Assembly: GCF_019635155.1 (NCBI RefSeq)
Contig: NZ_JAHBZY010000011.1
Span: forward strand, 1 to 64,000
Source: Nitrosomonas sp.
Lineage (GTDB): Bacteria > Pseudomonadota > Gammaproteobacteria > Burkholderiales > Nitrosomonadaceae
Reading direction: 5' to 3'
DNA length: 64,000 nt
In this document: positions 1-64,000 of the stretch, in pieces
How the letters are laid out: each line of letters opens with the position of its first letter
Numbering within the stretch: position 1 is the first letter of the stretch
Translations under genes and position numbers: made by a program
The notes under the pieces: generated by a model
What the model was told of the DNA's origin: nothing
Databases searched by the model: none
What the model saw: only the letters and a program-made list of their open reading frames with translations

Positions 1-1
1 C

Positions 2-2368
2 TATGAGCATATTCGCATTGAGAAAGAGCCACTTATCAATGATCGACGCACAGCGAAGCAGAGAAGTATTAAAGGAATTGTTCGCCCTGATCCGGCAGCC
101 CATGGACGATTTCTAGGTACAGCATTAAGTGAGGCAGCCCAAGTTGCCAAAGCGCAGCCAGGAGCAGAAGACGGAAATCTCGTTCTCAAATTGAGTTATT
201 CCGGCAGCCTCGATCTCGGCAAGCTCAATAAGCATGGTGTCGAGTTCATCAGTCAGGAAGACAAAACTGTTTGCATTGTCTTCACATCAGAACAAGGCTT
301 GGCTGAATTTGCCGATCATCTTGCCCGATTGGGTCTTCCTGAAGGTCAGGATCTAAGCTATCAGAATTTGTTGCTCGCTCTTGATGGCATCGGCAATTGG
401 CGTCGAGAAGACAGGGAAAGCTGGGCGATCAAACATTTTGGCATTCCTGATTCGGCCACGTTCAAGCTAGATGTTGAGCTATGGCCGTTGGGTGGTGTGC
501 ATAGCCCGGAGCGGACATCAACCGTGCATCGGTTTGAAGAATGGATCAAAACTCATGGTATTCATCAGATAGACCGGATTAACCGGGATAGCCTTTTATT
601 GTATCGGCTTGATGTAACGAAAGAACAAGTCGCGCATCTTTTGGAACATAGAGATGTTCGTTTGGTGGACTTGCCGCCACGCACGGGAATTACCTACCAG
701 CAAATGGATGTACTTGTTACGCCTCATATTGATGGGATCAGTGCACCTCCATCGGGTGCAGCAAAAGTATGTATCCTCGACAGCGGCATCAACAGCAATC
801 ACCCTTTGCTGCGAGCAGCATTCGGTGAGGCCGAAAGTTACATAGCAGGCCAAGACGCTGAAGACGACGTCGGGCACGGTACTGCCGTGGCTGGGATTGC
901 CTTGTACGGAAATATCGAGGAATGCCTTGCCGCAAATCAATGGAAGCCTGAGCTAGTACTGTGCAGTGGTAAGATTATGACCAAAGCTGTCGGCACAAAC
1001 GAGGCGGTATTTGATGAGAAAACCATCGAGCAGACCATCGAAAAGGCTGTCGAGTATTTCGCGGGAGAGTTAGGATGCAGGATTTTTAATCTTTCCCTTG
1101 GAAACGAGAACGTTCCCTATGATGGTCGACATATTCGTGGGATTGCCTATACGCTAGACAGACTTGCGCGGGAATATGACATTCTGTTCGTGGTTTCGGC
1201 TGGTAACTTTCGCGGTACCGAAACGATACCCAAGTCGGATTGGCGGGCAGAGTATCCAGAATACCTGTTAGCCCCGGAGTCTTTCATTATTGATCCGGCA
1301 CCAGCATTGAATGTGCTGACCATCGGCGCGTTGGCAAACCACACCGCAAATTTGGACGAACAGAGATACGGAGACAGGGATATCAATGCGTTAAGCCCAG
1401 CATCGGAAGATCAGCCCGCCCCATTTACACGCCACGGCCCTTCTATCAAGGGCGCAATCAAACCAGACCTGGTTGCGCATGGGGGGAACTTGGCATCACC
1501 GATGCGGCATGAAGGGCAGCAGATTCACAAAGATAATCGTCGCCTTGGCGTTCTGGTTCCGAATCATAACTTCATCGGTTCTACTCTGCTCAAAGACATT
1601 TCCGGCACGAGCTTTTCTGCACCCTATGTCACTCATTTGGCAGGGCGCGTGCTCAACAGTTTTCCACGCGCATCGGCAAACCTGCTGAGGGCATTGCTGG
1701 TCAATCACGCCGATGTTCCATCCGCTTGTATTTCTGCTTTCCCCAAACAGATGCAAGAACATATGCGCCATATTGTGGGCTACGGCAAGGTCAATACCGA
1801 CACGCTGTTTCGCTCTACAGATGACAAGGTAGTACTCCTTACCGAATCAGCCATCGAGAACGACAGCCATCAGTTTTACGAACTGCCATTGCCTGATGAG
1901 TTTTTGCGCAGCAACCGCGCTACACGCCAGATCAGGGTGACACTGGCTTATTGTCCACCCGTAAAAACCACGCGCATGGAATATGTAGCGACCAAAATAA
2001 GCTATCGCTTGGTCAAAGGGAACTCCCTGGATGAGGTGCAGCGGCATTTTAATCAAGCATTGAAAAAGGAAGAAGACACCAGCGGCGATTCCGCAGCAAG
2101 CAATCGGATTATTACGTCACAAGAACGAGAACGATGCACGGTACAGTCCTCAATCTGGACATTGAAACAGCTATCACCAAAGCAGAAATGGTTCGTCGTG
2201 GTTACACGCCAGGACAAAGAGTGGGGACGCGCAATTTGTCTGGATGAAGAAAACTACGCCCTGGTGGTCTCGGTCAGCGACCGCGAAAATCTTGAGGCTC
2301 GTCTGTACACTCAAATTCAAGCGCGTGTTCGTGTACAGGTGCAGGCTAGAGTGCGTCTTGGCGTTTGA
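2..2368 (+). CDS. Subtilisin-like S8 serine peptidase, IetS-like, 5' partial
   Basis: This is a subtilase-fold serine protease. The frame is open from base 2, so the true start lies outside the window; the TTG at 191 is only an internal codon. The triad is visible: Asp in VCILDSG (codon 779-781), His in VGHGTAVAG (codon 875-877) and Ser in SGTSFSAP (codon 1610-1612). About 250 residues precede the catalytic domain and a long C-terminal region follows it. There is no signal peptide in the visible part, which suggests a cytoplasmic enzyme. Length and layout resemble IetS, the S8 protease of the two-gene IetAS antiphage system, whose ATPase partner is normally the upstream gene. The type III restriction genes downstream fit a defence island. 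The S8 assignment is firm; the IetS assignment is an inference because the expected ATPase is outside the window. Confidence 0.85.
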   Translation, partial: YEHIRIEKEPLINDRRTAKQRSIKGIVRPDPAAHGRFLGTALSEAAQVAKAQPGAEDGNLVLKLSYSGSLDLGKLNKHGVEFISQEDKTVCIVFTSEQGLAEFADHLARLGLPEGQDLSYQNLLLALDGIGNWRREDRESWAIKHFGIPDSATFKLDVELWPLGGVHSPERTSTVHRFEEWIKTHGIHQIDRINRDSLLLYRLDVTKEQVAHLLEHRDVRLVDLPPRTGITYQQMDVLVTPHIDGISAPPSGAAKVCILDSGINSNHPLLRAAFGEAESYIAGQDAEDDVGHGTAVAGIALYGNIEECLAANQWKPELVLCSGKIMTKAVGTNEAVFDEKTIEQTIEKAVEYFAGELGCRIFNLSLGNENVPYDGRHIRGIAYTLDRLAREYDILFVVSAGNFRGTETIPKSDWRAEYPEYLLAPESFIIDPAPALNVLTIGALANHTANLDEQRYGDRDINALSPASEDQPAPFTRHGPSIKGAIKPDLVAHGGNLASPMRHEGQQIHKDNRRLGVLVPNHNFIGSTLLKDISGTSFSAPYVTHLAGRVLNSFPRASANLLRALLVNHADVPSACISAFPKQMQEHMRHIVGYGKVNTDTLFRSTDDKVVLLTESAIENDSHQFYELPLPDEFLRSNRATRQIRVTLAYCPPVKTTRMEYVATKISYRLVKGNSLDEVQRHFNQALKKEEDTSGDSAASNRIITSQERERCTVQSSIWTLKQLSPKQKWFVVVTRQDKEWGRAICLDEENYALVVSVSDRENLEARLYTQIQARVRVQVQARVRLGV

Positions 2369-2381
2369 TTGAAAGAACTTT

Positions 2382-4088
2382 ATGCAGAAAAAACAAAAAC
2401 TCGAACTCACCTGGGTCGGCAAGGAGAACCGGCCTAAGCTGGAGCCGCGCATTCTGCTGGAAGGTCCGGAGAAGTCGTATCACGCAAAACATCGGATTAC
2501 AGATCATGACATCTTTGATAATCGTCTGATCTTTGGTGACAATTTGCTGGCGTTGAAGGCGCTAGAGCAGGAATTCTCGAGTAAAGTGAAGTGCGTTTAC
2601 ATAGACCCGCCATTTAATACGCAGCAGGCATTTGAGCACTATGATGATGGCATTGAGCATTCTTTGTGGCTCGGCCTGGTTCGAGATCGGCTTCAAATAA
2701 TCTGGAGGCTGATGACGGACGATGGAACTCTCTTTGTTCACATTGACGATAACGAACTCGGTTATTTAATTGTTCTGTTAGATGAAATATTTGAGCGGAC
2801 AAATCGAGTGTCCATAGTTACCTTCAAACAAGGTTCTGCTACTGGGCATAAATCAATCAATCCAGGCGTAGTCAGCACTTCAAACTTTTTGTTGATCTAT
2901 GCAAAGAAAAAAAGTGCTTGGATGCCAAGTCGTCTATATACAGCTAGAGCCGAACGAGATAAACGATATGGACAGTTTATCGAAAATTTTGATAAACCTT
3001 ATGAGGGCTGGCGTTTTATTACGCTGACACAGGCTTTTGCTCGTGATCTCAAGCTCCCCGAGAAGGGACTCAAAAAAGTCATTGGCGATGAGTACGAAGA
3101 GAAGCTCTCAGAGTTTATTTTAAGAAATGCACAGAGGGTTATTCGTCAGGCAAGACCTGACTATTCTGCCGTAAGCGAAGCTGCTCGGAAAATGATTGAT
3201 GAGTCCAAGAGTAAACCAGATCAGGTATTTAAACTGATGAGAGAAGGCTATTCTGATATGTTCTTCGTAAACGGAGAACGTATTCTTTTTTATGCAGAAA
3301 AGTTGAAGATTGTTGATGGTGAATATGTTGCAGGAGAGCCACTCACGAGCATTTGGGATGACGTGCTTTCGAATAATCTACACAATGAAGGCGGAGTGGA
3401 ATTTCCTAAAGGTAAGAAACCAGAAGCTTTAATCAAAAGATGCTTGGAATTGGCCACCAAACCTGGCGACTTGGTGCTCGATTCGTTCGCAGGTTCCGGC
3501 ACCACTGGTGCAGTTGCGCAAAAGATGAATCGCCGCTGGATTATGGTGGAATTGGGTGAACATTGCCACACACACATCATCCCGCGCTTGCAAAAAGTAA
3601 TTGATGGTGAAGACCAAGGTGGCATCAGCAAGACAGTGAATTGGCAAGGTGGCGGTGGTTTTCGTTATTACAAACTCGCACCTAGCCTGTTGCAGCAGGA
3701 TGCTTATGGGCAGTGGGTTATTAACAAAGAATACAACGCCGAGATGCTGGCGCAAGCCTTATGCAAGCTGGAAGGATTCACCTATGCGCCTTCTGAAGTG
3801 CATTACTGGATGCACGGACATTCCACCGAACGAGATTTTATCTACGTCACCACAGCAAATCTGAATCACGAGCAATTGCAGCAGCTTTCCGACGAAGTGG
3901 GGGCGGAACGAAGTTTATTGGTATTGTGTACTGCTTTCCGTGGCCGGGGTGATTATCCGAATCTCACCGTAAAGAAAATCCCTAAGCAGGTGCTATCGCG
4001 CTGTGAATGGGGGCATGATGATTATTCGCTGCAGGTGGAGAATCTGCCGAAAGCTCCAGTTAAACCCGGACAACAGGGGCTGTTTTGA
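2382..4088 (+). CDS. mod: Type III restriction-modification system methyltransferase (Mod)
   Basis: Site-specific DNA N6-adenine/N4-cytosine methyltransferase of 568 aa. The catalytic motif YIDPPFNT (about residues 73-80) comes before the S-adenosylmethionine-binding motif DSFAGSGTTG (about residues 367-376), the order of beta-class enzymes typical of type III Mod subunits. The variable segment between the two motifs would be the target-recognition region. The gene starts 13 bases after the protease stop, so the two are probably co-transcribed. The matching Res subunit follows after a 0.4 kb insertion. Mod alone methylates one strand of an asymmetric site; with Res it forms the restriction complex. 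The family call is strong; target specificity cannot be read from sequence. Confidence 0.92.
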   Translation: MQKKQKLELTWVGKENRPKLEPRILLEGPEKSYHAKHRITDHDIFDNRLIFGDNLLALKALEQEFSSKVKCVYIDPPFNTQQAFEHYDDGIEHSLWLGLVRDRLQIIWRLMTDDGTLFVHIDDNELGYLIVLLDEIFERTNRVSIVTFKQGSATGHKSINPGVVSTSNFLLIYAKKKSAWMPSRLYTARAERDKRYGQFIENFDKPYEGWRFITLTQAFARDLKLPEKGLKKVIGDEYEEKLSEFILRNAQRVIRQARPDYSAVSEAARKMIDESKSKPDQVFKLMREGYSDMFFVNGERILFYAEKLKIVDGEYVAGEPLTSIWDDVLSNNLHNEGGVEFPKGKKPEALIKRCLELATKPGDLVLDSFAGSGTTGAVAQKMNRRWIMVELGEHCHTHIIPRLQKVIDGEDQGGISKTVNWQGGGGFRYYKLAPSLLQQDAYGQWVINKEYNAEMLAQALCKLEGFTYAPSEVHYWMHGHSTERDFIYVTTANLNHEQLQQLSDEVGAERSLLVLCTAFRGRGDYPNLTVKKIPKQVLSRCEWGHDDYSLQVENLPKAPVKPGQQGLF

Positions 4089-4101
4089 AACAAAACATTA
4101 A

Positions 4102-4308
4102 TTACCTGAAAGCACAAGCGGTAAGCCGCGTGGATTGCTGCCGAATTTTGGTAATAGAAGCCTCGAACAGAAGCGCTTGGTTTTGGATCTGCGAAATCTG
4201 CGGATGAAAGAATTTGAGCAGATTTATCGTGATGAAGTGGATGCTTGGGCGTTGTATGACAATGCAGGCGATGAGCCGGTGCTGATTAATTGGGGAGAAA
4301 AAGCATGA
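4102..4308 (+). pseudogene. C-terminal remnant of a zeta-toxin-like P-loop kinase
   Basis: An open frame without a start codon of its own follows an in-frame stop at 4099-4101. Its end reads like the tail of proteobacterial zeta-toxin or UDP-GlcNAc-kinase-like proteins: a Tyr-x-x-x-Val-Asp-x-Trp pattern, then WALYDNAGDEPVL and a final WGEKA. The P-loop part is missing, so the gene cannot make a functional kinase. Its stop overlaps the next small gene's start (ATGA at 4305-4308), the coupling expected for a toxin-antitoxin pair. The family call rests on remembered similarity of the C-terminal pattern and is moderate. Confidence 0.5.
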
Positions 4309-4484
4309 ACCAAAAAAGTATTAAACTGGCAAAAGATCCGGATTTAGCGGGTTCTTTGGTTGCAATTCGCCGTGCTGCACAGCGGGCGAGACAATTGGCG
4401 GCCAACACAAACACTGAACTCGTCGTCTTGCGCGATGGTAAGTGTGTGCATATAAAGCCAAGCGGAGAACCAAAGCCGCGATGA
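4305..4484 (+). CDS. Small hypothetical protein, partner of a zeta-toxin-like gene
   Basis: A 59-aa basic protein with an alpha-helical centre (RRAAQRARQLAANTNTELVV) and the tail LRDGKCVHIKPSG. The ATG at 4305 overlaps the stop of the zeta-like remnant by four bases, and its own stop overlaps the res start by four bases (ATGA at 4481-4484). Small proteins of this kind often sit directly after zeta-like kinase genes and are taken to be the cognate antitoxin or accessory protein. With the kinase destroyed, its remaining role may only be to keep ribosomes moving into res. I cannot name a family with certainty. Confidence 0.65.
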   Translation: MNQKSIKLAKDPDLAGSLVAIRRAAQRARQLAANTNTELVVLRDGKCVHIKPSGEPKPR

Positions 4485-7168
4485 ATCGTCATGTCAACGC
4501 CATTGCCGGAAGGCTCAGCTTGCGTGCACCGCAGCGCCGTTCGTTAGAAATTCTGGATCGGATCACGGAGATTGCTCCGCCAAGAAAAGATAGTAATCTA
4601 ATTGCGACATTGGAGATTATTCGCAGTGAATTTCCATCCGTCACAGATTTCGAACGCGAGTTTCCGTCATTGTGCTTTGCACTGGCGACAGGTGTCGGTA
4701 AAACCCGATTGATGGGCGCATTCATCAGTTATCTGCATTTGGCGCATGGCATCAACAATTTCTTTGTGCTGGCACCGAATTTGACGATCTACAATAAACT
4801 GATCACGGATTTCAGTGACCGCACGCATCCTAAATATGTATTCAAGGGTATCTCGGAATTTGCCATTGATACACCAGCCATTATCACGGGTGACAATTAC
4901 AATCAGCATGATCCTGTCAGTGGCACGTTATTTGGCGGTATACGCATCAATATTTTCAATATCTCTAAAATCAATTCCGAGGTGCGGGGTGGCAAAGCTC
5001 CGCGCATCAAGCGATTATCTGAGTATATCGGCGAAAGCTATTTCGACTATCTGGCCGGACTACCCGACTTGGTGCTTTTGATGGATGAATCGCATCGCTA
5101 CCGTGCCAGCGCAGGAATCAAAGCGATCAACGAGTTAAAACCAATTCTTGGTTTGGAGTTGACGGCTACCCCTTTCGTAGAAGGAACTCGAGGTGCGGTG
5201 CCATTTAAGAATGTCATTCTTGATTACCCATTGGGAAAGGCGATGGAAGATGGTTTTGTAAAAGAACCCGCCGTGGTGACGCGCAAGAATTTCAATCCGA
5301 CAGGTATGTCGCCAGAAGAAATCGAACGCATGAAACTGGAAGATGGGATGCGCCTGCACGAGAGCGTAAAAGTCGAGTTGGAAACTTATGCCAGAGAAAC
5401 CAGCAATCCTATCGTTAAGCCATTCCTGCTGGTGATTGCCCGAGATACGACTCATGCTGGGCAGTTATTGGCGTTGATCCAATCCGATGGTTTCTTCGAA
5501 GGACGCTACAAAGACAAGGTCATTCAGGTTGATTCAAGCCGAACCGGTGCGGATGAAGAAGAAATGATCGAGCGGCTATTGAAGGTGGAGCACACTGAAG
5601 AGCCAACTGAGATCGTCATTCACGTCAATATGCTGAAAGAAGGTTGGGACGTAACCAATCTCTATACTATTGTGCCGTTGCGTGCTGCCAATGCACGTAC
5701 CCTGATTGAACAATCCATTGGTCGTGGTTTGCGTTTGCCTTATGGTAAGCGTACAGGTGTAACGGCGGTTGATAGGCTAAATATTGTGGCACATGATAAG
5801 TTTCAGGAAATAATCGACGAAGCAAACCGACCCGATTCCGCCATTCATCTAAAGGCAGTGGTACTGGATAATGATGAACTCGATCAAAAGACAGCAACTA
5901 TTGTTTCTCAATCCCAAGTAGCTACCCAATTAGGAATAAAGCCAGCAGATGCAACTGCCCGCACACAAATTGCGGGGCAAGATGTGCAGCCTTTTTTCAC
6001 CAAGCCAGAAGAACAAAATGTAGCGCAGATTGCTTATGAGATCATCCGCAAGATGGAGAATCAACCGAAGGCTGTGCCCACATTGGCGCACTTAAAAAAC
6101 CCAGAAGTTCAGGCTGCTATCGTCAAGGCAGTGCAAGAACAACATCGCCCCATACAACTGGAATTGGAAGGAGTGACAGAACTACCGGATTTTGCAGCCG
6201 TTGTGGCTAAAACGGTGGAGTTTGTGAACCAACAATCAATTCAAATTCCACGCATACTAATCGTACCCAAGGGAGAAGTGAAAGCTGGTTTTAGACCGTT
6301 CACTCTAAAACTGGATACATTGAAATACCCCGCGGTGTCCGATGAATTATGGATACAGCACCTGCGTACCAGTCAGCGAGATGAAGTGACTTTAGGCGCT
6401 GGCGGTATTGAAGAAAAGCGGATAGAAGATTATGTCGTCAGCGGCCTGATGGATTTTGATGATGTTTCTTACGATGATCAAGCAGACTTGTTGTATGACT
6501 TGGCTGCGCAGACCGTTAAGCATTTTTGCAATTATCTGTCGGAAGATGAGGCGCGTAAGGTTTTACGCTGTTATCAACGCGATATTGCACGCTTTATCCA
6601 TGCACAAATGCAAGATCATAGTTGGGAAGAGGCAGTTGATTACGAAGTGGTTGTAAGTAAAGGATATGTGGAACTTAAACCTAGTGCCTACACCTATTCG
6701 ATCAATGATCCAGTTGCGGATTATCGAATCTCGCCTGATGACAAAAGCAATATGTCAAAGTACGTTTTCGGCGGTTTTACACGTTGTCTGTATCCAATTC
6801 AGAAGTTTGCTTCAGATGCAGAGCGTGTGTTGGCAGTCATTCTTGACCGCGATGCTATCAAGTGGTTTAAACCGGCAAAGGGACAATTCCAGATTTTCTA
6901 CAAGCAAGGAGCTGATCATCCTGAATATCAGCCGGATTTTGTTGCTGAGACAAATAACGCGATTTTCATGCTAGAACCCAAGGCCAGCAATCAAATGACC
7001 GATCAGATCGTTATAGCCAAGATGGAAGCTGCCATCAAGTGGTGCAAGAACGCTTCTGACTACGCCATGGCCAATGGCGGCAAACCTTGGCGCTATGTTT
7101 TGATCCCGCATAACGCAATTGCACAAAACATGACACTTGAAGGATTAGCGCAACAATACAGCGCATAA
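4481..7168 (+). CDS. res: Type III restriction endonuclease subunit (Res), DEAD-like helicase
   Basis: The 895-aa ATP-dependent restriction subunit. The Walker A motif is ATGVGKTRLM (about residues 66-75), the DEAD-like box is LLMDESHRYR, and the helicase C-terminal domain ends in QSIGRGLRLP. A PD-(D/E)xK nuclease site is visible near the C terminus as QPDFVAET followed by MLEPKA. I chose the ATG at 4481 because it overlaps the previous stop as ATGA; a GTG at 4442 in the same frame would overlap the small gene more deeply. With Mod it should cut DNA after collision of two translocating complexes. No frameshift or missing motif is visible, so the system may be active despite the decayed kinase gene between mod and res. 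Confidence 0.92.
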   Translation: MNRHVNAIAGRLSLRAPQRRSLEILDRITEIAPPRKDSNLIATLEIIRSEFPSVTDFEREFPSLCFALATGVGKTRLMGAFISYLHLAHGINNFFVLAPNLTIYNKLITDFSDRTHPKYVFKGISEFAIDTPAIITGDNYNQHDPVSGTLFGGIRINIFNISKINSEVRGGKAPRIKRLSEYIGESYFDYLAGLPDLVLLMDESHRYRASAGIKAINELKPILGLELTATPFVEGTRGAVPFKNVILDYPLGKAMEDGFVKEPAVVTRKNFNPTGMSPEEIERMKLEDGMRLHESVKVELETYARETSNPIVKPFLLVIARDTTHAGQLLALIQSDGFFEGRYKDKVIQVDSSRTGADEEEMIERLLKVEHTEEPTEIVIHVNMLKEGWDVTNLYTIVPLRAANARTLIEQSIGRGLRLPYGKRTGVTAVDRLNIVAHDKFQEIIDEANRPDSAIHLKAVVLDNDELDQKTATIVSQSQVATQLGIKPADATARTQIAGQDVQPFFTKPEEQNVAQIAYEIIRKMENQPKAVPTLAHLKNPEVQAAIVKAVQEQHRPIQLELEGVTELPDFAAVVAKTVEFVNQQSIQIPRILIVPKGEVKAGFRPFTLKLDTLKYPAVSDELWIQHLRTSQRDEVTLGAGGIEEKRIEDYVVSGLMDFDDVSYDDQADLLYDLAAQTVKHFCNYLSEDEARKVLRCYQRDIARFIHAQMQDHSWEEAVDYEVVVSKGYVELKPSAYTYSINDPVADYRISPDDKSNMSKYVFGGFTRCLYPIQKFASDAERVLAVILDRDAIKWFKPAKGQFQIFYKQGADHPEYQPDFVAETNNAIFMLEPKASNQMTDQIVIAKMEAAIKWCKNASDYAMANGGKPWRYVLIPHNAIAQNMTLEGLAQQYSA

Positions 7169-7200
7169 CCCATAGAATTTAATGTAGAAAGAAACCGGAA

Positions 7201-8022
7201 TTAAGTGGGTGCTAGTATTCTGGCACGAAGATACAGAACTTTCTGATTCGATCCCGATGCTTGCCGTTCTTCTGTTATGAATAGATCTGTCTTGGCTTTG
7301 ACGAGATCAGAAAGTTTCTTGTAGCCATATAGCCTCGAATCAAAGTCGGGTTGCAATTTGGTCAGGTAACTACCAAAAGCACCAAGACCTGCCCATCCAG
7401 TATCGTCAACCGACTGCTCAAGTGCTGTCAGGACAAACTCTTTGGGAAATTGAATTTTTTGCTCAATTACCTTAGTAGAAATCTGAACGGGGGAAGACTC
7501 CTTTTTAGTTTTAACCTCTGAAGGCAGTTCGACCGATTCGCTTGCTGTACTTGGACGCAGAATTTCAGTAAACACAAACTTGTGGCAGGCATTGCGGAAA
7601 GCATCAGGTGTTTTCTTTTCGCCAAATCCAAGAACTGTAAGCCCTTCTTCACGCAGCCTCACGGCTAGGCCAGTAAAATCACTGTCACTTGTAATCAAAC
7701 AGAATCCATCAAACTTACGCGTATAGAGCAAATCCATCGCATCAATAATCAAAGCGCTATCCGTAGCATTCTTGCCGGTGGTATAGGCGAACTGTTGAAC
7801 TGGCTTGATCGCATATTTTTGCAGCACTTTCTTCCAGGATGAGCTAGCAGTGGCAGTGAAATCACCATATATGCGCCTCACAGTAGCTTCCCCAAATCTC
7901 GCGATTTCGGCTAGAAGACCTTCAATGACGGCTGCCTGAGCATTATCAGCATCAATTAAAACTGCCAATCGAAGAGTCGGCTCTTCAGATTCAATCTTTG
8001 CAACTAGTCGTGGGGATACCAA
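7201..8022 (-). CDS. NYN (PIN-like) domain nuclease with C-terminal OST-HTH/LOTUS domain
   Basis: A 273-aa protein with an N-terminal NYN domain of the LabA/MARF1 type: the acidic motif VLIDADNA (about residues 20-27), an aspartate in KNATDSALIIDAMDLL, and ITSDSDFTGLAVRL, together a PIN-like metal site for RNA cleavage. A linker of charged residues leads to a C-terminal winged-helix-like region (GWAGLGAFGSYL, then YGYKKLSDL) typical of OST-HTH/LOTUS domains that bind RNA. No ATG exists upstream of the domain; the TTG at 8022 is the best start. It is transcribed against the restriction operon and ends 32 bases from res. A defence or RNA-quality role is inferred only from neighbours. Confidence 0.85.
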   Translation of the reverse strand: MVSPRLVAKIESEEPTLRLAVLIDADNAQAAVIEGLLAEIARFGEATVRRIYGDFTATASSSWKKVLQKYAIKPVQQFAYTTGKNATDSALIIDAMDLLYTRKFDGFCLITSDSDFTGLAVRLREEGLTVLGFGEKKTPDAFRNACHKFVFTEILRPSTASESVELPSEVKTKKESSPVQISTKVIEQKIQFPKEFVLTALEQSVDDTGWAGLGAFGSYLTKLQPDFDSRLYGYKKLSDLVKAKTDLFITEERQASGSNQKVLYLRARILAPT

Positions 8023-8145
8023 GATAATTCCATTTTCTGAAAGTTAATAATCTGTCCAGCAACAATACGGCTATGCGATATGAACCTTGAGGTGATAACC
8101 GTTTGCTAAGCAAAATAATTCCAGAAATATCGGGCATCTTCAACT

Positions 8146-8167
8146 AGCGATAAAATAAATTATCGCT
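8146..8167. repeat. Perfect 8-bp inverted repeat, possible operator or hairpin
   Basis: AGCGATAA and TTATCGCT are separated by six bases, and the symmetry continues for three more bases after one mismatch. It lies in the 366-base AT-rich gap between the NYN gene start (8022) and the DUF6499-type gene (8389), about 125 bases upstream of the NYN gene. There is no T-run, so an operator is more likely than a terminator. Nothing else is evident in this gap. Confidence 0.45.
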
Positions 8168-8388
8168 GGTTAAGAGTTGATCAATGCAAGGAAATGAATG
8201 ATTCTCCGTATGTCTAATATTTATCCATAATCCAAACGGTCATTCATAGCTGATTATCCAACCCCTCTAAGAAATCTATACAGAAATGACCTGTGTCTGT
8301 TTCACTTTAAATCCTTCTAAAGTCTGATAAATAAAATACCGTATTTTTAAATTAACCTAATTTATAAATTTTACATTCAAGTTCAGAT

Positions 8389-9033
8389 ATGAAAAAAGAA
8401 AGAAAATGGCCTGGATATGACTGGAAGACTGCGAAATTCTATGATCTTAGTAGTAAAAAACCACACCATATAGCTTGGGAATTCCTTCGAAGAAACAGCG
8501 AATATCTAAGGAATTATGAAATTTATAAAAAAACAGAAATTGTCCCACTGATTCCAAATGGTAACCCTAATGCTCTGGATATGCGAGAGTACTTTGGAAT
8601 TCATTCTAGTTCCCAGATTACAGATCCTTTTCAATCTACCCCTCCTGTTTTTGAGGACGAGGAGCAAATATATCCAACAATATTTACTAGAAAGCCTTCT
8701 CAACGATTAGAAAAAAATGAAATATGTGCTTATTTTTCCTTTGATCACGATATAGATATGCAGCTTAAAGTAATCGGAAATTTACTAAAAGATAAACAGA
8801 CGAAGATATATGGTGATATTAGGGGTAGAGAGAAACCATTTGATGTTTATTTGCGAATTCTTGATGCGGATCAGGATCCATCGAAACCAACCGATCAAAC
8901 TATTTTAGACACTATATTCGGTGATCAAACAAAAGAACTCAAAGAAATAAGTAGATACAGAACACAAGCTGAAGGATTTTGTGATGGCGGTTATAGAAAT
9001 ATTATAAATAATAAAATTGCAAAAGATATATAA
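8389..9033 (+). CDS. DUF6499/DUF2285-type DNA-binding-like protein of mobile elements
   Basis: A 214-aa protein. The N terminus carries the pattern DW...Y followed by AWEFLRRNSEYLRNY (about residues 28-42), as in the DUF6499 'transcriptional regulator' domain common on integrative elements. The C-terminal third has a DUF2285-like pattern: a VYLRILDA segment, an FGDQT segment, and then a QAxxxCDGGYRxII ending. Members often sit beside AlpA regulators and integrases. The gene is very AT-rich compared with the core genes, a sign of transfer. Function is unproven; DNA binding is an inference from the family. Confidence 0.65.
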   Translation: MKKERKWPGYDWKTAKFYDLSSKKPHHIAWEFLRRNSEYLRNYEIYKKTEIVPLIPNGNPNALDMREYFGIHSSSQITDPFQSTPPVFEDEEQIYPTIFTRKPSQRLEKNEICAYFSFDHDIDMQLKVIGNLLKDKQTKIYGDIRGREKPFDVYLRILDADQDPSKPTDQTILDTIFGDQTKELKEISRYRTQAEGFCDGGYRNIINNKIAKDI

Positions 9034-9310
9034 CAATAAATCTGCATATTAATTGTTGATGCAATATTTTTCATCCAATGTATTAACTACAAATCTAAAT
9101 TCCTCCAACTATTAGTGACTTTCCTGATTTCTATGGAAATCAAACTAATTTCCCTTCGCAAAGAATAGTAAACCGCGCTATTAATTCGACCCATTGCCAT
9201 ATCGGTTATTAAAAGTCAATACAAATTAAGAGTAACGCCTTAATTCGCATGTCCACTTGACTTCAGCAAGATCACACTCCTGCTTGTTACGACAACAAAA
9301 GGAGAACCAT

Positions 9311-9550
9311 ATGGGTAACAAACAGAATGAAGATCAGGAAACAAACAATAAGCCGCAGCTGGCTCGCTTAAAAGAAACAATTCAGATAACAAATTTCTCC
9401 CGCAGCAGTATCTATAGGGGAATAGCCGACGGCACCTTCCCGGCTCCCGTCCGCATCGGAAAACGCGCCATCGCTTTCAAGCTAAGCGAGCTGGAAAAGT
9501 GGGTTGAATCTCGCCCCAGAGTGCAACTAAACAGCAAGGGGGACAAATAA
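9311..9550 (+). CDS. AlpA family phage/mobile-element transcriptional regulator
   Basis: A 79-aa MerR-like winged-helix protein of the AlpA family. The core runs from RLKETIQITNFSRSSIYRGI through GTFPAPVRIGKRAIAF to LSELEKWVESR, exactly the recognition helix and wing of AlpA. The ATG at 9311 is preceded by AAAGGAGAAC, a strong ribosome-binding site; the longer frame from 9257 lacks one. The next gene starts one base after its stop, so both are co-translated. AlpA proteins typically switch on integrase or excision genes of P4-like elements, so this one probably controls the element around it. Confidence 0.88.
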   Translation: MGNKQNEDQETNNKPQLARLKETIQITNFSRSSIYRGIADGTFPAPVRIGKRAIAFKLSELEKWVESRPRVQLNSKGDK

Positions 9551-9551
9551 G

Positions 9552-10406
9552 ATGGCCTTTCCCTTCACGCCAAACAAACAAAGCAAAAGCCGCCATTTCT
9601 ACGATATTAGAACTGATCTGCCGAATTTTGAAACCTTAGAAGATGCAAAAAAAGAATCACAGATCAGGCAGAAAGCGCTAATCAAAGGAGGATATCACGA
9701 TCTAGCCGAGAAACTAGCTGACTGCGCTCAGGATTACCGTTGCGAAAGCCCCGCCTGCCCCCGGTGTGTACGTCACAACCGCCGGGGTTTCTACGACGCA
9801 GCGGCCGCGCTTTCTAAACAGCACGACAGAGCTAACCAACGCACAGTTACGCTGATTTACTACTCAGAAGCCATGACAAATGAGGAACTAGAAAGCTTCG
9901 ACCCCAACCGGCTAACAGAAAGGGTACGCAAACAGTTAACCCGTAGCGGCTTCCAGAACCCAGTTATCGGCGGCCTTGAACTTGATTACCACGAGGATAT
10001 TGATCTATGGATTCCCCATTTCCATTTACTTGTAACGAACGACATTGAACCCCTGGAAATATTAAGGGAAAAGTATTTTAGAAAGGAAAAACGCCCGACT
10101 TCTAAAGGTACACATACCACCCCCACGAGTAGACCCATGATGGTACAGAGGTTGAAACGTCCGCCTAAGCAACTCAGCTATCTATGCAAACAGAGATGGC
10201 AATCTATTAGTGCATACATAGCCATAGTAACGGGTAAACGTAGAACCGATAAACATAGACTAGAAACGTATAAATTCATCCTATCACTCATTGTATTGGA
10301 TAGTTATACCTTTAGTGATCTGATGATTTTATACAAAGTTAGAGTTGTTAATAACGAGTTCAAAGTATCCCCTTCTGTCTATGAGTTAAAAGGTAAAAAC
10401 CCCTAA
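9552..10406 (+). CDS. HUH-type replication initiator/relaxase-like protein
   Basis: A 284-aa protein. A cysteine pattern (RCESPACPRCVRHNRRG, about residues 58-74) precedes a Rep core with the HUH motif IPHFHLLV (about residues 155-162) and a later tyrosine candidate in LSYLCKQRW. This matches rolling-circle type Rep proteins seen in small integrative elements downstream of alpA genes. The C-terminal 80 residues after the tyrosine look unlike the rest and lack a recognisable domain, so the end may be altered. It is tightly linked to the AlpA gene and lies 216 bases before the DUF927 gene. The HUH call is from motif reading only. Confidence 0.65.
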   Translation: MAFPFTPNKQSKSRHFYDIRTDLPNFETLEDAKKESQIRQKALIKGGYHDLAEKLADCAQDYRCESPACPRCVRHNRRGFYDAAAALSKQHDRANQRTVTLIYYSEAMTNEELESFDPNRLTERVRKQLTRSGFQNPVIGGLELDYHEDIDLWIPHFHLLVTNDIEPLEILREKYFRKEKRPTSKGTHTTPTSRPMMVQRLKRPPKQLSYLCKQRWQSISAYIAIVTGKRRTDKHRLETYKFILSLIVLDSYTFSDLMILYKVRVVNNEFKVSPSVYELKGKNP

Positions 10407-10534
10407 AGGTTACTGATAACCCCTTGTTTGAGCTAACGGGAGGGTGAGTTACGGAGGGATGATTGACAACACTACTCAGCCAAAAACACATTAATTTCAA
10501 TGTGTAATTAAATCTGCATGCATTCAATAAATAA

Positions 10535-10582
10535 CTGATCTGCTGATCTGGTGTTCCACAGATCGGCGGATCACCGGATCAG
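10535..10582. repeat. Iteron-like array of six 8-bp units (consensus CNGATCNG)
   Basis: Six consecutive 8-bp units run without gaps: CTGATCTG, CTGATCTG, GTGTTCCA (degenerate), CAGATCGG, CGGATCAC, CGGATCAG. GATC cores start at 10537, 10545, 10561, 10569 and 10577, a strict 8-base period with one unit decayed. The array is also roughly palindromic around its centre. It sits 40 bases before the DUF927 gene and after the Rep-like gene, so it may be the replication origin or the operator of this element. Confidence 0.6.
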
Positions 10583-10622
10583 ATAAATATTTAACCCAAT
10601 ACATTTTAAAGGAATACACACC

Positions 10623-12299
10623 ATGGATATAAAAGTTTTATGTGACGTAAAAAGACAAAACAATTTACCAGGATCATTTAAAGCAATCGAATTTGTTGAC
10701 AAATTTGGTGACAGAAAAATCGATTTGTTTCCCACTAAGCTGTTGCTAAACATCAAAGCATCAAAAGAATGGCTTATTGATCGTCATTTCGAATTACCTG
10801 CTGATAAAAATTGGAATGATATTATTAAATTGCTTGAACAGAAAACAGATAAAACAGGAGAAATCGTTGATCGAATCGGTTTTCATGGAACAAGCTATCT
10901 TCTTCCCAATGGCAAAATAATAGGACCGCAGAAAAAGCATACACTATTCTTAGATCCCGAACATGCCGCTCATTTGCCGCATTATGGCGTAAGTGGTACG
11001 TTGCAGGATTGGAAAGAAAATGTGGCACCTGCAGCTCAGCATAGTCCTTGTATTATGCTAGCCATAGGTAACGCATTATCTGGATACTTATTATATTTTG
11101 TGAATGCTGAGAGTGGTGGATTCAATCTTTTTGGCAAAAGCTCAATTGGAAAAACGACCACTGAGAAGGTGGCGATTTCCATTTCAGGTCCGCGCTCGAA
11201 TTTGCGATCATGGAACTTCACTGAAGCAGGAGCCGAAGATCTTGCGTATGGCCACAATGATAGCCACTTAGCTCTAGATGAGTTAAAAACATTGGATCCC
11301 GATTCCAAGAAAGCCCATCAGAAAGCATCTGCATTCACTCACGTAATAAGCTCAGGAAAGGGAAAAAGCAGATCCAAAAAGTATGACCCTAATCTGAAAA
11401 ACTGGAGAGTTGTCCTGCTTAGCACGGGAGAACTTAGTCTGGCTGAATTTGCAGAGAAAGGCGGTAGCATTCGAATGAAAGGTGAGGAAGTTCGCATCAT
11501 TGATATTCCTGCCGATGCTGGTGAAGGTTTGGGTATATTTAAAACAATACCTGATGGATATACTGATGCCAGTAGTTATGTGAAATTCCTAGATGAAGCG
11601 ACCCAAAAATATTACGGGACACCGCAGATCGAATTTCTCGAGAAGCTAGTTGCTGATCATAATGCACAAGATGCAGAGAGAACGGTTAGTGATTGCATTA
11701 AATGCTACATGAGTGAGTTTAATAATAAGCTCAATATTGATTCAACAGAGGGAACAACAAACCGGTTTGGCGACCGTTTTGCACTTGCATATGCTGCATT
11801 ATGCATGGCGGTTGAGTATGAAGTATTGCCATTTAACAATAAGCAGATATTCAACAGAATCTCCCGCTGTTATAAAGCAGCTCTGGGTATAAGACCCAAA
11901 ACACTCGAGGAGCGACTGAATATATGTGACAGAAGGTTTGTCAAATACTTGAAAGAGAATGAGTTTCCAGCGCTAAGATCGAAAGAATCTTGGACTAGAG
12001 ATGAAATTGAACAGATTGATGGTTTTACGTTAACTATAAAAGGCACCAAAGTTATTGCTTTAAAACCGAAGACTATGATGTCGCAGGTATCAAAATCTCT
12101 CTACAAGGAATTGCTTAAACATTATCAATCAAAGGGATATTTGTTACCCGATTCAAAAATGACTACCAGTACTCGACAAATCTCTTTGAAAGGCAATAAA
12201 ATCGGTCGCTATCATTGTTTTGTTTTTCCAAGAAAAACGGAGAATATTGAGGCCGCTAAAAAATGTATCGCGGAGTTCAATGAAAATCCAAGCAACTGA
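10623..12299 (+). CDS. DUF927 domain protein, helicase/primase-like ATPase of a mobile element
   Basis: A 558-aa protein with a DUF927 core. The Walker A is [10 protein letters not shown] (about residues 172-181), followed by an RSWN...[10 protein letters not shown] segment and the Walker B-like [10 protein letters not shown]. Later comes [19 protein letters not shown], characteristic of DUF927 proteins. These are P-loop ATPases related to the helicase half of phage and plasmid primases. The ATG at 10623 is preceded by AAAGGAATACACACC. A rho-independent terminator follows. It probably unwinds the element's origin together with the Rep-like protein upstream. Confidence 0.85.
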
Positions 12300-12309
12300 T
12301 TTATAGCAC

Positions 12310-12352
12310 AACAGCGGGTAATTACATAGATTGTATTGCCCGCTGTTATTTT
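12310..12352 (+). terminator. Rho-independent terminator after the DUF927 gene
   Basis: AACAGCGGG (12310-12318) pairs perfectly with CCCGCTGTT (12339-12347), with extra AAT/ATT pairing inside, followed by ATTTTG. It starts 10 bases after the stop codon and closes the AlpA-Rep-DUF927 transcript. Confidence 0.8.
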
Positions 12353-12415
12353 GTCGATTACCTGCCTATACCAATTGCAGTTATCTCACCGTCAGCAACA
12401 AAATTCGTATATCTG

Positions 12416-12655
12416 TTGAAAAATATCGTTCTATTCCTGTTAGTTTCAATTCTGGCGGCAATTTCTGGTTGTGCGGTAGAAAAGCGGGTTGCGCCGATTC
12501 AGCACGAATCAACTGCCGCCCCTGCTCAAATCAGCCCCTACAATCGCAAAGATTGGCCGCATTGGATAGATGCCGATGGGGATTGTCAGAACACACGGCA
12601 GGAAATGTTGATCGCTACCAGTCGGGTGCCGGTTAAATCATTGACTTTTTCTTGA
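12416..12655 (+). pseudogene. Truncated HNH-nuclease-type lipoprotein
   Basis: The frame from TTG 12416 encodes a lipoprotein-like signal ([11 protein letters not shown], lipobox Cys at about residue 19). It continues into [20 protein letters not shown] and [12 protein letters not shown], the opening of secreted HNH endonucleases whose catalytic histidines come about 50 residues later. The frame stops at residue 79, just before the toxin-antitoxin promoter region, so the catalytic part is lost. A stable N-terminal peptide could still be made and anchored, but nuclease activity is excluded. Confidence 0.7.
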
Positions 12656-12682
12656 TAGGTAGATATCTTATTGATATCTACC
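12641..12682 (+). promoter_or_regulatory. Promoter with overlapping palindromic operator for the toxin-antitoxin pair
   Basis: A -35 element TTGACT (12641-12646), 17 bases of spacing and a -10 element TATCTT (12664-12669) are overlapped by a 10-bp perfect inverted repeat: GGTAGATATC (12658-12667) and GATATCTACC (12673-12682). This is the classic layout for an antitoxin that represses its own operon. The -35 lies inside the truncated nuclease frame. Confidence 0.65.
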
Positions 12683-12697
12683 AACCAGAGGCTTATG

Positions 12698-12985
12698 ATG
12701 CCAGAAAAAAACATTTCACCACAAATCCCATTTCGATATCGCAACTTTGACAGTCCAACCGGCGTTACTCGTGAAACAGCTAAAAAGCTTGCCGAACGTC
12801 TGGGTGTAGATGAAACCCAAGTGATTCACTTGGCGCTGCATGAACTTGCCGTGAAGATCCTTCCTCAGTACGAGCAAGACGATGGCCCTCTTAGTGCTGC
12901 ACAAGTGCGTCAAATCAAAAAATTGGCACCTTCGGTAAAAAAGAAGTCTGTGCGTTCCAGTTTGCTTGAACCCGAGAACATTTAA
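12698..12985 (+). CDS. Antitoxin of a MazF/PemK-type toxin-antitoxin pair
   Basis: A 95-aa protein whose centre (VTRETAKKLAERLGVDETQVIHLALHELA) looks like a ribbon-helix-helix or other DNA-binding helix pair, with a charged C-terminal tail expected to wrap the toxin. The ATG at 12698 lies six bases after AGAGG; an ATG three bases earlier is also possible. The stop overlaps the toxin start (TAATG), so toxin synthesis is coupled to antitoxin translation. The preceding palindrome is the likely binding site. The role is assigned mainly from operon position. Confidence 0.75.
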   Translation: MPEKNISPQIPFRYRNFDSPTGVTRETAKKLAERLGVDETQVIHLALHELAVKILPQYEQDDGPLSAAQVRQIKKLAPSVKKKSVRSSLLEPENI

Positions 12986-13392
12986 TGGTTCGATGGTGGC
13001 CAGAACCAGCGGCTGGGGATATCGTATGGTGTCATTTCCCGGACAATATCAATCCGCGTCCCAAACCTAGACCCGCTTTAATTCTTGTGGTCTTTGATGA
13101 CGATGCACCAGAATTCACGGTTCGTGTTGCATATGGCACCAGTCAACGTACAACCAAGCTCTATAGAGGTGAGTTCGCAATTCTTCGTGATAAGAATCTG
13201 GCAGCCTATGAAGAAGCCAATTTAAGTTACGATACGAAGTTCAACTTAAGACAAGTTCTTGAATTGCCATTTTCGACAGAATGGTTCTCGGTACCGCCCA
13301 CAGCACCACATGGGCAGATTCCAAAATTGGGTACATTGCACCCGTCAATGGTTCGTGCCGTACAGGCCGCTTTTAGGGCCGCATCTGAATAG
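12985..13392 (+). CDS. PemK/MazF family toxin-like protein
   Basis: A 135-aa protein with the MazF/PemK opening AAGDIVWCHFPD (about residues 9-20), then KPRPALILVV, and VAYGTSQRT, the core strands of the fold. Family members are ribosome-independent mRNA interferases. Its ATG overlaps the antitoxin stop by one base. A start Met followed by WW and a proline-rich C terminus are unusual but do not break the fold. The pair sits between a mobile replicon and a recombinase operon, where it could stabilise the island. Confidence 0.8.
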   Translation: MVRWWPEPAAGDIVWCHFPDNINPRPKPRPALILVVFDDDAPEFTVRVAYGTSQRTTKLYRGEFAILRDKNLAAYEEANLSYDTKFNLRQVLELPFSTEWFSVPPTAPHGQIPKLGTLHPSMVRAVQAAFRAASE

Positions 13393-13447
13393 CATAAATC
13401 CTAGAACCCCCGATCTGTCAGGATGATGCCATGAACTTCTCTTTTGT

Positions 13448-14005
13448 CTATTTTTCTTCGACCGACAACAAATAAGTCAAAGTCGGCCACAAGGTATACA
13501 ACTCCCGGCTTTCTGTTTCAATGGTGCAGCGATCCCGGGCAATCCGCCGGATACCCGATGAGTCGGATAGAATCAGCGCATTGGGCGTAATTTTTCTGAC
13601 GCAAGTCCAATGCTTGATACGACCGCTCAGGCTGATAATGACAGTCGAGTCCGGTTGGCTTAGGTGTTCAGTCAGTTTTTCCCAGTATTGATCCAGTGTC
13701 ACGTCGTCGGTATCGAATGCGATTTGTTTGCGCAGTTTGCGATTCTGGTACTTTTTGACGGATTTGATGGCGATATCAATGAAACCGCCTTTGGCGTCAA
13801 TATCACTAAAGCCCCAAATCAGCGCATCTTCCAGTAGATCATGCTTAGCTAAATATCCAATCAGGTTTTTATATAAAACTCTTCGTTGGCTGGCTTTGTG
13901 TTTCAGTTTGGGATCATAGTGAAATTTACCAATGACGATCTCGGTTGCATTCATCACTGAATACACGCCACACAATCCATCAATACTACCTTGCCGGATG
14001 GGCAT
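13448..14005 (-). CDS. Predicted papain-like cysteine peptidase, recombinase-linked
   Basis: A 185-aa protein that begins PIRQGSIDGLCGVYSVMNA, where Gln and Cys are spaced like the oxyanion Gln and nucleophile Cys of papain-fold enzymes. A later HWTCV gives the His and LILSDSSG the Asp. No signal peptide or membrane segment is visible. I chose the ATG at 14005 because GAGGAAAG lies just upstream; an ATG at 14026 and a TTG at 14038 (overlapping the recombinase stop) are in the same frame. It follows the recombinase gene directly and must be co-transcribed with it. The family is not one I can name; peptidase activity is inferred from the residue pattern alone. Confidence 0.6.
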   Translation of the reverse strand: MPIRQGSIDGLCGVYSVMNATEIVIGKFHYDPKLKHKASQRRVLYKNLIGYLAKHDLLEDALIWGFSDIDAKGGFIDIAIKSVKKYQNRKLRKQIAFDTDDVTLDQYWEKLTEHLSQPDSTVIISLSGRIKHWTCVRKITPNALILSDSSGIRRIARDRCTIETESRELYTLWPTLTYLLSVEEK

Positions 14006-14031
14006 AATACTTTCCTCATCATCCATACCGG

Positions 14032-14952
14032 CTACCAAATTTGGCTGACCGCATTATTCACAAACAACTGACTGTCACGGATATAGCGCTGTAACATCAG
14101 ATCAGACTTATGCGCAGTTTGCTGGCGGATTTTCCAGGAACTGACCCCGGCTTGTGCTGCACTGGTAACCAGTCCCGCCCGTAGACTATGGCCTGAATAT
14201 TGTTCCGGATTCAAACCGGCCTCACACGCGCGCTGTTTGACGATCAAAGCCACCGATGCCGCACATAATCCATAGTCAGTGACTTGATCGAAACGGTTCA
14301 TGCGGCGAAACAATGCGCCGGTTTTGATGCCTGATTTTTCTAGCCACGTCTTTAATGCACGTACCGGGCAATGACGGCCTTTGATAAAAGGGATCGCCAC
14401 TTTTCGTCCAACCCCATTTTGATCAGTCTTGCTGCGCCGGACATGGATCAGTACGCCTTCCGTTACAAATCGCACATCTTCCACCTGTAACGCCACCAAT
14501 TCAGAACGGCGGAATGCACCGGCAAAGCCGATCAGCAGTAATGCCTTGTCACGGATGCCGATTAACCCACTCAGTCTCTTTGTGATCTTCATCAGATCAG
14601 CTTTTAGCAAGGGCATGACTTGCCGTTGCTTGCAACCGTTGATGCGACGGATACCGCGCAAAGTATCAGTTACCAATGCCGAGCGAGTTGGCGATTTCAG
14701 TCCTTTATCTTTATGAGCATGGTTGATGGCCACCACACGCCGGTTCAATGTCGCCAATGACAATGTATTGGCATGAACGGCCAGATAGGATGCGACGCAT
14801 CGCGGTGTTGCCGGAATTTTGCCGCCGCTTTTCAGGAAATGGGCAATATCGTATTGGTAAGCCAGTTGGGTATTCTTGGCCCGTGTTGCGGCCAGATATT
14901 CGTTTACCTTTTTGCGAGTGTGATTACCTGAGAGCATTAGTTTATTTTTCAT
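14032..14952 (-). CDS. Tyrosine recombinase/integrase
   Basis: A 306-aa site-specific recombinase with all catalytic residues. The first Arg is in GAFRRSELVAL, the Lys in VRRSKTDQ, His-x-x-Arg in SGHSLRAG, the second His in QTAHKSD and the nucleophile Tyr in MLQRYIRD. The N-terminal core-binding SAM-like domain (NEYLAATRAKNTQLAYQYD) is present, but the arm-binding domain of phage integrases is not, so it resembles Xer/integron-type enzymes. It is the second gene of a minus-strand operon: a 71-aa protein, the recombinase, then the peptidase-like protein. Confidence 0.9.
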   Translation of the reverse strand: MKNKLMLSGNHTRKKVNEYLAATRAKNTQLAYQYDIAHFLKSGGKIPATPRCVASYLAVHANTLSLATLNRRVVAINHAHKDKGLKSPTRSALVTDTLRGIRRINGCKQRQVMPLLKADLMKITKRLSGLIGIRDKALLLIGFAGAFRRSELVALQVEDVRFVTEGVLIHVRRSKTDQNGVGRKVAIPFIKGRHCPVRALKTWLEKSGIKTGALFRRMNRFDQVTDYGLCAASVALIVKQRACEAGLNPEQYSGHSLRAGLVTSAAQAGVSSWKIRQQTAHKSDLMLQRYIRDSQLFVNNAVSQIW

Positions 14953-14961
14953 CGCACACTC

Positions 14962-15177
14962 CTAGCGGACATCGACGTAGCGCATACAGACGTTCAATAA
15001 ATGCTCATAATCGCTGGCTGTGGCTTCACGCATGAATTCTTCAGCCAATTCCGGGCGATTGCTATTCAGGATGCCACGCCGTACTTGCCCCAGAATAAAA
15101 AAGGCATTGCCGTCTTTGCCGGTTAATTCCACTACGGCATCGGTTAACGGCGTAACCGGTTTCTCAATCAATTTCAT
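14962..15177 (-). CDS. Small hypothetical protein upstream of the recombinase
   Basis: A 71-aa protein (start MKLIEKPVTPLTDAVVEL, end NVCMRYVDVR) with a mixed alpha/beta look. It is not recognised. It ends 9 bases before the recombinase start and is preceded by TAGGAGTTATTT, a good ribosome-binding site, which supports a real gene. Small proteins of this type recur upstream of tyrosine recombinases in betaproteobacterial islands; an accessory or excisionase-like role is a guess. A dyad operator candidate lies just upstream. Confidence 0.6.
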   Translation of the reverse strand: MKLIEKPVTPLTDAVVELTGKDGNAFFILGQVRRGILNSNRPELAEEFMREATASDYEHLLNVCMRYVDVR

Positions 15178-15196
15178 AAATAACTCCTAAGTAATT

Positions 15197-15236
15197 GATA
15201 ACAGAATCATCACGGTCGTCATAATGATCAGTTATC
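15197..15236. promoter_or_regulatory. Dyad-symmetric operator candidate before the recombinase operon
   Basis: GATAAC (15197-15202) and GTTATC (15231-15236) form the outer arms, with weaker inner symmetry (AATCAT and ATGATC). It lies 20-60 bases upstream of the first gene of the minus-strand operon, where a repressor would bind. Confidence 0.4.
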
Positions 15237-15252
15237 GTAAGTTGAACACAAA

Positions 15253-15290
15253 TAAAAAAGCCCGCCAGCATTGGGTTTGCGGGCAGGCAA
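15253..15290 (-). terminator. Rho-independent terminator for the 102-aa gene
   Basis: Read on the minus strand, GCCCGC (complement of 15279-15284) pairs with GCGGGC (complement of 15260-15265), followed by a run of six T. It separates the transcript of the gene starting at 15686 from the recombinase operon. Confidence 0.75.
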
Positions 15291-15377
15291 GTCGTTGGGT
15301 GTTTTCATTTATTTTGCTCCCATAACACCCGAAAAGAGCTTGTTGTCGATCCGAAAGCTAGAACATAGAAAACCGTT

Positions 15378-15686
15378 TCAATATTCCTCGGGTAACAGCA
15401 AAGTGGTGACACTGCGATCCGCTTCGGTAATGATCCATAAATTCTGATCATCGCTAATGGCGTAACTCGATAGGATGCGCCAGCCGTTTTCAATCGAACG
15501 CAGGTTTTCTTCTGCATCACAGGGTGGCACATTGCCCCAATCACCGGATTGATGACGTTTAATTAGATCAGCCGCATTGATGGCATACTGATCCAGTAGC
15601 GCCAATGCGCCGGGCGTTGCGACGATCTGGCCTAATGGAAACAGCGCAATAGATCGCTGCTCCCTTGTTGATTTGGGATTACACAT
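15378..15686 (-). CDS. Conserved mobile-element hypothetical protein
   Basis: A 102-aa protein with the recognisable series LGQIVATPGALALL, HQSGDWGNV, NGWRILSSY and LWIITEADRSVTTLLLPEEY. This family is widespread on plasmids and integrative conjugative elements, often mislabelled as a restriction subunit; no activity is known. The ATG at 15686 follows AAAAAGGAGAAAAG, whereas the longer frame from 15740 has no ribosome site. It has its own terminator and a palindrome 37 bases upstream, so it is a single-gene unit. Confidence 0.8.
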   Translation of the reverse strand: MCNPKSTREQRSIALFPLGQIVATPGALALLDQYAINAADLIKRHQSGDWGNVPPCDAEENLRSIENGWRILSSYAISDDQNLWIITEADRSVTTLLLPEEY

Positions 15687-15722
15687 TTCTTTTCTCCTTT
15701 TTAGGGCGAGCAAAAGCTGACG

Positions 15723-15738
15723 GGCACAAAAATGTGCC
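15723..15738. promoter_or_regulatory. Palindrome upstream of the 102-aa gene
   Basis: GGCACA AAAA TGTGCC, a perfect 6-bp dyad 37 bases upstream of the ATG at 15686 on the minus strand; the position fits an operator of that gene. Confidence 0.4.
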
Positions 15739-15825
15739 AATCCTGATTGCTACGTTTAAATGGGATTTATCTGAGGTGCTGCTGAGGTGCTACCTGTTAC
15801 TTTGGTACGGATTGGTATTGCGAGG

Positions 15826-15853
15826 AAAGCTGCTTGAGTGAAACAGCTTTTTT
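15826..15853 (+). terminator. Orphan plus-strand rho-independent terminator
   Basis: AAAGCTG (15826-15832) pairs with CAGCTTT (15844-15850), followed by a T-run. No plus-strand gene precedes it within the window's gene set, so it is probably the tail of a gene removed by an insertion or deletion. Confidence 0.55.
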
Positions 15854-16041
15854 GTTATGCAGTGTGCAGATAATAGAATTAAAGCGATCTGCGCATGCAA
15901 TTGCAATACAGCTACATTTTAAAAGGTTATTGTATGTTCTCAAAATGGCAATGATATTTCTATCAACTACTTATGACATAAGTTATAGGACTATTCCAAT
16001 TCGATACCTCAATATAGTCCTAAGTAACACTCACAGTAAAG

Positions 16042-16067
16042 TATTCAGCAACACTATTCAGCAACAC
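16042..16067. repeat. Perfect tandem duplication of a 13-bp unit
   Basis: TATTCAGCAACAC occurs twice, head to tail, with no mismatch. A 9-bp inverted repeat (TAGGACTAT / ATAGTCCTA) lies 20 bases before it. The function is unknown; replication slippage or a pair of protein-binding sites would both fit. Confidence 0.6.
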
Positions 16068-16208
16068 TGGACTTTAATAATTTGACAACCAGCTTAATTC
16101 ACTTTACTCTTGATTAAAGGGAGAAATTATCCAAGCATAAAATACAATCAGCAGCAAAAGTTTGTAAAGTGGAATCAGTGTTCTCGCGTTCTAAAAGGAC
16201 TGCAAGTT

Positions 16209-18557
16209 ATGACGCATGATCATCATGAACCTGAGCAGCATGACGATGAACATCATTTGCGCCACACGCTTATGGCAATTGATCCTGTCTGCGGCATGCA
16301 TGTCGATACGTCTACAGCAAAATACCGCGCTGAACATGACGAGAAATCTTATTATTTCTGCTCGGCTCATTGCCACGGCAAATTCGTGGTAGAACCCAAT
16401 ACCTATTTAACCGGCAAATCCCCAACCGGGGAATCCCTGCCCGGCGCTATTTATACCTGCCCCATGCACCCGGAAATCCGGCAAACCGGGCCGGGAAGCT
16501 GTCCGATTTGCGGCATGGCATTAGAACCGACGGAAGTATCACTCAGTACCGGACCGAGTGCGGAACTCACGGACATGAGCCGCCGCTTCTGGATTGGCCT
16601 CATATTGACCGCGCCAGTCTTTATCCTGGAAATGGGAGGTCATCTGATCGGATTAGCGCATATAGTACCCCCCCAAACTTCCAATTGGCTGCAACTGTTG
16701 CTGGCAACACCAGTCGTCTGGTGGGCAGGATGGCCGTTCTTTGTACGCGGCTGGCAATCGATAACAAACCGCGCACTCAATATGTTCACACTCATTGCAA
16801 TGGGCACCGGTGTGGCGTGGGTCTATAGCATCGTCGCAACCGTTGTACCTGATCTCTTTCCCGATGCCTTCCGTAGCAGTGATGGATCGGTCGCAGTTTA
16901 TTTCGAGGCTGCGGCAGTCATCACCGTGCTAGTGTTATTGGGTCAAGTACTGGAATTACGCGCACGCGAACGCACTTCCGGTGCGATCAAAGCCTTGCTC
17001 AATTTGTCACCAACCACAGCCCGCCGTCTTGACGATGGCGATGTTGAAGAGGAAATCAACTTGGATCAGGTGGTCGTTGGCAATCGCCTGAGAGTCCGCC
17101 CCGGCGACCGCATACCTGTCGATGGCAAAGTGATCGAAGGTAGCTCCAATATTGATGAATCGATGGTGACAGGCGAATCCATGCCAGTTCGCAAGCAATC
17201 CGGAGATCAGGTGATTGGCGGCACCATCAATGGACAAGGCAGTTTTGTGATGCGCGCTGAGAAAGTTGGGCGTGACACCATGCTGGCACAAATCGTCCGT
17301 ATGGTATCGGAAGCACAACGATCACGCGCACCGATTCAGCGCTTGGTGGACATCGTTGCCAGCTGGTTTGTCCCGGCAGTCATTGTGACCGCTATCCTGG
17401 CTTATACCGCTTGGTCGATCTGGGGGCCTCCACCCGCCATGACCTATGCACTGATCGCTGCCGTCAGCGTACTGATCATTGCCTGTCCATGTGCACTGGG
17501 TCTGGCGACACCGATGTCGATCATGGTGGGGGTCGGACGTGGCGCGACCGCAGGTGTCTTGATCAAGAACGCCGAAGCATTGGAGCGAATGGAAAAGATC
17601 GATACGGTCGTGATTGACAAGACCGGTACGCTGACCGAAGGTAAACCTAGGGTCACGGCAATTCACACCGCAGGCAATATCGGTAAAAACAAGCTACTGC
17701 GCCTTGCGGCCAGTTTAGAACAGGGAAGCGAGCATCCTTTGGCTGCCGCTATCGTTACTGCAGCCAAGGAACGCTCAATTGTGCTGGCCAAGGCAACCAA
17801 CTTTGATTCGCCAGCTGGCAAAGGTGTACTCGGCAACGTCGATGACCAGAGGATTGTCCTGGGTAATAGCAAGTTTCTTGCAGAATTGAATATCGATACC
17901 CAAGTGTTGGAAGCGCAAGCAGATGAACTGCGTCAACATGGGGCAACTGTGATCTTCATGACAGTCGATGACGTGATTGCGGGCATTATCGCCATCGCCG
18001 ATCCGGTGAAGGAATCGACACCCGCTGCTATCGAAGCTTTGCACGCCGATGGCATCCGCATCGTCATGCTGACCGGGGACAACCGCACTACGGCTGAAGC
18101 GGTCGCCCGGCAGCTGGGTATCGACGAAGTGGAAGCGGAAGTGTTACCTGATCAAAAAGCGGCAATCGTCACGCAATTGCGCGAGCAAGGGCGAGTGGTC
18201 GCCATGGCGGGTGATGGTGTCAACGATGCTCCGGCTTTGGCCACCGCCGATGTTGGCATTGCCATGGGTACGGGCACCGATGTTGCCATTGAAAGCGCGG
18301 GGATAACCTTGCTGCGCGGCGATCTGCTGGGCATTGTCCGAGCACGGCGCCTATCCGAAGCAACCATGCGTAACATCCGCCAGAATTTGTTCTTCGCCTT
18401 TATCTACAATACAGCGGGCATACCGATCGCAGCCGGAGTGCTGTATCCTTTCTTTGGTATCTTGCTGTCCCCGATTTTTGCTGCGGCAGCGATGTCGCTA
18501 TCTTCGGTTAGCGTGATCGTCAATGCATTGCGGCTACGCTTAACTAAGCTGGAGTAA
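16209..18557 (+). CDS. copA: Copper-translocating P1B-type ATPase
   Basis: A 782-aa inner-membrane metal pump. The His-rich N terminus ([13 protein letters not shown]) is followed by a YHS-type domain (DPVCGMHV...YYFCSAHC) and a heavy-metal-binding domain (YTCPMHPEI...[10 protein letters not shown]) in place of the usual CxxC HMA domains. The transmembrane metal site is [11 protein letters not shown], the phosphorylation motif [11 protein letters not shown], the SEHPLA motif follows, and the hinge is [10 protein letters not shown]. The CPC motif and domains fit Cu(I)/Ag(I) export. I chose the ATG at 16209, since the longer frame from TTG 16110 adds only unconserved residues. No CueR-type promoter was recognised. 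Ammonia oxidisers depend on copper enzymes, so copper balance would be a natural role. Confidence 0.92.
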
Positions 18558-18675
18558 GCATGGAAAGTATAAGAACAACATTTCTGAATTTTTAATTTTA
18601 TATATTATATAAAGCGAGTACTATCTAATTCTGGCAAAGTTTGAGTTCACAACCCCAACAGTCAGGAGGTGTGTC

Positions 18676-19278
18676 ATGGCAAAAATTCTTGTCTTGTATT
18701 ACAGCATGTATGGTCATATCGAAATTATGGCCAATGCGGTGGCTGAAGGTGTACGCAGTGTCGAGAATACCGAGGTTATCGTTAAACGCGTTCCCGAACT
18801 CATGTCGGAAGAAGTGGCACGAAGGGTCGGTGCAAAAATTGATCAGGCAGCACCCATTGCAGCGGTGGATGAATTGCCAAACTATGATGCCATCATCTTT
18901 GGCACGCCAACACGTTTCGGCAACATGTGCGCGCAAATGCGCAATTTCCTGGATCAGACTGGCCGCTTATGGCTAAGCGGAGGCCTGATTGGTAAAGTAG
19001 GCAGCGTGTTCACGTCGACCGGTACTCAGCATGGCGGACAGGAAACCACGATTACATCGTTCCATACCACCTTGCTGCATCACGGCATGATCATTGTGGG
19101 CGTTCCCTATTCCTGTCAGGAAATCATGAACATGAGTGAAATTACCGGCGGTTCGCCCTATGGGGCAAGTACGCTGGCTGGTGGTGATGGCAAACGCCTT
19201 CCGTCAGACAATGAAATAAGAATTGCGCGTTTTCAAGGTGCTCATGTCGCGCAAATAGCTAACAAACTTGCCCGATGA
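18676..19278 (+). CDS. wrbA: NAD(P)H:quinone oxidoreductase, WrbA type
   Basis: A 200-aa flavodoxin-fold enzyme that reduces quinones by two electrons with FMN. The phosphate-binding loop is YYSMYGHIE (about residues 8-16), and [19 protein letters not shown] and [10 protein letters not shown] are typical WrbA segments. The ribosome site CAGGAGGT is strong. It leads a same-strand run of seven genes for phenolic oxidation; detoxifying quinones formed from phenols would fit. The assignment to the WrbA family is firm. Confidence 0.92.
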
Positions 19279-19331
19279 CGGGAGGTTTTGAGAAAGATAA
19301 TTTCCGCACTTTCCGCTAGCAGGAATTATTA

Positions 19332-20150
19332 ATGACGAACCAAGTATCACAAGCCCTTTCGCCTGTTTTGTATTTACCGCACGGTGGCGGACCGTTACCT
19401 ATTCTTGGTGACAAAGGGCATGAAGAAATGGTTTCTTTTCTGAAAGAAATCGCAACTGCGCTGGGCGAACCATCCACAATCTTAGTCATCAGCGCTCACT
19501 GGGAAGAGGAACAAGCAACGATAACCAGTAATAGCTACCCCGGAATAATCTATGATTATTATGGATTTTCTGCTGAGGCCTACAAAATTCAATATGCAGC
19601 ACCTGGCAATCCCAAGTTGGCTAATGAAATTTACGCACTGTTAACAGCGAACGGAATACAGGCAAGACTTGATGAGCAACGAGGCTTTGATCATGGATTG
19701 TTTGTGCCGCTCAAGTTGATGTATCCGCAAGCCCAGATTCCTTGCATCCAGTTATCATTGCTGAAAAACTTAAATCCTCGATTGCATATTGCGCTTGGGA
19801 AAGCGATTGCGTCTTTACGTGAGAAAAATATTCTGATTATTGGTTCAGGTATGTCATTTCATAATTTGAAAACATTTTTCTCAAACGATATCGATAGCAG
19901 CAAAGAGAATGATGCGTTTGATGAATGGTTGATTGAAACATGCGCCAATCCAGCCATTTCAACTGAAGAGCGCGAAAAACGATTGATCGAATGGGAAAAA
20001 GCGCCGTTTGCCCGGTTTTGTCATCCGCGAGAAGAGCATTTGTTGCCATTGCATGTTTGTTATGGCATCGCTTGCGCCGGTTCTCCCATAGCCAAGACTG
20101 TATTTAATGGGCGGATTATGGGAAAGAAAGTGACGAGTTTTCTGTGGTAG
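19332..20150 (+). CDS. DODA-type (class III) extradiol aromatic ring-opening dioxygenase
   Basis: A 272-aa member of the LigB/DODA superfamily (YgiD-like). Metal-binding candidates are visible: YLPHGGGPLPIL near the N terminus, VISAHWEEEQ, RGFDHGLFVPL and GSGMSFHNLKTF. These enzymes use Fe(II) or Zn(II) and open catechol rings or DOPA-like substrates. It lies 53 bases after wrbA and in the same direction as the phenol-oxidising genes. The true substrate is unknown; a catechol from a phenolic side path is a reasonable inference. Confidence 0.88.
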   Translation: MTNQVSQALSPVLYLPHGGGPLPILGDKGHEEMVSFLKEIATALGEPSTILVISAHWEEEQATITSNSYPGIIYDYYGFSAEAYKIQYAAPGNPKLANEIYALLTANGIQARLDEQRGFDHGLFVPLKLMYPQAQIPCIQLSLLKNLNPRLHIALGKAIASLREKNILIIGSGMSFHNLKTFFSNDIDSSKENDAFDEWLIETCANPAISTEEREKRLIEWEKAPFARFCHPREEHLLPLHVCYGIACAGSPIAKTVFNGRIMGKKVTSFLW

Positions 20151-20175
20151 CAGGATCATGGAATGGAGAATCCGT

Positions 20176-20505
20176 ATGAAAAAGACAAAATTGGAAAATT
20201 GGGTATCCGGTTGCATATTTGCAATCTTTTTAACGATAAGCAACGCATGGTCAGCGCAGGATGAGAAAAACAGCCAAGGATTTGCGTGGAAGGATGGCGC
20301 AGAAATTTACGCCAAGATTTGCGCTTATTGTCATGAAGCCCATGTCGGTCCGCAAATTCGCAATCGGGAATTGCCGTCAGAGTATATCCGTCGCGTCGTT
20401 CGCAACGGAAATCGGGCCATGCCCGCCTTTCGCCCCTCAGAAGTCGACGATGAATCATTAATCAAACTGGCAGATTTCATTTCAAAAAAAGAAGCTCAAC
20501 ATTAA
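20176..20505 (+). CDS. Periplasmic monohaem cytochrome c, electron acceptor of the flavoprotein
   Basis: A 109-aa protein with a Sec signal peptide (NWVSGCIFAIFLTISNAWSA) and the haem motif CAYCH (about residues 47-51). A distal Met ligand candidate is in RAMPAFRPSEV, followed by a C-terminal helix. I chose the ATG at 20176 because GGAGAA lies six bases upstream; an ATG at 20158 is in frame. Position and size match the cytochrome subunit of 4-cresol dehydrogenase (PchC-like), which takes electrons from the flavoprotein encoded two genes downstream. The homology to PchC itself is inferred. Confidence 0.8.
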   Translation: MKKTKLENWVSGCIFAIFLTISNAWSAQDEKNSQGFAWKDGAEIYAKICAYCHEAHVGPQIRNRELPSEYIRRVVRNGNRAMPAFRPSEVDDESLIKLADFISKKEAQH

Positions 20506-20519
20506 GGAGGGCACAATCC

Positions 20520-21434
20520 ATGGATGAAACTCGTCGTAACCTCATCAAGGGCATGCTCACCGGCGGAACGTTGTTGGTTTTGGGGATTCCCGGCATTGTA
20601 CAGGCAGCTTCCAGCAGCGCGGTGTTTTCCGGCATAACACGGGATTGCCATTTACTGCTGGGCAGCACCCCTATTGGCGAAGCATTTGCAACCGGTGCGC
20701 GTGCAGCTTGCGCTTACTATGGTCATGGCGCTCAAGACTCATTAGTCACATCCCAACTCGGGGAAACGTTGTTGGTTGATCCTCAATACACTGCCAACCT
20801 TTTGGCACAATCGAAGTACATGCGCTGGATTGCCGTCATGGATTACGCTCATGCAGCCATTTTCACTGAACTTGTACGCAATGCTAACGGGCGCTTGCTG
20901 GCCTTGGGTTCGCATGTATCGGCATCAAATACTGATGCTGCGCTATCGCTGCGGCATAGGTGGACAACGGCATCGCCAGCATACAGTGCAGGCGGCTTGC
21001 TGGCATCCATGCTGGTTCAAAACAAGCGCAGTTTTTCGATTAGAGAAAATTTTCTGATGGCATCCTCTCATGAAACTGGATTGATGAATGCCTTGTTACC
21101 GCAATTTTCTTCATATGGTTTGGCTAATCAATCTGCAACCCATTTACATTGCGCTGGCATAACTCTGCCAGAAGCCAGTCAATTAGCTGGCTGGGAAACA
21201 TCAACAAGCTGGGATTCTTTAGCAACTCGACCGGCTGCTTCTTTTATTGAACACCTGCCGCTTGGGAATTGGATCGAAACTACGGGTTACGCGGTGGTGG
21301 CAGCTGCGTTAGGGATGGGAATACACCAAGAAGCCTGTGCCCAGCGTGCCTTCGTGCACCGGCCGGGTAACCGCAATCTGGATCATGATGGATTGGCGGG
21401 ACAACAGTTCGTTTCATTTGTCATCGACGTGTAG
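20520..21434 (+). CDS. Hypothetical protein with Tat-like signal in the aromatic operon
   Basis: A 304-aa protein starting MDETRRNLIKGMLTGG, a twin-arginine-like signal followed by a hydrophobic stretch ending IPGIVQAA. The mature part has no motif I recognise; it contains scattered Cys and His residues (DCHLLLG, HLHCAG, HQEACAQ). It starts 14 bases after the cytochrome gene and ends 11 bases before the flavoprotein gene, so it is part of the operon. An accessory role in the periplasm, such as maturation of the flavoprotein or cytochrome, is only a guess. Confidence 0.7.
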   Translation: MDETRRNLIKGMLTGGTLLVLGIPGIVQAASSSAVFSGITRDCHLLLGSTPIGEAFATGARAACAYYGHGAQDSLVTSQLGETLLVDPQYTANLLAQSKYMRWIAVMDYAHAAIFTELVRNANGRLLALGSHVSASNTDAALSLRHRWTTASPAYSAGGLLASMLVQNKRSFSIRENFLMASSHETGLMNALLPQFSSYGLANQSATHLHCAGITLPEASQLAGWETSTSWDSLATRPAASFIEHLPLGNWIETTGYAVVAAALGMGIHQEACAQRAFVHRPGNRNLDHDGLAGQQFVSFVIDV

Positions 21435-21445
21435 GAGAAAACAGC

Positions 21446-22990
21446 ATGACCAGTCAATATATCGCATTGCCCAAAGGTGTCTCAGAAAAAGATTTCGATG
21501 CGGCCATACGTGATTTTCGAAAGATATTGGGTGACGCTTCCGTTCTCACTAGCGCGGAACAACTTGCACCGTACATCAAGACGATGATGCCGGTTCCCGA
21601 TGCCGACCATACCCCATCCGCTGCGCTATTGGCCACAACCGTCGAACAAATCCAGAAAATCGTTGCGGTTTGCAATCAATACAAAGTACCGATATGGATG
21701 ATTTCCACCGGAAAGAATCTGGGCTACGGCTCGGCAGCCCCGGCAGAGCGTGGTCAGGTGGTACTTGATCTCAAACGCATGAATCGCATTCTCGAAGTAG
21801 ACAAGGATCTAGCTTTTGCCTTGGTCGAACCGGGCGTGACCTATCAGCAGCTCTACGATTACATCAAGGAACATAAGCTGGGCCTATGGTTATCCATGCC
21901 CGCACCTTCAGCCATTGCCGGGCCGGTGGGCAATACGTTGGATCGCGGTGTCGGCTATACGCCCTACGGTGAACACTTCCTGTTCGCTTGTGGCATGGAA
22001 GTCGTGCTGGCGAATGGAGAAGTACTGCGTACCGGCATGGGCTCAATGCCCAATTCCAACACCTGGCAGGTATTCAAATGGGGCTATGGCCCTTATCTGG
22101 ACGGCATTTTTACGCAATCCAACTATGGCATCGTCACCAAATTCGGTTTCTGGTTGATGCCTGAACCACCGGCATTCAAGCCATTTGTCATTCAATACCA
22201 ACACGAAGAAGACATCGTGGAAATCGTAGAAACGATCCGGCCATTGCGTATCAGCGGAGTCATTCCCAATGCTGTGGTTATCGCCCATGCGCTCTATGAG
22301 GCACCCGTAAAAGCCAAACGTAGTGATTATGTTTCCGGGCCTGGTTCAATCCCGGATGAAGCAGTTTATCGGATCATGAAAGATCACAAACTGGGAATCT
22401 GGAACGTGTATGCGGCGCTCTATGGTACACAGGAACAGATTGATGTGAACTGGAAGATCGTGACACAAGCATTCGGTCAATCCGGAAAAGCAAAAATCCT
22501 GACAGAGCAGGAAGCAGCCGATGATCCTGCATTTGCTTACCGCGCCAAGCTCATGCGTGGAGAAATGACGTTGACGGAATTTTCGTTATACAACTGGCGC
22601 GGAGGTGGCGGGTCGATGTGGTTCGCACCGGTCTCGCAAGCGCGCGGCAGCGAAACTCTCAAACAAATGGCACTGACCAAGCAGATTCTTGCGAAATACG
22701 GATTGGATTATTCCGGTGAATTCATCGTCGGCATGCGCGATATGCATCATATCGTCGATGTACTGTACGACAAGACCGATCCCGAACAGACGAAAGCAGC
22801 CTATCAATGTTTCGATGAATTACTGACCGAATTCTCCGCGCGAGGGTATGGAACATATCGCGTCAATACGGCATTCATGGATAAAGTCGCCGAAACCTAT
22901 GGCCCGGTGCAACGGAAAGTACATAAAACACTGAAAAAGGCACTGGACCCAAATGGCATCATTGCGCCGGGAAAATCAGGCATTCGATAG
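21446..22990 (+). CDS. VAO/4-cresol dehydrogenase family FAD-dependent hydroxylating enzyme
   Basis: A 514-aa flavoprotein of the vanillyl-alcohol oxidase/4-cresol dehydrogenase family. The PP-loop region is WMISTGKNLGYGSAAP; GPVGNTLDRGVGYTPYGEH and LYNWRGGGGSMWFAPVS are family signatures; DPNGIIAPGKSGI ends the FAD domain. These enzymes oxidise para-substituted phenols by a quinone-methide intermediate, with water adding to the benzylic carbon. A cytochrome c gene nearby argues for a dehydrogenase (electrons to cytochrome) rather than an oxidase. Likely substrates are 4-cresol or 4-hydroxybenzyl/vanillyl alcohols. The residue that binds FAD covalently cannot be assigned by eye. Confidence 0.9.
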   Translation: MTSQYIALPKGVSEKDFDAAIRDFRKILGDASVLTSAEQLAPYIKTMMPVPDADHTPSAALLATTVEQIQKIVAVCNQYKVPIWMISTGKNLGYGSAAPAERGQVVLDLKRMNRILEVDKDLAFALVEPGVTYQQLYDYIKEHKLGLWLSMPAPSAIAGPVGNTLDRGVGYTPYGEHFLFACGMEVVLANGEVLRTGMGSMPNSNTWQVFKWGYGPYLDGIFTQSNYGIVTKFGFWLMPEPPAFKPFVIQYQHEEDIVEIVETIRPLRISGVIPNAVVIAHALYEAPVKAKRSDYVSGPGSIPDEAVYRIMKDHKLGIWNVYAALYGTQEQIDVNWKIVTQAFGQSGKAKILTEQEAADDPAFAYRAKLMRGEMTLTEFSLYNWRGGGGSMWFAPVSQARGSETLKQMALTKQILAKYGLDYSGEFIVGMRDMHHIVDVLYDKTDPEQTKAAYQCFDELLTEFSARGYGTYRVNTAFMDKVAETYGPVQRKVHKTLKKALDPNGIIAPGKSGIR

Positions 22991-23040
22991 TTTCATCTTG
23001 ACTTTGAGCAGAAAATAACGATCCCAAAGCGGAGGTACCC

Positions 23041-24153
23041 GTGAAAAAAATCAAGGCAGCCGTCGTCCGCCGGAAAGGCGGGCCTTTTCAGATTGAAGAC
23101 CTGATGCAGGATGATCCGCGATCCGATGAAGTGCGCGTCCGCATCGTAGCGACGGGAATGTGTCATACCGATATGGTTGCGCGCGATCAGCTCTACGAAG
23201 TGCCTCTGCCAGTGGTATTAGGGCATGAAGGCTCGGGAGTGGTCGAACAGATTGGTAGCCATGTGAAGAAAGTCGCAGTTGGCGACCATGTGGTGCTGAC
23301 CTATATGTGGTGCGGCCACTGCAAGCCCTGCCTGCGCAGTGATTTGACCTATTGCGAGCAATTTTATGCGCTGAATTTCAATGGTGCGCGCGAAGACGGC
23401 AGCACGTCAACCCTTACAACAGGCAACACACCAGAACCGATCCACGATCATTTCTTTGGGCAATCGTCGTTTGGCACCTTTGCGCTGGTGCATGAGCGCA
23501 ACGTCATCAAAGTTCCCAAAGATGCACCCTTGGAGCTTCTTGGCCCACTAGGTTGCGGCATCCAGACCGGTGCCGGAGCTGTCATGAACGCACTCAAAGT
23601 TAATCCGGGTAGCACTTTTGCAGCTTTTGGCGGCGGCGCAGTAGGACTCAGTGCCGTGATGGCGGCACGTGCTGCCGGTGCTACGACCATCATCTCGGCC
23701 GATGTGGTTCCTTCACGCTTGGTCTTGGCGATGGAACTCGGGGCAACCCATACCATCAACAGCCGGGAAACCGACCCGGTCGAAGCGGTTCACAAAATAA
23801 CGAATGGTGGCGCTGATTTCACGCTGGAATCGAGCGGACGTCCTGCGGTATTGCGTCAAGCCATTGATGCATTGGCTATCCGGGGAATATGCGGCATTGT
23901 CGGTGCACCTGCCTTGGGTACCGAAGCGAGCTTCGATGTGAACGGGGTGATGACGGCAGGAAAACGGATTATCGGAATCATCGAAGGCGATAGCAAACCC
24001 GATCTTTTTATTCCAGCACTGGTTGAGCTTTATCAGCAGGGAAGATTTCCTTTTGACAAGCTGGTGAAGTTCTATTCCCTCGATCAAATCAATCAGGCCG
24101 CTGTAGATAGTGAGAAGGGCATCACGATTAAACCGATTATCCGGCTGCAGTAA
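23041..24153 (+). CDS. Zinc-dependent aryl-alcohol dehydrogenase
   Basis: A 370-aa medium-chain dehydrogenase. The catalytic zinc ligand is in TGMCHTDM, the second site is [13 protein letters not shown], and the structural zinc cysteines run [15 protein letters not shown]. The Rossmann motif is [10 protein letters not shown]. The sequence resembles benzyl-alcohol dehydrogenases such as XylB. Here it would convert 4-hydroxybenzyl alcohol to the aldehyde. The GTG at 23041 follows GCGGAGG. It is the fifth gene after wrbA. Confidence 0.9.
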
Positions 24154-24216
24154 CGTTTACCAACGTTCCTCCAAGTAACTTCAACTGGATTTTGGTAAAA
24201 CAAACAGGAAGAGTGC

Positions 24217-25722
24217 ATGATGGAAAATAAAAAAGAATCTCCACCGCCTTATTCAAATTTCGATCAATTATTGATCAATGGTCAATGGCGTCATGGCAAG
24301 GGAGCAAAGGTTCTAAGTGACTTGAATCCTTATAATGGCACTGTTCTTGCCGAAATTCCACATGCCAATCGCGATGACATGGATGAAGCCTATCATGGTG
24401 CCGCCAAAGCGCAGCACGAATGGGCGGCATTATTACCGGGCGAGCGCGCGGCCATCATGCGCCGCGCAGCGCAGATCATGGAAGCGCGCCGTGAAGAAAT
24501 CGTATCGTGGATCATTCATGAGTCCGGCGGCACGCGTATTAAAGCCAACCTGGAATGGAACGCCGTGCATGGCGTGCTGCTCGAGGCAACCACGCTGCCT
24601 TATCTGGTGGAAGGCCGGATTCTTCCGGCGGATATCCCCGGCAAGGAAAGCCGCATGTACCGTAAACCCGTCGGCGTTGTCGGTGTGATCAGTCCTTGGA
24701 ATTGGCCATTCCAGCTCACCGCTCGTTCCGCAGCGCCCGCGCTTTCGGTCGGTAACGCTGTCGTGGTCAAGCCAGCGAGCGATACCCCCATAACGGGCGG
24801 ATTGCTGTTTGCAAAAATCCTTGAAGAAGCGGGGTTACCCCCAGGTGTGCTCAGCGTTATCGTGGGTGCAGGCAGCGAAATTGGCGATGCCTTTGTTACC
24901 CACCCTATTCCTCGCGTCATATCGTTTACCGGTTCAACACCGGTTGGCCGCAATATTGCCAGACTGGCTGCCGAAGGGCCAATGCTAAAACGGCTTGAAT
25001 TGGAGCTGGGCGGGAATGGCCCGTTCGTGGTATTGAATGATGCCGATCTGGAACAAGCAGTAGAGGCTGCCGTATTCGGTAAATTTCTGCACCAGGGCCA
25101 AACTTGCATGAGCGTTAATCGCTTTATTATTGATGACCGGATTCACGATGAGTTTGTGGAGCGCTTTGCCGATCGGGTGCGCCAACTGAAAGCAGGTGAT
25201 CCGGATGCACCTGATACGATGATCGGCCCTATCATCAACAAATCCCAATTAAATGGCTTGCAACAACGAATTCGAGACGCCGTTTCAGCGGGTGCGCATC
25301 AAATGGTCGGTGGTGAAGCGCAAGGCCTAGTACTTCCACCTCATGTATTTTCTCAAGTAACCAATCAAATGCCAGTGGCACAGACGGAATCGTTTGGCCC
25401 CATTGCACCGATTTTGCGTGCACGCAACGAAGCCGATGCATTGAATATCGCTAACGACACCGACCTTGGGTTGGCTGCCGCTGTGTTTACGCAAGATGTG
25501 GAGCGCGGCCTCCGTTTTGCACAGCAACTCGAATCAGGCATGGCGCATATCAATGACCAGCCGGTTAATGATTTACCTTACAATCCATTCGGTGGCGAAA
25601 AGAATTCAGGAGTTGGCCGCTTCAATGGCGCTTGGGCCGTGGCGGCATTCACGACTGATCAATGGATCAGTATTCAACACAGACCGCGTCACTACCCTTT
25701 TGACGCGAAAGTCATTAAATGA
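24217..25722 (+). CDS. Aryl-aldehyde dehydrogenase (benzaldehyde dehydrogenase type)
   Basis: A 501-aa NAD(P)-dependent aldehyde dehydrogenase. Motifs: [10 protein letters not shown] (catalytic Asn), FTGSTPVGR (NAD binding), LELGGNGPF (general base Glu) and [11 protein letters not shown] (nucleophile Cys), with [12 protein letters not shown] near the end. It should oxidise 4-hydroxybenzaldehyde or vanillin to the acid, closing the p-cresol-to-4-hydroxybenzoate route begun by the flavoprotein. It is the last gene of the operon; no clear terminator follows. Confidence 0.9.
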
Positions 25723-25806
25723 TTTTGTGAGAAACAAGTACGATAGTTAGGTAGCAGAAAGATAGAAACCATCTTCCAGATATTTTATAAATTCGCTTAA
25801 CTTTAA

Positions 25807-26709
25807 TTAAGCAGGTTGATCAACGAATTTATTCATCAATTCAATAATATGCTCGGATTCCATCATTCCCCGCATTGGGTGCTCATCCTCAGTCAGAATA
25901 GCTTCCTTTAATTTTTTCAAGTCAGCGGAGCTGGTATCTATCTTCAACAAAATGTAGTAGATCAATTCATATCTGATTTGATTCAGGTTATTCATGATAA
26001 ACGAAAGCCCATCACGCTGTACACAGGCAATCATGGCTCGCCGTTGTAGCCACAAATCCTTGCCCCACATATCAGGCACGTCTTCCAGGTTTGTTAATGC
26101 AATTTTCTGGATAATTTCAGAATTGCCGTGATGGTGGATGATAAATGACAGGGCAAAGGATATCGCAGGATATAACGCATCGAATCTATTCCATTCAGCG
26201 AGGGTGGTATTGTCAATGGGATCCATGATTCCAGTTTGTTCCATCCTCTGAAGTGGCTCACTTTTTTCTTTACCGATACCAAGCAGCCACCAGTCGTGAT
26301 AGAAATTCAACAAATCCAGGGCATTTTTGAAAATGCGTTCTTTATCCGTAATGAACTGATTCCAGCAGGCTTCATCGCTTAACAGGTTTATATCACTGAG
26401 TTCCGCTTTCAATATTTCGCTGGAACTGGCTTGTCTTCTGTTGAGATAGGCTTGAATGGCTTCCTGTCCAAATCTGTCTTGCAGGGTATCGAATAATTCA
26501 ACATCAAAGCCGTGGGCAAAATAATGGTCATATAATCGGCAGAATGCCAGATCAATCAGTGGCTCCGGATTGTTGGGATCTTCCAGTTGTTGAATTTCAG
26601 TTTTAATATCCTCCGATTCCTGGAGATAGCTAAACCGGTAACCTTTAGTACCTCTATGGCCAGTTTCCACAACATGCAATATGATGCATTCGTAACAATA
26701 TCCACACAT
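25807..26709 (-). CDS. Hypothetical protein with N-terminal CxxCxxC cluster
   Basis: A 300-aa acidic, helix-rich protein beginning MCGYCYECIILHVVETGH, a CxxCxxC plus His arrangement that could bind a metal. The rest has no domain I recognise. The ATG at 26709 follows AAAGGTGG with good spacing; a GTG at 26718 is also in frame. It converges with the aromatic operon end and lies 103 bases from the integrase stop, so it is probably cargo of that integrase's element. Confidence 0.6.
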   Translation of the reverse strand: MCGYCYECIILHVVETGHRGTKGYRFSYLQESEDIKTEIQQLEDPNNPEPLIDLAFCRLYDHYFAHGFDVELFDTLQDRFGQEAIQAYLNRRQASSSEILKAELSDINLLSDEACWNQFITDKERIFKNALDLLNFYHDWWLLGIGKEKSEPLQRMEQTGIMDPIDNTTLAEWNRFDALYPAISFALSFIIHHHGNSEIIQKIALTNLEDVPDMWGKDLWLQRRAMIACVQRDGLSFIMNNLNQIRYELIYYILLKIDTSSADLKKLKEAILTEDEHPMRGMMESEHIIELMNKFVDQPA

Positions 26710-26811
26710 ATCAGCCACCTTTGTATTTTAAGTTTTAGAAAAAACAACGTTCTTTCTAAAATTAGTGGAATCGGGATTGAGCATTGATAATTACTGGCTT
26801 TGGGTTATTGA

Positions 26812-28101
26812 TTACGGTGACAACATAAGGTTATCGAGATGATCTGCCCATTTTTGTAACCATACACGGCACTCGGCTTCATAGCTGTGCAAATCATAAG
26901 TTCCTTCAATCCCTTTTTTTGAATGACCAAGGATTGCCTCAGCAACCTCGTTTCTGCAACCTAATCGTGATAAACCAGTTCGCACAGTTCTTCTTAAATC
27001 ATGGGGGGTCCAATGTTCTATGTCTAGCATTCTTTTGGATTCTCTCAAATGCCAGCTTTGTTCAGTCAAAGACTTTTGTTGAATTGGTAAACCAGTTTTC
27101 TGAGAGGGGAATAAATATTCGCCGGTTGACAATCTCAAATGCATTAGAAATTCCACAGCTTGGGATGGCAACTGTACATATCTTTCTATGCCTGTTTTAT
27201 CTGATTTCAAGTGCCAGGTTTTGCTCTTAAGATCAATATCTGTCCAAGAAGCGGCGCAAACTTCACCGGTTCGGCAAGCTGTCCAAAGAGTAAACCGAAT
27301 TACGTTCTTTTGGGTGGGAGTGAAAACTGATCCAGGTAGCCAGCTAAGGAGTTTTTTTAGTTCATTGTCACTAAGAATACGTTTACCCTTTTGATGAGTG
27401 AGTTTTATTTTTGCTTGTCTCAATCCAGATTTTGCAAGTAATGCAGGATTTGCAAAGTCCTCACTAAATTTCTCTAAGCCGATTGCATAATCAAATGCAG
27501 CTGAAAGTTCTCTTAATACATTGCCTGCCTGTACGTTTGCACCTCGTTCCACAATTTCCATGATTAGATTAACAACATTCTTTCGTGTAACCAAACAAGC
27601 AGGCATATTGCCAAGTACTCTAACGGCGTCTCCATATAAAGTTCTCCTGACCTCTGATTGCCCTTTTGGCTTTCTTGCCCCAGAAATTATCTTTCCGTTA
27701 ACTAATCTATCTTCTATATGCTGGGTAAGATATAGCTCAATCATTGCTTTAACAGTAAAACCGTTAATTGATTGTTCTTGTAGTGATTGTTGAGCTATTT
27801 GTCTTTGTTGCGATTTAAGTTCAGTCGCAGGGCAGCGCCCTAAATTTCTTATTGCTCTAAATTCCTGAAGTTTGATCCTTGCCTCAGCTAGTGACATAGT
27901 AGGAAAATGTCCAAGTCTCATTTGAACAAGTTTGTTTGTAACAGGGCTTCGGTATCTATAGAAAAAAGTTTTTGTGCCTGATCTGCCACAACTTACCCTA
28001 AGCCCACGATTCTCACCGATATCGGACTTTGTAGTATCACCCGGTTTCATTGTTGCAATTTCACGAGATGATAGTGGTTTATTATTTTCTTGATCCTTCA
28101 C
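26812..28101 (-). CDS. P4-type tyrosine integrase (DUF4102 family)
   Basis: A 429-aa integrase of the P4/CP4-57 type. The N-terminal DUF4102 domain carries SDIGENRGLRVSCGRSGTK and LGHFPTMSLAEAR; the catalytic residues are Arg in TACRTGEV, His-x-x-Arg in PHDLRRTVRT, His in ILGHSKKG and Tyr in EGTYDLHSY. Such enzymes usually integrate an island at one fixed site. Its promoter side faces mutS, and the 240 bases between them carry repeats that look like integrase sites. It marks the right border of the accessory stretch. Confidence 0.92.
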   Translation of the reverse strand: MKDQENNKPLSSREIATMKPGDTTKSDIGENRGLRVSCGRSGTKTFFYRYRSPVTNKLVQMRLGHFPTMSLAEARIKLQEFRAIRNLGRCPATELKSQQRQIAQQSLQEQSINGFTVKAMIELYLTQHIEDRLVNGKIISGARKPKGQSEVRRTLYGDAVRVLGNMPACLVTRKNVVNLIMEIVERGANVQAGNVLRELSAAFDYAIGLEKFSEDFANPALLAKSGLRQAKIKLTHQKGKRILSDNELKKLLSWLPGSVFTPTQKNVIRFTLWTACRTGEVCAASWTDIDLKSKTWHLKSDKTGIERYVQLPSQAVEFLMHLRLSTGEYLFPSQKTGLPIQQKSLTEQSWHLRESKRMLDIEHWTPHDLRRTVRTGLSRLGCRNEVAEAILGHSKKGIEGTYDLHSYEAECRVWLQKWADHLDNLMLSP

Positions 28102-28168
28102 AATAAGATTCCAGTTTCGGTTAATTTAGTTTTATATTTGATTAAACAAACCAAGCATTTTATTCTGC

Positions 28169-28283
28169 TTAGTATAGTTTTTTTAGATTAACAAAAAGTA
28201 CACTTATTATAGCTATACTAAATGCTACACTAATTTATGAGATTGTGTGGGATTTTAAGGAACATAGTGAGATATTATGGAAC
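28169..28283. repeat. Candidate attachment-region repeats between integrase and mutS
   Basis: Two families of short repeats occur here. First, TTAGTATAG (28169-28177) is an inverted copy of CTATACTAA (28213-28221), followed by the near copy CTACACTAA (28225-28233). Second, two 17-bp direct repeats start at 28247 and 28267 (GTGGGATTTTAAGGAAC and GTGAGATATTATGGAAC, 14 of 17 identical) with a 20-base period. This is how arm-type and core integrase sites look. No matching left-end copy was found by eye. Confidence 0.45.
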
Positions 28284-28345
28284 TCTTTATATTTTGCAAA
28301 TAACTATATTTTAAAGATTTTATATTGATATTGGCCGGAATTCTA

Positions 28346-30943
28346 ATGGATATAGAGCAGAAACACACACCTATGATGCAACAATATTTTCAGATTAAAG
28401 CACAGCATCCGGATATGTTGATGTTTTATCGGATGGGGGATTTTTATGAGTTGTTTTTTGGCGATGCCGAGAAGGCGGCGAAATTATTAGGGATTACCTT
28501 GACGCAGCGTGGCGCTTCCGCCGGGGAGCCGATCAAAATGGCGGGGGTGCCGTATCACGCAGCCGAGCAGTATTTGGCAAAACTGGTTAAAGCCGGCGAG
28601 TCGATTGCGATTTGCGAACAAGTAGGGGATCCGGCGACCAGCAAGGGACCTGTTGCTCGTAAAGTGACTCGTATTATTACGCCGGGTACTTTGACTGATG
28701 CAGCGCTACTCGAAGACAAACGTGATTGTATTTTGCTGGCCCTGTTTACGCAGGACTCGACATTGGGATTGGCATGGTTGAGTTTGTCGGCAGGTCAAAT
28801 GCGGATGCTGGAAATATCGCCGCCGCAACTGCTGAGTGAGTTGGAGCGTTTGCAGCCTTCGGAGATTCTGTTGCCGGAGTCGTTGCCGCAAGATCATTTG
28901 CAAGGCAAAGCCTGGGCCATAAAACGCCTGCCAGCATGGCAATTCGACCGGGATAATGCGGTCAATCGCTTGACTCGGCAGTTCTCGACATACGATCTGT
29001 CCGGCTTCGGTTGTGACGATATGCCGATCGCTTTATGCGCGGCTGGGGCCTTGTTGGATTATATTCATTTGACACAAGGATCGGCAGTACCGCATATCAC
29101 GTCGATGCAAGCCGAACGCACCAGCGTGTATGTGAGGATGGATGCCGCAACGCGGCGGAACCTGGAAATTTCCGAAACGATCCGCGGCGAAAATTCACCC
29201 ACTTTGTTATCGCTGCTGGATACCTGTTCGACCAATATGGGCAGCCGATTGATGCAGCATTGGCTGCATCATCCGTTACGTGACCGGGTAAGGATACAGC
29301 GACGGCTTGATAGTATCGCGGCGCTCTTTGGAGAGAATGCACAGAATCATTTTTTGGCGGCAAGAATCTTGTTACGCCGACTTGCGGATGTTGAACGGAT
29401 TACGGCCCGCATAGCACTCAAGACAGCGCGGCCCAGGGATTTGTCGGGTTTACGTGACAGTCTGCAGTTATTACCTGAAATTATTCAGTCATTAGGCGCT
29501 TGTACCAGTGAGCATATTGATCGATTGCTGCAAGTATTACAAATTGACCGTGATTTGGCTGAGCTTTTAAATAACGCGTTACTGCCGGAGCCGGGCGTGG
29601 TGTTGCGTGAAGGTAATGTCATTGCCAATGGCTATGATGCCGAACTCGACGAGTTGCGCGCATTGCAAAACAATTGCGGGGAATTTTTGCTGCAACTGGA
29701 GCTTCGCGAGAAAGAGCGCACGGGTATTCCGAATCTGAAGGTGGAATATAACCGCGTGCATGGTTTTTATATCGAAGTTACTCATGCACACAGTGAAAAA
29801 GTCCCGGATGACTATCGCCGCCGGCAAACGCTGAAAAGCGCCGAGCGCTATATTACGCCGGAATTAAAAGCATTCGAGGACAAGGCGTTATCCGCGCAAG
29901 AGCGGGCGCTGGCAAGAGAGAAATGTTTATACGACGAATTGCTGGAAACATTGGCACAGCACATTCAGTTGCTGCAGTCGGTGGCTACCAGTATTGCCGA
30001 AATCGACAGTTTGTGCGCCTTTGCCGAGCGTGCGCAAGTACTGGATTTTACGGCGCCGATATTGGGCGATGACGATGTGTTGTCGATTGAAGCAGGACGC
30101 CATCCGGTGGTAGAACGGCAAGTGGAAAACTTTGTTGCCAATGATGTGCAGCTGGGTTCCGAACATGCCGGCCAGCCACGCATGCTCATGATTACCGGTC
30201 CTAATATGGGTGGTAAATCAACATTCATGAGGCAAATCGCGTTGATCGCGTTGTTGGCGCACTGCGGCAGTTACGTACCGGCGAGAAATGCGCGTATCGG
30301 TTTGCTGGATCAAATTTTCACTCGCATCGGCGCAGCCGATGATTTGACCAGCGGGCGCTCGACGTTCATGGTGGAAATGACCGAGACCGCCAATATTCTG
30401 CATAACGCCACCGCGCAAAGTTTGGTGCTGATGGATGAAGTCGGGCGTGGAACTTCGACATTTGACGGTTTAGCCTTGGCGTTTGCGATTGCCCGGCATC
30501 TTTTGACCAAGAATCGTAGCTTTACGTTGTTTGCTACGCACTATTTCGAATTGACCAAACTGGCGGAAGAATTCAAACAATTGTGGAACGTTCATTTGGA
30601 TGCGGTGGAGTACAAACATCGCATCGTTTTTTTGCATAAAGTAGCCGAAGGCCCGGCAAGTCAGAGTTATGGATTGCAGGTGGCAGCGCTGGCCGGTGTT
30701 CCTGAGCCGGTTATCAGGCAAGCAAAAAAACATCTGATTAAACTGGAGCAGGAAAGCGTGAAATCGGTACCGCAGATGGATCTATTTTCAATTTCGAAAC
30801 CTGAACCGTTCGAGGATGTCCAGGAACAACACCCCGTTATTACGCTGTTGCATACTCTTTCGCCGGACGACTTAAGCCCCAAACAAGCATTGGAACAGCT
30901 CTACGTTTTAAAAAAGACGCTGGAAACCACTGAAAAGCAATAA
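28346..30943 (+). CDS. mutS: DNA mismatch repair protein MutS
   Basis: An 865-aa mismatch-recognition ATPase. The mismatch-binding motif is [12 protein letters not shown] near the N terminus, the Walker A is [14 protein letters not shown], and [10 protein letters not shown] and the DE-rich [14 protein letters not shown] follow. It binds mispaired bases and starts repair with MutL. I chose the ATG at 28346 over a TTG at 28325 because the conserved start ([14 protein letters not shown]) begins there. It is a core gene; the integrase element sits immediately upstream. Confidence 0.97.
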
Positions 30944-31108
30944 TCAACTATCAAGTCAATTGTTTTTTACTGAGAGACTGTTGAGAAGCACGTTCGGGAA
31001 AGTTGCTTAAGCCAAAAACAGGTGAAAAGCGCAGTTTATAAGTCATGCATGCGCTCTTAAATCTGTTTCTGACGCTGTAATGGCAACACAGAGATTCTTC
31101 AACGGTTC

Positions 31109-31588
31109 TTAATGTGCATGGCCATGCGGCCCGTGTACATGCTGGTGCGCAATTTCATCCGGGGTGGCAGGGCGTACATCGGTGACCGTGCAGGCGAAAA
31201 CGACTTGTATGCCTGCAAACGGATGATTGCCATCGACAATCACCGAATCGTCGGAAACGTCGGTGACTTTATAGATAATAAAATCATCCGAACCTTCTGC
31301 GCCACCCTCAAAATGCATGCCGACCGCTACATTGTCCGGAAATGAACTGCGCGGTTCAACACGAATCAGTTCGGCGTCGTATTCGCCGAAAGTGTCTTCC
31401 GGTTTCATCGAAACTGAACAGGAATAACCGACTTCCATCTCATGCAATGCTTCCTCGACCAATGGAAAAATTCCACCGTAACCTCCATGTAAATAACTGA
31501 TTGGAGAATCGGTTTTCTCCAGGATTTTTCCCGAAGCATCGGATAATTCGTAATTAATTGAAACTACGGTATTCTTTTCAACGCGCAT
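31109..31588 (-). CDS. slyD: FKBP-type peptidyl-prolyl isomerase, SlyD-like
   Basis: A 159-aa isomerase and chaperone. FKBP strands (NTVVSINYELSDASGKIL), the SPISYLHGGYGGIFP segment and a flap insertion (about residues 65-120) give the SlyD layout, and the tail HQHVHGPHGHAH could bind nickel or copper. I placed the start at the ATG at 31588; an upstream frame of 13 codons (to 31627) is also open. It folds cytosolic proteins and in other bacteria helps load nickel. Confidence 0.88.
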   Translation of the reverse strand: MRVEKNTVVSINYELSDASGKILEKTDSPISYLHGGYGGIFPLVEEALHEMEVGYSCSVSMKPEDTFGEYDAELIRVEPRSSFPDNVAVGMHFEGGAEGSDDFIIYKVTDVSDDSVIVDGNHPFAGIQVVFACTVTDVRPATPDEIAHQHVHGPHGHAH

Positions 31589-31812
31589 TTGATATGGATC
31601 CTTTATTGAGTTATGGATTGAAGTCAAATGAAGACAAATTTTTATTCTCCAGATGACGCGTAATAACCGGCATTATACGCCTAAAGTTTTCTTCCCTTAT
31701 ATGAGTGCAAAATAATCGACGCGTGAAGAGGGTTGCAGCTTGGTTCTAGGACAAACCAGGACAACTGTACTAATAATATACTATTGATTGTAATATTATA
31801 ATTAGTTAATTT

Positions 31813-31822
31813 CGACTAGTCG
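31813..31822. promoter_or_regulatory. Short perfect palindrome before a PEP-CTERM gene
   Basis: CGACTAGTCG is a 10-bp perfect dyad 51 bases upstream of the ATG at 31874, in an otherwise AT-rich stretch. It could be an operator; no regulator can be named. Confidence 0.3.
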
Positions 31823-31873
31823 GCGATTTTCTAGTTGACGATCAAATTGTGCTATTTCGTTGAGGAGATTTAT

Positions 31874-32494
31874 ATGACAGCAATATACAATAAAATGTTT
31901 GGGGTGCTTGTTTTATCTGTAACAATACCTGCAACAGTAATGGCTGCATCAGCGCCCTTGATCGATAATCAAGTGATTGTCGATAATTCCCCATTCTACA
32001 GTCAGGGAGCAGAAGATCGCCTGGGGACGGGAAATTATGCATTGAATCATCCCGGTTTTATTGACATTCCATATGCGATTTTTGATTTGGGTTCGGTATC
32101 TTCGGTTGGAAGTGCTATTCTGAACTGGAATTTTGGTTCGTTATATGGAGGGTCGGGTCCTGCGGAGATTAAGCTCTACGTTGGCAACGATGCCGATGGT
32201 GTAATTTCAATCAGTGACCGTTTCATGGGGACTGCGATCGATACTTTCACTTATTCGGGCGGAGAAGTTCGTAACTTTGATGTAACGGCACTGTTAAATG
32301 CCTCGCTATTAAGCGGTCAATATTTCGCTGCACGTTTGGAAGCAACCGTCGCACCTGATGATCTAACAGGCTATTACGGAGGTCAATTCCTGATACCGTC
32401 TTTGGAGATTTCTCCTATTCCTGAGCCTGAGACTTATGCAATGCTGTTGGTAGGATTAGGATTGCTCGGCTTTTCTGCAAAACGTAGAAAGTAA
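31874..32494 (+). CDS. PEP-CTERM sorting-domain protein
   Basis: A 206-aa secreted protein. The Sec signal ends near TVMAASAP, the body is a beta-rich domain without a recognised name, and the C terminus has the exosortase tag PIPEPETYAM, a hydrophobic helix and the basic tail SAKRRK. Exosortase should cut it at the tag and release it to the envelope or exopolysaccharide. I chose the ATG at 31874 after TGAGGAGATT; the frame from 31835 is longer but has no ribosome site. It stands alone, convergent with rnhB and sharing its terminator. Confidence 0.88.
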   Translation: MTAIYNKMFGVLVLSVTIPATVMAASAPLIDNQVIVDNSPFYSQGAEDRLGTGNYALNHPGFIDIPYAIFDLGSVSSVGSAILNWNFGSLYGGSGPAEIKLYVGNDADGVISISDRFMGTAIDTFTYSGGEVRNFDVTALLNASLLSGQYFAARLEATVAPDDLTGYYGGQFLIPSLEISPIPEPETYAMLLVGLGLLGFSAKRRK

Positions 32495-32523
32495 TCCATA
32501 GAATCTGTTTTTAAGTCGTCGCT

Positions 32524-32556
32524 AGAAACCCGCCTTAATGGCAGGTTTCTCATTTA
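32524..32556. terminator. Bidirectional terminator between the PEP-CTERM gene and rnhB
   Basis: AGAAACC-C-GCC pairs with GGC-A-GGTTTCT around the loop TTAAT (32524-32550). The sequence works on both strands and ends at the last base of rnhB's stop codon. Confidence 0.75.
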
Positions 32557-33158
32557 ATAATCCTGTTTTCTCCAATTATTCTTTTGACCGGCGCAAAACT
32601 TTTCCGGTGTATGTCGCATGCGCCGTGTTGTTGAAGTGCTTTCAAATGTGCTTGAGTCGGGTAGCCTTTATGCCGGTCGAAACCGTATTGCGGATAAAGG
32701 TAGTGTAATCGCAGCATTTCAGCGTCGCGCGCGGTTTTGGCGAGGATCGATGCGGCAGAGATTGTCGGGATTAAACGATCGCCTGCGATAATAGTCTGTA
32801 CTTCGTAATCGGTGCGCGGACTGTGTTTGCCATCGACCAGTATCAGCGCCGGTGAGAGCGGCAAGCTTTCGATAGCTCTCCGCATGGCGAGCAGACTTGC
32901 TTGCAAGATATTGATCTGATCGATTTCCTGTACCGTAGCGAGTGCAATTGCCCAAGCGAATGCATGTCGCTTGATTTCAACAGTCAGCGCCTCGCGCCGC
33001 TTTTCACTGAGCTGCTTGGAATCGGCTAAGCCATCAATAGCATAGGCCGGGTTTAAAATTACGCAGGCGGCGTAAACCGGTCCGGCCAATGGCCCGCGTC
33101 CGGCCTCATCAACGCCGCAGACCCGGTCGCTCCCGGCGGTGGCTGGCAATGAATACAA
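32550..33158 (-). CDS. rnhB: Ribonuclease HII
   Basis: A 202-aa RNase HII that removes RNA from RNA-DNA hybrids. The active-site motif is [13 protein letters not shown] (Asp and Glu), with later Asp in [10 protein letters not shown] and the C-terminal [10 protein letters not shown]. The only start in this frame is the TTG at 33158, preceded by an in-frame stop eight codons upstream. It follows fabZ by 15 bases and ends the long minus-strand envelope run. lpxA and lpxB, which normally lie between fabZ and rnhB, are not here. Confidence 0.95.
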
Positions 33159-33173
33159 TGGAAGCCAATCGGA

Positions 33174-33608
33174 TTATACGGCGCGTGAAGTGCACATTAA
33201 TTGTGCTTCGGTAACGAGTTGATCATCCACTTCGGCGCGTGCGGAATATTTCCATAAGCCTTTGATCTGACGTTCGATAGCCACTTTTAGTATAAGCTGA
33301 TCGCCCGGCAAAACGGGTTTTTTGAAACGTACGCCGTCAATACCGACAAAGTAATAAACCGAGTCGGTTTTGTTGACGGCATTCTCGGTTTTGAGCGTCA
33401 ACAGTGCAGCGGCTTGTGCCAGCGCTTCAACGATTAATACCCCCGGCATTACCGGGTAATGTGGAAAATGTCCGGAAAAAAAAGGTTCATTGATGGATAC
33501 ATTTTTTAACGCAACGATGTCTTTTCCTGCTTCGAGTGAGATGACTTTATCTACCAGCAATATCGGGTAACGGTGCGGCAAATATTTCAGAATTTCGTGA
33601 ATATTCAT
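33174..33608 (-). CDS. fabZ: 3-hydroxyacyl-ACP dehydratase FabZ
   Basis: A 144-aa hot-dog-fold dehydratase of type II fatty acid synthesis. The catalytic region [20 protein letters not shown] carries the His, and a Glu lies in [19 protein letters not shown] opens the protein. It starts 68 bases after ompH/skp on the minus strand, with no lpxD between. Confidence 0.97.
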
Positions 33609-33676
33609 GGTGTTTTCCTTTTAGCCCTGAGTGATGCTGCTCGATACTTATTGGTGCCGCTTGTAGGTCGCGTGCT

Positions 33677-34213
33677 TTATTCGTTTTCGAGCACTTGAAT
33701 AACTTTGTCGGTGATATCGATGCGTTGGCTCCGGTATACCGAGTCTTGCAATTGTAAGATCAAATCATAGCGTTCCTTTTCCGCGATTTGATCGATGGCG
33801 CGATTAGTGCGCTCCAGAATGGTACTGTATTCTTCGTTCTGGCGTACGCTGAGATCCTCTCGCATTTGTCTTTGTGCACGTTGATACTCCCGGCTCAGAT
33901 TGGCAAGATTTCTTTCCAAATTGCGCCGTTCGTTTTCTTCCATTGTCATACCGCTTTTCTCAAGCTTGTCCTGTAGATTCTTGGCTTGTAGGGCCATTTT
34001 CTTAATTTCTTCATCACGTGGAATGAATTCTTGCTCGATTTTTTTTTGAGCTTGGATGGCCGGCATGGATTCACGTAAGATTCTTTCGGTGTTAACCACA
34101 CCGATTTTGATTGCTTCCGCTAAGACGGGGCTATTTGCAACAAATCCTGCGATGACTAAGAGTATCAGTGCTATCGCATAACGTTGTTGAGTACTCTCTA
34201 TTAGCTTGTTCAC
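33677..34213 (-). CDS. skp: OmpH/Skp family periplasmic chaperone
   Basis: A 178-aa protein with a signal peptide (ALILLVIAGFVANSPVLA) and a long charged coiled coil from about residue 60 to 150 (LQDKLEKSG, NLANLSREYQRAQRQ). Skp-type trimers hold unfolded outer-membrane proteins for BamA. It lies 23 bases after bamA in the same direction, as usual. Confidence 0.92.
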   Translation of the reverse strand: MNKLIESTQQRYAIALILLVIAGFVANSPVLAEAIKIGVVNTERILRESMPAIQAQKKIEQEFIPRDEEIKKMALQAKNLQDKLEKSGMTMEENERRNLERNLANLSREYQRAQRQMREDLSVRQNEEYSTILERTNRAIDQIAEKERYDLILQLQDSVYRSQRIDITDKVIQVLENE

Positions 34214-34236
34214 GTGTGACAGGATTTCAAATAAAC

Positions 34237-36564
34237 TCAGAATTGTTGACCGAACATGAACTGAAATCTTTGCAGATTATCGCTGGGTATATCGTTCAAC
34301 GGTTCGGCAAAGCTGACTTTTAACGGACCCATCGGCGATACCCAGGTGAGTGCGATCCCGGTCGAATAGCGCAAAAGTTCACCCAGGTCATTTTGTGGCC
34401 CAGGCTTGCTGAATTTATTGAATACCGTTCCGCCGTCAACAAAAAAACTGAGCCGTAATGATCGATCGTCTTTAAGAAAAGGAAGAGGGAACATGAGCTC
34501 CGCATTGCCGACTACTCGCTTGCTGGCACCGATCGCGAACAACCTTGAGTTTACCGATGATATGTTATTAAGAAATTGATCACGCGGCCCCAAGGAATTT
34601 AAGTCGTAACCTCGAATCGAATTATTACCGCCGGCAAAGAAGTTTTTGAAGAAAGGCAGGCTATGACCAGTATAACCATCACCATAACCGATTTCGGTAT
34701 TGATCATTAAAGTCATCCAATCAGTGAAAGAATAAAACCATTTCTGATGGTAACTGACTTTGTAATAGTTTAAATCCCCTCCAGGAACGCTGACTTCACC
34801 GAACAAGCGGTGCGTAGTGCCTGCAGTGGTCCAAATGGCGCTATCACGCCGATCTCGCGACCAACTCAAAGTGAGTGGAAAGTTATTTGTCGAGTGACCG
34901 AACTCTTTGACAAAATCCGTATAACGCGTCGGACTATTCGCAAAGGTACTGATGTTGGTATTTTCCGCAGCCAGACCTAATGACACGATGTCATTTTCCG
35001 CTATGGGAACGCCCACACGGAAACCTGTGCCGACGGTTTCGGTTTTAAATTCACCGAATTGGGTCAACGGTCGTGTATCAAGATCACGTTTATAGATATC
35101 AAAACCAAGACTTACGCCATTTATCGTAAAGTATGGATTGGTGAAGGACGCGGCATAGGTTTTGTTGATAGCGCCAGTATTGACATCCAGGCTGAAAAAG
35201 TTACCGGTGCCAAAAATATTGTTCTGTGAGACCGAACCGTTCAGAATTAATCCCTGGCGATCCGAATAACCGGCACCAAACATGATGGACCCCGTGGGTC
35301 TTTCTTCGACTTTTACTTTAATGTCCACCTGATCCGTTTTATTCGGAACAGCCGGTGTTTCTACATTGACGCTATTGAAGAAAAACAGCCGGTCGACGCG
35401 TACTTTGGAACGGTCGATTTTACTCGTTGAATACCATGCACCTTCCATTTGACGGAATTCACGGCGTATGACTTCATCGCGGGTACGGTCGTTACCCTCG
35501 ATGTCAATTCGCCGGACATAGACACGCCGCCCCGGATCTATAAAGAAAGTGAACGCCGCTTGCCGATTCTCGGCGTCTATTTCCGGATTGGCATTGATGT
35601 TGGCAAATGCATAACCGTCATCGCCCAAACGGTCGGTGATCGCCTTGATGGATTCGGTCAGTTTTTGGCGCGCAAAAACTTCCCCTGGTTTGATTAGAAT
35701 TAATTTTCGGATTTCCTCTTCGCCAATCAAGGTTTCACCGGCAACTTTAATATCGGAGACTGTGTATTGATCGCCTTCGGTCAGATTGATGGTGATATAG
35801 ATATCCCGTAAATCCGGTGTAATGGATACCTGCGTGGATTCGATATTAAACTCCAGATAACCTCGATCCAGGTAATATGAGCGAAGTGTCTCCAGATCGG
35901 CGGCGAGCTTTTGTTTGGAGTATTGATCATTTTTCGTGAACCAGCTTAACAAATCCGGTTTTCTAAGCACGAGCAATCCACGAAGTTCTTTATCAGGAAA
36001 TTTATCATTGCCGACAAAGCTTATTTTTCTGATTCTTGCCGTGCGGCCTTCATTGATATCAAAATTGATCGCAACGCGATTACGTTCCAGCGGTGTGGTG
36101 GTGGTTGTAATCTTGACGGCGTATTTACCTCGGCTGATGTATTGGCGTTTTAATTCCAATTCGGCACGCTCCAGCAGTGAGCGGCTGAAAATTCGCGATT
36201 CCGAAATACCGGCCAGTTTTAAACCATCCAGTAACTTGTCTTTCTCAAATTCCTTGGCGCCATTGATAATTATCTGAGCAATCGCAGGGCGTTCGATCAC
36301 TTCTACGATCAGAACATCATGTTCGTTTTTTAAACGAACATCCTTGAAGAACCCGGTGGCATAGAGCGCCTTGATTGCCTCCGTCGCTTTTTCTTCATTC
36401 ATCAGGTCGCCGACTTTAACAGGCAAGTAACTGAATACGGTACCTGCCTCTGTCCGTTGGATGCCTTCAACGCGGATATCCTTGACGATGAACGAATCAT
36501 TGGCCCAGGTTGAGAAAGCCTGAAAGAGGCAAACAAGTGCAACCAAAAGCCGGAATTTCATCAT
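34237..36564 (-). CDS. bamA: Outer-membrane protein assembly factor BamA
   Basis: A 775-aa Omp85-type protein. A signal peptide (ends at FSTWAND) is followed by five POTRA domains (about residues 20-420) and a 16-strand barrel with the typical NSIRGYDLNSLGPRD segment and the C-terminal Phe (FMFGQQF). It inserts beta-barrel proteins into the outer membrane. Its start follows the rseP stop by no gap (36564/36565), so both are translated together. Confidence 0.97.
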   Translation of the reverse strand: MMKFRLLVALVCLFQAFSTWANDSFIVKDIRVEGIQRTEAGTVFSYLPVKVGDLMNEEKATEAIKALYATGFFKDVRLKNEHDVLIVEVIERPAIAQIIINGAKEFEKDKLLDGLKLAGISESRIFSRSLLERAELELKRQYISRGKYAVKITTTTTPLERNRVAINFDINEGRTARIRKISFVGNDKFPDKELRGLLVLRKPDLLSWFTKNDQYSKQKLAADLETLRSYYLDRGYLEFNIESTQVSITPDLRDIYITINLTEGDQYTVSDIKVAGETLIGEEEIRKLILIKPGEVFARQKLTESIKAITDRLGDDGYAFANINANPEIDAENRQAAFTFFIDPGRRVYVRRIDIEGNDRTRDEVIRREFRQMEGAWYSTSKIDRSKVRVDRLFFFNSVNVETPAVPNKTDQVDIKVKVEERPTGSIMFGAGYSDRQGLILNGSVSQNNIFGTGNFFSLDVNTGAINKTYAASFTNPYFTINGVSLGFDIYKRDLDTRPLTQFGEFKTETVGTGFRVGVPIAENDIVSLGLAAENTNISTFANSPTRYTDFVKEFGHSTNNFPLTLSWSRDRRDSAIWTTAGTTHRLFGEVSVPGGDLNYYKVSYHQKWFYSFTDWMTLMINTEIGYGDGYTGHSLPFFKNFFAGGNNSIRGYDLNSLGPRDQFLNNISSVNSRLFAIGASKRVVGNAELMFPLPFLKDDRSLRLSFFVDGGTVFNKFSKPGPQNDLGELLRYSTGIALTWVSPMGPLKVSFAEPLNDIPSDNLQRFQFMFGQQF

Positions 36565-37932
36565 TTAACCAGTAATAAGCCGATTGATATCATTATAAAT
36601 GGCAAAAGTCATTAGCATGAGTAGCATGGTCAAGCCGATCTTCTGTCCGATTAACATGGCTTTATCTGAGAGAGGACTGCCTTTTACAATTTCAATAAGA
36701 TAGTACATTAAATGACCACCGTCCAAGATCGGGATTGGCAATAAATTGAGAACTCCGATGCTGACGCTGATCAATGCAAGAAACGCCAAGTAGGATACCA
36801 ACCCCATTTGAGCCGATTGACCGGCATAGTCGGCGATTGAAATCGGACCACTAACATTCTTCCAAGATACATCGCCAGTGATCATTTTACCAAGCATTTG
36901 CAATGTCAGAACAGTTGTTTCCCATGTTTTCAAGATAGCTTTGTGCAACGATTGGCCGGTCGGGTAGCTGACTGTGACAAGTAGCGCATCGATTTCAGCT
37001 TGATTCACAACTGGTGCAACGCCTATTTTACCGACTTGAACGCCACTTTCAGTGGTTGTTTCAGGTGTTACCGTGAGGGTGATCATTTGACCGTGGCGCA
37101 AGATTTCCAATTCAAGCATTTTTCCAGGATTTGATCGGATCTCTTTAACAAAATCCATCCAAGTCAGGATTTCGGTATGGTTGGCGGCGATGATTTCGTC
37201 ACCCGCCTGCAAGCCGGCGCGAGAACCAACGCCATCCGCAATCACTTGCCCGATAATGGGATCGAATACTGGCTGGTAGCTTGTTAAGCCGATGATTCCC
37301 GGAAAATTTTCATTGAGCTTATTCGGGTCTATTTGACTTAAATTCAGTTGACGCCAATAGGTGCTACCATTTTTATCGATGGTTTGGATTTTTACATTGG
37401 GGGATTGGTCAACCGCATATCGCAATAATGTCCAGCGTACATCCTGCCAACTGGAAACGGGTTCGTCTTCGATCTGAGTAATCGTTTCACCTTCTTCAAA
37501 GTTCGCATAAGCTGCAGGACTTCCGGATTCGACCGGTCCAAGGATGGGTTTCATTCCATGGACACCGAGGATAAAAAGCAACCAGTATAAAACAATCGCC
37601 AACAGGAAATTGGCGATGGGACCGGCGGCTACGATCGCAAAACGCCGGCCGACCGGTTGACGGTTAAAAGCACGGGGTAAATCCGCAGCAGCAACTCTGC
37701 CTTCATTCTCATCGAGCATTTTGACATATCCGCCCAGAGGAATGGCAGCGATCACCCATTCTGTGCGATCTTTTCCCCAATATCGCCGAAAAATGGGTTG
37801 CCCAAAGCCGATACAAAATCGTAAAACTTTTACACCATTCCATCGAGCAACCAGATAGTGGCCAAATTCATGGAACGTGATTAAGATGCCAAGAGCAAGA
37901 ACGAAAGAAATGATGGTGTAAGTTATCGACAT
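36565..37932 (-). CDS. rseP: Site-2 zinc protease RseP
   Basis: A 455-aa inner-membrane protease. HEFGHYLVARW (about residue 21 onward) is the zinc site, a tandem PDZ region runs from about 110 to 290, and LLPIPILDGGHLMYYL is the third metal-ligand motif. It cuts anti-sigma factor RseA after a first cleavage in the envelope stress response. It lies directly upstream of bamA. Confidence 0.96.
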   Translation of the reverse strand: MSITYTIISFVLALGILITFHEFGHYLVARWNGVKVLRFCIGFGQPIFRRYWGKDRTEWVIAAIPLGGYVKMLDENEGRVAAADLPRAFNRQPVGRRFAIVAAGPIANFLLAIVLYWLLFILGVHGMKPILGPVESGSPAAYANFEEGETITQIEDEPVSSWQDVRWTLLRYAVDQSPNVKIQTIDKNGSTYWRQLNLSQIDPNKLNENFPGIIGLTSYQPVFDPIIGQVIADGVGSRAGLQAGDEIIAANHTEILTWMDFVKEIRSNPGKMLELEILRHGQMITLTVTPETTTESGVQVGKIGVAPVVNQAEIDALLVTVSYPTGQSLHKAILKTWETTVLTLQMLGKMITGDVSWKNVSGPISIADYAGQSAQMGLVSYLAFLALISVSIGVLNLLPIPILDGGHLMYYLIEIVKGSPLSDKAMLIGQKIGLTMLLMLMTFAIYNDINRLITG

Positions 37933-38087
37933 ATCAACTGATTAAGAAGGTAATACAAGTCGATGAAGGTTTCGCTGAGTGCATGTCTTTATTATTTTTA
38001 TGCATTGTGCTGTATGAACTCCGAATACTATCATTAATTGGAAAAAATGAAATCCAAACCCCTTGTGATCCGCGAATATTTTTTGCA

Positions 38088-39275
38088 TTATTGCAAAGTG
38101 GTCAGCCATTCATGCGCTTTCTCACGAGCAAGGCTATCCGTTCTTAATACATCGTCCAACGATGTCAGATCTTCCGGCTTGATCGTGCGCATTACATTTT
38201 CAATCATTATCGGAATGGCCGTGAAGGGCATACGCCTTTGAAGAAAGGATTCTACCGCGACTTCATTGGCGGCATTGAGCACTGCCGGCATATTGCCGCC
38301 AGTAGTCAATGCCTGGTATGCCAGCCTCAAGCATGGAAATCTATTAAAATCCGGTTCTTCAAAATCAAGTTGAGCGACTTTAAACATATCCAAAGCCGAG
38401 ACGCCACTTTCGATCCGCTCCGGATAACCCATCGCATGCGCAATCGGCGTACGCATGTCGGGGTTGCCCAGTTGCGCAATGACTGAGCCATCGACATAGG
38501 CAACCATCGAATGGATGACACTTTGCGGATGTACGACAACCTGAATCTTGTCTGCCGGAGCGTCAAACAGCCAATGCGCTTCAATGACTTCGAGTCCTTT
38601 GTTCATCATGGTGGCTGAGTCAACGGAGATTTTTTTCCCCATATCCCAATTGGGGTGTGCGCACGCTTGTTCAGGTGTTACCTGTTCCAGGGAATCGATC
38701 GGAGCGCAACGAAAAGGCCCTCCGGAAGCCGTGAGTAGAATGCGGCTGACTCCTGCAGTGGTAAAATCACCGTCGAATTGATGCGGCAGTGACTGGTAGA
38801 TTGCGTTGTGCTCACTATCAATGGGTAACAAGGCGGCACGGTTTTCTCGTACTAAATCCATAAAAATTCGTCCAGCCATTACCAGGGTTTCTTTATTCGC
38901 AAGCAATACTAATTTCCCGGAACGTGCTGCAGCAAAAGTTGGACGGATTCCCGCAGCGCCGACAATGGCGGCCATCACTGCATCAACCTCCGGCAGGGAA
39001 GCTACTTTTTCCAATGATTCTATGCCTGATAATATTTCGGTCTTGATACCATCCGCCCGAATGGCATCGGCCAATTGTTCCGCGCTTTTTTCATTCAGCA
39101 TGACCGCATAGCGCGGTTGGAAGCGGCGGCACTGCGAAAGCATTTTTTCAACATTATGGTTGGCAGTCAGTGCAAACGCTTGAAAACGGTCGGGATGACG
39201 CGCAATGACATCCAGAGTGCTGTCTCCAATGCTGCCGGTCGAGCCGAGTATGGTTATTTGGCGAATAGTTTTCAT
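38088..39275 (-). CDS. dxr: 1-deoxy-D-xylulose 5-phosphate reductoisomerase
   Basis: A 395-aa enzyme of the MEP isoprenoid route, converting DXP to MEP with NADPH. The nucleotide motif is [14 protein letters not shown]; active-site segments are [20 protein letters not shown] and [15 protein letters not shown]. Its start overlaps the cdsA stop by four bases (39272-39275). It is followed by a 155-base gap before rseP with no recognised element. Confidence 0.97.
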
Positions 39276-40096
39276 GTTGCAGGAGAATAAAAAACAAGAA
39301 TGGCCAATATGGCAAATGGAAGGGCGGATATCAAAGCGTCGATTCGATCCAATATTCCACCGTGACCCGGTAATATGTTGCCGCTATCTTTAATACCAGC
39401 TTGGCGTTTGACTAATGATTCATATAAATCGCCGATAATGCCTAAAACAGCCAGTATTATCAGCAACGGTACCAATGTGAGCGTTAATGATTCTGTTTCT
39501 GACCAAAGATCCCATAGAAGGCCATAAATTAAAACCGCAACAAGCGCTCCCGCGACGCCTTCCCAAGTTTTATTGGGACTGATTTGAGGAGCTAGCTTGT
39601 GCTTTCCGAGGGATCGGCCGGTAAAATAGGCAGCAGTGTCAGATATCCAAATGGTTGCCATTAAACCCAGCAATAATAGCGGACTGATCGCGCGTAATTG
39701 ATAAAGTGCCACGCAAGTTGGTAACAGTAAAATCCAGCCAATCAGCATCCAGATGATAGGTTTTGTGATTGTATAGGATTGCTTCAGAAATAGCGGCGCC
39801 GCAACGATCCAGAAAATTGCCGATAAGCAGTATACCCAGATTAACTCCGTAGAGAGCGGGTTAATTTTTACAGCTTCGCTCACTTGAAGTAAAAGTTCGC
39901 CACCCAATAACGTAGTCAATAACATAAAAATAATGGTATTTCTTACGGAAAATTGCGCGAGCCGACTCCATTCGCGAGAACCAATCACTGTCAGTGCAAG
40001 TAAAACGATGGCCCAGAAGATATCTTGAAAATAGAATAATGCGGAAAGGAATAAAGGCAAAATGATACTTGCTGTCAGGATTCGGGTTTTAAGCAT
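39272..40096 (-). CDS. cdsA: Phosphatidate cytidylyltransferase
   Basis: A 274-aa membrane enzyme with about eight transmembrane segments. The signature near the C terminus, [25 protein letters not shown], shows the conserved charged residues. It makes CDP-diacylglycerol for phospholipids. It starts 13 bases after uppS. Confidence 0.96.
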
Positions 40097-40109
40097 GAAG
40101 AAACTCTAG

Positions 40110-40877
40110 TTAACCTTCAGCAGATAATACCATTTGCAGTTGTTCGCTGGTACGCCCGAATCGCCGCTCGCGTTGCTGATAAGATTGAATGGCCAGTTCC
40201 AGTTCTTGCGTGTCAAAGTCCGGCCATAAGGTATTAGTGAAATACAATTCGGTATATGCCAGTTGCCACAATAAGAAATTGCTGATTCGATATTCCCCGC
40301 CTGTGCGGATGAATAGATCCGGCTCGGGTGCATAGCTCATAGAAAGATATTGAGAGAAGGTATCTTCGTCAATATGAGCGGGCAATTCTCTTGACTGGGC
40401 CATCATTTTCCGCATTGCTTGCATGATGTCCCAACGCCCTCCATAGTTAGCTGCAATGGTAAATGTGAGCTGTGTATTATTGACTGTTAATTTTTCCCCA
40501 ATATCAATGAATTCAACGATTTTAGGTTCAAATTTGGATAAATCGCCGATGACTTTGAAGCGTATGCCATTTTCATGCAATTTGGATATTTCTTGCTCCA
40601 ATGCACCTAGGAAAAGCTGCATCAAAGAAGCGACTTCGTCGGACGGACGGCGCCAGTTTTCACTACTAAAAGCAAATAGCGTGAGGAACGAGACACCACG
40701 TTCCATGCACGCTTTGATTACACCACGAACAGTTTCCACGCCTTGTTTGTGGCCGGCAATTCTTGGCATGTAACGATTTTGCGCCCATCGCCCATTACCA
40801 TCCATGATAATTGCAATATGTGCCGGTACTGAGCTTGCTTCAGGAGGAGAGTGAGTTGAACCGGGGCCTTCAAGCAT
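40110..40877 (-). CDS. uppS: Undecaprenyl diphosphate synthase
   Basis: A 255-aa cis-prenyltransferase. [11 protein letters not shown] carries the catalytic Asp, FSSENWRRP is the second conserved block and [14 protein letters not shown] the third. It makes the C55 carrier for peptidoglycan and O-antigen. It follows frr by one base. Confidence 0.97.
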
Positions 40878-40878
40878 A

Positions 40879-41436
40879 TCAGACAGCCATAAGTTCGGCT
40901 TCCTTGACCTGCAAAACCTTGTCGATTTCGGATATGAAACGATCGGTTAGTTTTTGTATTTCATCTTGTCCGCGCCGCTCATCATCTTCAGAAATTTCTT
41001 TTGATTTCAGCAATTCTTTTAAATGCGCATTGGCATCACGGCGGATATTGCGCATTGCAACGCGCACTGTCTCAGCTTCATGTTTTACGACCTTTATCAA
41101 ATCCCGACGGCGTTCTTCCGTGAGCGCAGGCATGGGAACGCGTATGGTGTCACCGACTGGCATCGGATTCAAACCTAAATCAGAATCCCGAATGGCTTTT
41201 TCGATTGCGTTAGCCATTTTTTTCTCCCAAGGAATGACGCCAATTGTACGGGCATCAATGAGATTGATATTGGCGACTTGGTTAATCGGAGTTTGCGCAC
41301 CATAATAATCCACTGTAACGTGATCCAGCAAGCCTGTATGTGCTCTGCCACTTCTCACTTTGCTCAAATCCACCTTTAATGCTTCCAGGCTTTTTTGCAT
41401 TTTCTGCTCAGCAGATTTTTTTACATCGGCAATCAT
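40879..41436 (-). CDS. frr: Ribosome recycling factor
   Basis: A 185-aa protein with the two-domain tRNA-like form: [25 protein letters not shown]-like [16 protein letters not shown] and the helix [16 protein letters not shown] chose the ATG at 41436 after AAAAGGAATAG; the frame is open 18 codons further up (41490) but without conservation. With EF-G it splits post-termination ribosomes. Confidence 0.95.
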
Positions 41437-41486
41437 AGTATCTATTCCTTTTACAGCTATTCTCAAGCATTTCCGATTATTCAGAG

Positions 41487-42203
41487 TCAAACAGTTACCA
41501 AAGTCCCTTCACTTTCTCCCGTTATTATACGTCTAAGAGCACCGGTCTTAAAAATGCTAAATACGCTGAGCGGTAATTTCTGATCCCGGCATAATGTCAA
41601 TGCTGTTGCATCCATAACTTGCAGGTTCTTTGAAATGGCTTCATCAAATGATAATTTTTCAAAGCGGGTGGCATTGGGATTTTTGTTCGGGTCGCTGGTA
41701 TAGACGCCATCAACTTTTGTCGCTTTCAGCATGATATCAACATTCATTTCCATGCCGCGCAGCGCCGCTGCAGTGTCGGTCGTGAAGAATGGATTTCCCG
41801 TTCCTGCAGCGAATATTACGACTTTACCATCTTTCAAGTAACGTATTGCGCGGCCACGGATATAAGGTTCTACCACTTGCTCAATGCGTAAAGCCGATTG
41901 AATGCGCGGAACCATTCCGGCTAATTTCATTGCATCCTGCAATGCCAGAGCGTTCATGACTGTAGCTAACATTCCCATATAGTCTGCAGTAACACGTTCG
42001 AGCCCGTCATTCGCGGATTTCATGCCACGGAAAATGTTTCCGCCGCCCACGACGATAGCAATTTCAACTCCCAATTTGCTGACTTCGTTGACTTCGGCAA
42101 CAATCCTGCTCATAACCGCATGGTTTATTCCATATTTGTCTTCACCCATCAGGGCTTCACCAGACAATTTCAGTAAGATGCGTTTATAGACAGCAGCGGT
42201 CAT
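41487..42203 (-). CDS. pyrH: Uridylate kinase
   Basis: A 238-aa UMP kinase. [13 protein letters not shown] (phosphate binding), [10 protein letters not shown], and [16 protein letters not shown] are diagnostic. It makes UDP for nucleic acid and cell wall synthesis. It lies between tsf (32 bases upstream) and frr in the conserved order. Confidence 0.97.
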
Positions 42204-42235
42204 TGATAGTGGATTCAGTCAGTGAAAGGGGGGCT

Positions 42236-43120
42236 TTAATTTTTTTGTCCCATCTGCGCTTTTACTTCTTCTGCGAAGTTTTCAATTTTTTTCTCTATTC
42301 CTTCGCCCACAACAAACATGGTGAAACCATTGACTGCGGCGGATTTTTTTGCCAGCAGTTTCTCTACAGTCTGTTCAGGATCTTTAACAAACGGCTGACC
42401 CAATAATGTTATTTCCGCAAGGTATTTTGTGATGCGGCCATCAACCATTTTCTCAACGATATTGGCAGGTTTGCCGCTCTCGGCAGCTTGTGCGGTGAAA
42501 ATCTGACGTTCATGTTCTAATACTTCTGCCGGTACTTGATCTTTCGATACACAGATCGGTTTGCTTGCAGCGATATGCATTGCGATATCCTTTCCTAAAA
42601 CGTCATCGTTGCCAGTATAGTCAACCATCACACCGATCTTGGTTCCATGGAGATAATAGGCCAATCGGCCTTCGGTTATGTGCCGTCCACTGCGCCGGAT
42701 ACTGATATTCTCTCCCAGCTTCATGATCAAAGCTTTACGGGCTTCTTCAACTGTTTCGCCATTCTGCAACGGGGTATCGCTTAATGCAGCGATATCGGTT
42801 AGATTTTTCATGGCTACCAGTTCCGCCAGATTCTTGGCAAAATTGATGATGTCGTCATTTCTGGCAACAAAGTCTGTTTCACAATTTACTTCGACCAACG
42901 CGCCGCATTTGTTATCCGCAGAAACGTATGCGCCAATCACGCCTTCGGCTGCAATTCTGCCGGCTGCTTTGCTCGCTTTAGCACCACTTTTAATGCGCAA
43001 CAGATCTTCTGCTGCTTTCATATCGCCATTCGTTTCAGTCAAAGCTTTTTTGCATTCCATCATACCAAGCCCTGTCATCTCACGAAGTTCTTTAACCATA
43101 CTTGCGGTAATTTCCGCCAT
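42236..43120 (-). CDS. tsf: Translation elongation factor Ts
   Basis: A 294-aa nucleotide exchange factor for EF-Tu. The N-terminal UBA-like domain has [19 protein letters not shown], and the EF-Tu-contacting segment is [14 protein letters not shown]. It is separated from rpsB by 200 bases that can fold into a structured RNA. Confidence 0.97.
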
Positions 43121-43207
43121 ATTTGCTCCAGATACAGTAATGATTTATGAATAATTGCTGTCGAAAAAGCAATTTTTGAGTAGTTCGATTAACTCTAAGT
43201 ATTCTTG

Positions 43208-43281
43208 TTGCTGGCAAATTACCGATGATTTTTTTGAATCACCGGGAACGGTTTAATTTCTCTATCCCGAGTTGCCAGCAA
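43208..43281 (-). promoter_or_regulatory. Structured RNA between rpsB and tsf, attenuator candidate
   Basis: In the transcript, an outer 10-bp stem forms from TTGCTGGCAA (43272-43281 complement) and TTGCCAGCAA (43208-43217 complement). It encloses an inner 9-bp hairpin (8 of 9 paired; 43222-43230 with 43237-43245). No long T-run follows, so the structure more likely slows or attenuates tsf expression than ends it. Ribosomal protein S2 is known to control rpsB-tsf in other bacteria, but that site lies before rpsB. Confidence 0.5.
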
Positions 43282-43320
43282 TCACTAAGACTAAGAAGAA
43301 TGAATTGAAAAAGCGTTAAC

Positions 43321-44040
43321 TTATTGAGCTTCTTCACTCATTTCAACGATTTCTTGAATGGATTGATTGCGTCCTTCCAAGATGGCATCGGCAACACCCC
43401 TTGCATACAAGCGTATCGCTCTGCTTGAATCATCGTTTCCTGGGATTATGTATTGCAATCCCTCCGGATTATGATTGGTGTCGACGACTCCGATAACAGG
43501 GATTCCCAGTTTTCTCGCTTCAGTAATAGCTCCTTTTTGATAGCCCACATCAATCACGAAGAGTGCGTCCGGCAAGCCCTTCATTTCCTTGATGCCGCCC
43601 AAGCTGCTGTTGAGTTTGTCCAGTTCTCTTTGCAGATCGAGAGCTTCCTTTTTAACGAGTTTATCCAATGTGCCATCGTTAACCATCGTTTCCATGTCAT
43701 GGAGGCGTTTGATGGATTGTTTGATTGTTTTAAAGTTCGTCAGCATCCCACCTAACCAGCGCTGATCCACGTAAGGGGAGCCGCAGCGTGCAGCTTCTTC
43801 ACGTACGATGTCGCGAGCTTGCCGTTTTGTGCCGACAAATAGAATAACTCCCTTGTTTGCTGATAATTGGCGGACATGTTTCATGGCTTCTTCATACATC
43901 ACCAAAGTCTTTTCAAGATTGATGATATGAATTTTATTACGATGACCGAATATATACGGTGCCATTTTGGGATTCCAGAAGCGTGTCTGATGGCCAAAGT
44001 GAACGCCTGCTTCCAGCATTTGCCGCATTGTTACTGACAT
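43321..44040 (-). CDS. rpsB: 30S ribosomal protein S2
   Basis: A 239-aa protein with the usual start [33 protein letters not shown] and the conserved [13 protein letters not shown]. It is the first gene of the minus-strand run, behind a strong promoter about 130 bases upstream. A ribosome site AAAGGAG precedes it. Confidence 0.98.
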
Positions 44041-44174
44041 GAATTTCTCCTTTAGGATTGAGCCTCCATTCGCGTTTTGCTATTTCCGGATTTAAATCGA
44101 AACAACAAAACTGAATGTGTGAATTTAATTTGACTTGCACGAATGCATTTAACATTTAATCAAACTAGCGCGCG

Positions 44175-44202
44175 ATTATAACATTTTCTGAAAGGTACTC
44201 AA
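44175..44202 (-). promoter_or_regulatory. Sigma-70 promoter of rpsB with GC-rich discriminator
   Basis: On the minus strand: -35 TTGAGT (44197-44202), 16 bases, -10 TATAAT (44175-44180), then CGCGCGC next to the expected start near 44168. A GC-rich discriminator is the mark of promoters repressed by ppGpp and fits a ribosomal operon. The leader would be about 128 nt, enough for S2 autoregulation. Confidence 0.7.
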
Positions 44203-44297
44203 GTTGATGCAAACCACTCGGGGTAGTTCTATCTATATGATGAACATCGCCTACATTGATTAAAAGCATTGTTCAATTTTGATTTTGAGAAAGACCT

Positions 44298-44312
44298 GAG
44301 ACAATTTGTCGC
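44298..44312 (+). promoter_or_regulatory. RegA/PrrA-type binding site upstream of regB
   Basis: GAGACAATTTGTCGC matches the RegA/RegR consensus GNG(A/G)C(A/G)TTNNGNCGC at every fixed position but one. It lies 75 bases before regB and 95 bases behind the rpsB -35, so it could serve autoregulation of regBA and perhaps redox control of rpsB. The consensus is from memory of the family literature. Nothing else is obvious in the 346-base divergent region except the rpsB promoter. Confidence 0.5.
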
Positions 44313-44386
44313 ATAGCCAAAATATAGAATTTGCGCTAATGTTCCAAGATTAACCAAAAGACAAAGTTTGTTGTAATTGCTATCGA

Positions 44387-45661
44387 ATGTTTAGTGATCT
44401 AAGTCAATCACCACTCAGTAAGAACCTGTATCGTTTGTTTCTGCTGCGGAATATCGCCATCATCGCGCAATGTCTCACATTCGCAATCGTTTATTGGACA
44501 ATTGATATTGTAATTCCTTGGACGGAAATGATTATTGTCGTTGTCTTATTGGCTTCGCTGAATCTGTTGACGTGTATTCGATTACGCCGGAAATGGCCGG
44601 TATCGCATTTGGAATTCTTTGTACAGTTGCTGATCGATGTTTTGGCGCTCAGCGCTTTATTATTTTTTAGCGGCGGCTCAACAAATCCATTTATCTCGCT
44701 TTATTTATTACCTCTAACCATTGCAGCTGCTACGCTGCCGTGGCGCTATACCTGGAGTATGGCGGCCATTACGATCGCTTGCTATACCCTATTGTTATTT
44801 GATTATGTGCCATTACCGCATGATCATAACAAGCATCTGGTCGAGTTTGCGTTGCATGTATCCGGTATGTGGCTGGCATTCGTCTTAAGCACCGTAATCA
44901 TTGCATGGTTTGTAGTAAGAATGAGCGCATCCATTCGGGAACGGGATCAGGATCTCGCCAAAGCGCGTGAACATGCCCTACGCAATGAACAGATCATAGC
45001 GCTCGGCACGTTAGCAGCCGGTGCTGCCCATGAGCTGGGTACGCCGCTGTCGACGATGGCTGTTATCACCGGGGAATTGCAGCAGGAGTATCGGGAGGAT
45101 GCTGAATTCCAGAACAGTATTCATATTCTTCGTGATCAGATTACGCACTGTAAGCAAACACTCACCCATTTGCTGGCTAAAGCGGGACAAAGCAGAACGG
45201 AACAGGGCAGTGAATTGCCGGTTGATGAATTTTTACGGCAAGTACTTGATAAATGGAAGTTGATTCGGCCTTCTGCAAAATTTACCTATCAAGCAACTGG
45301 CACGCAACCTACGCCGAAAATTATGGATAGTCAATTATTAAGCCAGTCACTGTTAAATTTGTTTAATAACGCCGCTGATGCATCTTCAGAATGCGTAACG
45401 ATCCATAGCAATTGGGACCATCAGATTCTGAATCTTGACATTATCGATGATGGCAAAGGACTGTCACCTGAAGCTTTGCAGCGCGCGGGAGAAGCCTTCT
45501 TTTCCAGTAAAGCGCCCGGACAAGGTTTCGGGATAGGTCTGTTTCTCGCGAATGCCAATATCGAACGTTATGGTGGCAGTGTCAGGTTATTTAATTTAGA
45601 GGATGGCGGTGCTTGCACGCAAGTCGTTTTGCCGTTGATTGGAAATCACGGACATGGATGA
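44387..45661 (+). CDS. regB: Redox-responsive sensor histidine kinase RegB/PrrB type
   Basis: A 424-aa membrane histidine kinase. Six transmembrane segments fill residues 20-190; within them GGSTNPF is the conserved ubiquinone-sensing heptapeptide of RegB. The H-box is AAHELGTPLSTM, and ITHCKQTL holds the Cys used as redox switch in RegB. ATPase motifs SLLNLFNNAADAS and GQGFGIGLFLANA follow. It senses quinone pool state and phosphorylates RegA. Its last codons overlap regA by eight bases. Confidence 0.92.
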   Translation: MFSDLSQSPLSKNLYRLFLLRNIAIIAQCLTFAIVYWTIDIVIPWTEMIIVVVLLASLNLLTCIRLRRKWPVSHLEFFVQLLIDVLALSALLFFSGGSTNPFISLYLLPLTIAAATLPWRYTWSMAAITIACYTLLLFDYVPLPHDHNKHLVEFALHVSGMWLAFVLSTVIIAWFVVRMSASIRERDQDLAKAREHALRNEQIIALGTLAAGAAHELGTPLSTMAVITGELQQEYREDAEFQNSIHILRDQITHCKQTLTHLLAKAGQSRTEQGSELPVDEFLRQVLDKWKLIRPSAKFTYQATGTQPTPKIMDSQLLSQSLLNLFNNAADASSECVTIHSNWDHQILNLDIIDDGKGLSPEALQRAGEAFFSSKAPGQGFGIGLFLANANIERYGGSVRLFNLEDGGACTQVVLPLIGNHGHG

Positions 45662-46214
45662 TCCGATTGTTATTGATAGTAGCGAGAAACCCAGTTTACT
45701 GATCGTTGATGACGATACCGTATTCTGTGAAGTATTGACCAAAGCTATGAAAAAAAGAGGCTTTGATGTCACTTGCGCGCATACGATTGACGATGCACTG
45801 AATTTGGCCGGGCAGTCGACGCCGGAATATGCGATCGTGGATCTTAAATTGTCCAGTGAATCCGGTCTGGTGTTGGTGGAAAAACTGCGGGCGCTGGATC
45901 CCGGGACCCGTATTGTGATGCTAACGGGGTATGCCAGCATCGCCACAGCGGTTGAAGCGATTAAACTGGGCGCTACCCATTATTTGGCCAAGCCGGTTGA
46001 TGCGGATCAAATTATGGCTGCTTTCGAGCGTATCACCGGCGAATCCAGCATACCGATCAGCGCGAATCCGTTATCGGTTGGCAGGTTGGAATGGGAGTAT
46101 ATTCAACGAATTCTCACTGAAAATGACAACAATATTTCAGTGACGGCCAGAATACTCAATATGCATCGCCGGACGTTACAACGCAAACTTGCCAAACGGC
46201 CGCTGAGAGAATAA
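45654..46214 (+). CDS. regA: Response regulator RegA/PrrA type
   Basis: A 186-aa regulator. The receiver has acidic LIVDDDTV, the phospho-acceptor Asp in AIVDLKLSSE and Lys in HYLAKPVD; the C-terminal Fis-like HTH is VTARILNMHRRTLQRKLAKRP, nearly invariant in RegA. I chose the ATG at 45654, overlapping regB by eight bases. It is expected to control energy, nitrogen and carbon genes according to redox state. Confidence 0.93.
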   Translation: MDDPIVIDSSEKPSLLIVDDDTVFCEVLTKAMKKRGFDVTCAHTIDDALNLAGQSTPEYAIVDLKLSSESGLVLVEKLRALDPGTRIVMLTGYASIATAVEAIKLGATHYLAKPVDADQIMAAFERITGESSIPISANPLSVGRLEWEYIQRILTENDNNISVTARILNMHRRTLQRKLAKRPLRE

Positions 46215-46221
46215 CAAGAGA

Positions 46222-47319
46222 TCAACCGGGGTGGATGGAAGCAATGATGCGGATATCTTCGCCGATTAACCGGATATCCTGAATTTTAAGCGCTATCTTC
46301 TGCTCAAGCCGCATGAGTTCGGGAAGCTTAACCATTCCCCGCGCCGTATCGCCGAGTAGATGTGGTGCAAGATAGATAATGATTTCATCCGCCAGCCCGG
46401 CTTCGATCAGAGCACCGTTGAGACCGCTTCCGGCTTCCACCAGTACTTCGTTGATTTCCAATTCGGCGAGTATGGCCGCCATTTTATATAAATCGACCGA
46501 TCCTGCAGCGTTCGGCAAGATAAATGTCCTGATGCCCAAGTTATCGAGCGCGGAGATTTTTTCCAGATCATGGCCGTTAGCCGTAAAGACATAAGTGTCA
46601 GTTTTACCTTGCAACACTTTCGCATTTAACGGTATCGCCAGATGACTGTCGACAATGATTCTTCCAGGTTGCCGCGATGTTTCGATATGCCGGACGGAAA
46701 GTTGCGGATCATCCGAAAGAATGGTGCCGATACCCGTCAGGATTGCGCAAGAACGCGCTCGCCACCGGTGTCCGTCGTGCCGTGCGGCTGCGCCGGTAAT
46801 CCATTGACTGATGCCATTATTTAATGCTGTTTTACCATCCAGGCTGGCGGCTGTTTTTAACCGGATCCAAGGTTTCTTACGCGCCATGCGCGAAATAAAC
46901 CCAATGTTGAGTGCTTCCGCTTGTGCTTGCAATAAGTCGGACTCCACAGTGATTCCCGCATGTTCCAGTAACGCACGGCCTCGCCCGGACACCATCGGAT
47001 TAGGATCCTGCATGGCCATGATGACTTGCGCAATACCTGCATCAACCAAGGCATTGGCGCATGGTGGCGTGCGCCCGAAATGGCTGCATGGTTCCAGGGT
47101 CACATAGGCGGTCGCACCTCGAGATGCTGCTCCAGCGTTCATCAATGCGTGGACTTCTGCATGCGGTTGTCCGGCTTTTTCGTGCCAGCCGCTGCCGACG
47201 ATCTGATTATCGCGAACAATAACGCAACCGACGCGTGGATTCGGCGCCGTGCTATAAAGTCCTTTTTCCGCCAAACGCAGAGCTTGGGACATAAATGCAT
47301 AATCGGCGGAAGAAAACAT
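46222..47319 (-). CDS. ribD: Bifunctional riboflavin biosynthesis deaminase/reductase
   Basis: A 365-aa two-domain enzyme. The N-terminal zinc deaminase has HAEVHAL and PCSHFGRTPPC; the C-terminal reductase has RLKTAASLDGKTA and LVEAGSGLNGALIEAGLADE. It carries out the second and third steps from GTP to riboflavin. The ATG could also be nine codons inside (47292). It converges with regA with a gap of seven bases. Confidence 0.95.
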   Translation of the reverse strand: MFSSADYAFMSQALRLAEKGLYSTAPNPRVGCVIVRDNQIVGSGWHEKAGQPHAEVHALMNAGAASRGATAYVTLEPCSHFGRTPPCANALVDAGIAQVIMAMQDPNPMVSGRGRALLEHAGITVESDLLQAQAEALNIGFISRMARKKPWIRLKTAASLDGKTALNNGISQWITGAAARHDGHRWRARSCAILTGIGTILSDDPQLSVRHIETSRQPGRIIVDSHLAIPLNAKVLQGKTDTYVFTANGHDLEKISALDNLGIRTFILPNAAGSVDLYKMAAILAELEINEVLVEAGSGLNGALIEAGLADEIIIYLAPHLLGDTARGMVKLPELMRLEQKIALKIQDIRLIGEDIRIIASIHPG

Positions 47320-47391
47320 CTGGGAAGCTATGTCTGAGCTACGATTCGTATGTGCGTTGAAAAAATTCCGTAGTGATGATGCATGGCTGAA

Positions 47392-47877
47392 TCAAGATAT
47401 TTTCTTCGACGATGGCATTGACGGATATTGTTTCTGCGCTTCTTTGATTGCATCGCGGAAATCGTCAACGTCTTGGAAGCTTTTATAAACGGATGCAAAG
47501 CGAATATAAGCGACTTTGTCCAGCTTATAAAGTTCTTCCATCACGCTTTCGCCGATACTCCGTGACGAGACTTCGCGCTCGCCCATTGCTAACAGCTTCT
47601 GAACGATGCGGTCGATCGCTTCATCGACATAGCGGGTGGGAACCGGCCGTTTATGCAGTGCCCGCTGGAAACCTGTCAGCAATTTATTCCGATCGAATTC
47701 CGCCCGGCTGCCATCGTGCTTCACAACTTGCGGTAACCGTAATTCGATGGTTTCATAAGTTGTAAAGCGTTTGTCGCAAGCATGGCAGCGGCGGCGGCGG
47801 CGGATTTTGTGACCATCTTCGCTGACCCGTGAATCAATTACATGGGTATCGTCCGCATTGCAAAATGGGCACTTCAT
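47392..47877 (-). CDS. nrdR: Transcriptional repressor NrdR
   Basis: A 161-aa ATP-cone repressor of ribonucleotide reductase genes. The N-terminal zinc ribbon is [17 protein letters not shown]...CHACDKRF; the ATP-cone region has [15 protein letters not shown]. It lies nine bases after glyA and before ribD in the conserved order. Confidence 0.96.
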
Positions 47878-47886
47878 CAGGGAAAT

Positions 47887-49134
47887 TTATCCATAGACAG
47901 GGAATTTCGCGCACATTTTCTTGGCTTCCGCAGCCACTTTGGAGATAACTGCAGAATCTTCAGGTGCCGCCAATACATCCGCGATCAGATTCGCTAATTG
48001 TTCAGCTTCGAATTCCCGGAATCCCCGGGTGGTAATTGCCGGAGAGCCGACCCGAATACCGCTGGTAACGAATGGCTTTTGCGGGTCGTTAGGAATGGCG
48101 TTTTTGTTGACGGTGATGTGCGCGTGTTCGAGCGACTCCTCAGCTTGTTTACCGGTCAAATTCATCGCGCGCAAATCAACGAGAAACATATGACAATCCG
48201 TCTGGCCGGAGACAATCCGCAACCCGCGGTTGGTGAGTACTTTCGCCATGACGCGCGCGTTCTCGATCACTTGTTCTTGATAACCTTTAAATTCTTTGCT
48301 GGCGGCTTCTTTAAATGCAACCGCTTTAGCGGCGATTACGTGCATCAGCGGACCGCCTTGGGTTTGCGGGAAAATAGCTGAATTCAACGCTTTTTCATGT
48401 TCGGGGTTGGCCATGATGATTCCACCCCGTGGTCCGCGCAGCGTTTTGTGCGTGGTGCTGGTGACGAAATCGGCGATGCCGACCGGATTCGGATAAAAAC
48501 CGGCGGCGATCAATCCCGCATAATGCGCCATATCGACGAATAAATAAGCGCCGACAGCGTCGGCAATCTTACGAAAACGTTTCCAGTCGATAACCCGGGC
48601 ATACGAAGAAGCGCCCGCCACAATCATTTTAGGTTTGTGTTCATGCGCTAAACGTTCCACTTCGTCGTAGTCGAGTAATTCAGTCTCGGGATGCAATCCA
48701 TAAGAAATGGAATTGAAAATTTTTCCACTCATGCTGACGCTTGAGCCATGTGTCAAATGGCCGCCGTGGGCTAAGGACATTCCTAACAGCGTGTCGCCGG
48801 GCTTTAACACCGAAAGATAGACCGCCGCATTGGCTTGCGAACCGGAATGTGGTTGCACGTTGACATATTCCGCACCAAACAAAGCTTTCAGACGGTCAAT
48901 CGCCAATTGCTCCACTTGATCGGCATACATACAGCCGCCGTAATACCGCTTGGTGGGATAGCCTTCCGCGTATTTGTTTGTAAGCACGGATCCCTGCGCC
49001 TGCATCACGGCAGGGCTTGCATAATTCTCCGATGCGATTAACTCGATATATTCTTCCTGGCGTTGCATCTCGCCTTTGATCGCTTGCCATAAATCCGGGT
49101 CTACATTTTCTATTGTGTGTTTTTGCGAAAACAT
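47887..49134 (-). CDS. glyA: Serine hydroxymethyltransferase
   Basis: A 415-aa PLP enzyme that interconverts serine and glycine with tetrahydrofolate. [26 protein letters not shown] and the PLP lysine in [15 protein letters not shown] are diagnostic. It is the first gene of glyA-nrdR-ribD. Confidence 0.97.
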
Positions 49135-49650
49135 GGTGATACCAGTCCTTTGAAATTTTGAGAATTAATTATCGCATTTTATCACTACCAGTTAAAACGC
49201 CGATAGCTGATCGGAATAAAGCCGTATATTCGGACAGATCCTGTCCTGAAATAATCCGATGGGTTACAAAAAACAATTGGTCGTTGCGCATCCCGTTACG
49301 TAACGCCCTTGCAATAGCCGCGTCATATCGCTTGCCTATACTCGTTTCCGTACTGTAAAGCCTTCACCGGCGTGAGTCGGTTACCGGAAAATTCAGGATC
49401 TGCATAACAAAAACCTATTTTTTGAATGGTGCAGACAGCCGGATTGCCTGTACATCACCCGAGACCTTTGCACGGTTACTACGCGGCACGATAATCGCGT
49501 TAAAAATTCGCAAAAATGCTCATTTACCCCGTGTAAACACCGCTTTTCCGCAAATTTTTGCCTTATTCTGGTACCGCTCATGACACTGTGCAAAAGTCTC
49601 CACCTCTTATACGCAAGGATTGTTCGATTACTTTTTTGGGAGAATACACG
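49135..49650. other. 516-base divergent gap between glyA and a PEP-CTERM gene
   Basis: No gene seen. It contains a perfect 12-bp palindrome (CGTTACGTAACG, 49294-49305) and the ribosome site TGGGAGA before 49651. Promoters for glyA and the PEP-CTERM gene should lie here, but no convincing pair of boxes was recognised. Confidence 0.5.
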
Positions 49651-51042
49651 ATGTTCAAGAAGAAACTACTCAATTCGCTGGTGACAGGCGCGATCGTTAG
49701 CATGGTTGCAGCACCGCAAGCCATGGCTGCCGACACCGGTTTCGACAATTTTACCGCGCTGACCGATAGCGTAGCTGGCGGTTCCTTGCCGGAATCCGGT
49801 CCATTGTTGCTTGCCAATCCTTCGTGGACACAAGTATCGATTGCCAACCGTGCTAACCAATTGGCACAAGGTATCGATAACAGCGGTAATTGGGACATGA
49901 TTACCGCCAATGAAACCGGCGTTGACGCCGGGCGCTATTTGTTCATGCCCTTTGAAACCGGTAATGCAGGCATGCAGCGCGTTGATTTGTGGAACCCGGA
50001 CTACAATACTCGTACGGTAACACTGGTGGCACCCGGTTCCCAGAATTTTGTCTCTGGCGATGCTTCGCGCTGGACGCCCTGGGGTGGTTATCTGACAGCC
50101 GAGGAATTCTGGGGCTCTGGTAGCACCAAAGGACGTTTGTTTGAACTGACCAATCCGGTGGCAGCAACCGGCTCCGGCGATTCAAACTTTATTCATCGCA
50201 ATCTGTTGCCACGCGTATCGCACGAAGGTTTAACGTTTGATAAAGATAATAACTTGTATTTTATCGATGAGTTTAATGGCGGCAGTATTTACAAATTTGT
50301 TTCGGCCAATCCCAATGCAACCAATGGCGACGATTATTTTGCTGCAGGGCAAACTTTTGTGATGCTGGTGGATGGCGGTAACAATGCCAATGCAACCGGC
50401 GCCATAACTTGGGAACCTATTACCGATAGCAATGGCGCCGCCATACCGGGGGTATCGGTGCTCAATGCCGATGGCAGTATCGATGGCCGCTTGTCTGCCG
50501 ACGCTGTGCTGGGTACCAATTATCAACGGCCGGAAGATCTGGAAATCAAAACATTGGTGAATGGCGATCAGATTCTCTACGTAGCAACAACGACCACCGA
50601 CGAAGTGTATTCTTTCAACCTGGCGACGGATACCGCCAACTTGTTTGTAAGCAACGCAACACTGGATCAAGCAACCGGTCTTAGTGTCGGCGGGGTATTC
50701 CACAACCCGGATAATCTGGCGATCGATGCCGAAGGTAATATTTACATTGTTGAAGATCAACCAGGCGGTTCCGCCGATATCTGGTTTGCTGCCGACACCA
50801 ACAACGATGGTATCGCCGAGTCGATTGGCCGCTGGGCAACACTATCGACCTTAGGAGCAGAACCAACCGGCCTTTATTTTGATAAATTTAATCCGGATAT
50901 CGCGTATATAAACATTCAACATCCAACCAGCGGCGACGATCGCCTAATCATGCTGGCGGTACCTGAACCTGAAACGTATGCCATGTTCATGGCAGGCTTG
51001 GGATTGGTCGGCGCCTCGTGTTGGAAAAGAAGAAAGAATTAG
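49651..51042 (+). CDS. PEP-CTERM protein with DUF839/PhoX-like beta-propeller
   Basis: A 463-aa secreted protein. The Sec signal ends at APQAMAADTG. The body reads like the DUF839/PhoX-type propeller: ANETGVDAGRYLFMPFE, EGLTFDKDNNLYFIDEFNGGSIYKF, and RPEDLEIKT. The tail has PEPETYAMFMAG, a hydrophobic helix and KRRKN. PhoX proteins are calcium-iron phosphatases; whether the metal residues are complete here is not clear. I chose the ATG at 49651 after GGGAGA; an earlier frame (49558) adds 31 unlikely residues. Exosortase would process it. Confidence 0.85.
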   Translation: MFKKKLLNSLVTGAIVSMVAAPQAMAADTGFDNFTALTDSVAGGSLPESGPLLLANPSWTQVSIANRANQLAQGIDNSGNWDMITANETGVDAGRYLFMPFETGNAGMQRVDLWNPDYNTRTVTLVAPGSQNFVSGDASRWTPWGGYLTAEEFWGSGSTKGRLFELTNPVAATGSGDSNFIHRNLLPRVSHEGLTFDKDNNLYFIDEFNGGSIYKFVSANPNATNGDDYFAAGQTFVMLVDGGNNANATGAITWEPITDSNGAAIPGVSVLNADGSIDGRLSADAVLGTNYQRPEDLEIKTLVNGDQILYVATTTTDEVYSFNLATDTANLFVSNATLDQATGLSVGGVFHNPDNLAIDAEGNIYIVEDQPGGSADIWFAADTNNDGIAESIGRWATLSTLGAEPTGLYFDKFNPDIAYINIQHPTSGDDRLIMLAVPEPETYAMFMAGLGLVGASCWKRRKN

Positions 51043-51077
51043 CATCTTGAATTAAAAATAAGGCTTTTGTATTTCAG

Positions 51078-51096
51078 ACTACGGTGTGGTCTGCTG
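51078..51096 (+). terminator. Weak hairpin after the PEP-CTERM gene
   Basis: CAGACTAC and GTGGTCTG pair at seven of eight positions around a 3-base loop, 36 bases after the stop at 51042. No T-run follows, so it is a weak terminator candidate. Confidence 0.3.
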
Positions 51097-51634
51097 TACC
51101 TGTAAAAGGAATTTCTTGAAGCGAATTGATCAGTTGACAGATTAGATTCGAGAGAGAAAGTGATCGTAATCCATTACGTACTGGTATCAGATGCAGCAGG
51201 CCGCTCGGCGTATTCGGGATTGAATCTGGCACGGTGATTTAAGCGATGAGTCGATGAATGGTATGGTGAGCTCGAATTTGCACGTGATGCGATTTCTGGG
51301 ATTTTCGTTGGAAGACGATATGCCAGATCTTCCGTGTTATCGTGCTTTTGTATTCAATGAACCGGCGCATGCGTAGAATGGTTTGTTAGCGCAGGTGAGT
51401 GACAGGAAGAACAGGATGATGAGCCAGATTCCAGGCAGGTCATTGAAATTACGTTACTTTGGTGGAATGCTGAAGCGCGTTGGGTTAAAAGGGGCAGCAA
51501 GCCGGTATTCAGCTATAAGTAGCTGCCAATCTAATCACAAAGGCCCACTATGTCGTTGGATGAGCCTTCGGTAGCCAGGTCGCTGGTTCAATATGCCAAA
51601 ATCCTGTGTTACCGGGGGCTGGTGAAGGTACATA

Positions 51635-53131
51635 GTCTGCTCTGAACAATTCTATTTTCAGGGAAAGGCAAGCCTAAGCCGCTGAGTGATTCCGTATTCA
51701 TTCACTGTTAGCCGATGCAATGGCATGAGAATTAAGGCGAGAAGAAACCGGAGCTTCCTCAGAATCATCCGCAGGTTGTGTCCGCAACCGCAGAGCATGG
51801 CATGAAAGGCATCGCCTGCTGCGCCTTGCAGCCAGTTTCTGCGCAGGCGGCCGTCATTTTTCATATGCCCGATTGCCGGTTCAATGGCACTGCGCCGCCG
51901 AATATCTCGTTTCAGCCGCGCAGTGATGCCGCGTCTGAGTTTGCGGTGATAGACCTTGACCCCGGCCGGGACGGTTGCACCGCGATAACTCAGGTCTACG
52001 AACACTTCCTTCGGTTGCCGTTGCGTCAGGATGGCCGCCTGTTCCAAAGCCAGGTGCAAGGTATGCCCATCGTAAGGATTGCCCGGCAGGCTGCGCATGC
52101 CGACCACTAATCCTTCCTTGTGCGTTGTCATCACTGACACCTTTACCCCAAACTCATAAGGCTGGCGCGACTTGCCTTTGCCGATGCACTCCACTTCCGG
52201 CGCATGCAAGCTGTATAGCTTATGGCTGTCTTTCGGCTGCTGCTTGAGCAGGCGCTCGACTTTCTGCAGCAAACCGCTAACCTTGGGTTTAAGGGGCTGC
52301 GGTACCTTGGCCGATTGGCGAAATACGTCACGCCAGACGCGGCCAACCAGCGTCTTGAGCTTCTTTAAGTGGCTACGCATGCGCTGGTATTGTTTGGCAT
52401 GAGCATAGCGGCTAATCTTGCCAGCCAGCTTGGGCGCTAGCCGGTTGTAGTTCTGGCGTAGCGTTATCCCAGCTTCTGCCGCCAGCTGCACCAGTTGTTG
52501 CCGTCCCTTATTCAGCAGTTGGCTGTCGGTCGGATAGGCAATAGCCTTCTCCTGCACGGTGCTGTCCACAATGACCTTATCCAGACTATGCTGCTGGATG
52601 ACCTTGGCCAATGCAGCCGCCTTGATAGTCTGGGCCAAAAGCCATTCCATGCCCCCTACACCAATCCGCTGCCGCCAGCGAGTCAGTGAGCTGGAATCAA
52701 TCGGCGGGTGGTGCTGAAACCAGGTTTCGCCACAGAACAATTGCCAATAGGGATTCTCTACCCAACACCTTACTACCTCTTCATCCGATAGCGCAAAGGT
52801 GTGTTGCAGATACAGCATTCCAGCCACTAGACGCGGCGCCGTCGCGGGACGGCCGCGATGCGATGGAAAAAAACCAATCCATTCGCGTTCGAACACTGAC
52901 CAGTCGATGTGCTGCGCCAGTTGTACCAACGAATGTCTTGGGTTGACCAGATCATCTAGCCGTTGGCGGAACAGGTCGTCATTCTTTGGCGTGTGTGGCT
53001 TTGGTCCCATATAATCCTCACTAAATTCGCAAGAAATGGCAGTAATTTTACCAAAAACCGGTGAATTTAATCACTCAAACCTGTCAATTAAGTACACAGA
53101 ATTAGAATGTTATCGATTGTTCAGATCGGAC
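51635..53131 (-). mobile_element. Complete 1,497-bp IS5-family insertion sequence
   Basis: Terminal inverted repeats: GTCTGCTCTGAACAAT (51635-51650) and ATTGTTCAGATCGGAC (53116-53131), 14 of 16 positions matched. Both ends are flanked by the direct repeat TACATA (51629-51634 and 53132-53137), the target duplication. The one gene inside is an intact transposase on the minus strand. The IS sits inside an older IS5-family transposase remnant. Confidence 0.9.
51658..53010 (-). CDS. IS5-family transposase
   Basis: A 450-aa DDE transposase. The N-terminal DUF772-like domain has RPATAPRLVAGMLYLQHTF; the DDE residues are Asp in DKVIVDSTVQ, Asp in EVFVDLSYRG and Glu in RRSAIEPAIGHMKND. It has no frameshift and fills most of the element, so the IS may still move. 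A basic middle region (about residues 200-260) would bind DNA. The exact subgroup within IS5 is not determined. Confidence 0.92.
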   Translation of the reverse strand: MGPKPHTPKNDDLFRQRLDDLVNPRHSLVQLAQHIDWSVFEREWIGFFPSHRGRPATAPRLVAGMLYLQHTFALSDEEVVRCWVENPYWQLFCGETWFQHHPPIDSSSLTRWRQRIGVGGMEWLLAQTIKAAALAKVIQQHSLDKVIVDSTVQEKAIAYPTDSQLLNKGRQQLVQLAAEAGITLRQNYNRLAPKLAGKISRYAHAKQYQRMRSHLKKLKTLVGRVWRDVFRQSAKVPQPLKPKVSGLLQKVERLLKQQPKDSHKLYSLHAPEVECIGKGKSRQPYEFGVKVSVMTTHKEGLVVGMRSLPGNPYDGHTLHLALEQAAILTQRQPKEVFVDLSYRGATVPAGVKVYHRKLRRGITARLKRDIRRRSAIEPAIGHMKNDGRLRRNWLQGAAGDAFHAMLCGCGHNLRMILRKLRFLLALILMPLHRLTVNEYGITQRLRLAFP

Positions 53132-53295
53132 TACATACCTGGCACCTGCTTCTGGCGATGGCGTATAACTTGAAAAGACTGTCCAAACTCTTCGTCGGTC
53201 GTCAGTTGATCACGCAAACACAGGGATATTGCGTCATGTTGATCCGAAATAGCCGATGCGGATTGATTATTCTTGGTTTATTTTTCGAAAAATGA

Positions 53296-53766
53296 CTAAA
53301 AATTAGCCGATCACTCAAAAATAAACTCAGAGTTACATAGAAATAAAAATTTCGTGTGCTCTTGCAAAGATCTCATTATATCTCCTCTCCTTTGAACAGA
53401 ACATAATGTGTTCGCTCAAAGGAGCAACTCTGACTCTATTGTAGCGGCTCCAGTGGATGAATATGGAACTGCTCAGCAGTTCGGATTTATCTTTCCCTAA
53501 AAATCGAGAAGAAATATTGAAGATACAAAGTTATTTAATTTTTGTGATAAGAATCAATGAATTTTGTGATAAAGATCATTGAGAGAACTATATCTTGAAC
53601 AGATAATATGTTTGTTTATGCATTAAGAGTGAATATTCAAGCAATAGGGTATCGATTCGATTTTGATTAGCTGTTGCTTAAATTCTCAGTGCATTTACTT
53701 AAGTGTATGCGATCTATACAAATCACTTAGAACTTTATCAAGATTAACTACAATGGAGACCTGTCG
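53296..53766. other. 471-base gap with two Crp-like sites before the haem protein gene
   Basis: AT-rich and without a gene. Two Crp-like half-palindromes lie near 53543 and 53565, given as a separate feature. The remaining part shows no recognised promoter boxes. Confidence 0.5.
53543..53580 (+). promoter_or_regulatory. Two Crp/Fnr-like sites spaced 22 bp
   Basis: TGTGATAAGAATCAAT (53543-53558) and TGTGATAAAGATCATT (53565-53580) start exactly 22 bases apart, two helical turns. Both match the left half TGTGA of the Crp site well and TCACA of the right half partly. They resemble the palindrome TGTGATAAAAGTCACA upstream of the Crp-type gene at 60511. The target gene starts at 53767. Confidence 0.55.
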
Positions 53767-54753
53767 ATGAGCACTAGTTATAGAGTTATTAACATTTTGC
53801 GCAAAATAGTTTTTATCTCAGTACTGTTAGTTTCTTCATTTGCATCTGCAAACCAAAATAAATTGCCCTCACAGATCCGTAGTGATGAAGCAATATATGC
53901 AAGTTCTTTTTTCTGGGAAGCTATGAATAATGGTTTATATTTCCTTATTCCAGATGTTCTCAACGCATTAACAGGTGCCTATCTAAATGATAAGAATGAT
54001 GCAACAACAGCTGCACATATTGGTGCTGCACACGCCTGGCGCTTAAGTGAGAGAGAGCGAATGGATCCTATTCCTTCCACAATTACAGATGATGCAACAT
54101 TAGCTCGTAAATATTTTGATGAGAAAATGCGTATGGAACCCACCGATGCACACTTCATGGGTTTTTTAGGAAGTTTTATGATGTCCGAGGCTGATGTACA
54201 TGGAGACGAAAAATTAATGAAGAAAGGGTATGAAACATTGGTAAATAGCACCAAACTTTTTCCTGAATTCAATTATGTTACTGGGGCTCTAGCAATAACC
54301 GGTGGCGTTATTGAGTCGCCTTTCTCTGTAGATTCGGAAATTTTTAAACTTGCGCTAGAGTGGCAATGGAAAACTATAAATTTGTGTTATGGTCAAGTAG
54401 ATCGTTCAAACCCTGATGTCTCAATGTATATAAGTAAAGAAATACATACAGGTCCAAAAAAAGTATGCTGGAATAGCGCTACGGCACCGCATAAATTTGA
54501 AGGCTTTTTTTTGAACATGGGCGATATGCTAGTTAAATCTGGCGATTGGAAAACCGCACAGAAAATTTATGCAAATGCACGACTAGCATCAAGTTATTCT
54601 ACTTGGCAATATGCTAGCATTTTAGAACAACGTATTATTGAAGCTGAGACTAATGTCGCATTATTCAATGCGCCCAGGCAACCTTCGGGTCATTATATCA
54701 AACCAATGATGTCTCAATCTGCTTATTCTTGTACAGCTTGCCATCAAAACTAA
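53767..54753 (+). CDS. Periplasmic protein with C-terminal haem c motif
   Basis: A 328-aa protein with a Sec signal (IVFISVLLVSSFASANQ). The body is helix-rich and TPR-like (for example TTAAHIGAAHAWRLSERE and ARKYFDEKM). The last residues are SAYSCTACHQN, where CTACH is a haem c attachment motif right at the C terminus. No other CxxCH exists. I do not recognise the family. Crp-like sites upstream connect it to the cluster at 56-63 kb. A role in electron transfer or haem-dependent sensing is inferred. Confidence 0.7.
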   Translation: MSTSYRVINILRKIVFISVLLVSSFASANQNKLPSQIRSDEAIYASSFFWEAMNNGLYFLIPDVLNALTGAYLNDKNDATTAAHIGAAHAWRLSERERMDPIPSTITDDATLARKYFDEKMRMEPTDAHFMGFLGSFMMSEADVHGDEKLMKKGYETLVNSTKLFPEFNYVTGALAITGGVIESPFSVDSEIFKLALEWQWKTINLCYGQVDRSNPDVSMYISKEIHTGPKKVCWNSATAPHKFEGFFLNMGDMLVKSGDWKTAQKIYANARLASSYSTWQYASILEQRIIEAETNVALFNAPRQPSGHYIKPMMSQSAYSCTACHQN

Positions 54754-55122
54754 GGTGTAAGAATTTCTAGCATTGTGTTCACAGTATTCAAGGGAATGCT
54801 TGTAGATGAATATACACATAAAACGCAATTAATTGATTCTATTTGATTATCATGAGATATAACGGTTCTGCCTAACCCGGGTCTGGAAGGTAACGCGGTT
54901 GGCGGAATGCTTTAGATCTTTAGATGTAAATGACCCTAAGTTTTCTTATATTCTAATCAAAGAACACTATTCCTGCATGCTGTGTCCTTGTTTTGCAGGT
55001 ATACAATGGACAAAATACTGCTGCGTGGATGAGTAAATTTATAAATCTGATGAGGAATTCTACTTTATGCTATTTTAGATAGTTGCTGTAATTTTTAAAA
55101 ACTCAAAGAAAGGGAGTAATGT
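54754..55122. other. 369-base gap before the secreted-like protein gene
   Basis: No gene. The ribosome site AAAGGGAG lies before 55123. No terminator with a clear T-run and no Crp-like site was found. Confidence 0.4.
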
Positions 55123-55872
55123 ATGTCAGCAGAATCGCACTTAGCTAAATTTGGAGTCACAGTTCAGCAAGCGGAAGATTTTATCAATGCAAACATCCGA
55201 AATCCTGGCGATATATTCCAAGCGGCAAGAGAATATGGCGTTACGACTGAAATGCTGAGTGAATTATCGGGTTATTCAGTGGATGATGTACGCGGATATT
55301 TCGATAGTATCGAAGTAAATAGCAGGCAGTTAGATTTTACCAAGATACTGATAAATTCTGACTTAGGCTCTTTAGAATCTTTGATTTCGACTAACCAAAA
55401 AGAAGGGCTTTTATCAAATGACTCATTGGAAAAATTAGTTTCATCAAAAATAATAGATCCAGGAGATTACAAATCTTTCTTTCAACCTGTTAAATCATAT
55501 CAAGATGATGATGGTATTTATGATGCCGATGAATTAGGTGTATCCAGTTTAGGTAACATTCCTGCGACTGAGGGAAGCCTAAAATCGGTATTTTATGGCT
55601 CCTTAATTAACATATTTTCCAGACTTGATGATGCTGAAATGAATCAAATTAAAGTATTTCCAAATAAAGAAAGTGGAGAATACCAATCATTGCTTGTCAA
55701 TGCATTAAACTCACCTGCTGAAATCTCTAGAAATGATGCGGATCTCGCCAATTTAGTAGTAAATGAAACAGTTGATACTATCGCAAACTATTGGAAAGGT
55801 GTTGACCCAGATACTAATTTTGTCGATTACCGTACTGGTTTATTTGATTTTGGCTTATTAGGAAATATTTAA
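55123..55872 (+). CDS. Acidic protein with the N-terminal repeat domain of secreted Ca-binding-type proteins
   Basis: A 249-aa acidic protein without a classical signal peptide. The N-terminal 60 residues (QQAEDFINANIRNPGDIF, EYGVTTEMLSEL, YSVDDVRGYFDS) look like a domain I have seen at the start of large calcium-binding or RTX-type proteins in Nitrosomonas-like bacteria. DDDGIYDADE may bind calcium. It converges with the lipoprotein gene and a shared terminator lies between. It could be a substrate of the barrel protein at 56777; this is a guess. No named family. Confidence 0.6.
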   Translation: MSAESHLAKFGVTVQQAEDFINANIRNPGDIFQAAREYGVTTEMLSELSGYSVDDVRGYFDSIEVNSRQLDFTKILINSDLGSLESLISTNQKEGLLSNDSLEKLVSSKIIDPGDYKSFFQPVKSYQDDDGIYDADELGVSSLGNIPATEGSLKSVFYGSLINIFSRLDDAEMNQIKVFPNKESGEYQSLLVNALNSPAEISRNDADLANLVVNETVDTIANYWKGVDPDTNFVDYRTGLFDFGLLGNI

Positions 55873-55898
55873 AGATCAACAATGATTTGATTGATTTC

Positions 55899-55925
55899 GG
55901 GGTAATAGGTTAAATCTATTACCCC
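55899..55925. terminator. Perfect 10-bp hairpin between convergent genes
   Basis: GGGGTAATAG (55899-55908) and CTATTACCCC (55916-55925) pair perfectly around seven bases. It lies 27 bases after the stop at 55872 and 48 bases beyond the lipoprotein stop (55973), fitting a bidirectional terminator without a strong T-run. Confidence 0.7.
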
Positions 55926-55972
55926 GGAATCAATATTCTACTCATTCTGAAAAAGGATCTTAAAATTTCTCA

Positions 55973-56761
55973 TCAACAGCTACTATCCTTAACATGTGTG
56001 CAATCTCCTGATCCACCACTAATTCCACAAGATTTGCATGGATTTTGTTTATAGGTAATTACCGTCCATGTATTTAAGCTGGTAATCGTCATTTTTTCAT
56101 CCTCTTTTTCCTTTGTACCGCTATCGAGACGCAATGGGAAGTTAACTTTAATTTCTGGACTGAAATAATTATCTTTCCCTAAAAACAGCTGAGGCTGTCC
56201 AGTTTTATAATCATTTAAAACAACAAGCCCAATGTTTTCAATATCTGAGACTTTACTAAGCTCTTTGACAAATTGCGAATCAAGTACCTGTAAAGTATTT
56301 GTACTTAAATTGGTTTTTTCTTTTTCTTGCTTTTCGTTGAACTTACAAATTAACTCCGATAGATCTGGGCGACTTTGATTGTCAACAGTAATATATTTGC
56401 AGTAATCATATATTGTGCCGTTTATTTTAACTCCAGAGAGCCCAAGAACAGTAATAGTTGACAGCTCTCTTATTTCTGAAGCATTGTCCTTCAATGCATT
56501 TTCATATATCTCTTTCGGTCTGATAAAAAATTCATTTTCAACTTCTTTATCTGGTTCAGATTCACGAGCTAAGAATTTGGTTTTCTTATTATCACTATCG
56601 AATAGCGTAACAAATCCGAGGTTAAAATCCTTTCCTGAATCCTCTTTAAGTTTATTCTCAATTTTTGAAACGAGATCAGTAGGAACAGGTTTTGAGGAGC
56701 AACTAGCTAGACCGAGTACCAGTCCGAATAAAACCATTACGTAAAACAAACGATTTAACAT
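55973..56761 (-). CDS. Hypothetical lipoprotein in the FecR-TPR-barrel operon
   Basis: A 262-aa lipoprotein. The signal VMVLFGLVLGLASCSSKP ends with the lipobox Cys at about residue 21. The mature part is charged, with no domain I know, and ends with a Cys-rich tail (CKSCGISGGSGDCTHVKDSSC). It starts 15 bases after the stop of the FecR-TPR-barrel gene, so they are co-transcribed. A pairing of TPR-barrel protein and lipoprotein resembles surface-lipoprotein export (Slam) operons. Confidence 0.75.
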   Translation of the reverse strand: MLNRLFYVMVLFGLVLGLASCSSKPVPTDLVSKIENKLKEDSGKDFNLGFVTLFDSDNKKTKFLARESEPDKEVENEFFIRPKEIYENALKDNASEIRELSTITVLGLSGVKINGTIYDYCKYITVDNQSRPDLSELICKFNEKQEKEKTNLSTNTLQVLDSQFVKELSKVSDIENIGLVVLNDYKTGQPQLFLGKDNYFSPEIKVNFPLRLDSGTKEKEDEKMTITSLNTWTVITYKQNPCKSCGISGGSGDCTHVKDSSC

Positions 56762-56776
56762 ATTTCAGCTCCCTTA

Positions 56777-59700
56777 TTAAAAATTTAATGTGACTCTTGC
56801 GAAGATTATGCGACTAGGAACAAAACGAGTAACAGTGGTTTGAGATGAGTGAAAGTTTATGTCTTGAAACAAAAAATTCTCGTCGAATAGGTTTCTTGCT
56901 TCTAAACTGAAAATACCTTTTCGATTAGGAAACCGGTAACCAATCGACGCATCAATAAGGAAGAATTTTTCGGGTTTCTCATTTTTCACTCCGTTACGCT
57001 CTATGTTTTGGTGAACATATGTTCCAGCTATACTGGTAAATAAACCGTTAGGATTAAAGTAGTTAATACTAGTCGGAATACTTAGAGTTTCAATTTTGTG
57101 AGGCTCAAAGAATCCAGAAATTGCTTCAAAACGAGCTTCACTTTTAGCGCTCCAGTTTTTATGTAAAATCCCATAAATATAACTAGAATATAATTCTTCC
57201 TTTTGTTTTTGGGTTGATGATGTGTTACTTGATGAAATCGGAAAGCTTAAATCACGTGCTGAAATTTCAAAACCACTAAATATTTTGCTGTCATAATGCG
57301 CATCAAGTCCAATTCCCATTCGACGAGATTTTGTACCATCAAGATCATCAAATAGTTGATTAAACCCAGCAATCTGAATCGGCTCTATAGTTTGATAAGT
57401 GGCTAAAGGGGCTTTAATTGTTTCGATCCAAGCCATACGTAATCGCAAGTTATTGAGGATATCCCACTGAATTCCAAATTTCGGATTAAATCCGTCAATG
57501 GTATGAAAATCTGTTTGATGATAGGAATCATAGCTAAATCCCACAGTTGCATTTAGATTTGGAACAAAGTTGAGATTGGAATAGATATAGCCATTAGTTT
57601 TATCATGGTTTCCAGTACTAGGTACTGGATTACCAATTGGATTGCTGTTAACCGCGCTTATTATTTGAGAGGATTGGTCAAAATTCGTACGAAAAACTCC
57701 AGAGCCCGCTATCAAACTGAATAAATGATTGTGAAAATGATATTGGATTTCAGTTTGGTAGCCTTTAATCCTTTTATTGACAAGATTGTGCTGGAGACTT
57801 ACTACGTTGGTGATGTCTTCAAATTTTTTATCATTAAATTGACCGGATAGAATAATATACTGGTTGGTTGATAGATCATATTTGGCACCTAAACGGGCGG
57901 CGTCGTCATCAATTTTACGTCGAATTCTATTTTGTGCATCTCTGGGATTATTCGAGGGCTTATCGAAGTTTTGCAATAAATTTCCTTGATCCGATGAGCG
58001 TGTACGTACTTCAGCCTGGATATTCAATTTAGTGGTTAATGCATGTTGAACGAAGGCATTGAGAATATCATGATTCTGGTCGTTGTTTCTGCGAAACCCA
58101 TTCGTTTCATAATGAAACTGCCCCAGACTAATTGATGTTCTCTCATTAAATTTTGAGAAAACCAGCTCATTTCCCAGGGTACTATTACTTCCAGCAATGC
58201 CTGAAGCGACAAATTGTGGTTTGCTGCGCTCCATCAATGGGGTAAATTCATTAAACCCTGCAGCGGAAGGGCCCGTGCCGGTAATGATATTAAGATCAGC
58301 TACAACCAAATGTGGTTGCACGGGATTGATGTTGATCGGTTGTAGCAGTTGTGCTTGCAAGAGCTCACTAACTCTGGCCGCTTCATGTCGTGGAGTATTT
58401 GCATATGTATCCGATAAAAACCGGTGTGCCGAATGATTCGTGGGATCGAAGCTCAGTGATTTAGCCGCTTCCATCACAGCACGTCTTTCAAATCCCAAGT
58501 TCTCGAAAATTCGTGCCAGGCTGGAGCCACGTGCCGCTTCATCGCGGTCCAGCAGAAACTTGGAACGGTATACCGCGCGGTTATTGTTTAGCTCAATCGA
58601 TTTCTGAATATCCCGCAAGGCTTCCACCGGGCGATTCTGCGTTTGTTTTTGAATCGCATCATAAAACCATGGAGTTGGGTCTTTAGGGTCGCGTTCTTTA
58701 GCGAGATCAAACTGCGTGCTGGCAAGCGGATAGCGCTTTTCCTCAAAGTAGGCTTTACCAAGGTAACTGCGGATTAGAGAATTTGCCGGATCCAAACCGG
58801 CAGCATTTTCCAGCTCTATTCGACCTGCTTCCAGCTCCCCTTCGCGAATTAAGGTAAGTCCTAATCCAAGCCGTGGCATGGGATCGGCTTGATCCAATGC
58901 GATCGCTCTATGGAAAATTTCTTTCGCGGCTTGAGTGTCGATTTGCAACAAATGAGCGAAACCAAGAATCGTTTGGGTTTTACCCAAATGAGGATTAAGG
59001 CTTACCGCTTGGTTGGCTGATTCCAGCGCACGATCGAGATGACCGGTGGACATCTGGAGCTCCGAAAGACGCGCCCAAGCTAAAGCATTCTGGCCATCAA
59101 GCAGAATAGTCTCCTCTACGCTGCTTAAAGCTTCTTCAATCTGAAAATCAGCTTGTTGCGCATAGGAGAGCGCTAGCCGCGCTGTAGGTGAATTACGATC
59201 AACTTCAACGGCTTGTTGTGCGAGTTGCAATGCTGCTTTTTTATCATTCTGTACAACCGCGATGATTGCTTGTAAAGCATAGGCTGCACTATTATTGGGT
59301 TGTAATCGCAAGGCCAGATCGATATCTTTTTTTGCTTCTAGAATGCGACCAAAGGTCAGATAGAGTCCCGCACGGTATGTAAGTAGCTGGGGCGTTAACG
59401 CTTCAAAGTCAAGTGCTTTAATTAAAGAAAGTGCTTCAAACATCTTGTCTTGTCGATAGCGTTCCAGCGATTCACGAACATTTGTTTGTAAAACTTGGGG
59501 AAGCTGTTGTTCGATGACATGAGTATCGATAATTGTTGGGTAATATAACGCCCATTGCACTGCGTCAATGGGTTTGATATCGATTTTCGCATGTGGTGCT
59601 TGACCGATTAGAGCTTGCGCAGTTTCTCCTGGGCTTAGATTAACACTACCTTGCGTATTAAAGAATTTGACATGACCTTCATACACCCAGAGTAAAGCTT

Positions 59701-60169
59701 CTTGATCATCAACTTTGATGGCAAATTCGGTTCCTTCAGGACCTGCGTTGGCGATGGGGGTAGTAATTTCCAGGCGAGTCGGAGTGCGGCTTAGGAAATG
59801 TATGAATCCTTTTAATAGATCAAGCAGCGTGGGCTGATTGGCTGTGATACCTTTTAAGGTTAGAACCGTACCTTCATCGAGGCGGACAAGGATGTTATTG
59901 GGTAATCGAATCGAGGCGCGGCTATTATTACCTACTTTGACTCGACTTCCTTCGCATATCACATGATCTTGATTTACTAATTGCCATTCTCCAGTTCCAG
60001 CTAAGTCAATCCACAGTTCTCCTTGTATCGAAGTCAATTGAGCGAAAGCTTGATTTGTACATACGTTGACTTGTATTTCTGCAAAACAATTGTGTGGGAA
60101 GAAGATAAATAGATTTAGAAAAAAGAAAGATAAAAGTGATTTGAAATTATTTTTATTACGCTGAGTCAT
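56777..60169 (-). CDS. FecR-TPR-outer-membrane beta-barrel fusion protein
   Basis: An 1130-aa envelope protein. After a signal peptide (LLSFFFLNLFIFFPHNCFAEIQ), the FecR-like domain runs from about residue 35 to 200 (SRVKVGNNSRASIRLPNN, RLDEGTVLTL, GTEFAIKVDDQ, VKFFNTQGSVNLSPGE). Roughly eight TPR repeats follow (about 230-560; for example YLGKAYFEEKRYPLASTQFD). The rest is a beta-barrel of alternating strands ending ARVTLNF, with Phe last as in outer-membrane proteins. The start is set at the ATG at 60169; a GTG at 60205 is in frame. No TonB box or plug domain is seen, so it is less likely a nutrient receptor than an exporter or assembly platform. The lipoprotein gene follows at 15 bases. 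Confidence 0.8.
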   Translation of the reverse strand: MTQRNKNNFKSLLSFFFLNLFIFFPHNCFAEIQVNVCTNQAFAQLTSIQGELWIDLAGTGEWQLVNQDHVICEGSRVKVGNNSRASIRLPNNILVRLDEGTVLTLKGITANQPTLLDLLKGFIHFLSRTPTRLEITTPIANAGPEGTEFAIKVDDQEALLWVYEGHVKFFNTQGSVNLSPGETAQALIGQAPHAKIDIKPIDAVQWALYYPTIIDTHVIEQQLPQVLQTNVRESLERYRQDKMFEALSLIKALDFEALTPQLLTYRAGLYLTFGRILEAKKDIDLALRLQPNNSAAYALQAIIAVVQNDKKAALQLAQQAVEVDRNSPTARLALSYAQQADFQIEEALSSVEETILLDGQNALAWARLSELQMSTGHLDRALESANQAVSLNPHLGKTQTILGFAHLLQIDTQAAKEIFHRAIALDQADPMPRLGLGLTLIREGELEAGRIELENAAGLDPANSLIRSYLGKAYFEEKRYPLASTQFDLAKERDPKDPTPWFYDAIQKQTQNRPVEALRDIQKSIELNNNRAVYRSKFLLDRDEAARGSSLARIFENLGFERRAVMEAAKSLSFDPTNHSAHRFLSDTYANTPRHEAARVSELLQAQLLQPININPVQPHLVVADLNIITGTGPSAAGFNEFTPLMERSKPQFVASGIAGSNSTLGNELVFSKFNERTSISLGQFHYETNGFRRNNDQNHDILNAFVQHALTTKLNIQAEVRTRSSDQGNLLQNFDKPSNNPRDAQNRIRRKIDDDAARLGAKYDLSTNQYIILSGQFNDKKFEDITNVVSLQHNLVNKRIKGYQTEIQYHFHNHLFSLIAGSGVFRTNFDQSSQIISAVNSNPIGNPVPSTGNHDKTNGYIYSNLNFVPNLNATVGFSYDSYHQTDFHTIDGFNPKFGIQWDILNNLRLRMAWIETIKAPLATYQTIEPIQIAGFNQLFDDLDGTKSRRMGIGLDAHYDSKIFSGFEISARDLSFPISSSNTSSTQKQKEELYSSYIYGILHKNWSAKSEARFEAISGFFEPHKIETLSIPTSINYFNPNGLFTSIAGTYVHQNIERNGVKNEKPEKFFLIDASIGYRFPNRKGIFSLEARNLFDENFLFQDINFHSSQTTVTRFVPSRIIFARVTLNF

Positions 60170-60510
60170 TTTTAGGCTTAACTTACTGGTAATATTCCTA
60201 GCCACATTAGAGTACGAGTGTAATATTTGCTATTTTACTTGTATTTTCCTAAAAAACTAAAATTAATTATATTGTTAGATATGATTGGAAAACTGCCTAA
60301 TTAATGGAGGAGTCTTAATTTTATGAAAAATACATTTTGATTGAAACTGAGTAACTTAAAGCGTTTTATAACGAATCAAAGTTACTGGTGAAGCTAGGAA
60401 CGAAAACTAAGAAAAATATACATGTAGGTGTTAAATTCTTCTGTGATAAAAGTCACAGGCTATTTGTGATGTTTCGCACCTATTATTAGTGCTTAAAACC
60501 GGTTTAATTT
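60170..60510. other. 341-base divergent region between barrel protein and Crp gene
   Basis: AT-rich with no gene. It holds the palindromic Crp-type site at 60442-60457 and a weaker copy at 60465-60480 (TGTGATGTTTCGCACC). The region could control both divergent genes. Confidence 0.5.
60442..60457 (+). promoter_or_regulatory. Crp-type binding site TGTGA-N6-TCACA
   Basis: TGTGATAAAAGTCACA is a perfect match to the TGTGA-N6-TCACA symmetry. It lies 54 bases before the ATG of the Crp-type gene (60511) and about 270 bases before the FecR-TPR-barrel gene on the other strand. Autoregulation is likely. A weaker second site overlaps 60465-60480. Confidence 0.7.
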
Positions 60511-61173
60511 ATGGAAACAGTTGATCTATTAAGAAGTAATGAGCTATTCAGTCATCTTGGGGATGCTGAATTAAAAATGGTGGCTGAACTCACTAAAATT
60601 AGAACTGTACCAAAAAATACCCTACTTATCAGTGAAGGCGATATGTCGGATGTCATGTATCTGATTAAAGAAGGGAAAGTGGACGTCATGGTTACCAATG
60701 AAAAGGGAGAGCAGTTTGTATTATCGACTTTGAAACAAGGTGAGAATTTTGGTGAATTGTCTCTGTTGGACAATCATCCTCGATCAGCCAGCATCATTAC
60801 ATTAGAAAAAAGTATATTGATTGCGTTACATAAAGAGGATTTTCTTCGCCTTATTGAACATAATCATACGATTGCAAAAGGTGTGATCAACTATCTCTGT
60901 CAAAGAATTCGTTTTGTGACCTCGATCGCCCAAAGCATGGCGCTACTCGATGTCTATGGTCGATTATGTAAATTATTACACGATCTCTCGAAACGAGATG
61001 AAGGAGGAAAAGGTATCATCGAATCGCCATTGACCAGGCAAGCAATGGCGTTACGTATTGGCTGTAGCAGGGAACATGTAAGCCGGATCTATAATGGCCT
61101 TCTAAAAGGTGGCTATCTTATTGAAGAGGAAGATCGAGTTATTATCGATAAAAAGTTACCACCGGCCTGGTAA
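60511..61173 (+). CDS. Crp/Fnr family regulator with intact cyclic-nucleotide pocket
   Basis: A 220-aa regulator. The phosphate-binding cassette FGELSLLDNHPRSASI (about residues 85-100) contains the Gly-Glu-Leu and Arg-Ser residues that bind cAMP in Crp, and there is no N-terminal cysteine cluster as in Fnr. The long C helix runs about 115-145, and the HTH is MALRIGCSREHVSRIYNGLL. It lies convergent to the CHASE2 cyclase, and the Crp-type sites at 53543 and 60442 fit its expected target. It probably responds to cAMP made by that cyclase. Confidence 0.9.
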   Translation: METVDLLRSNELFSHLGDAELKMVAELTKIRTVPKNTLLISEGDMSDVMYLIKEGKVDVMVTNEKGEQFVLSTLKQGENFGELSLLDNHPRSASIITLEKSILIALHKEDFLRLIEHNHTIAKGVINYLCQRIRFVTSIAQSMALLDVYGRLCKLLHDLSKRDEGGKGIIESPLTRQAMALRIGCSREHVSRIYNGLLKGGYLIEEEDRVIIDKKLPPAW

Positions 61174-61238
61174 GGTCTTAAATTCCTCCTTTCTCCATGT
61201 GATTGCTTCATAGGTGTTTTTAAAAAACTATTCGATCA

Positions 61239-63458
61239 TTATTTACCTTCTAAAACGAGTGCACCATTCCAATTAGCTGGTTCATTTTGTTGATGTCGCT
61301 GTGCATTGGCCAAATAAAATTCGGTCGGCCCATCATTTCCATATTGATCTAAAATACTTTGAAAAATAATGATTGCATTTTTCCATTGACCCTTCTGAAA
61401 TAGCTGTAAGCCTTCAGAAAAATTTTTATAGAGCGGGTAGTTGGGATGAGTCAACAGCTTGCCTATTCCAATAATTTCAAAAAGCTCTATCGGTTCATCC
61501 TTGCCAACTAGATGAAACCTCCCTACTGATCTGGACATAATATTGCTCAAGTCCGTAACGATAAGGCCTGATGCTAGGATACGTGTTTTGAGATATTTGT
61601 TAACGCCTTCGATTCGAGAAGCGGTGTTGAGGGTATCACCAAAAGGATTATAAAACAGGGATCCGGCAGATTTGATGCACATTAGATTGATGCTGCCTGC
61701 GTTTATGCCGATGCGAGTGGGAAGAGCGCTAATAGACGATGTTTCATTGAATTTATTTACTTCTTTTTGTATTTCTAGTGCAGCAATGCACGCCGCATAT
61801 CGTTGCGTGGCTGGTGGTTGGTCGATCCAGATAGCCATCATGGCATCGCCTTGGATGTTTGCGATATAACCTTTATTTCCAGCAATCGGCTGCCCTAGCA
61901 TTTGGTAGTAGGATTTCAGGAGTTGTCTTAGTTCTCCACTTTTTTCAAGTCGTTGTGCTGTTTTGGTATAACCTTGTATATCGGTAGCAAGGCATATGCT
62001 TTGCACATTTTGTCGTTCAATCCTTTCTTCCTGGGTATTCCAGAGCTGAGGTAACTGCGGTATCGAGTCAGCCCACTGAGGGAAGATTTTTTTAATAAAA
62101 TTATAGATAAATTTTCTTTCTTTCAATAAGCCACTTATCTGCAAAAAGAAGTAAATCACGTAACTAGTCAATAACTGCCAAAAAGGAATTACGATTGGCA
62201 ACCAAATTCCGTTGTTGAATAGATAAATACTGAATCCTGCATAGATGCAAAATGTAACAAAGCTGGATGATAATCCGATTGATCTTCGAAATATTACGAG
62301 CTGTAAGCTGGTGACAAAACCAAAGCAGACAATAATCAGGATCGGAGGGAAGGGGGAGGCGATAAATCGATCATCTAACAAATTGGAAAATTGCGTTGCT
62401 AAAATCTCCACACCTGACATTCTTCCCGTTTGATCATTAGTAAAAGGTGTGGGAAAAAAATCAACTTTTCCTTGTGCAAAGAGCCTATTTAATTTTCCGA
62501 TAAATATAATCTTCCCTTGTAGATCATCCGCTTGGCCATTGTAAACTGTTTTATACGATAAAGTTCTGAAGCTTTTGGGAGGTCCATAATAGTTTAGATA
62601 CCGCGTATCGCTATCACATATTAGCTGCTCTAGTTTGATTTTTAGGCTTGAATTCATAGTTTCACGCAAAGCAAACTGATGGGGATTCGATTTGCAGCTT
62701 GCTCTTTGTTCAGCAAGCCAGGCGGAAGCAGCTTGGTTTTGGGGAATAATATTCAGCAATAATCCATTTTTACGAAGGTGATTTATCCAGGCTACCAGTG
62801 GCAGGCTTGGATTCTCAGCAAGCGCATCAAAAAACAGCCAGGCTTCTTGGATGCTGGAATGCTGAACATAATCAGGGAGATAAAAGGGCGCGCGATCCAA
62901 TGCGGCATCGGCAATAACATGAGTGGGAGCGATCTTACGCAAGCCAATCATCAGTGCATCAACTTGATCAGTCTCACCCTCCTTGTTGATGAAAGGTACT
63001 CTATACCTATTCGAGCAGTCGTCTCTTCCAGCAAAGATATTTTTGTCATTAGATAACGTAATTTTCTGGATACATTCACTCAGTAATACATTGCCTGCAT
63101 GCTGCATCGCCGCTGCCATTATCTGATCTTGCTCCGGGAAAGATTGAATGAACTGCAGATCAAAGATGATTAGTTTGGCCGATTGTTTTTGCAGCTCGTT
63201 TATCAGCTTTGCATGAAATGGACGCCAGTCAATTAGCTGTTCTTGAGTTATGTTTGAGTGAGTCTCAGAAAAAAAGAACTCAGATGCTTCATCCATTGCC
63301 ACTATCACGACATCTTCAGGTGGAACGCGAACACCGCGAATCTCGAACAGCTTGTTTAAACCATAGTCGCGGTCAACATCGGTTGCGAGGTGGATAATGC
63401 TTCCTGATAGAATTGACAGGAAAGCAATCAAGCTAAATTGTGCTAGCTTATGTAGCAT
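61239..63458 (-). CDS. CHASE2-domain class III adenylate cyclase
   Basis: A 739-aa membrane protein. An N-terminal transmembrane helix is followed by a periplasmic CHASE2 sensor (about residues 35-370; for example VVIVAMDEASEFFF and IIFDLQFIQ) and three more helices (about 375-450). The cytoplasmic cyclase domain has metal-binding Asp in CLATDIQGYT and NIQGDAMMAIW, and the transition-state Asn and Arg in GDTLNTASRIEG. Lys in LVGKDEPIELFEI and Asp in FGDTLN point to ATP as substrate. It ends with a short TPR-like tail. It is convergent with the Crp gene. Confidence 0.92.
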   Translation of the reverse strand: MLHKLAQFSLIAFLSILSGSIIHLATDVDRDYGLNKLFEIRGVRVPPEDVVIVAMDEASEFFFSETHSNITQEQLIDWRPFHAKLINELQKQSAKLIIFDLQFIQSFPEQDQIMAAAMQHAGNVLLSECIQKITLSNDKNIFAGRDDCSNRYRVPFINKEGETDQVDALMIGLRKIAPTHVIADAALDRAPFYLPDYVQHSSIQEAWLFFDALAENPSLPLVAWINHLRKNGLLLNIIPQNQAASAWLAEQRASCKSNPHQFALRETMNSSLKIKLEQLICDSDTRYLNYYGPPKSFRTLSYKTVYNGQADDLQGKIIFIGKLNRLFAQGKVDFFPTPFTNDQTGRMSGVEILATQFSNLLDDRFIASPFPPILIIVCFGFVTSLQLVIFRRSIGLSSSFVTFCIYAGFSIYLFNNGIWLPIVIPFWQLLTSYVIYFFLQISGLLKERKFIYNFIKKIFPQWADSIPQLPQLWNTQEERIERQNVQSICLATDIQGYTKTAQRLEKSGELRQLLKSYYQMLGQPIAGNKGYIANIQGDAMMAIWIDQPPATQRYAACIAALEIQKEVNKFNETSSISALPTRIGINAGSINLMCIKSAGSLFYNPFGDTLNTASRIEGVNKYLKTRILASGLIVTDLSNIMSRSVGRFHLVGKDEPIELFEIIGIGKLLTHPNYPLYKNFSEGLQLFQKGQWKNAIIIFQSILDQYGNDGPTEFYLANAQRHQQNEPANWNGALVLEGK

Positions 63459-63755
63459 AAATTTACTGATTAATTGATGATACCTTTTAGAGTGTTTCCT
63501 TCATTACAGTGGAAAAATGACCAAAGGGAAACAGCGGACAGAATACTCCGCATCTGTTGATAAGTCGATAAGTTTGAAGGGTTTCTCAGTTGCTTGGTTG
63601 TAATTTGGAGCTGGAGTCGCTCCCCTTTGAACGGGCACATTGCTTCTCTTTCATGATGGCTATTGCAACTGCTCGATAAGAATTCTGCGCGGTTGCGGTG
63701 AAACGTATTAGGCTGGTAAAGTCGGGTCTTGATTTTTACTATCAAGGAGTTTCAA

Positions 63756-64000
63756 GTGCGAAAAACTCGAATGATTATTACCTGTTTGCTGATTTCTATG
63801 TCGGCGATCGCAGCCGATAATGACAACCGGAAAATTCTATCGCTTTCCGAGGCGCAGCGCGGTCACGTGCTGGAAGAAATGCGGGCATTATTGTCGGGTA
63901 CGCGAAACATACTGGCAGCGCTTGCAACCGATGACATGGTATCGGTTTCCAAGTATGCCCGTCCTTTGGGGCTGGGTATGGCGCATAAAGCTGAGAATCA
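63756..64000 (+). CDS. Secreted protein of unknown function, 3' partial
   Basis: The start of a gene running off the window. The GTG at 63756 follows AAGGAG with six bases between, and the signal peptide (MIITCLLISMSAIAADND) is clear. The visible mature part (SEAQRGHVLEEMRALLSG, then SVSKYARPLGLGMAHK) resembles small periplasmic helical proteins such as the cytochrome c' class, but no haem motif is in view yet. It is divergent from the cyclase gene; the 297 bases between carry no recognised site. Confidence 0.7.
   Translation, partial: MRKTRMIITCLLISMSAIAADNDNRKILSLSEAQRGHVLEEMRALLSGTRNILAALATDDMVSVSKYARPLGLGMAHKAEN

Follow-up and report, generated by a model that had tools for sequence, protein, structure and literature searches.

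Genes and sites of the locus

The window, by which we mean the whole stretch of 64,000 nucleotides of the Nitrosomonas contig analysed here, carries the following genes and sites:

55123..55872, plus strand: ORF6, 249 aa, of unknown family, often beside the lipoprotein-barrel pair (homologues in 11 of 40 fetched loci, its own included)
55973..56761, minus strand: small probable lipoprotein ending in a Cys pair (lipobox by eye), in an operon with the barrel gene
56777..60205, minus strand: FecR-TPR-TonB-type barrel protein, NsrA-like (Pfam, profile match), 1142 aa from the GTG at 60205
60442..60457: perfect Crp palindrome, TGTGATAAAAGTCACA, in the intergenic region from which the barrel and Crp genes diverge
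60465..60480: weak candidate for a further Crp site, degenerate (2 mismatches), 23 bp from the perfect one
60511..61173, plus strand: Crp-type regulator, 220 aa (Pfam cNMP-binding and HTH domains, alignment, dN/dS)
61239..63458, minus strand: CHASE2 class III nucleotide cyclase, 739 aa (Pfam CHASE2 and Guanylate_cyc, tree, dN/dS)
61647..61649, minus strand: codon of Asn604, at the adenine-specifying Thr/Asp position of the cyclase
61857..61859, minus strand: codon of Asn534, at the adenine-specifying Lys position (both codons placed by alignments with PaCyaB 3r5g, photoactivated cyclases and family members)

The genes of this module are real and belong together. The dN/dS ratios of five genes, 0.03-0.20, indicate purifying selection, with 0.025 for the regulator and 0.09 for the cyclase (both against the L087 homologues) and 0.14 for the lipoprotein (against that of L051). 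Most of the gene assignments made by the sequence-only reading of this DNA hold. Indeed, the cyclase contains both a CHASE2 domain (residues 36-380, E 5.3e-24) and a class III cyclase domain (Guanylate_cyc, residues 483-655, E 1.4e-10), as it had stated. The Crp-type regulator, which it described as having an intact cassette, possesses cNMP-binding and HTH domains, keeps R-E...R in its recognition helix, and retains the phosphate cassette Gly-Glu...Arg-Ser found in 38 of the 39 aligned Crp rows, the remaining one having G-E-R-T (some genomes are present twice among these rows). Likewise, FecR (88-180), TPR and a TonB-type barrel (732-995) are all found in one protein, encoded in an operon with the lipoprotein as had been claimed; the latter starts 15 bp downstream of the barrel gene, has no Pfam match and is termed probable. 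The ATG at 60169 is a likelier start for the barrel gene than the GTG, as judged by eye from the signal-like stretch that follows it.

Comparison by hhalign with a profile of three alphaproteobacterial NsrA-like proteins (from S. meliloti, Rhizobium and Methylocystis) gave a match over nearly the full barrel protein (probability 100, E 7.2e-43, 1024 columns, 19% identity), which identifies it as a large outer-membrane barrel protein homologous to this group. The genes of all three profile members sit directly upstream of CHASE2 cyclase genes, and the S. meliloti one probably encodes NsrA itself, judging from its size, FecR-TPR make-up and neighbourhood. Pfam finds a TonB-type barrel in 9 of 18 family members only and none in the S. 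meliloti protein, and the barrel assignment of the Pfam-negative members therefore rests on homology.

Could the barrel be an exporter, that is, a secretion or surface-display channel for the Cys-pair lipoprotein, with a cyclase-Crp arm that merely regulates it? A small ORF follows the barrel gene and has a Cys-pair end in 43 of 66 unique cases versus 32 of 716 mechanically defined control ORFs, for a motif defined after inspecting the data, and this association speaks for such a function. However, the FecR domain and the co-loss of the barrel with the CHASE2 cyclase (see below) point to signalling. Moreover, the barrel protein has no Slam match and scores far under the cut-off against the PgaA model, and a weak TPR_Slam match (E 0.083) occurs only at the cyclase C-terminus. 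We consider export an unlikely explanation of the locus. As for ORF6, a perfect Crp site precedes it in 2 of 13 unique upstream regions, and we are unsure whether it is a member of the system.

Co-occurrence, neighbourhood and Crp sites

Among 85 genomes of the genus, the cyclase is found in 72, the barrel in 70 and a native-type Crp in 71, with all three in 68 and none of them in 11; in the cyclase-less genomes the barrel is absent in 13 of 13 and the Crp-type regulator in 11 of 13 (p values for this co-occurrence ignore descent). The exceptions are a cyclase match devoid of barrel in G098 (a weak cyclase match) and G119 (75% complete), a cyclase devoid of native-type Crp in G092, G117 and G119, and a Crp with neither partner in G061 and G082. 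For adjacency, 80 loci were collected by cyclase match alone and 79 used (L137, where no cyclase ORF was picked, was dropped). Among the 43 loci that cover 5 kb to either side, 37 have the barrel at most 5 kb from the cyclase, 15 a Crp-type gene, against about 0.7 expected at the own-genome density of 4 such proteins, and 13 have both. The set of genes, whose conservation as a neighbourhood had been proposed as a check, is conserved; that only 15 of these loci have a nearby Crp-type gene weighs against the model proposed below. In the window the cyclase and Crp genes are convergent and the barrel gene divergent, a layout seen in just a single further lineage (L087, and also L177 of G104, with identical Crp).

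The palindrome at 60442-60457, previously described as near-perfect and in fact perfect, has its centre about 61 bp upstream of the ATG of the Crp gene and about 244 bp upstream of the GTG of the barrel gene. The genome contains 9 perfect Crp palindromes versus 1 for the reversed control pattern. In unique 350-bp regions upstream of Nitrosomonadaceae barrel genes, a perfect palindrome is present in 14 of 46 and one with at most 1 mismatch in 23 of 46, versus 5 and 8 of 436 for other ORFs; with the reversed control pattern at the same tolerance we found 1 of 46 and 1 of 436. The enrichment before the barrel gene is significant (p 4e-20, ignoring descent), for unique sequences and mechanically defined ORFs, among which the "other" ones can share a promoter with a system gene. 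Half of the Nitrosomonadaceae barrel regions are devoid of the palindrome, and outside this family it precedes the barrel in 0 of 41 regions when perfect and in 2 of 41 with at most 1 mismatch. No palindrome was found in the 52 regions within 350 bp upstream of the cyclase gene. In some Nitrosospira-type loci one lies about 351-367 bp before that gene. Elsewhere in this genome, at C6:969-984, one palindrome sits between the remaining cyclase and barrel genes.

Matches with 2 mismatches, such as the degenerate second site, are at chance level within the window (26 at 2 mismatches or fewer versus 29 expected by shuffling). The same applies to the two Crp-related sites reported before a haem protein gene, which have 2 mismatches each and whose proposed meaning finds no support. 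This gene occurs in 4 of the 85 genomes, its own included, and inspection by eye of the 260 bp upstream of the homologous frame showed no such pair in the three relatives that were found. Its product has no Pfam match, the haem assignment resting on one CxxCH near the C-terminus. We put this gene aside as a regulon member, the sites being at chance level, the gene rare and the site pair not seen in relatives.

The descent of the window copy raises another question. In a quick tree, from which the cut cyclases of C6 and G098 were left out, the window cyclase joins 13 rows of methanotroph type (12 labelled Methylococcales and 1 uncultured) and not the 39-row clade in which the other Nitrosomonadales rows are found, while the barrel protein is 75% identical to its L051 counterpart. 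The cyclase and Crp genes might then have arrived together as chance neighbours of a native barrel-lipoprotein pair, which both observations would suit. However, other genomes from several orders have these three families clustered, and the L051 barrel gene, next to which there is no Crp gene, is likewise preceded by a perfect palindrome. Mere juxtaposition seems improbable to us, more so than the export function. The window copy is, as its sequences indicate, a second module, with a methanotroph-grouping cyclase beside a native barrel-lipoprotein pair, in a genome with a further cyclase of the Asp/Arg type (C6) and a further Crp of the Leu/Thr type (C1).

A candidate route across the envelope

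We propose, with a probability of roughly two in three, that the locus encodes a signalling module that spans the envelope, of the NsrA-CyaK-Clr type, in which Crp feeds back on the barrel gene. In this model, the outer-membrane barrel with its periplasmic TPR and FecR parts (56777-60205) would take in an outside signal, perhaps together with the Cys-pair lipoprotein of its operon, and would contact, presumably through FecR, the periplasmic CHASE2 domain of the inner-membrane cyclase (61239-63458). A cyclic nucleotide, the probable output, would activate the Crp-type regulator (60511-61173), which in turn may bind 60442-60457 and adjust both its own gene and the divergent barrel-lipoprotein operon, the latter action being a feedback on the receptor. 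The signal would run from outside to the cyclase and then to the regulator. The computation documents, for the parts of this scheme, domain make-up, co-occurrence, adjacency, a recurring Crp site, metal and transition-state residues (see below) and purifying selection. The Crp receptor is linked to the rest by adjacency, co-occurrence and promoter sites, and the window cyclase may pair with the window barrel rather than with the C6 one.

Neighbourhood, presence/absence and Crp sites support the part of the circuit drawn in the sequence-only reading that leads from an envelope signal through CHASE2, a cyclic nucleotide and Crp to the barrel gene; the haem gene drops out of it, no link to it having been found, and cAMP as the messenger is uncertain. 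Its observation is partly confirmed and its interpretation partly supported. Its statement that no characterised pathway joins such parts does not hold, as genetic work on S. meliloti, in the portions of the reports consulted, links NsrA, CyaK/CyaD1/CyaD2 and Clr (PMC7529298, PMC13001267, PMC10463352). The two have in common an outer-membrane barrel, needed for signal perception in S. meliloti, an inner-membrane CHASE2 cyclase and a Crp-family regulator, with a FecR-TPR gene directly upstream of the CHASE2 cyclase gene in S. meliloti CP141213 and the cyclase linked to the barrel gene here too. However, the barrel identity is 19%, Nitrosomonas usually has the cyclase gene first, and a small Cys-pair protein and a Crp site before the barrel gene are additional here. 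The module relates to this known kind of pathway, but its messenger-recognition sites are altered.

Other systems are more distant. In Campylobacterota, CHASE2 cyclases cluster with FecR-domain outer-membrane proteins; however, these clusters carry a phosphodiesterase and a separate TPR protein, and section 9 of that source names no Crp gene and does not discuss the base pocket (PMC9239204). The BiofilmReg operon of Burkholderia, as outlined in part of its description, similarly pairs a FecR protein with a CHASE2 sensor, but there the sensor is of the histidine kinase kind, with FecR fused to LysM and a response regulator as output (PMC5192318). The FecI-FecR-FecA system shares the FecR domain and the TonB-type barrel, but in our locus FecR and barrel form one protein and a cyclase is involved; a Pfam scan of six window proteins showed neither a sigma factor nor an STN domain.

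The locus bears on the question of how CHASE2 cyclases are reached by signals from outside, across two membranes, for which the experiments we found come from one plant symbiont. In the ammonia-oxidising genus studied here, genomes tend to have all three parts or none, and in methanotrophs and some other groups these parts are likewise neighbours. A candidate built-in reporter is the Crp site upstream of the barrel gene. In a literature search on CHASE2 with FecR, Nitrosomonas cyclases and NsrA homologues, which mostly did not cover subscription journals, the module in Nitrosomonas was absent among the matches listed.

The base pocket and the messenger

Class III adenylyl cyclases are recognised by two metal-binding Asp, a transition-state Asn and Arg, and an adenine-specifying Lys with Asp or Thr. 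The window cyclase has all the metal and transition-state residues (D493, D538, N611, R615) and carries Asn534 and Asn604 at the adenine-specifying positions, where its relatives usually have Asp and Arg; the earlier claim of intact ATP-site residues fails on this point. In the family alignment (124 rows, some genomes counted twice), both metal Asp and the Arg are present in every row and the transition-state Asn in 120. At the Lys position there are 100 Asp, 11 Asn, 7 Glu and 4 Lys. Relatives were found with a cyclase alignment as query, a single-cyclase query of named genomes having given no match. The guanylyl-cyclase pattern, Glu at the Lys site and Cys, Ser, Thr, His, Ala or Gly at the second (PMC4215837, in part), is found neither in the window (Asn/Asn) nor in most of the family. 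The residues argue against a standard ATP pocket and, because the window cyclase lacks those that specify ATP, cAMP cannot safely be assumed as the messenger.

An ordinary cAMP pathway would differ from the model proposed above solely in the messenger, and would amount to NsrA-CyaK-Clr in ammonia oxidisers: the altered pocket would still take ATP, the product would be cAMP and the Crp would respond to cAMP in the usual way. In S. meliloti, the CHASE2 cyclases act in a cAMP pathway, according to part of PMC13001267. Furthermore, a search of the genome for class I and class III enzymes found no class I adenylate cyclase and only two of class III, both of this CHASE2 family, and the Crp phosphate cassette is intact. 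However, Lys is kept in 4 of the 124 rows, 3 of which are the alphaproteobacterial outgroup, and an acidic residue (Glu) at the Lys site belongs to the guanylyl-cyclase pattern. We regard the cAMP pathway as a serious possibility with somewhat less than even chances.

Membership in anti-phage defence of the Pycsar type is far less probable than any other reading. PycC models hit the cyclase (best E 3.3e-10) across the cyclase domain common to both, a PycTM-domain protein adjoins the NsrA-like pair in Rhizobium BG4, and a DUF5706 protein adjoins the barrel gene in S. meliloti. However, neither a full PycTM nor PycTIR was found in the three window proteins scanned, and the Crp matches TIR effector models over its cyclic-nucleotide-binding part only. 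The pocket differs as well, with Asn or Asp at the adenine site here and what appears to be Arg in EaPycC (R142, four before the metal Asp D146, as deduced from part of PMC11224242). A transcription-factor output with promoter sites fits regulation, and we put Pycsar membership aside.

The regulator also departs from precedent. In E. coli Crp, Thr127 and Ser128 contact cAMP. The window regulator has V-T at this place and its relatives mostly L-T. With respect to S. meliloti, the cyclase pocket is D/R or N/N here versus K/S there, and the Crp base contact L-T or V-T versus T-T in Clr (PMC10127613, in part). The Crp base contact varies in step with the partner cyclase in 31 of 31 pairs of unique sequences, each made of a Crp and whichever cyclase came first in the locus fetched with it, at distances of up to about 6.5 kb (p 6e-6, ignoring descent; the independent events are few, and two of the five non-Asp pairs are sister sequences).

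These changes could reflect a re-specified messenger, with two insulated channels running from two outer-membrane barrels in one cell, at least one of them not using cAMP; we advance this reading tentatively and think it rather unlikely. The exchange of Lys/Thr for Asp/Arg in the cyclase would be a charge swap suited to guanine, and the partner Crp appears to swap its base-contact Thr for Leu in step with it. Among publications on cyclase and receptor specificity, judged by title or abstract opening and mostly from outside subscription journals, none concerned an Asp/Arg pocket. If the swap alters the messenger, the family would provide a natural series for a joint change of messenger in cyclase and Crp receptor. 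Within this genome, the two putative channels would be the Asn/Asn cyclase and Val/Thr Crp of the window, beside the Asp/Arg cyclase of C6 and the Leu/Thr Crp of C1.

Conservation of the cyclase, barrel and Crp-type regulator

The genes considered here lie as follows:

61239-63458, minus strand, CHASE2 class III cyclase
60511-61173, plus strand, Crp-type regulator
60442-60457, Crp palindrome between the divergent barrel and Crp genes
56777-60205, minus strand, FecR-TPR-barrel fusion
55973-56761, minus strand, small probable lipoprotein
55123-55872, ORF6

Pfam recognised the CHASE2 class III cyclase, the Crp-type regulator and the FecR-TPR-barrel fusion in the window, bearing out the domains assigned by the sequence-only reading, and gave no plug or STN match in the barrel protein. 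ATG 60169 is the likelier start of the barrel gene, with the signal-like stretch judged by eye.

The window belongs to a Nitrosomonas-like genome. Among 85 genomes of its genus, the profiles of the cyclase, the barrel and the native-type Crp match 72, 70 and 71, respectively; the three occur together in 68 and are all missing from 11. The 13 cyclase-less genomes lack the barrel in every case and Crp in 11. The exceptions are a cyclase match without barrel (genomes G098 and G119), a cyclase without native-type Crp (G092, G117 and G119) and Crp without cyclase or barrel (G061 and G082).

Named genomes were scanned with the cyclase alignment and the best 80 of 341 relatives were kept, among them Nitrosomonadaceae, Methylococcales, other Gammaproteobacteria, Thermodesulfobacteriota, Nitrospirota and one member of the Brocadiales. 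A cyclase ORF is present in 79 of these 80 loci (L137 was dropped), and 43 have 5 kb on both sides. As to the gene neighbourhood, whose conservation the sequence-only reading proposed to check, the barrel lies within 5 kb of the cyclase in 37/43, a Crp-type gene in 15/43 and both in 13/43, with varying gene order. If Crp genes were everywhere as dense as in the own genome, chance would give some 0.7 Crp neighbours; Crp genes may be more numerous elsewhere.

Perfect TGTGA-N6-TCACA sites number 9 in the own genome, versus 1 for the control, and 37 versus 1 in the fetched loci, where some genomes are counted twice. Counted over unique upstream regions of 350 bp, a perfect site precedes 14/46 barrel genes of the Nitrosomonadaceae (23/46 with one mismatch allowed), 4/14 Crp genes and 5/436 other ORFs (8/436 with one mismatch). 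It was found in 0/52 such 350-bp regions of the cyclase genes; in some Nitrosospira-type loci a perfect site falls slightly beyond that stretch, at a distance of about 351-367 bp from the cyclase gene on its upstream side. Outside the family the values are 0/41 for barrel genes and 1/17 for Crp genes (2/41 and 3/17 with one mismatch). Presence and absence, neighbourhood and promoter sites agree in pointing to one system of cyclase, barrel and Crp; the module is real and conserved.

Two further copies of the window palindrome, identical over all 16 nucleotides, lie in the own genome at C8:76594 and C15:31772, and the genes near these copies (by eye PEP-CTERM-like and lipoprotein-like) are candidate regulon members. 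At each of the promoters 53543-53580 and 60442-60480, a pair of TGTGAT half-sites lies 22 to 23 bp apart; this pairing is suggestive, but by mismatch count all sites other than the perfect one are of chance quality. The haem gene behind 53543-53580, previously proposed as a regulon member, drops out: its sites are at chance level, the gene is rare, and no sites were seen in the three relatives examined. One relative (L191, genome G059) has an internal stop in its homologue.

Known relatives and a possible fourth component

The sequence-only reading knew of no characterised pathway joining these parts; this does not hold. In S. meliloti, a plant signal is reported to raise cAMP through a pathway made up of the outer-membrane barrel NsrA, the CHASE2 cyclases CyaK (SMb20776), CyaD1 (SMc02176) and CyaD2 and the Crp-family regulator Clr (SMc02175); SMc02177 is a FecR-domain protein (PMC7529298, PMC13001267, PMC10463352, PMC5498481, PMC9927233). 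A CHASE2 cyclase clustered with a FecR outer-membrane protein is likewise described for Campylobacterota (PMC9239204). The module thus has precedent in print.

In S. meliloti CP141213 a CHASE2 cyclase gene lies directly downstream of that of a 1190-aa FecR-TPR protein, also annotated in CP140921 on pSymB, which we infer to be NsrA; Pfam gave no match in its barrel part. Similar annotated pairs occur in Rhizobium BG4 and Methylocystis iwaonis, and a profile of the proteins from these three organisms aligns with the Nitrosomonas-side barrel family over nearly the full length at 19% identity. The NsrA-like barrel gene has a divergent neighbour in both Rhizobium BG4 and S. meliloti, which encodes a PycTM-domain (Pycsar effector) protein in the former and a DUF5706 protein in the latter (L084:4051-4590 and L180:7235-7780). 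On contig C47 of the own genome (42977-45219, locus L035), another CHASE2 protein, with an open frame of about 960 aa, adjoins a FecR protein, a layout resembling the FecR-LysM/CHASE2-kinase operon described in PMC5192318.

The lipoprotein gene is the immediate downstream neighbour of the window barrel gene. A small ORF follows 78/96 barrel genes (66 unique), and a C-terminal Cys pair, a motif defined after inspection of the sequences, is present in 43/66 of the unique ORFs versus 32/716 control ORFs. The window lipoprotein belongs to these Cys-pair proteins, a fourth component that may serve the barrel as ligand, plug or cargo. ORF6 represents a 249-aa family seen repeatedly next to the lipoprotein-barrel pair; Pfam gave no match over cut-off, and no signal peptide was seen by eye.

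Origin of the window copy

In a quick tree with SH-aLRT support only, the window and L087 cyclases group beside 13 methanotroph-type rows, 12 of them labelled Methylococcales, and outside the 39-row clade in which the other Nitrosomonadales rows fall. The window barrel, lipoprotein and ORF6 share 75%, 75% and 82% identity with those of L051 and are native in kind. On C6 the own genome also holds an Asp/Arg cyclase, truncated where the contig begins, together with its barrel; a Leu/Thr Crp is encoded on C1. A search for class I and class III enzymes there found neither a class I adenylate cyclase nor a further class III cyclase. For the five genes compared, dN/dS of 0.025 to 0.20 indicates purifying selection, with synonymous sites near saturation in some. 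A transposase-like ORF (51658-53010, by eye), situated upstream of the haem-type gene, may have aided assembly of the composite locus.

Base recognition by the cyclase and Crp

The ATP-site residues had been read as intact. This stands for both metal Asp and the transition-state Arg, kept in 124/124 aligned cyclases (the Asn in 120/124), and fails for the adenine-specifying Lys and Thr, which alignments with solved cyclases show to be replaced, in the window by Asn534 and Asn604. The first position holds Asp (100 rows), Asn (11), Glu (7), Lys (4, three from the alphaproteobacterial outgroup), Gln (1) or Arg (1), and the second holds Arg (94 rows), Asn (13), Ser (9), Thr (5) or, in a single row each, Asp, Gly or Ala. 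Guanylyl cyclases have Glu at the first position (PMC4215837), and an acidic residue there would therefore suggest GTP as substrate.

The Crp proteins found with these cyclases keep the phosphate cassette G-E-R-S in 38/39 rows (G-E-R-T in one), and most lack the E. coli Thr127. Among 31 unique cyclase-Crp pairs, which share descent and represent few independent events, cyclase Asp is matched by a Leu at Crp position 127 in 26/26; in the other five, cyclase Asn, Asn, Gln, Glu and Arg accompany Val, Ile, Ala, Thr and Ala, respectively.
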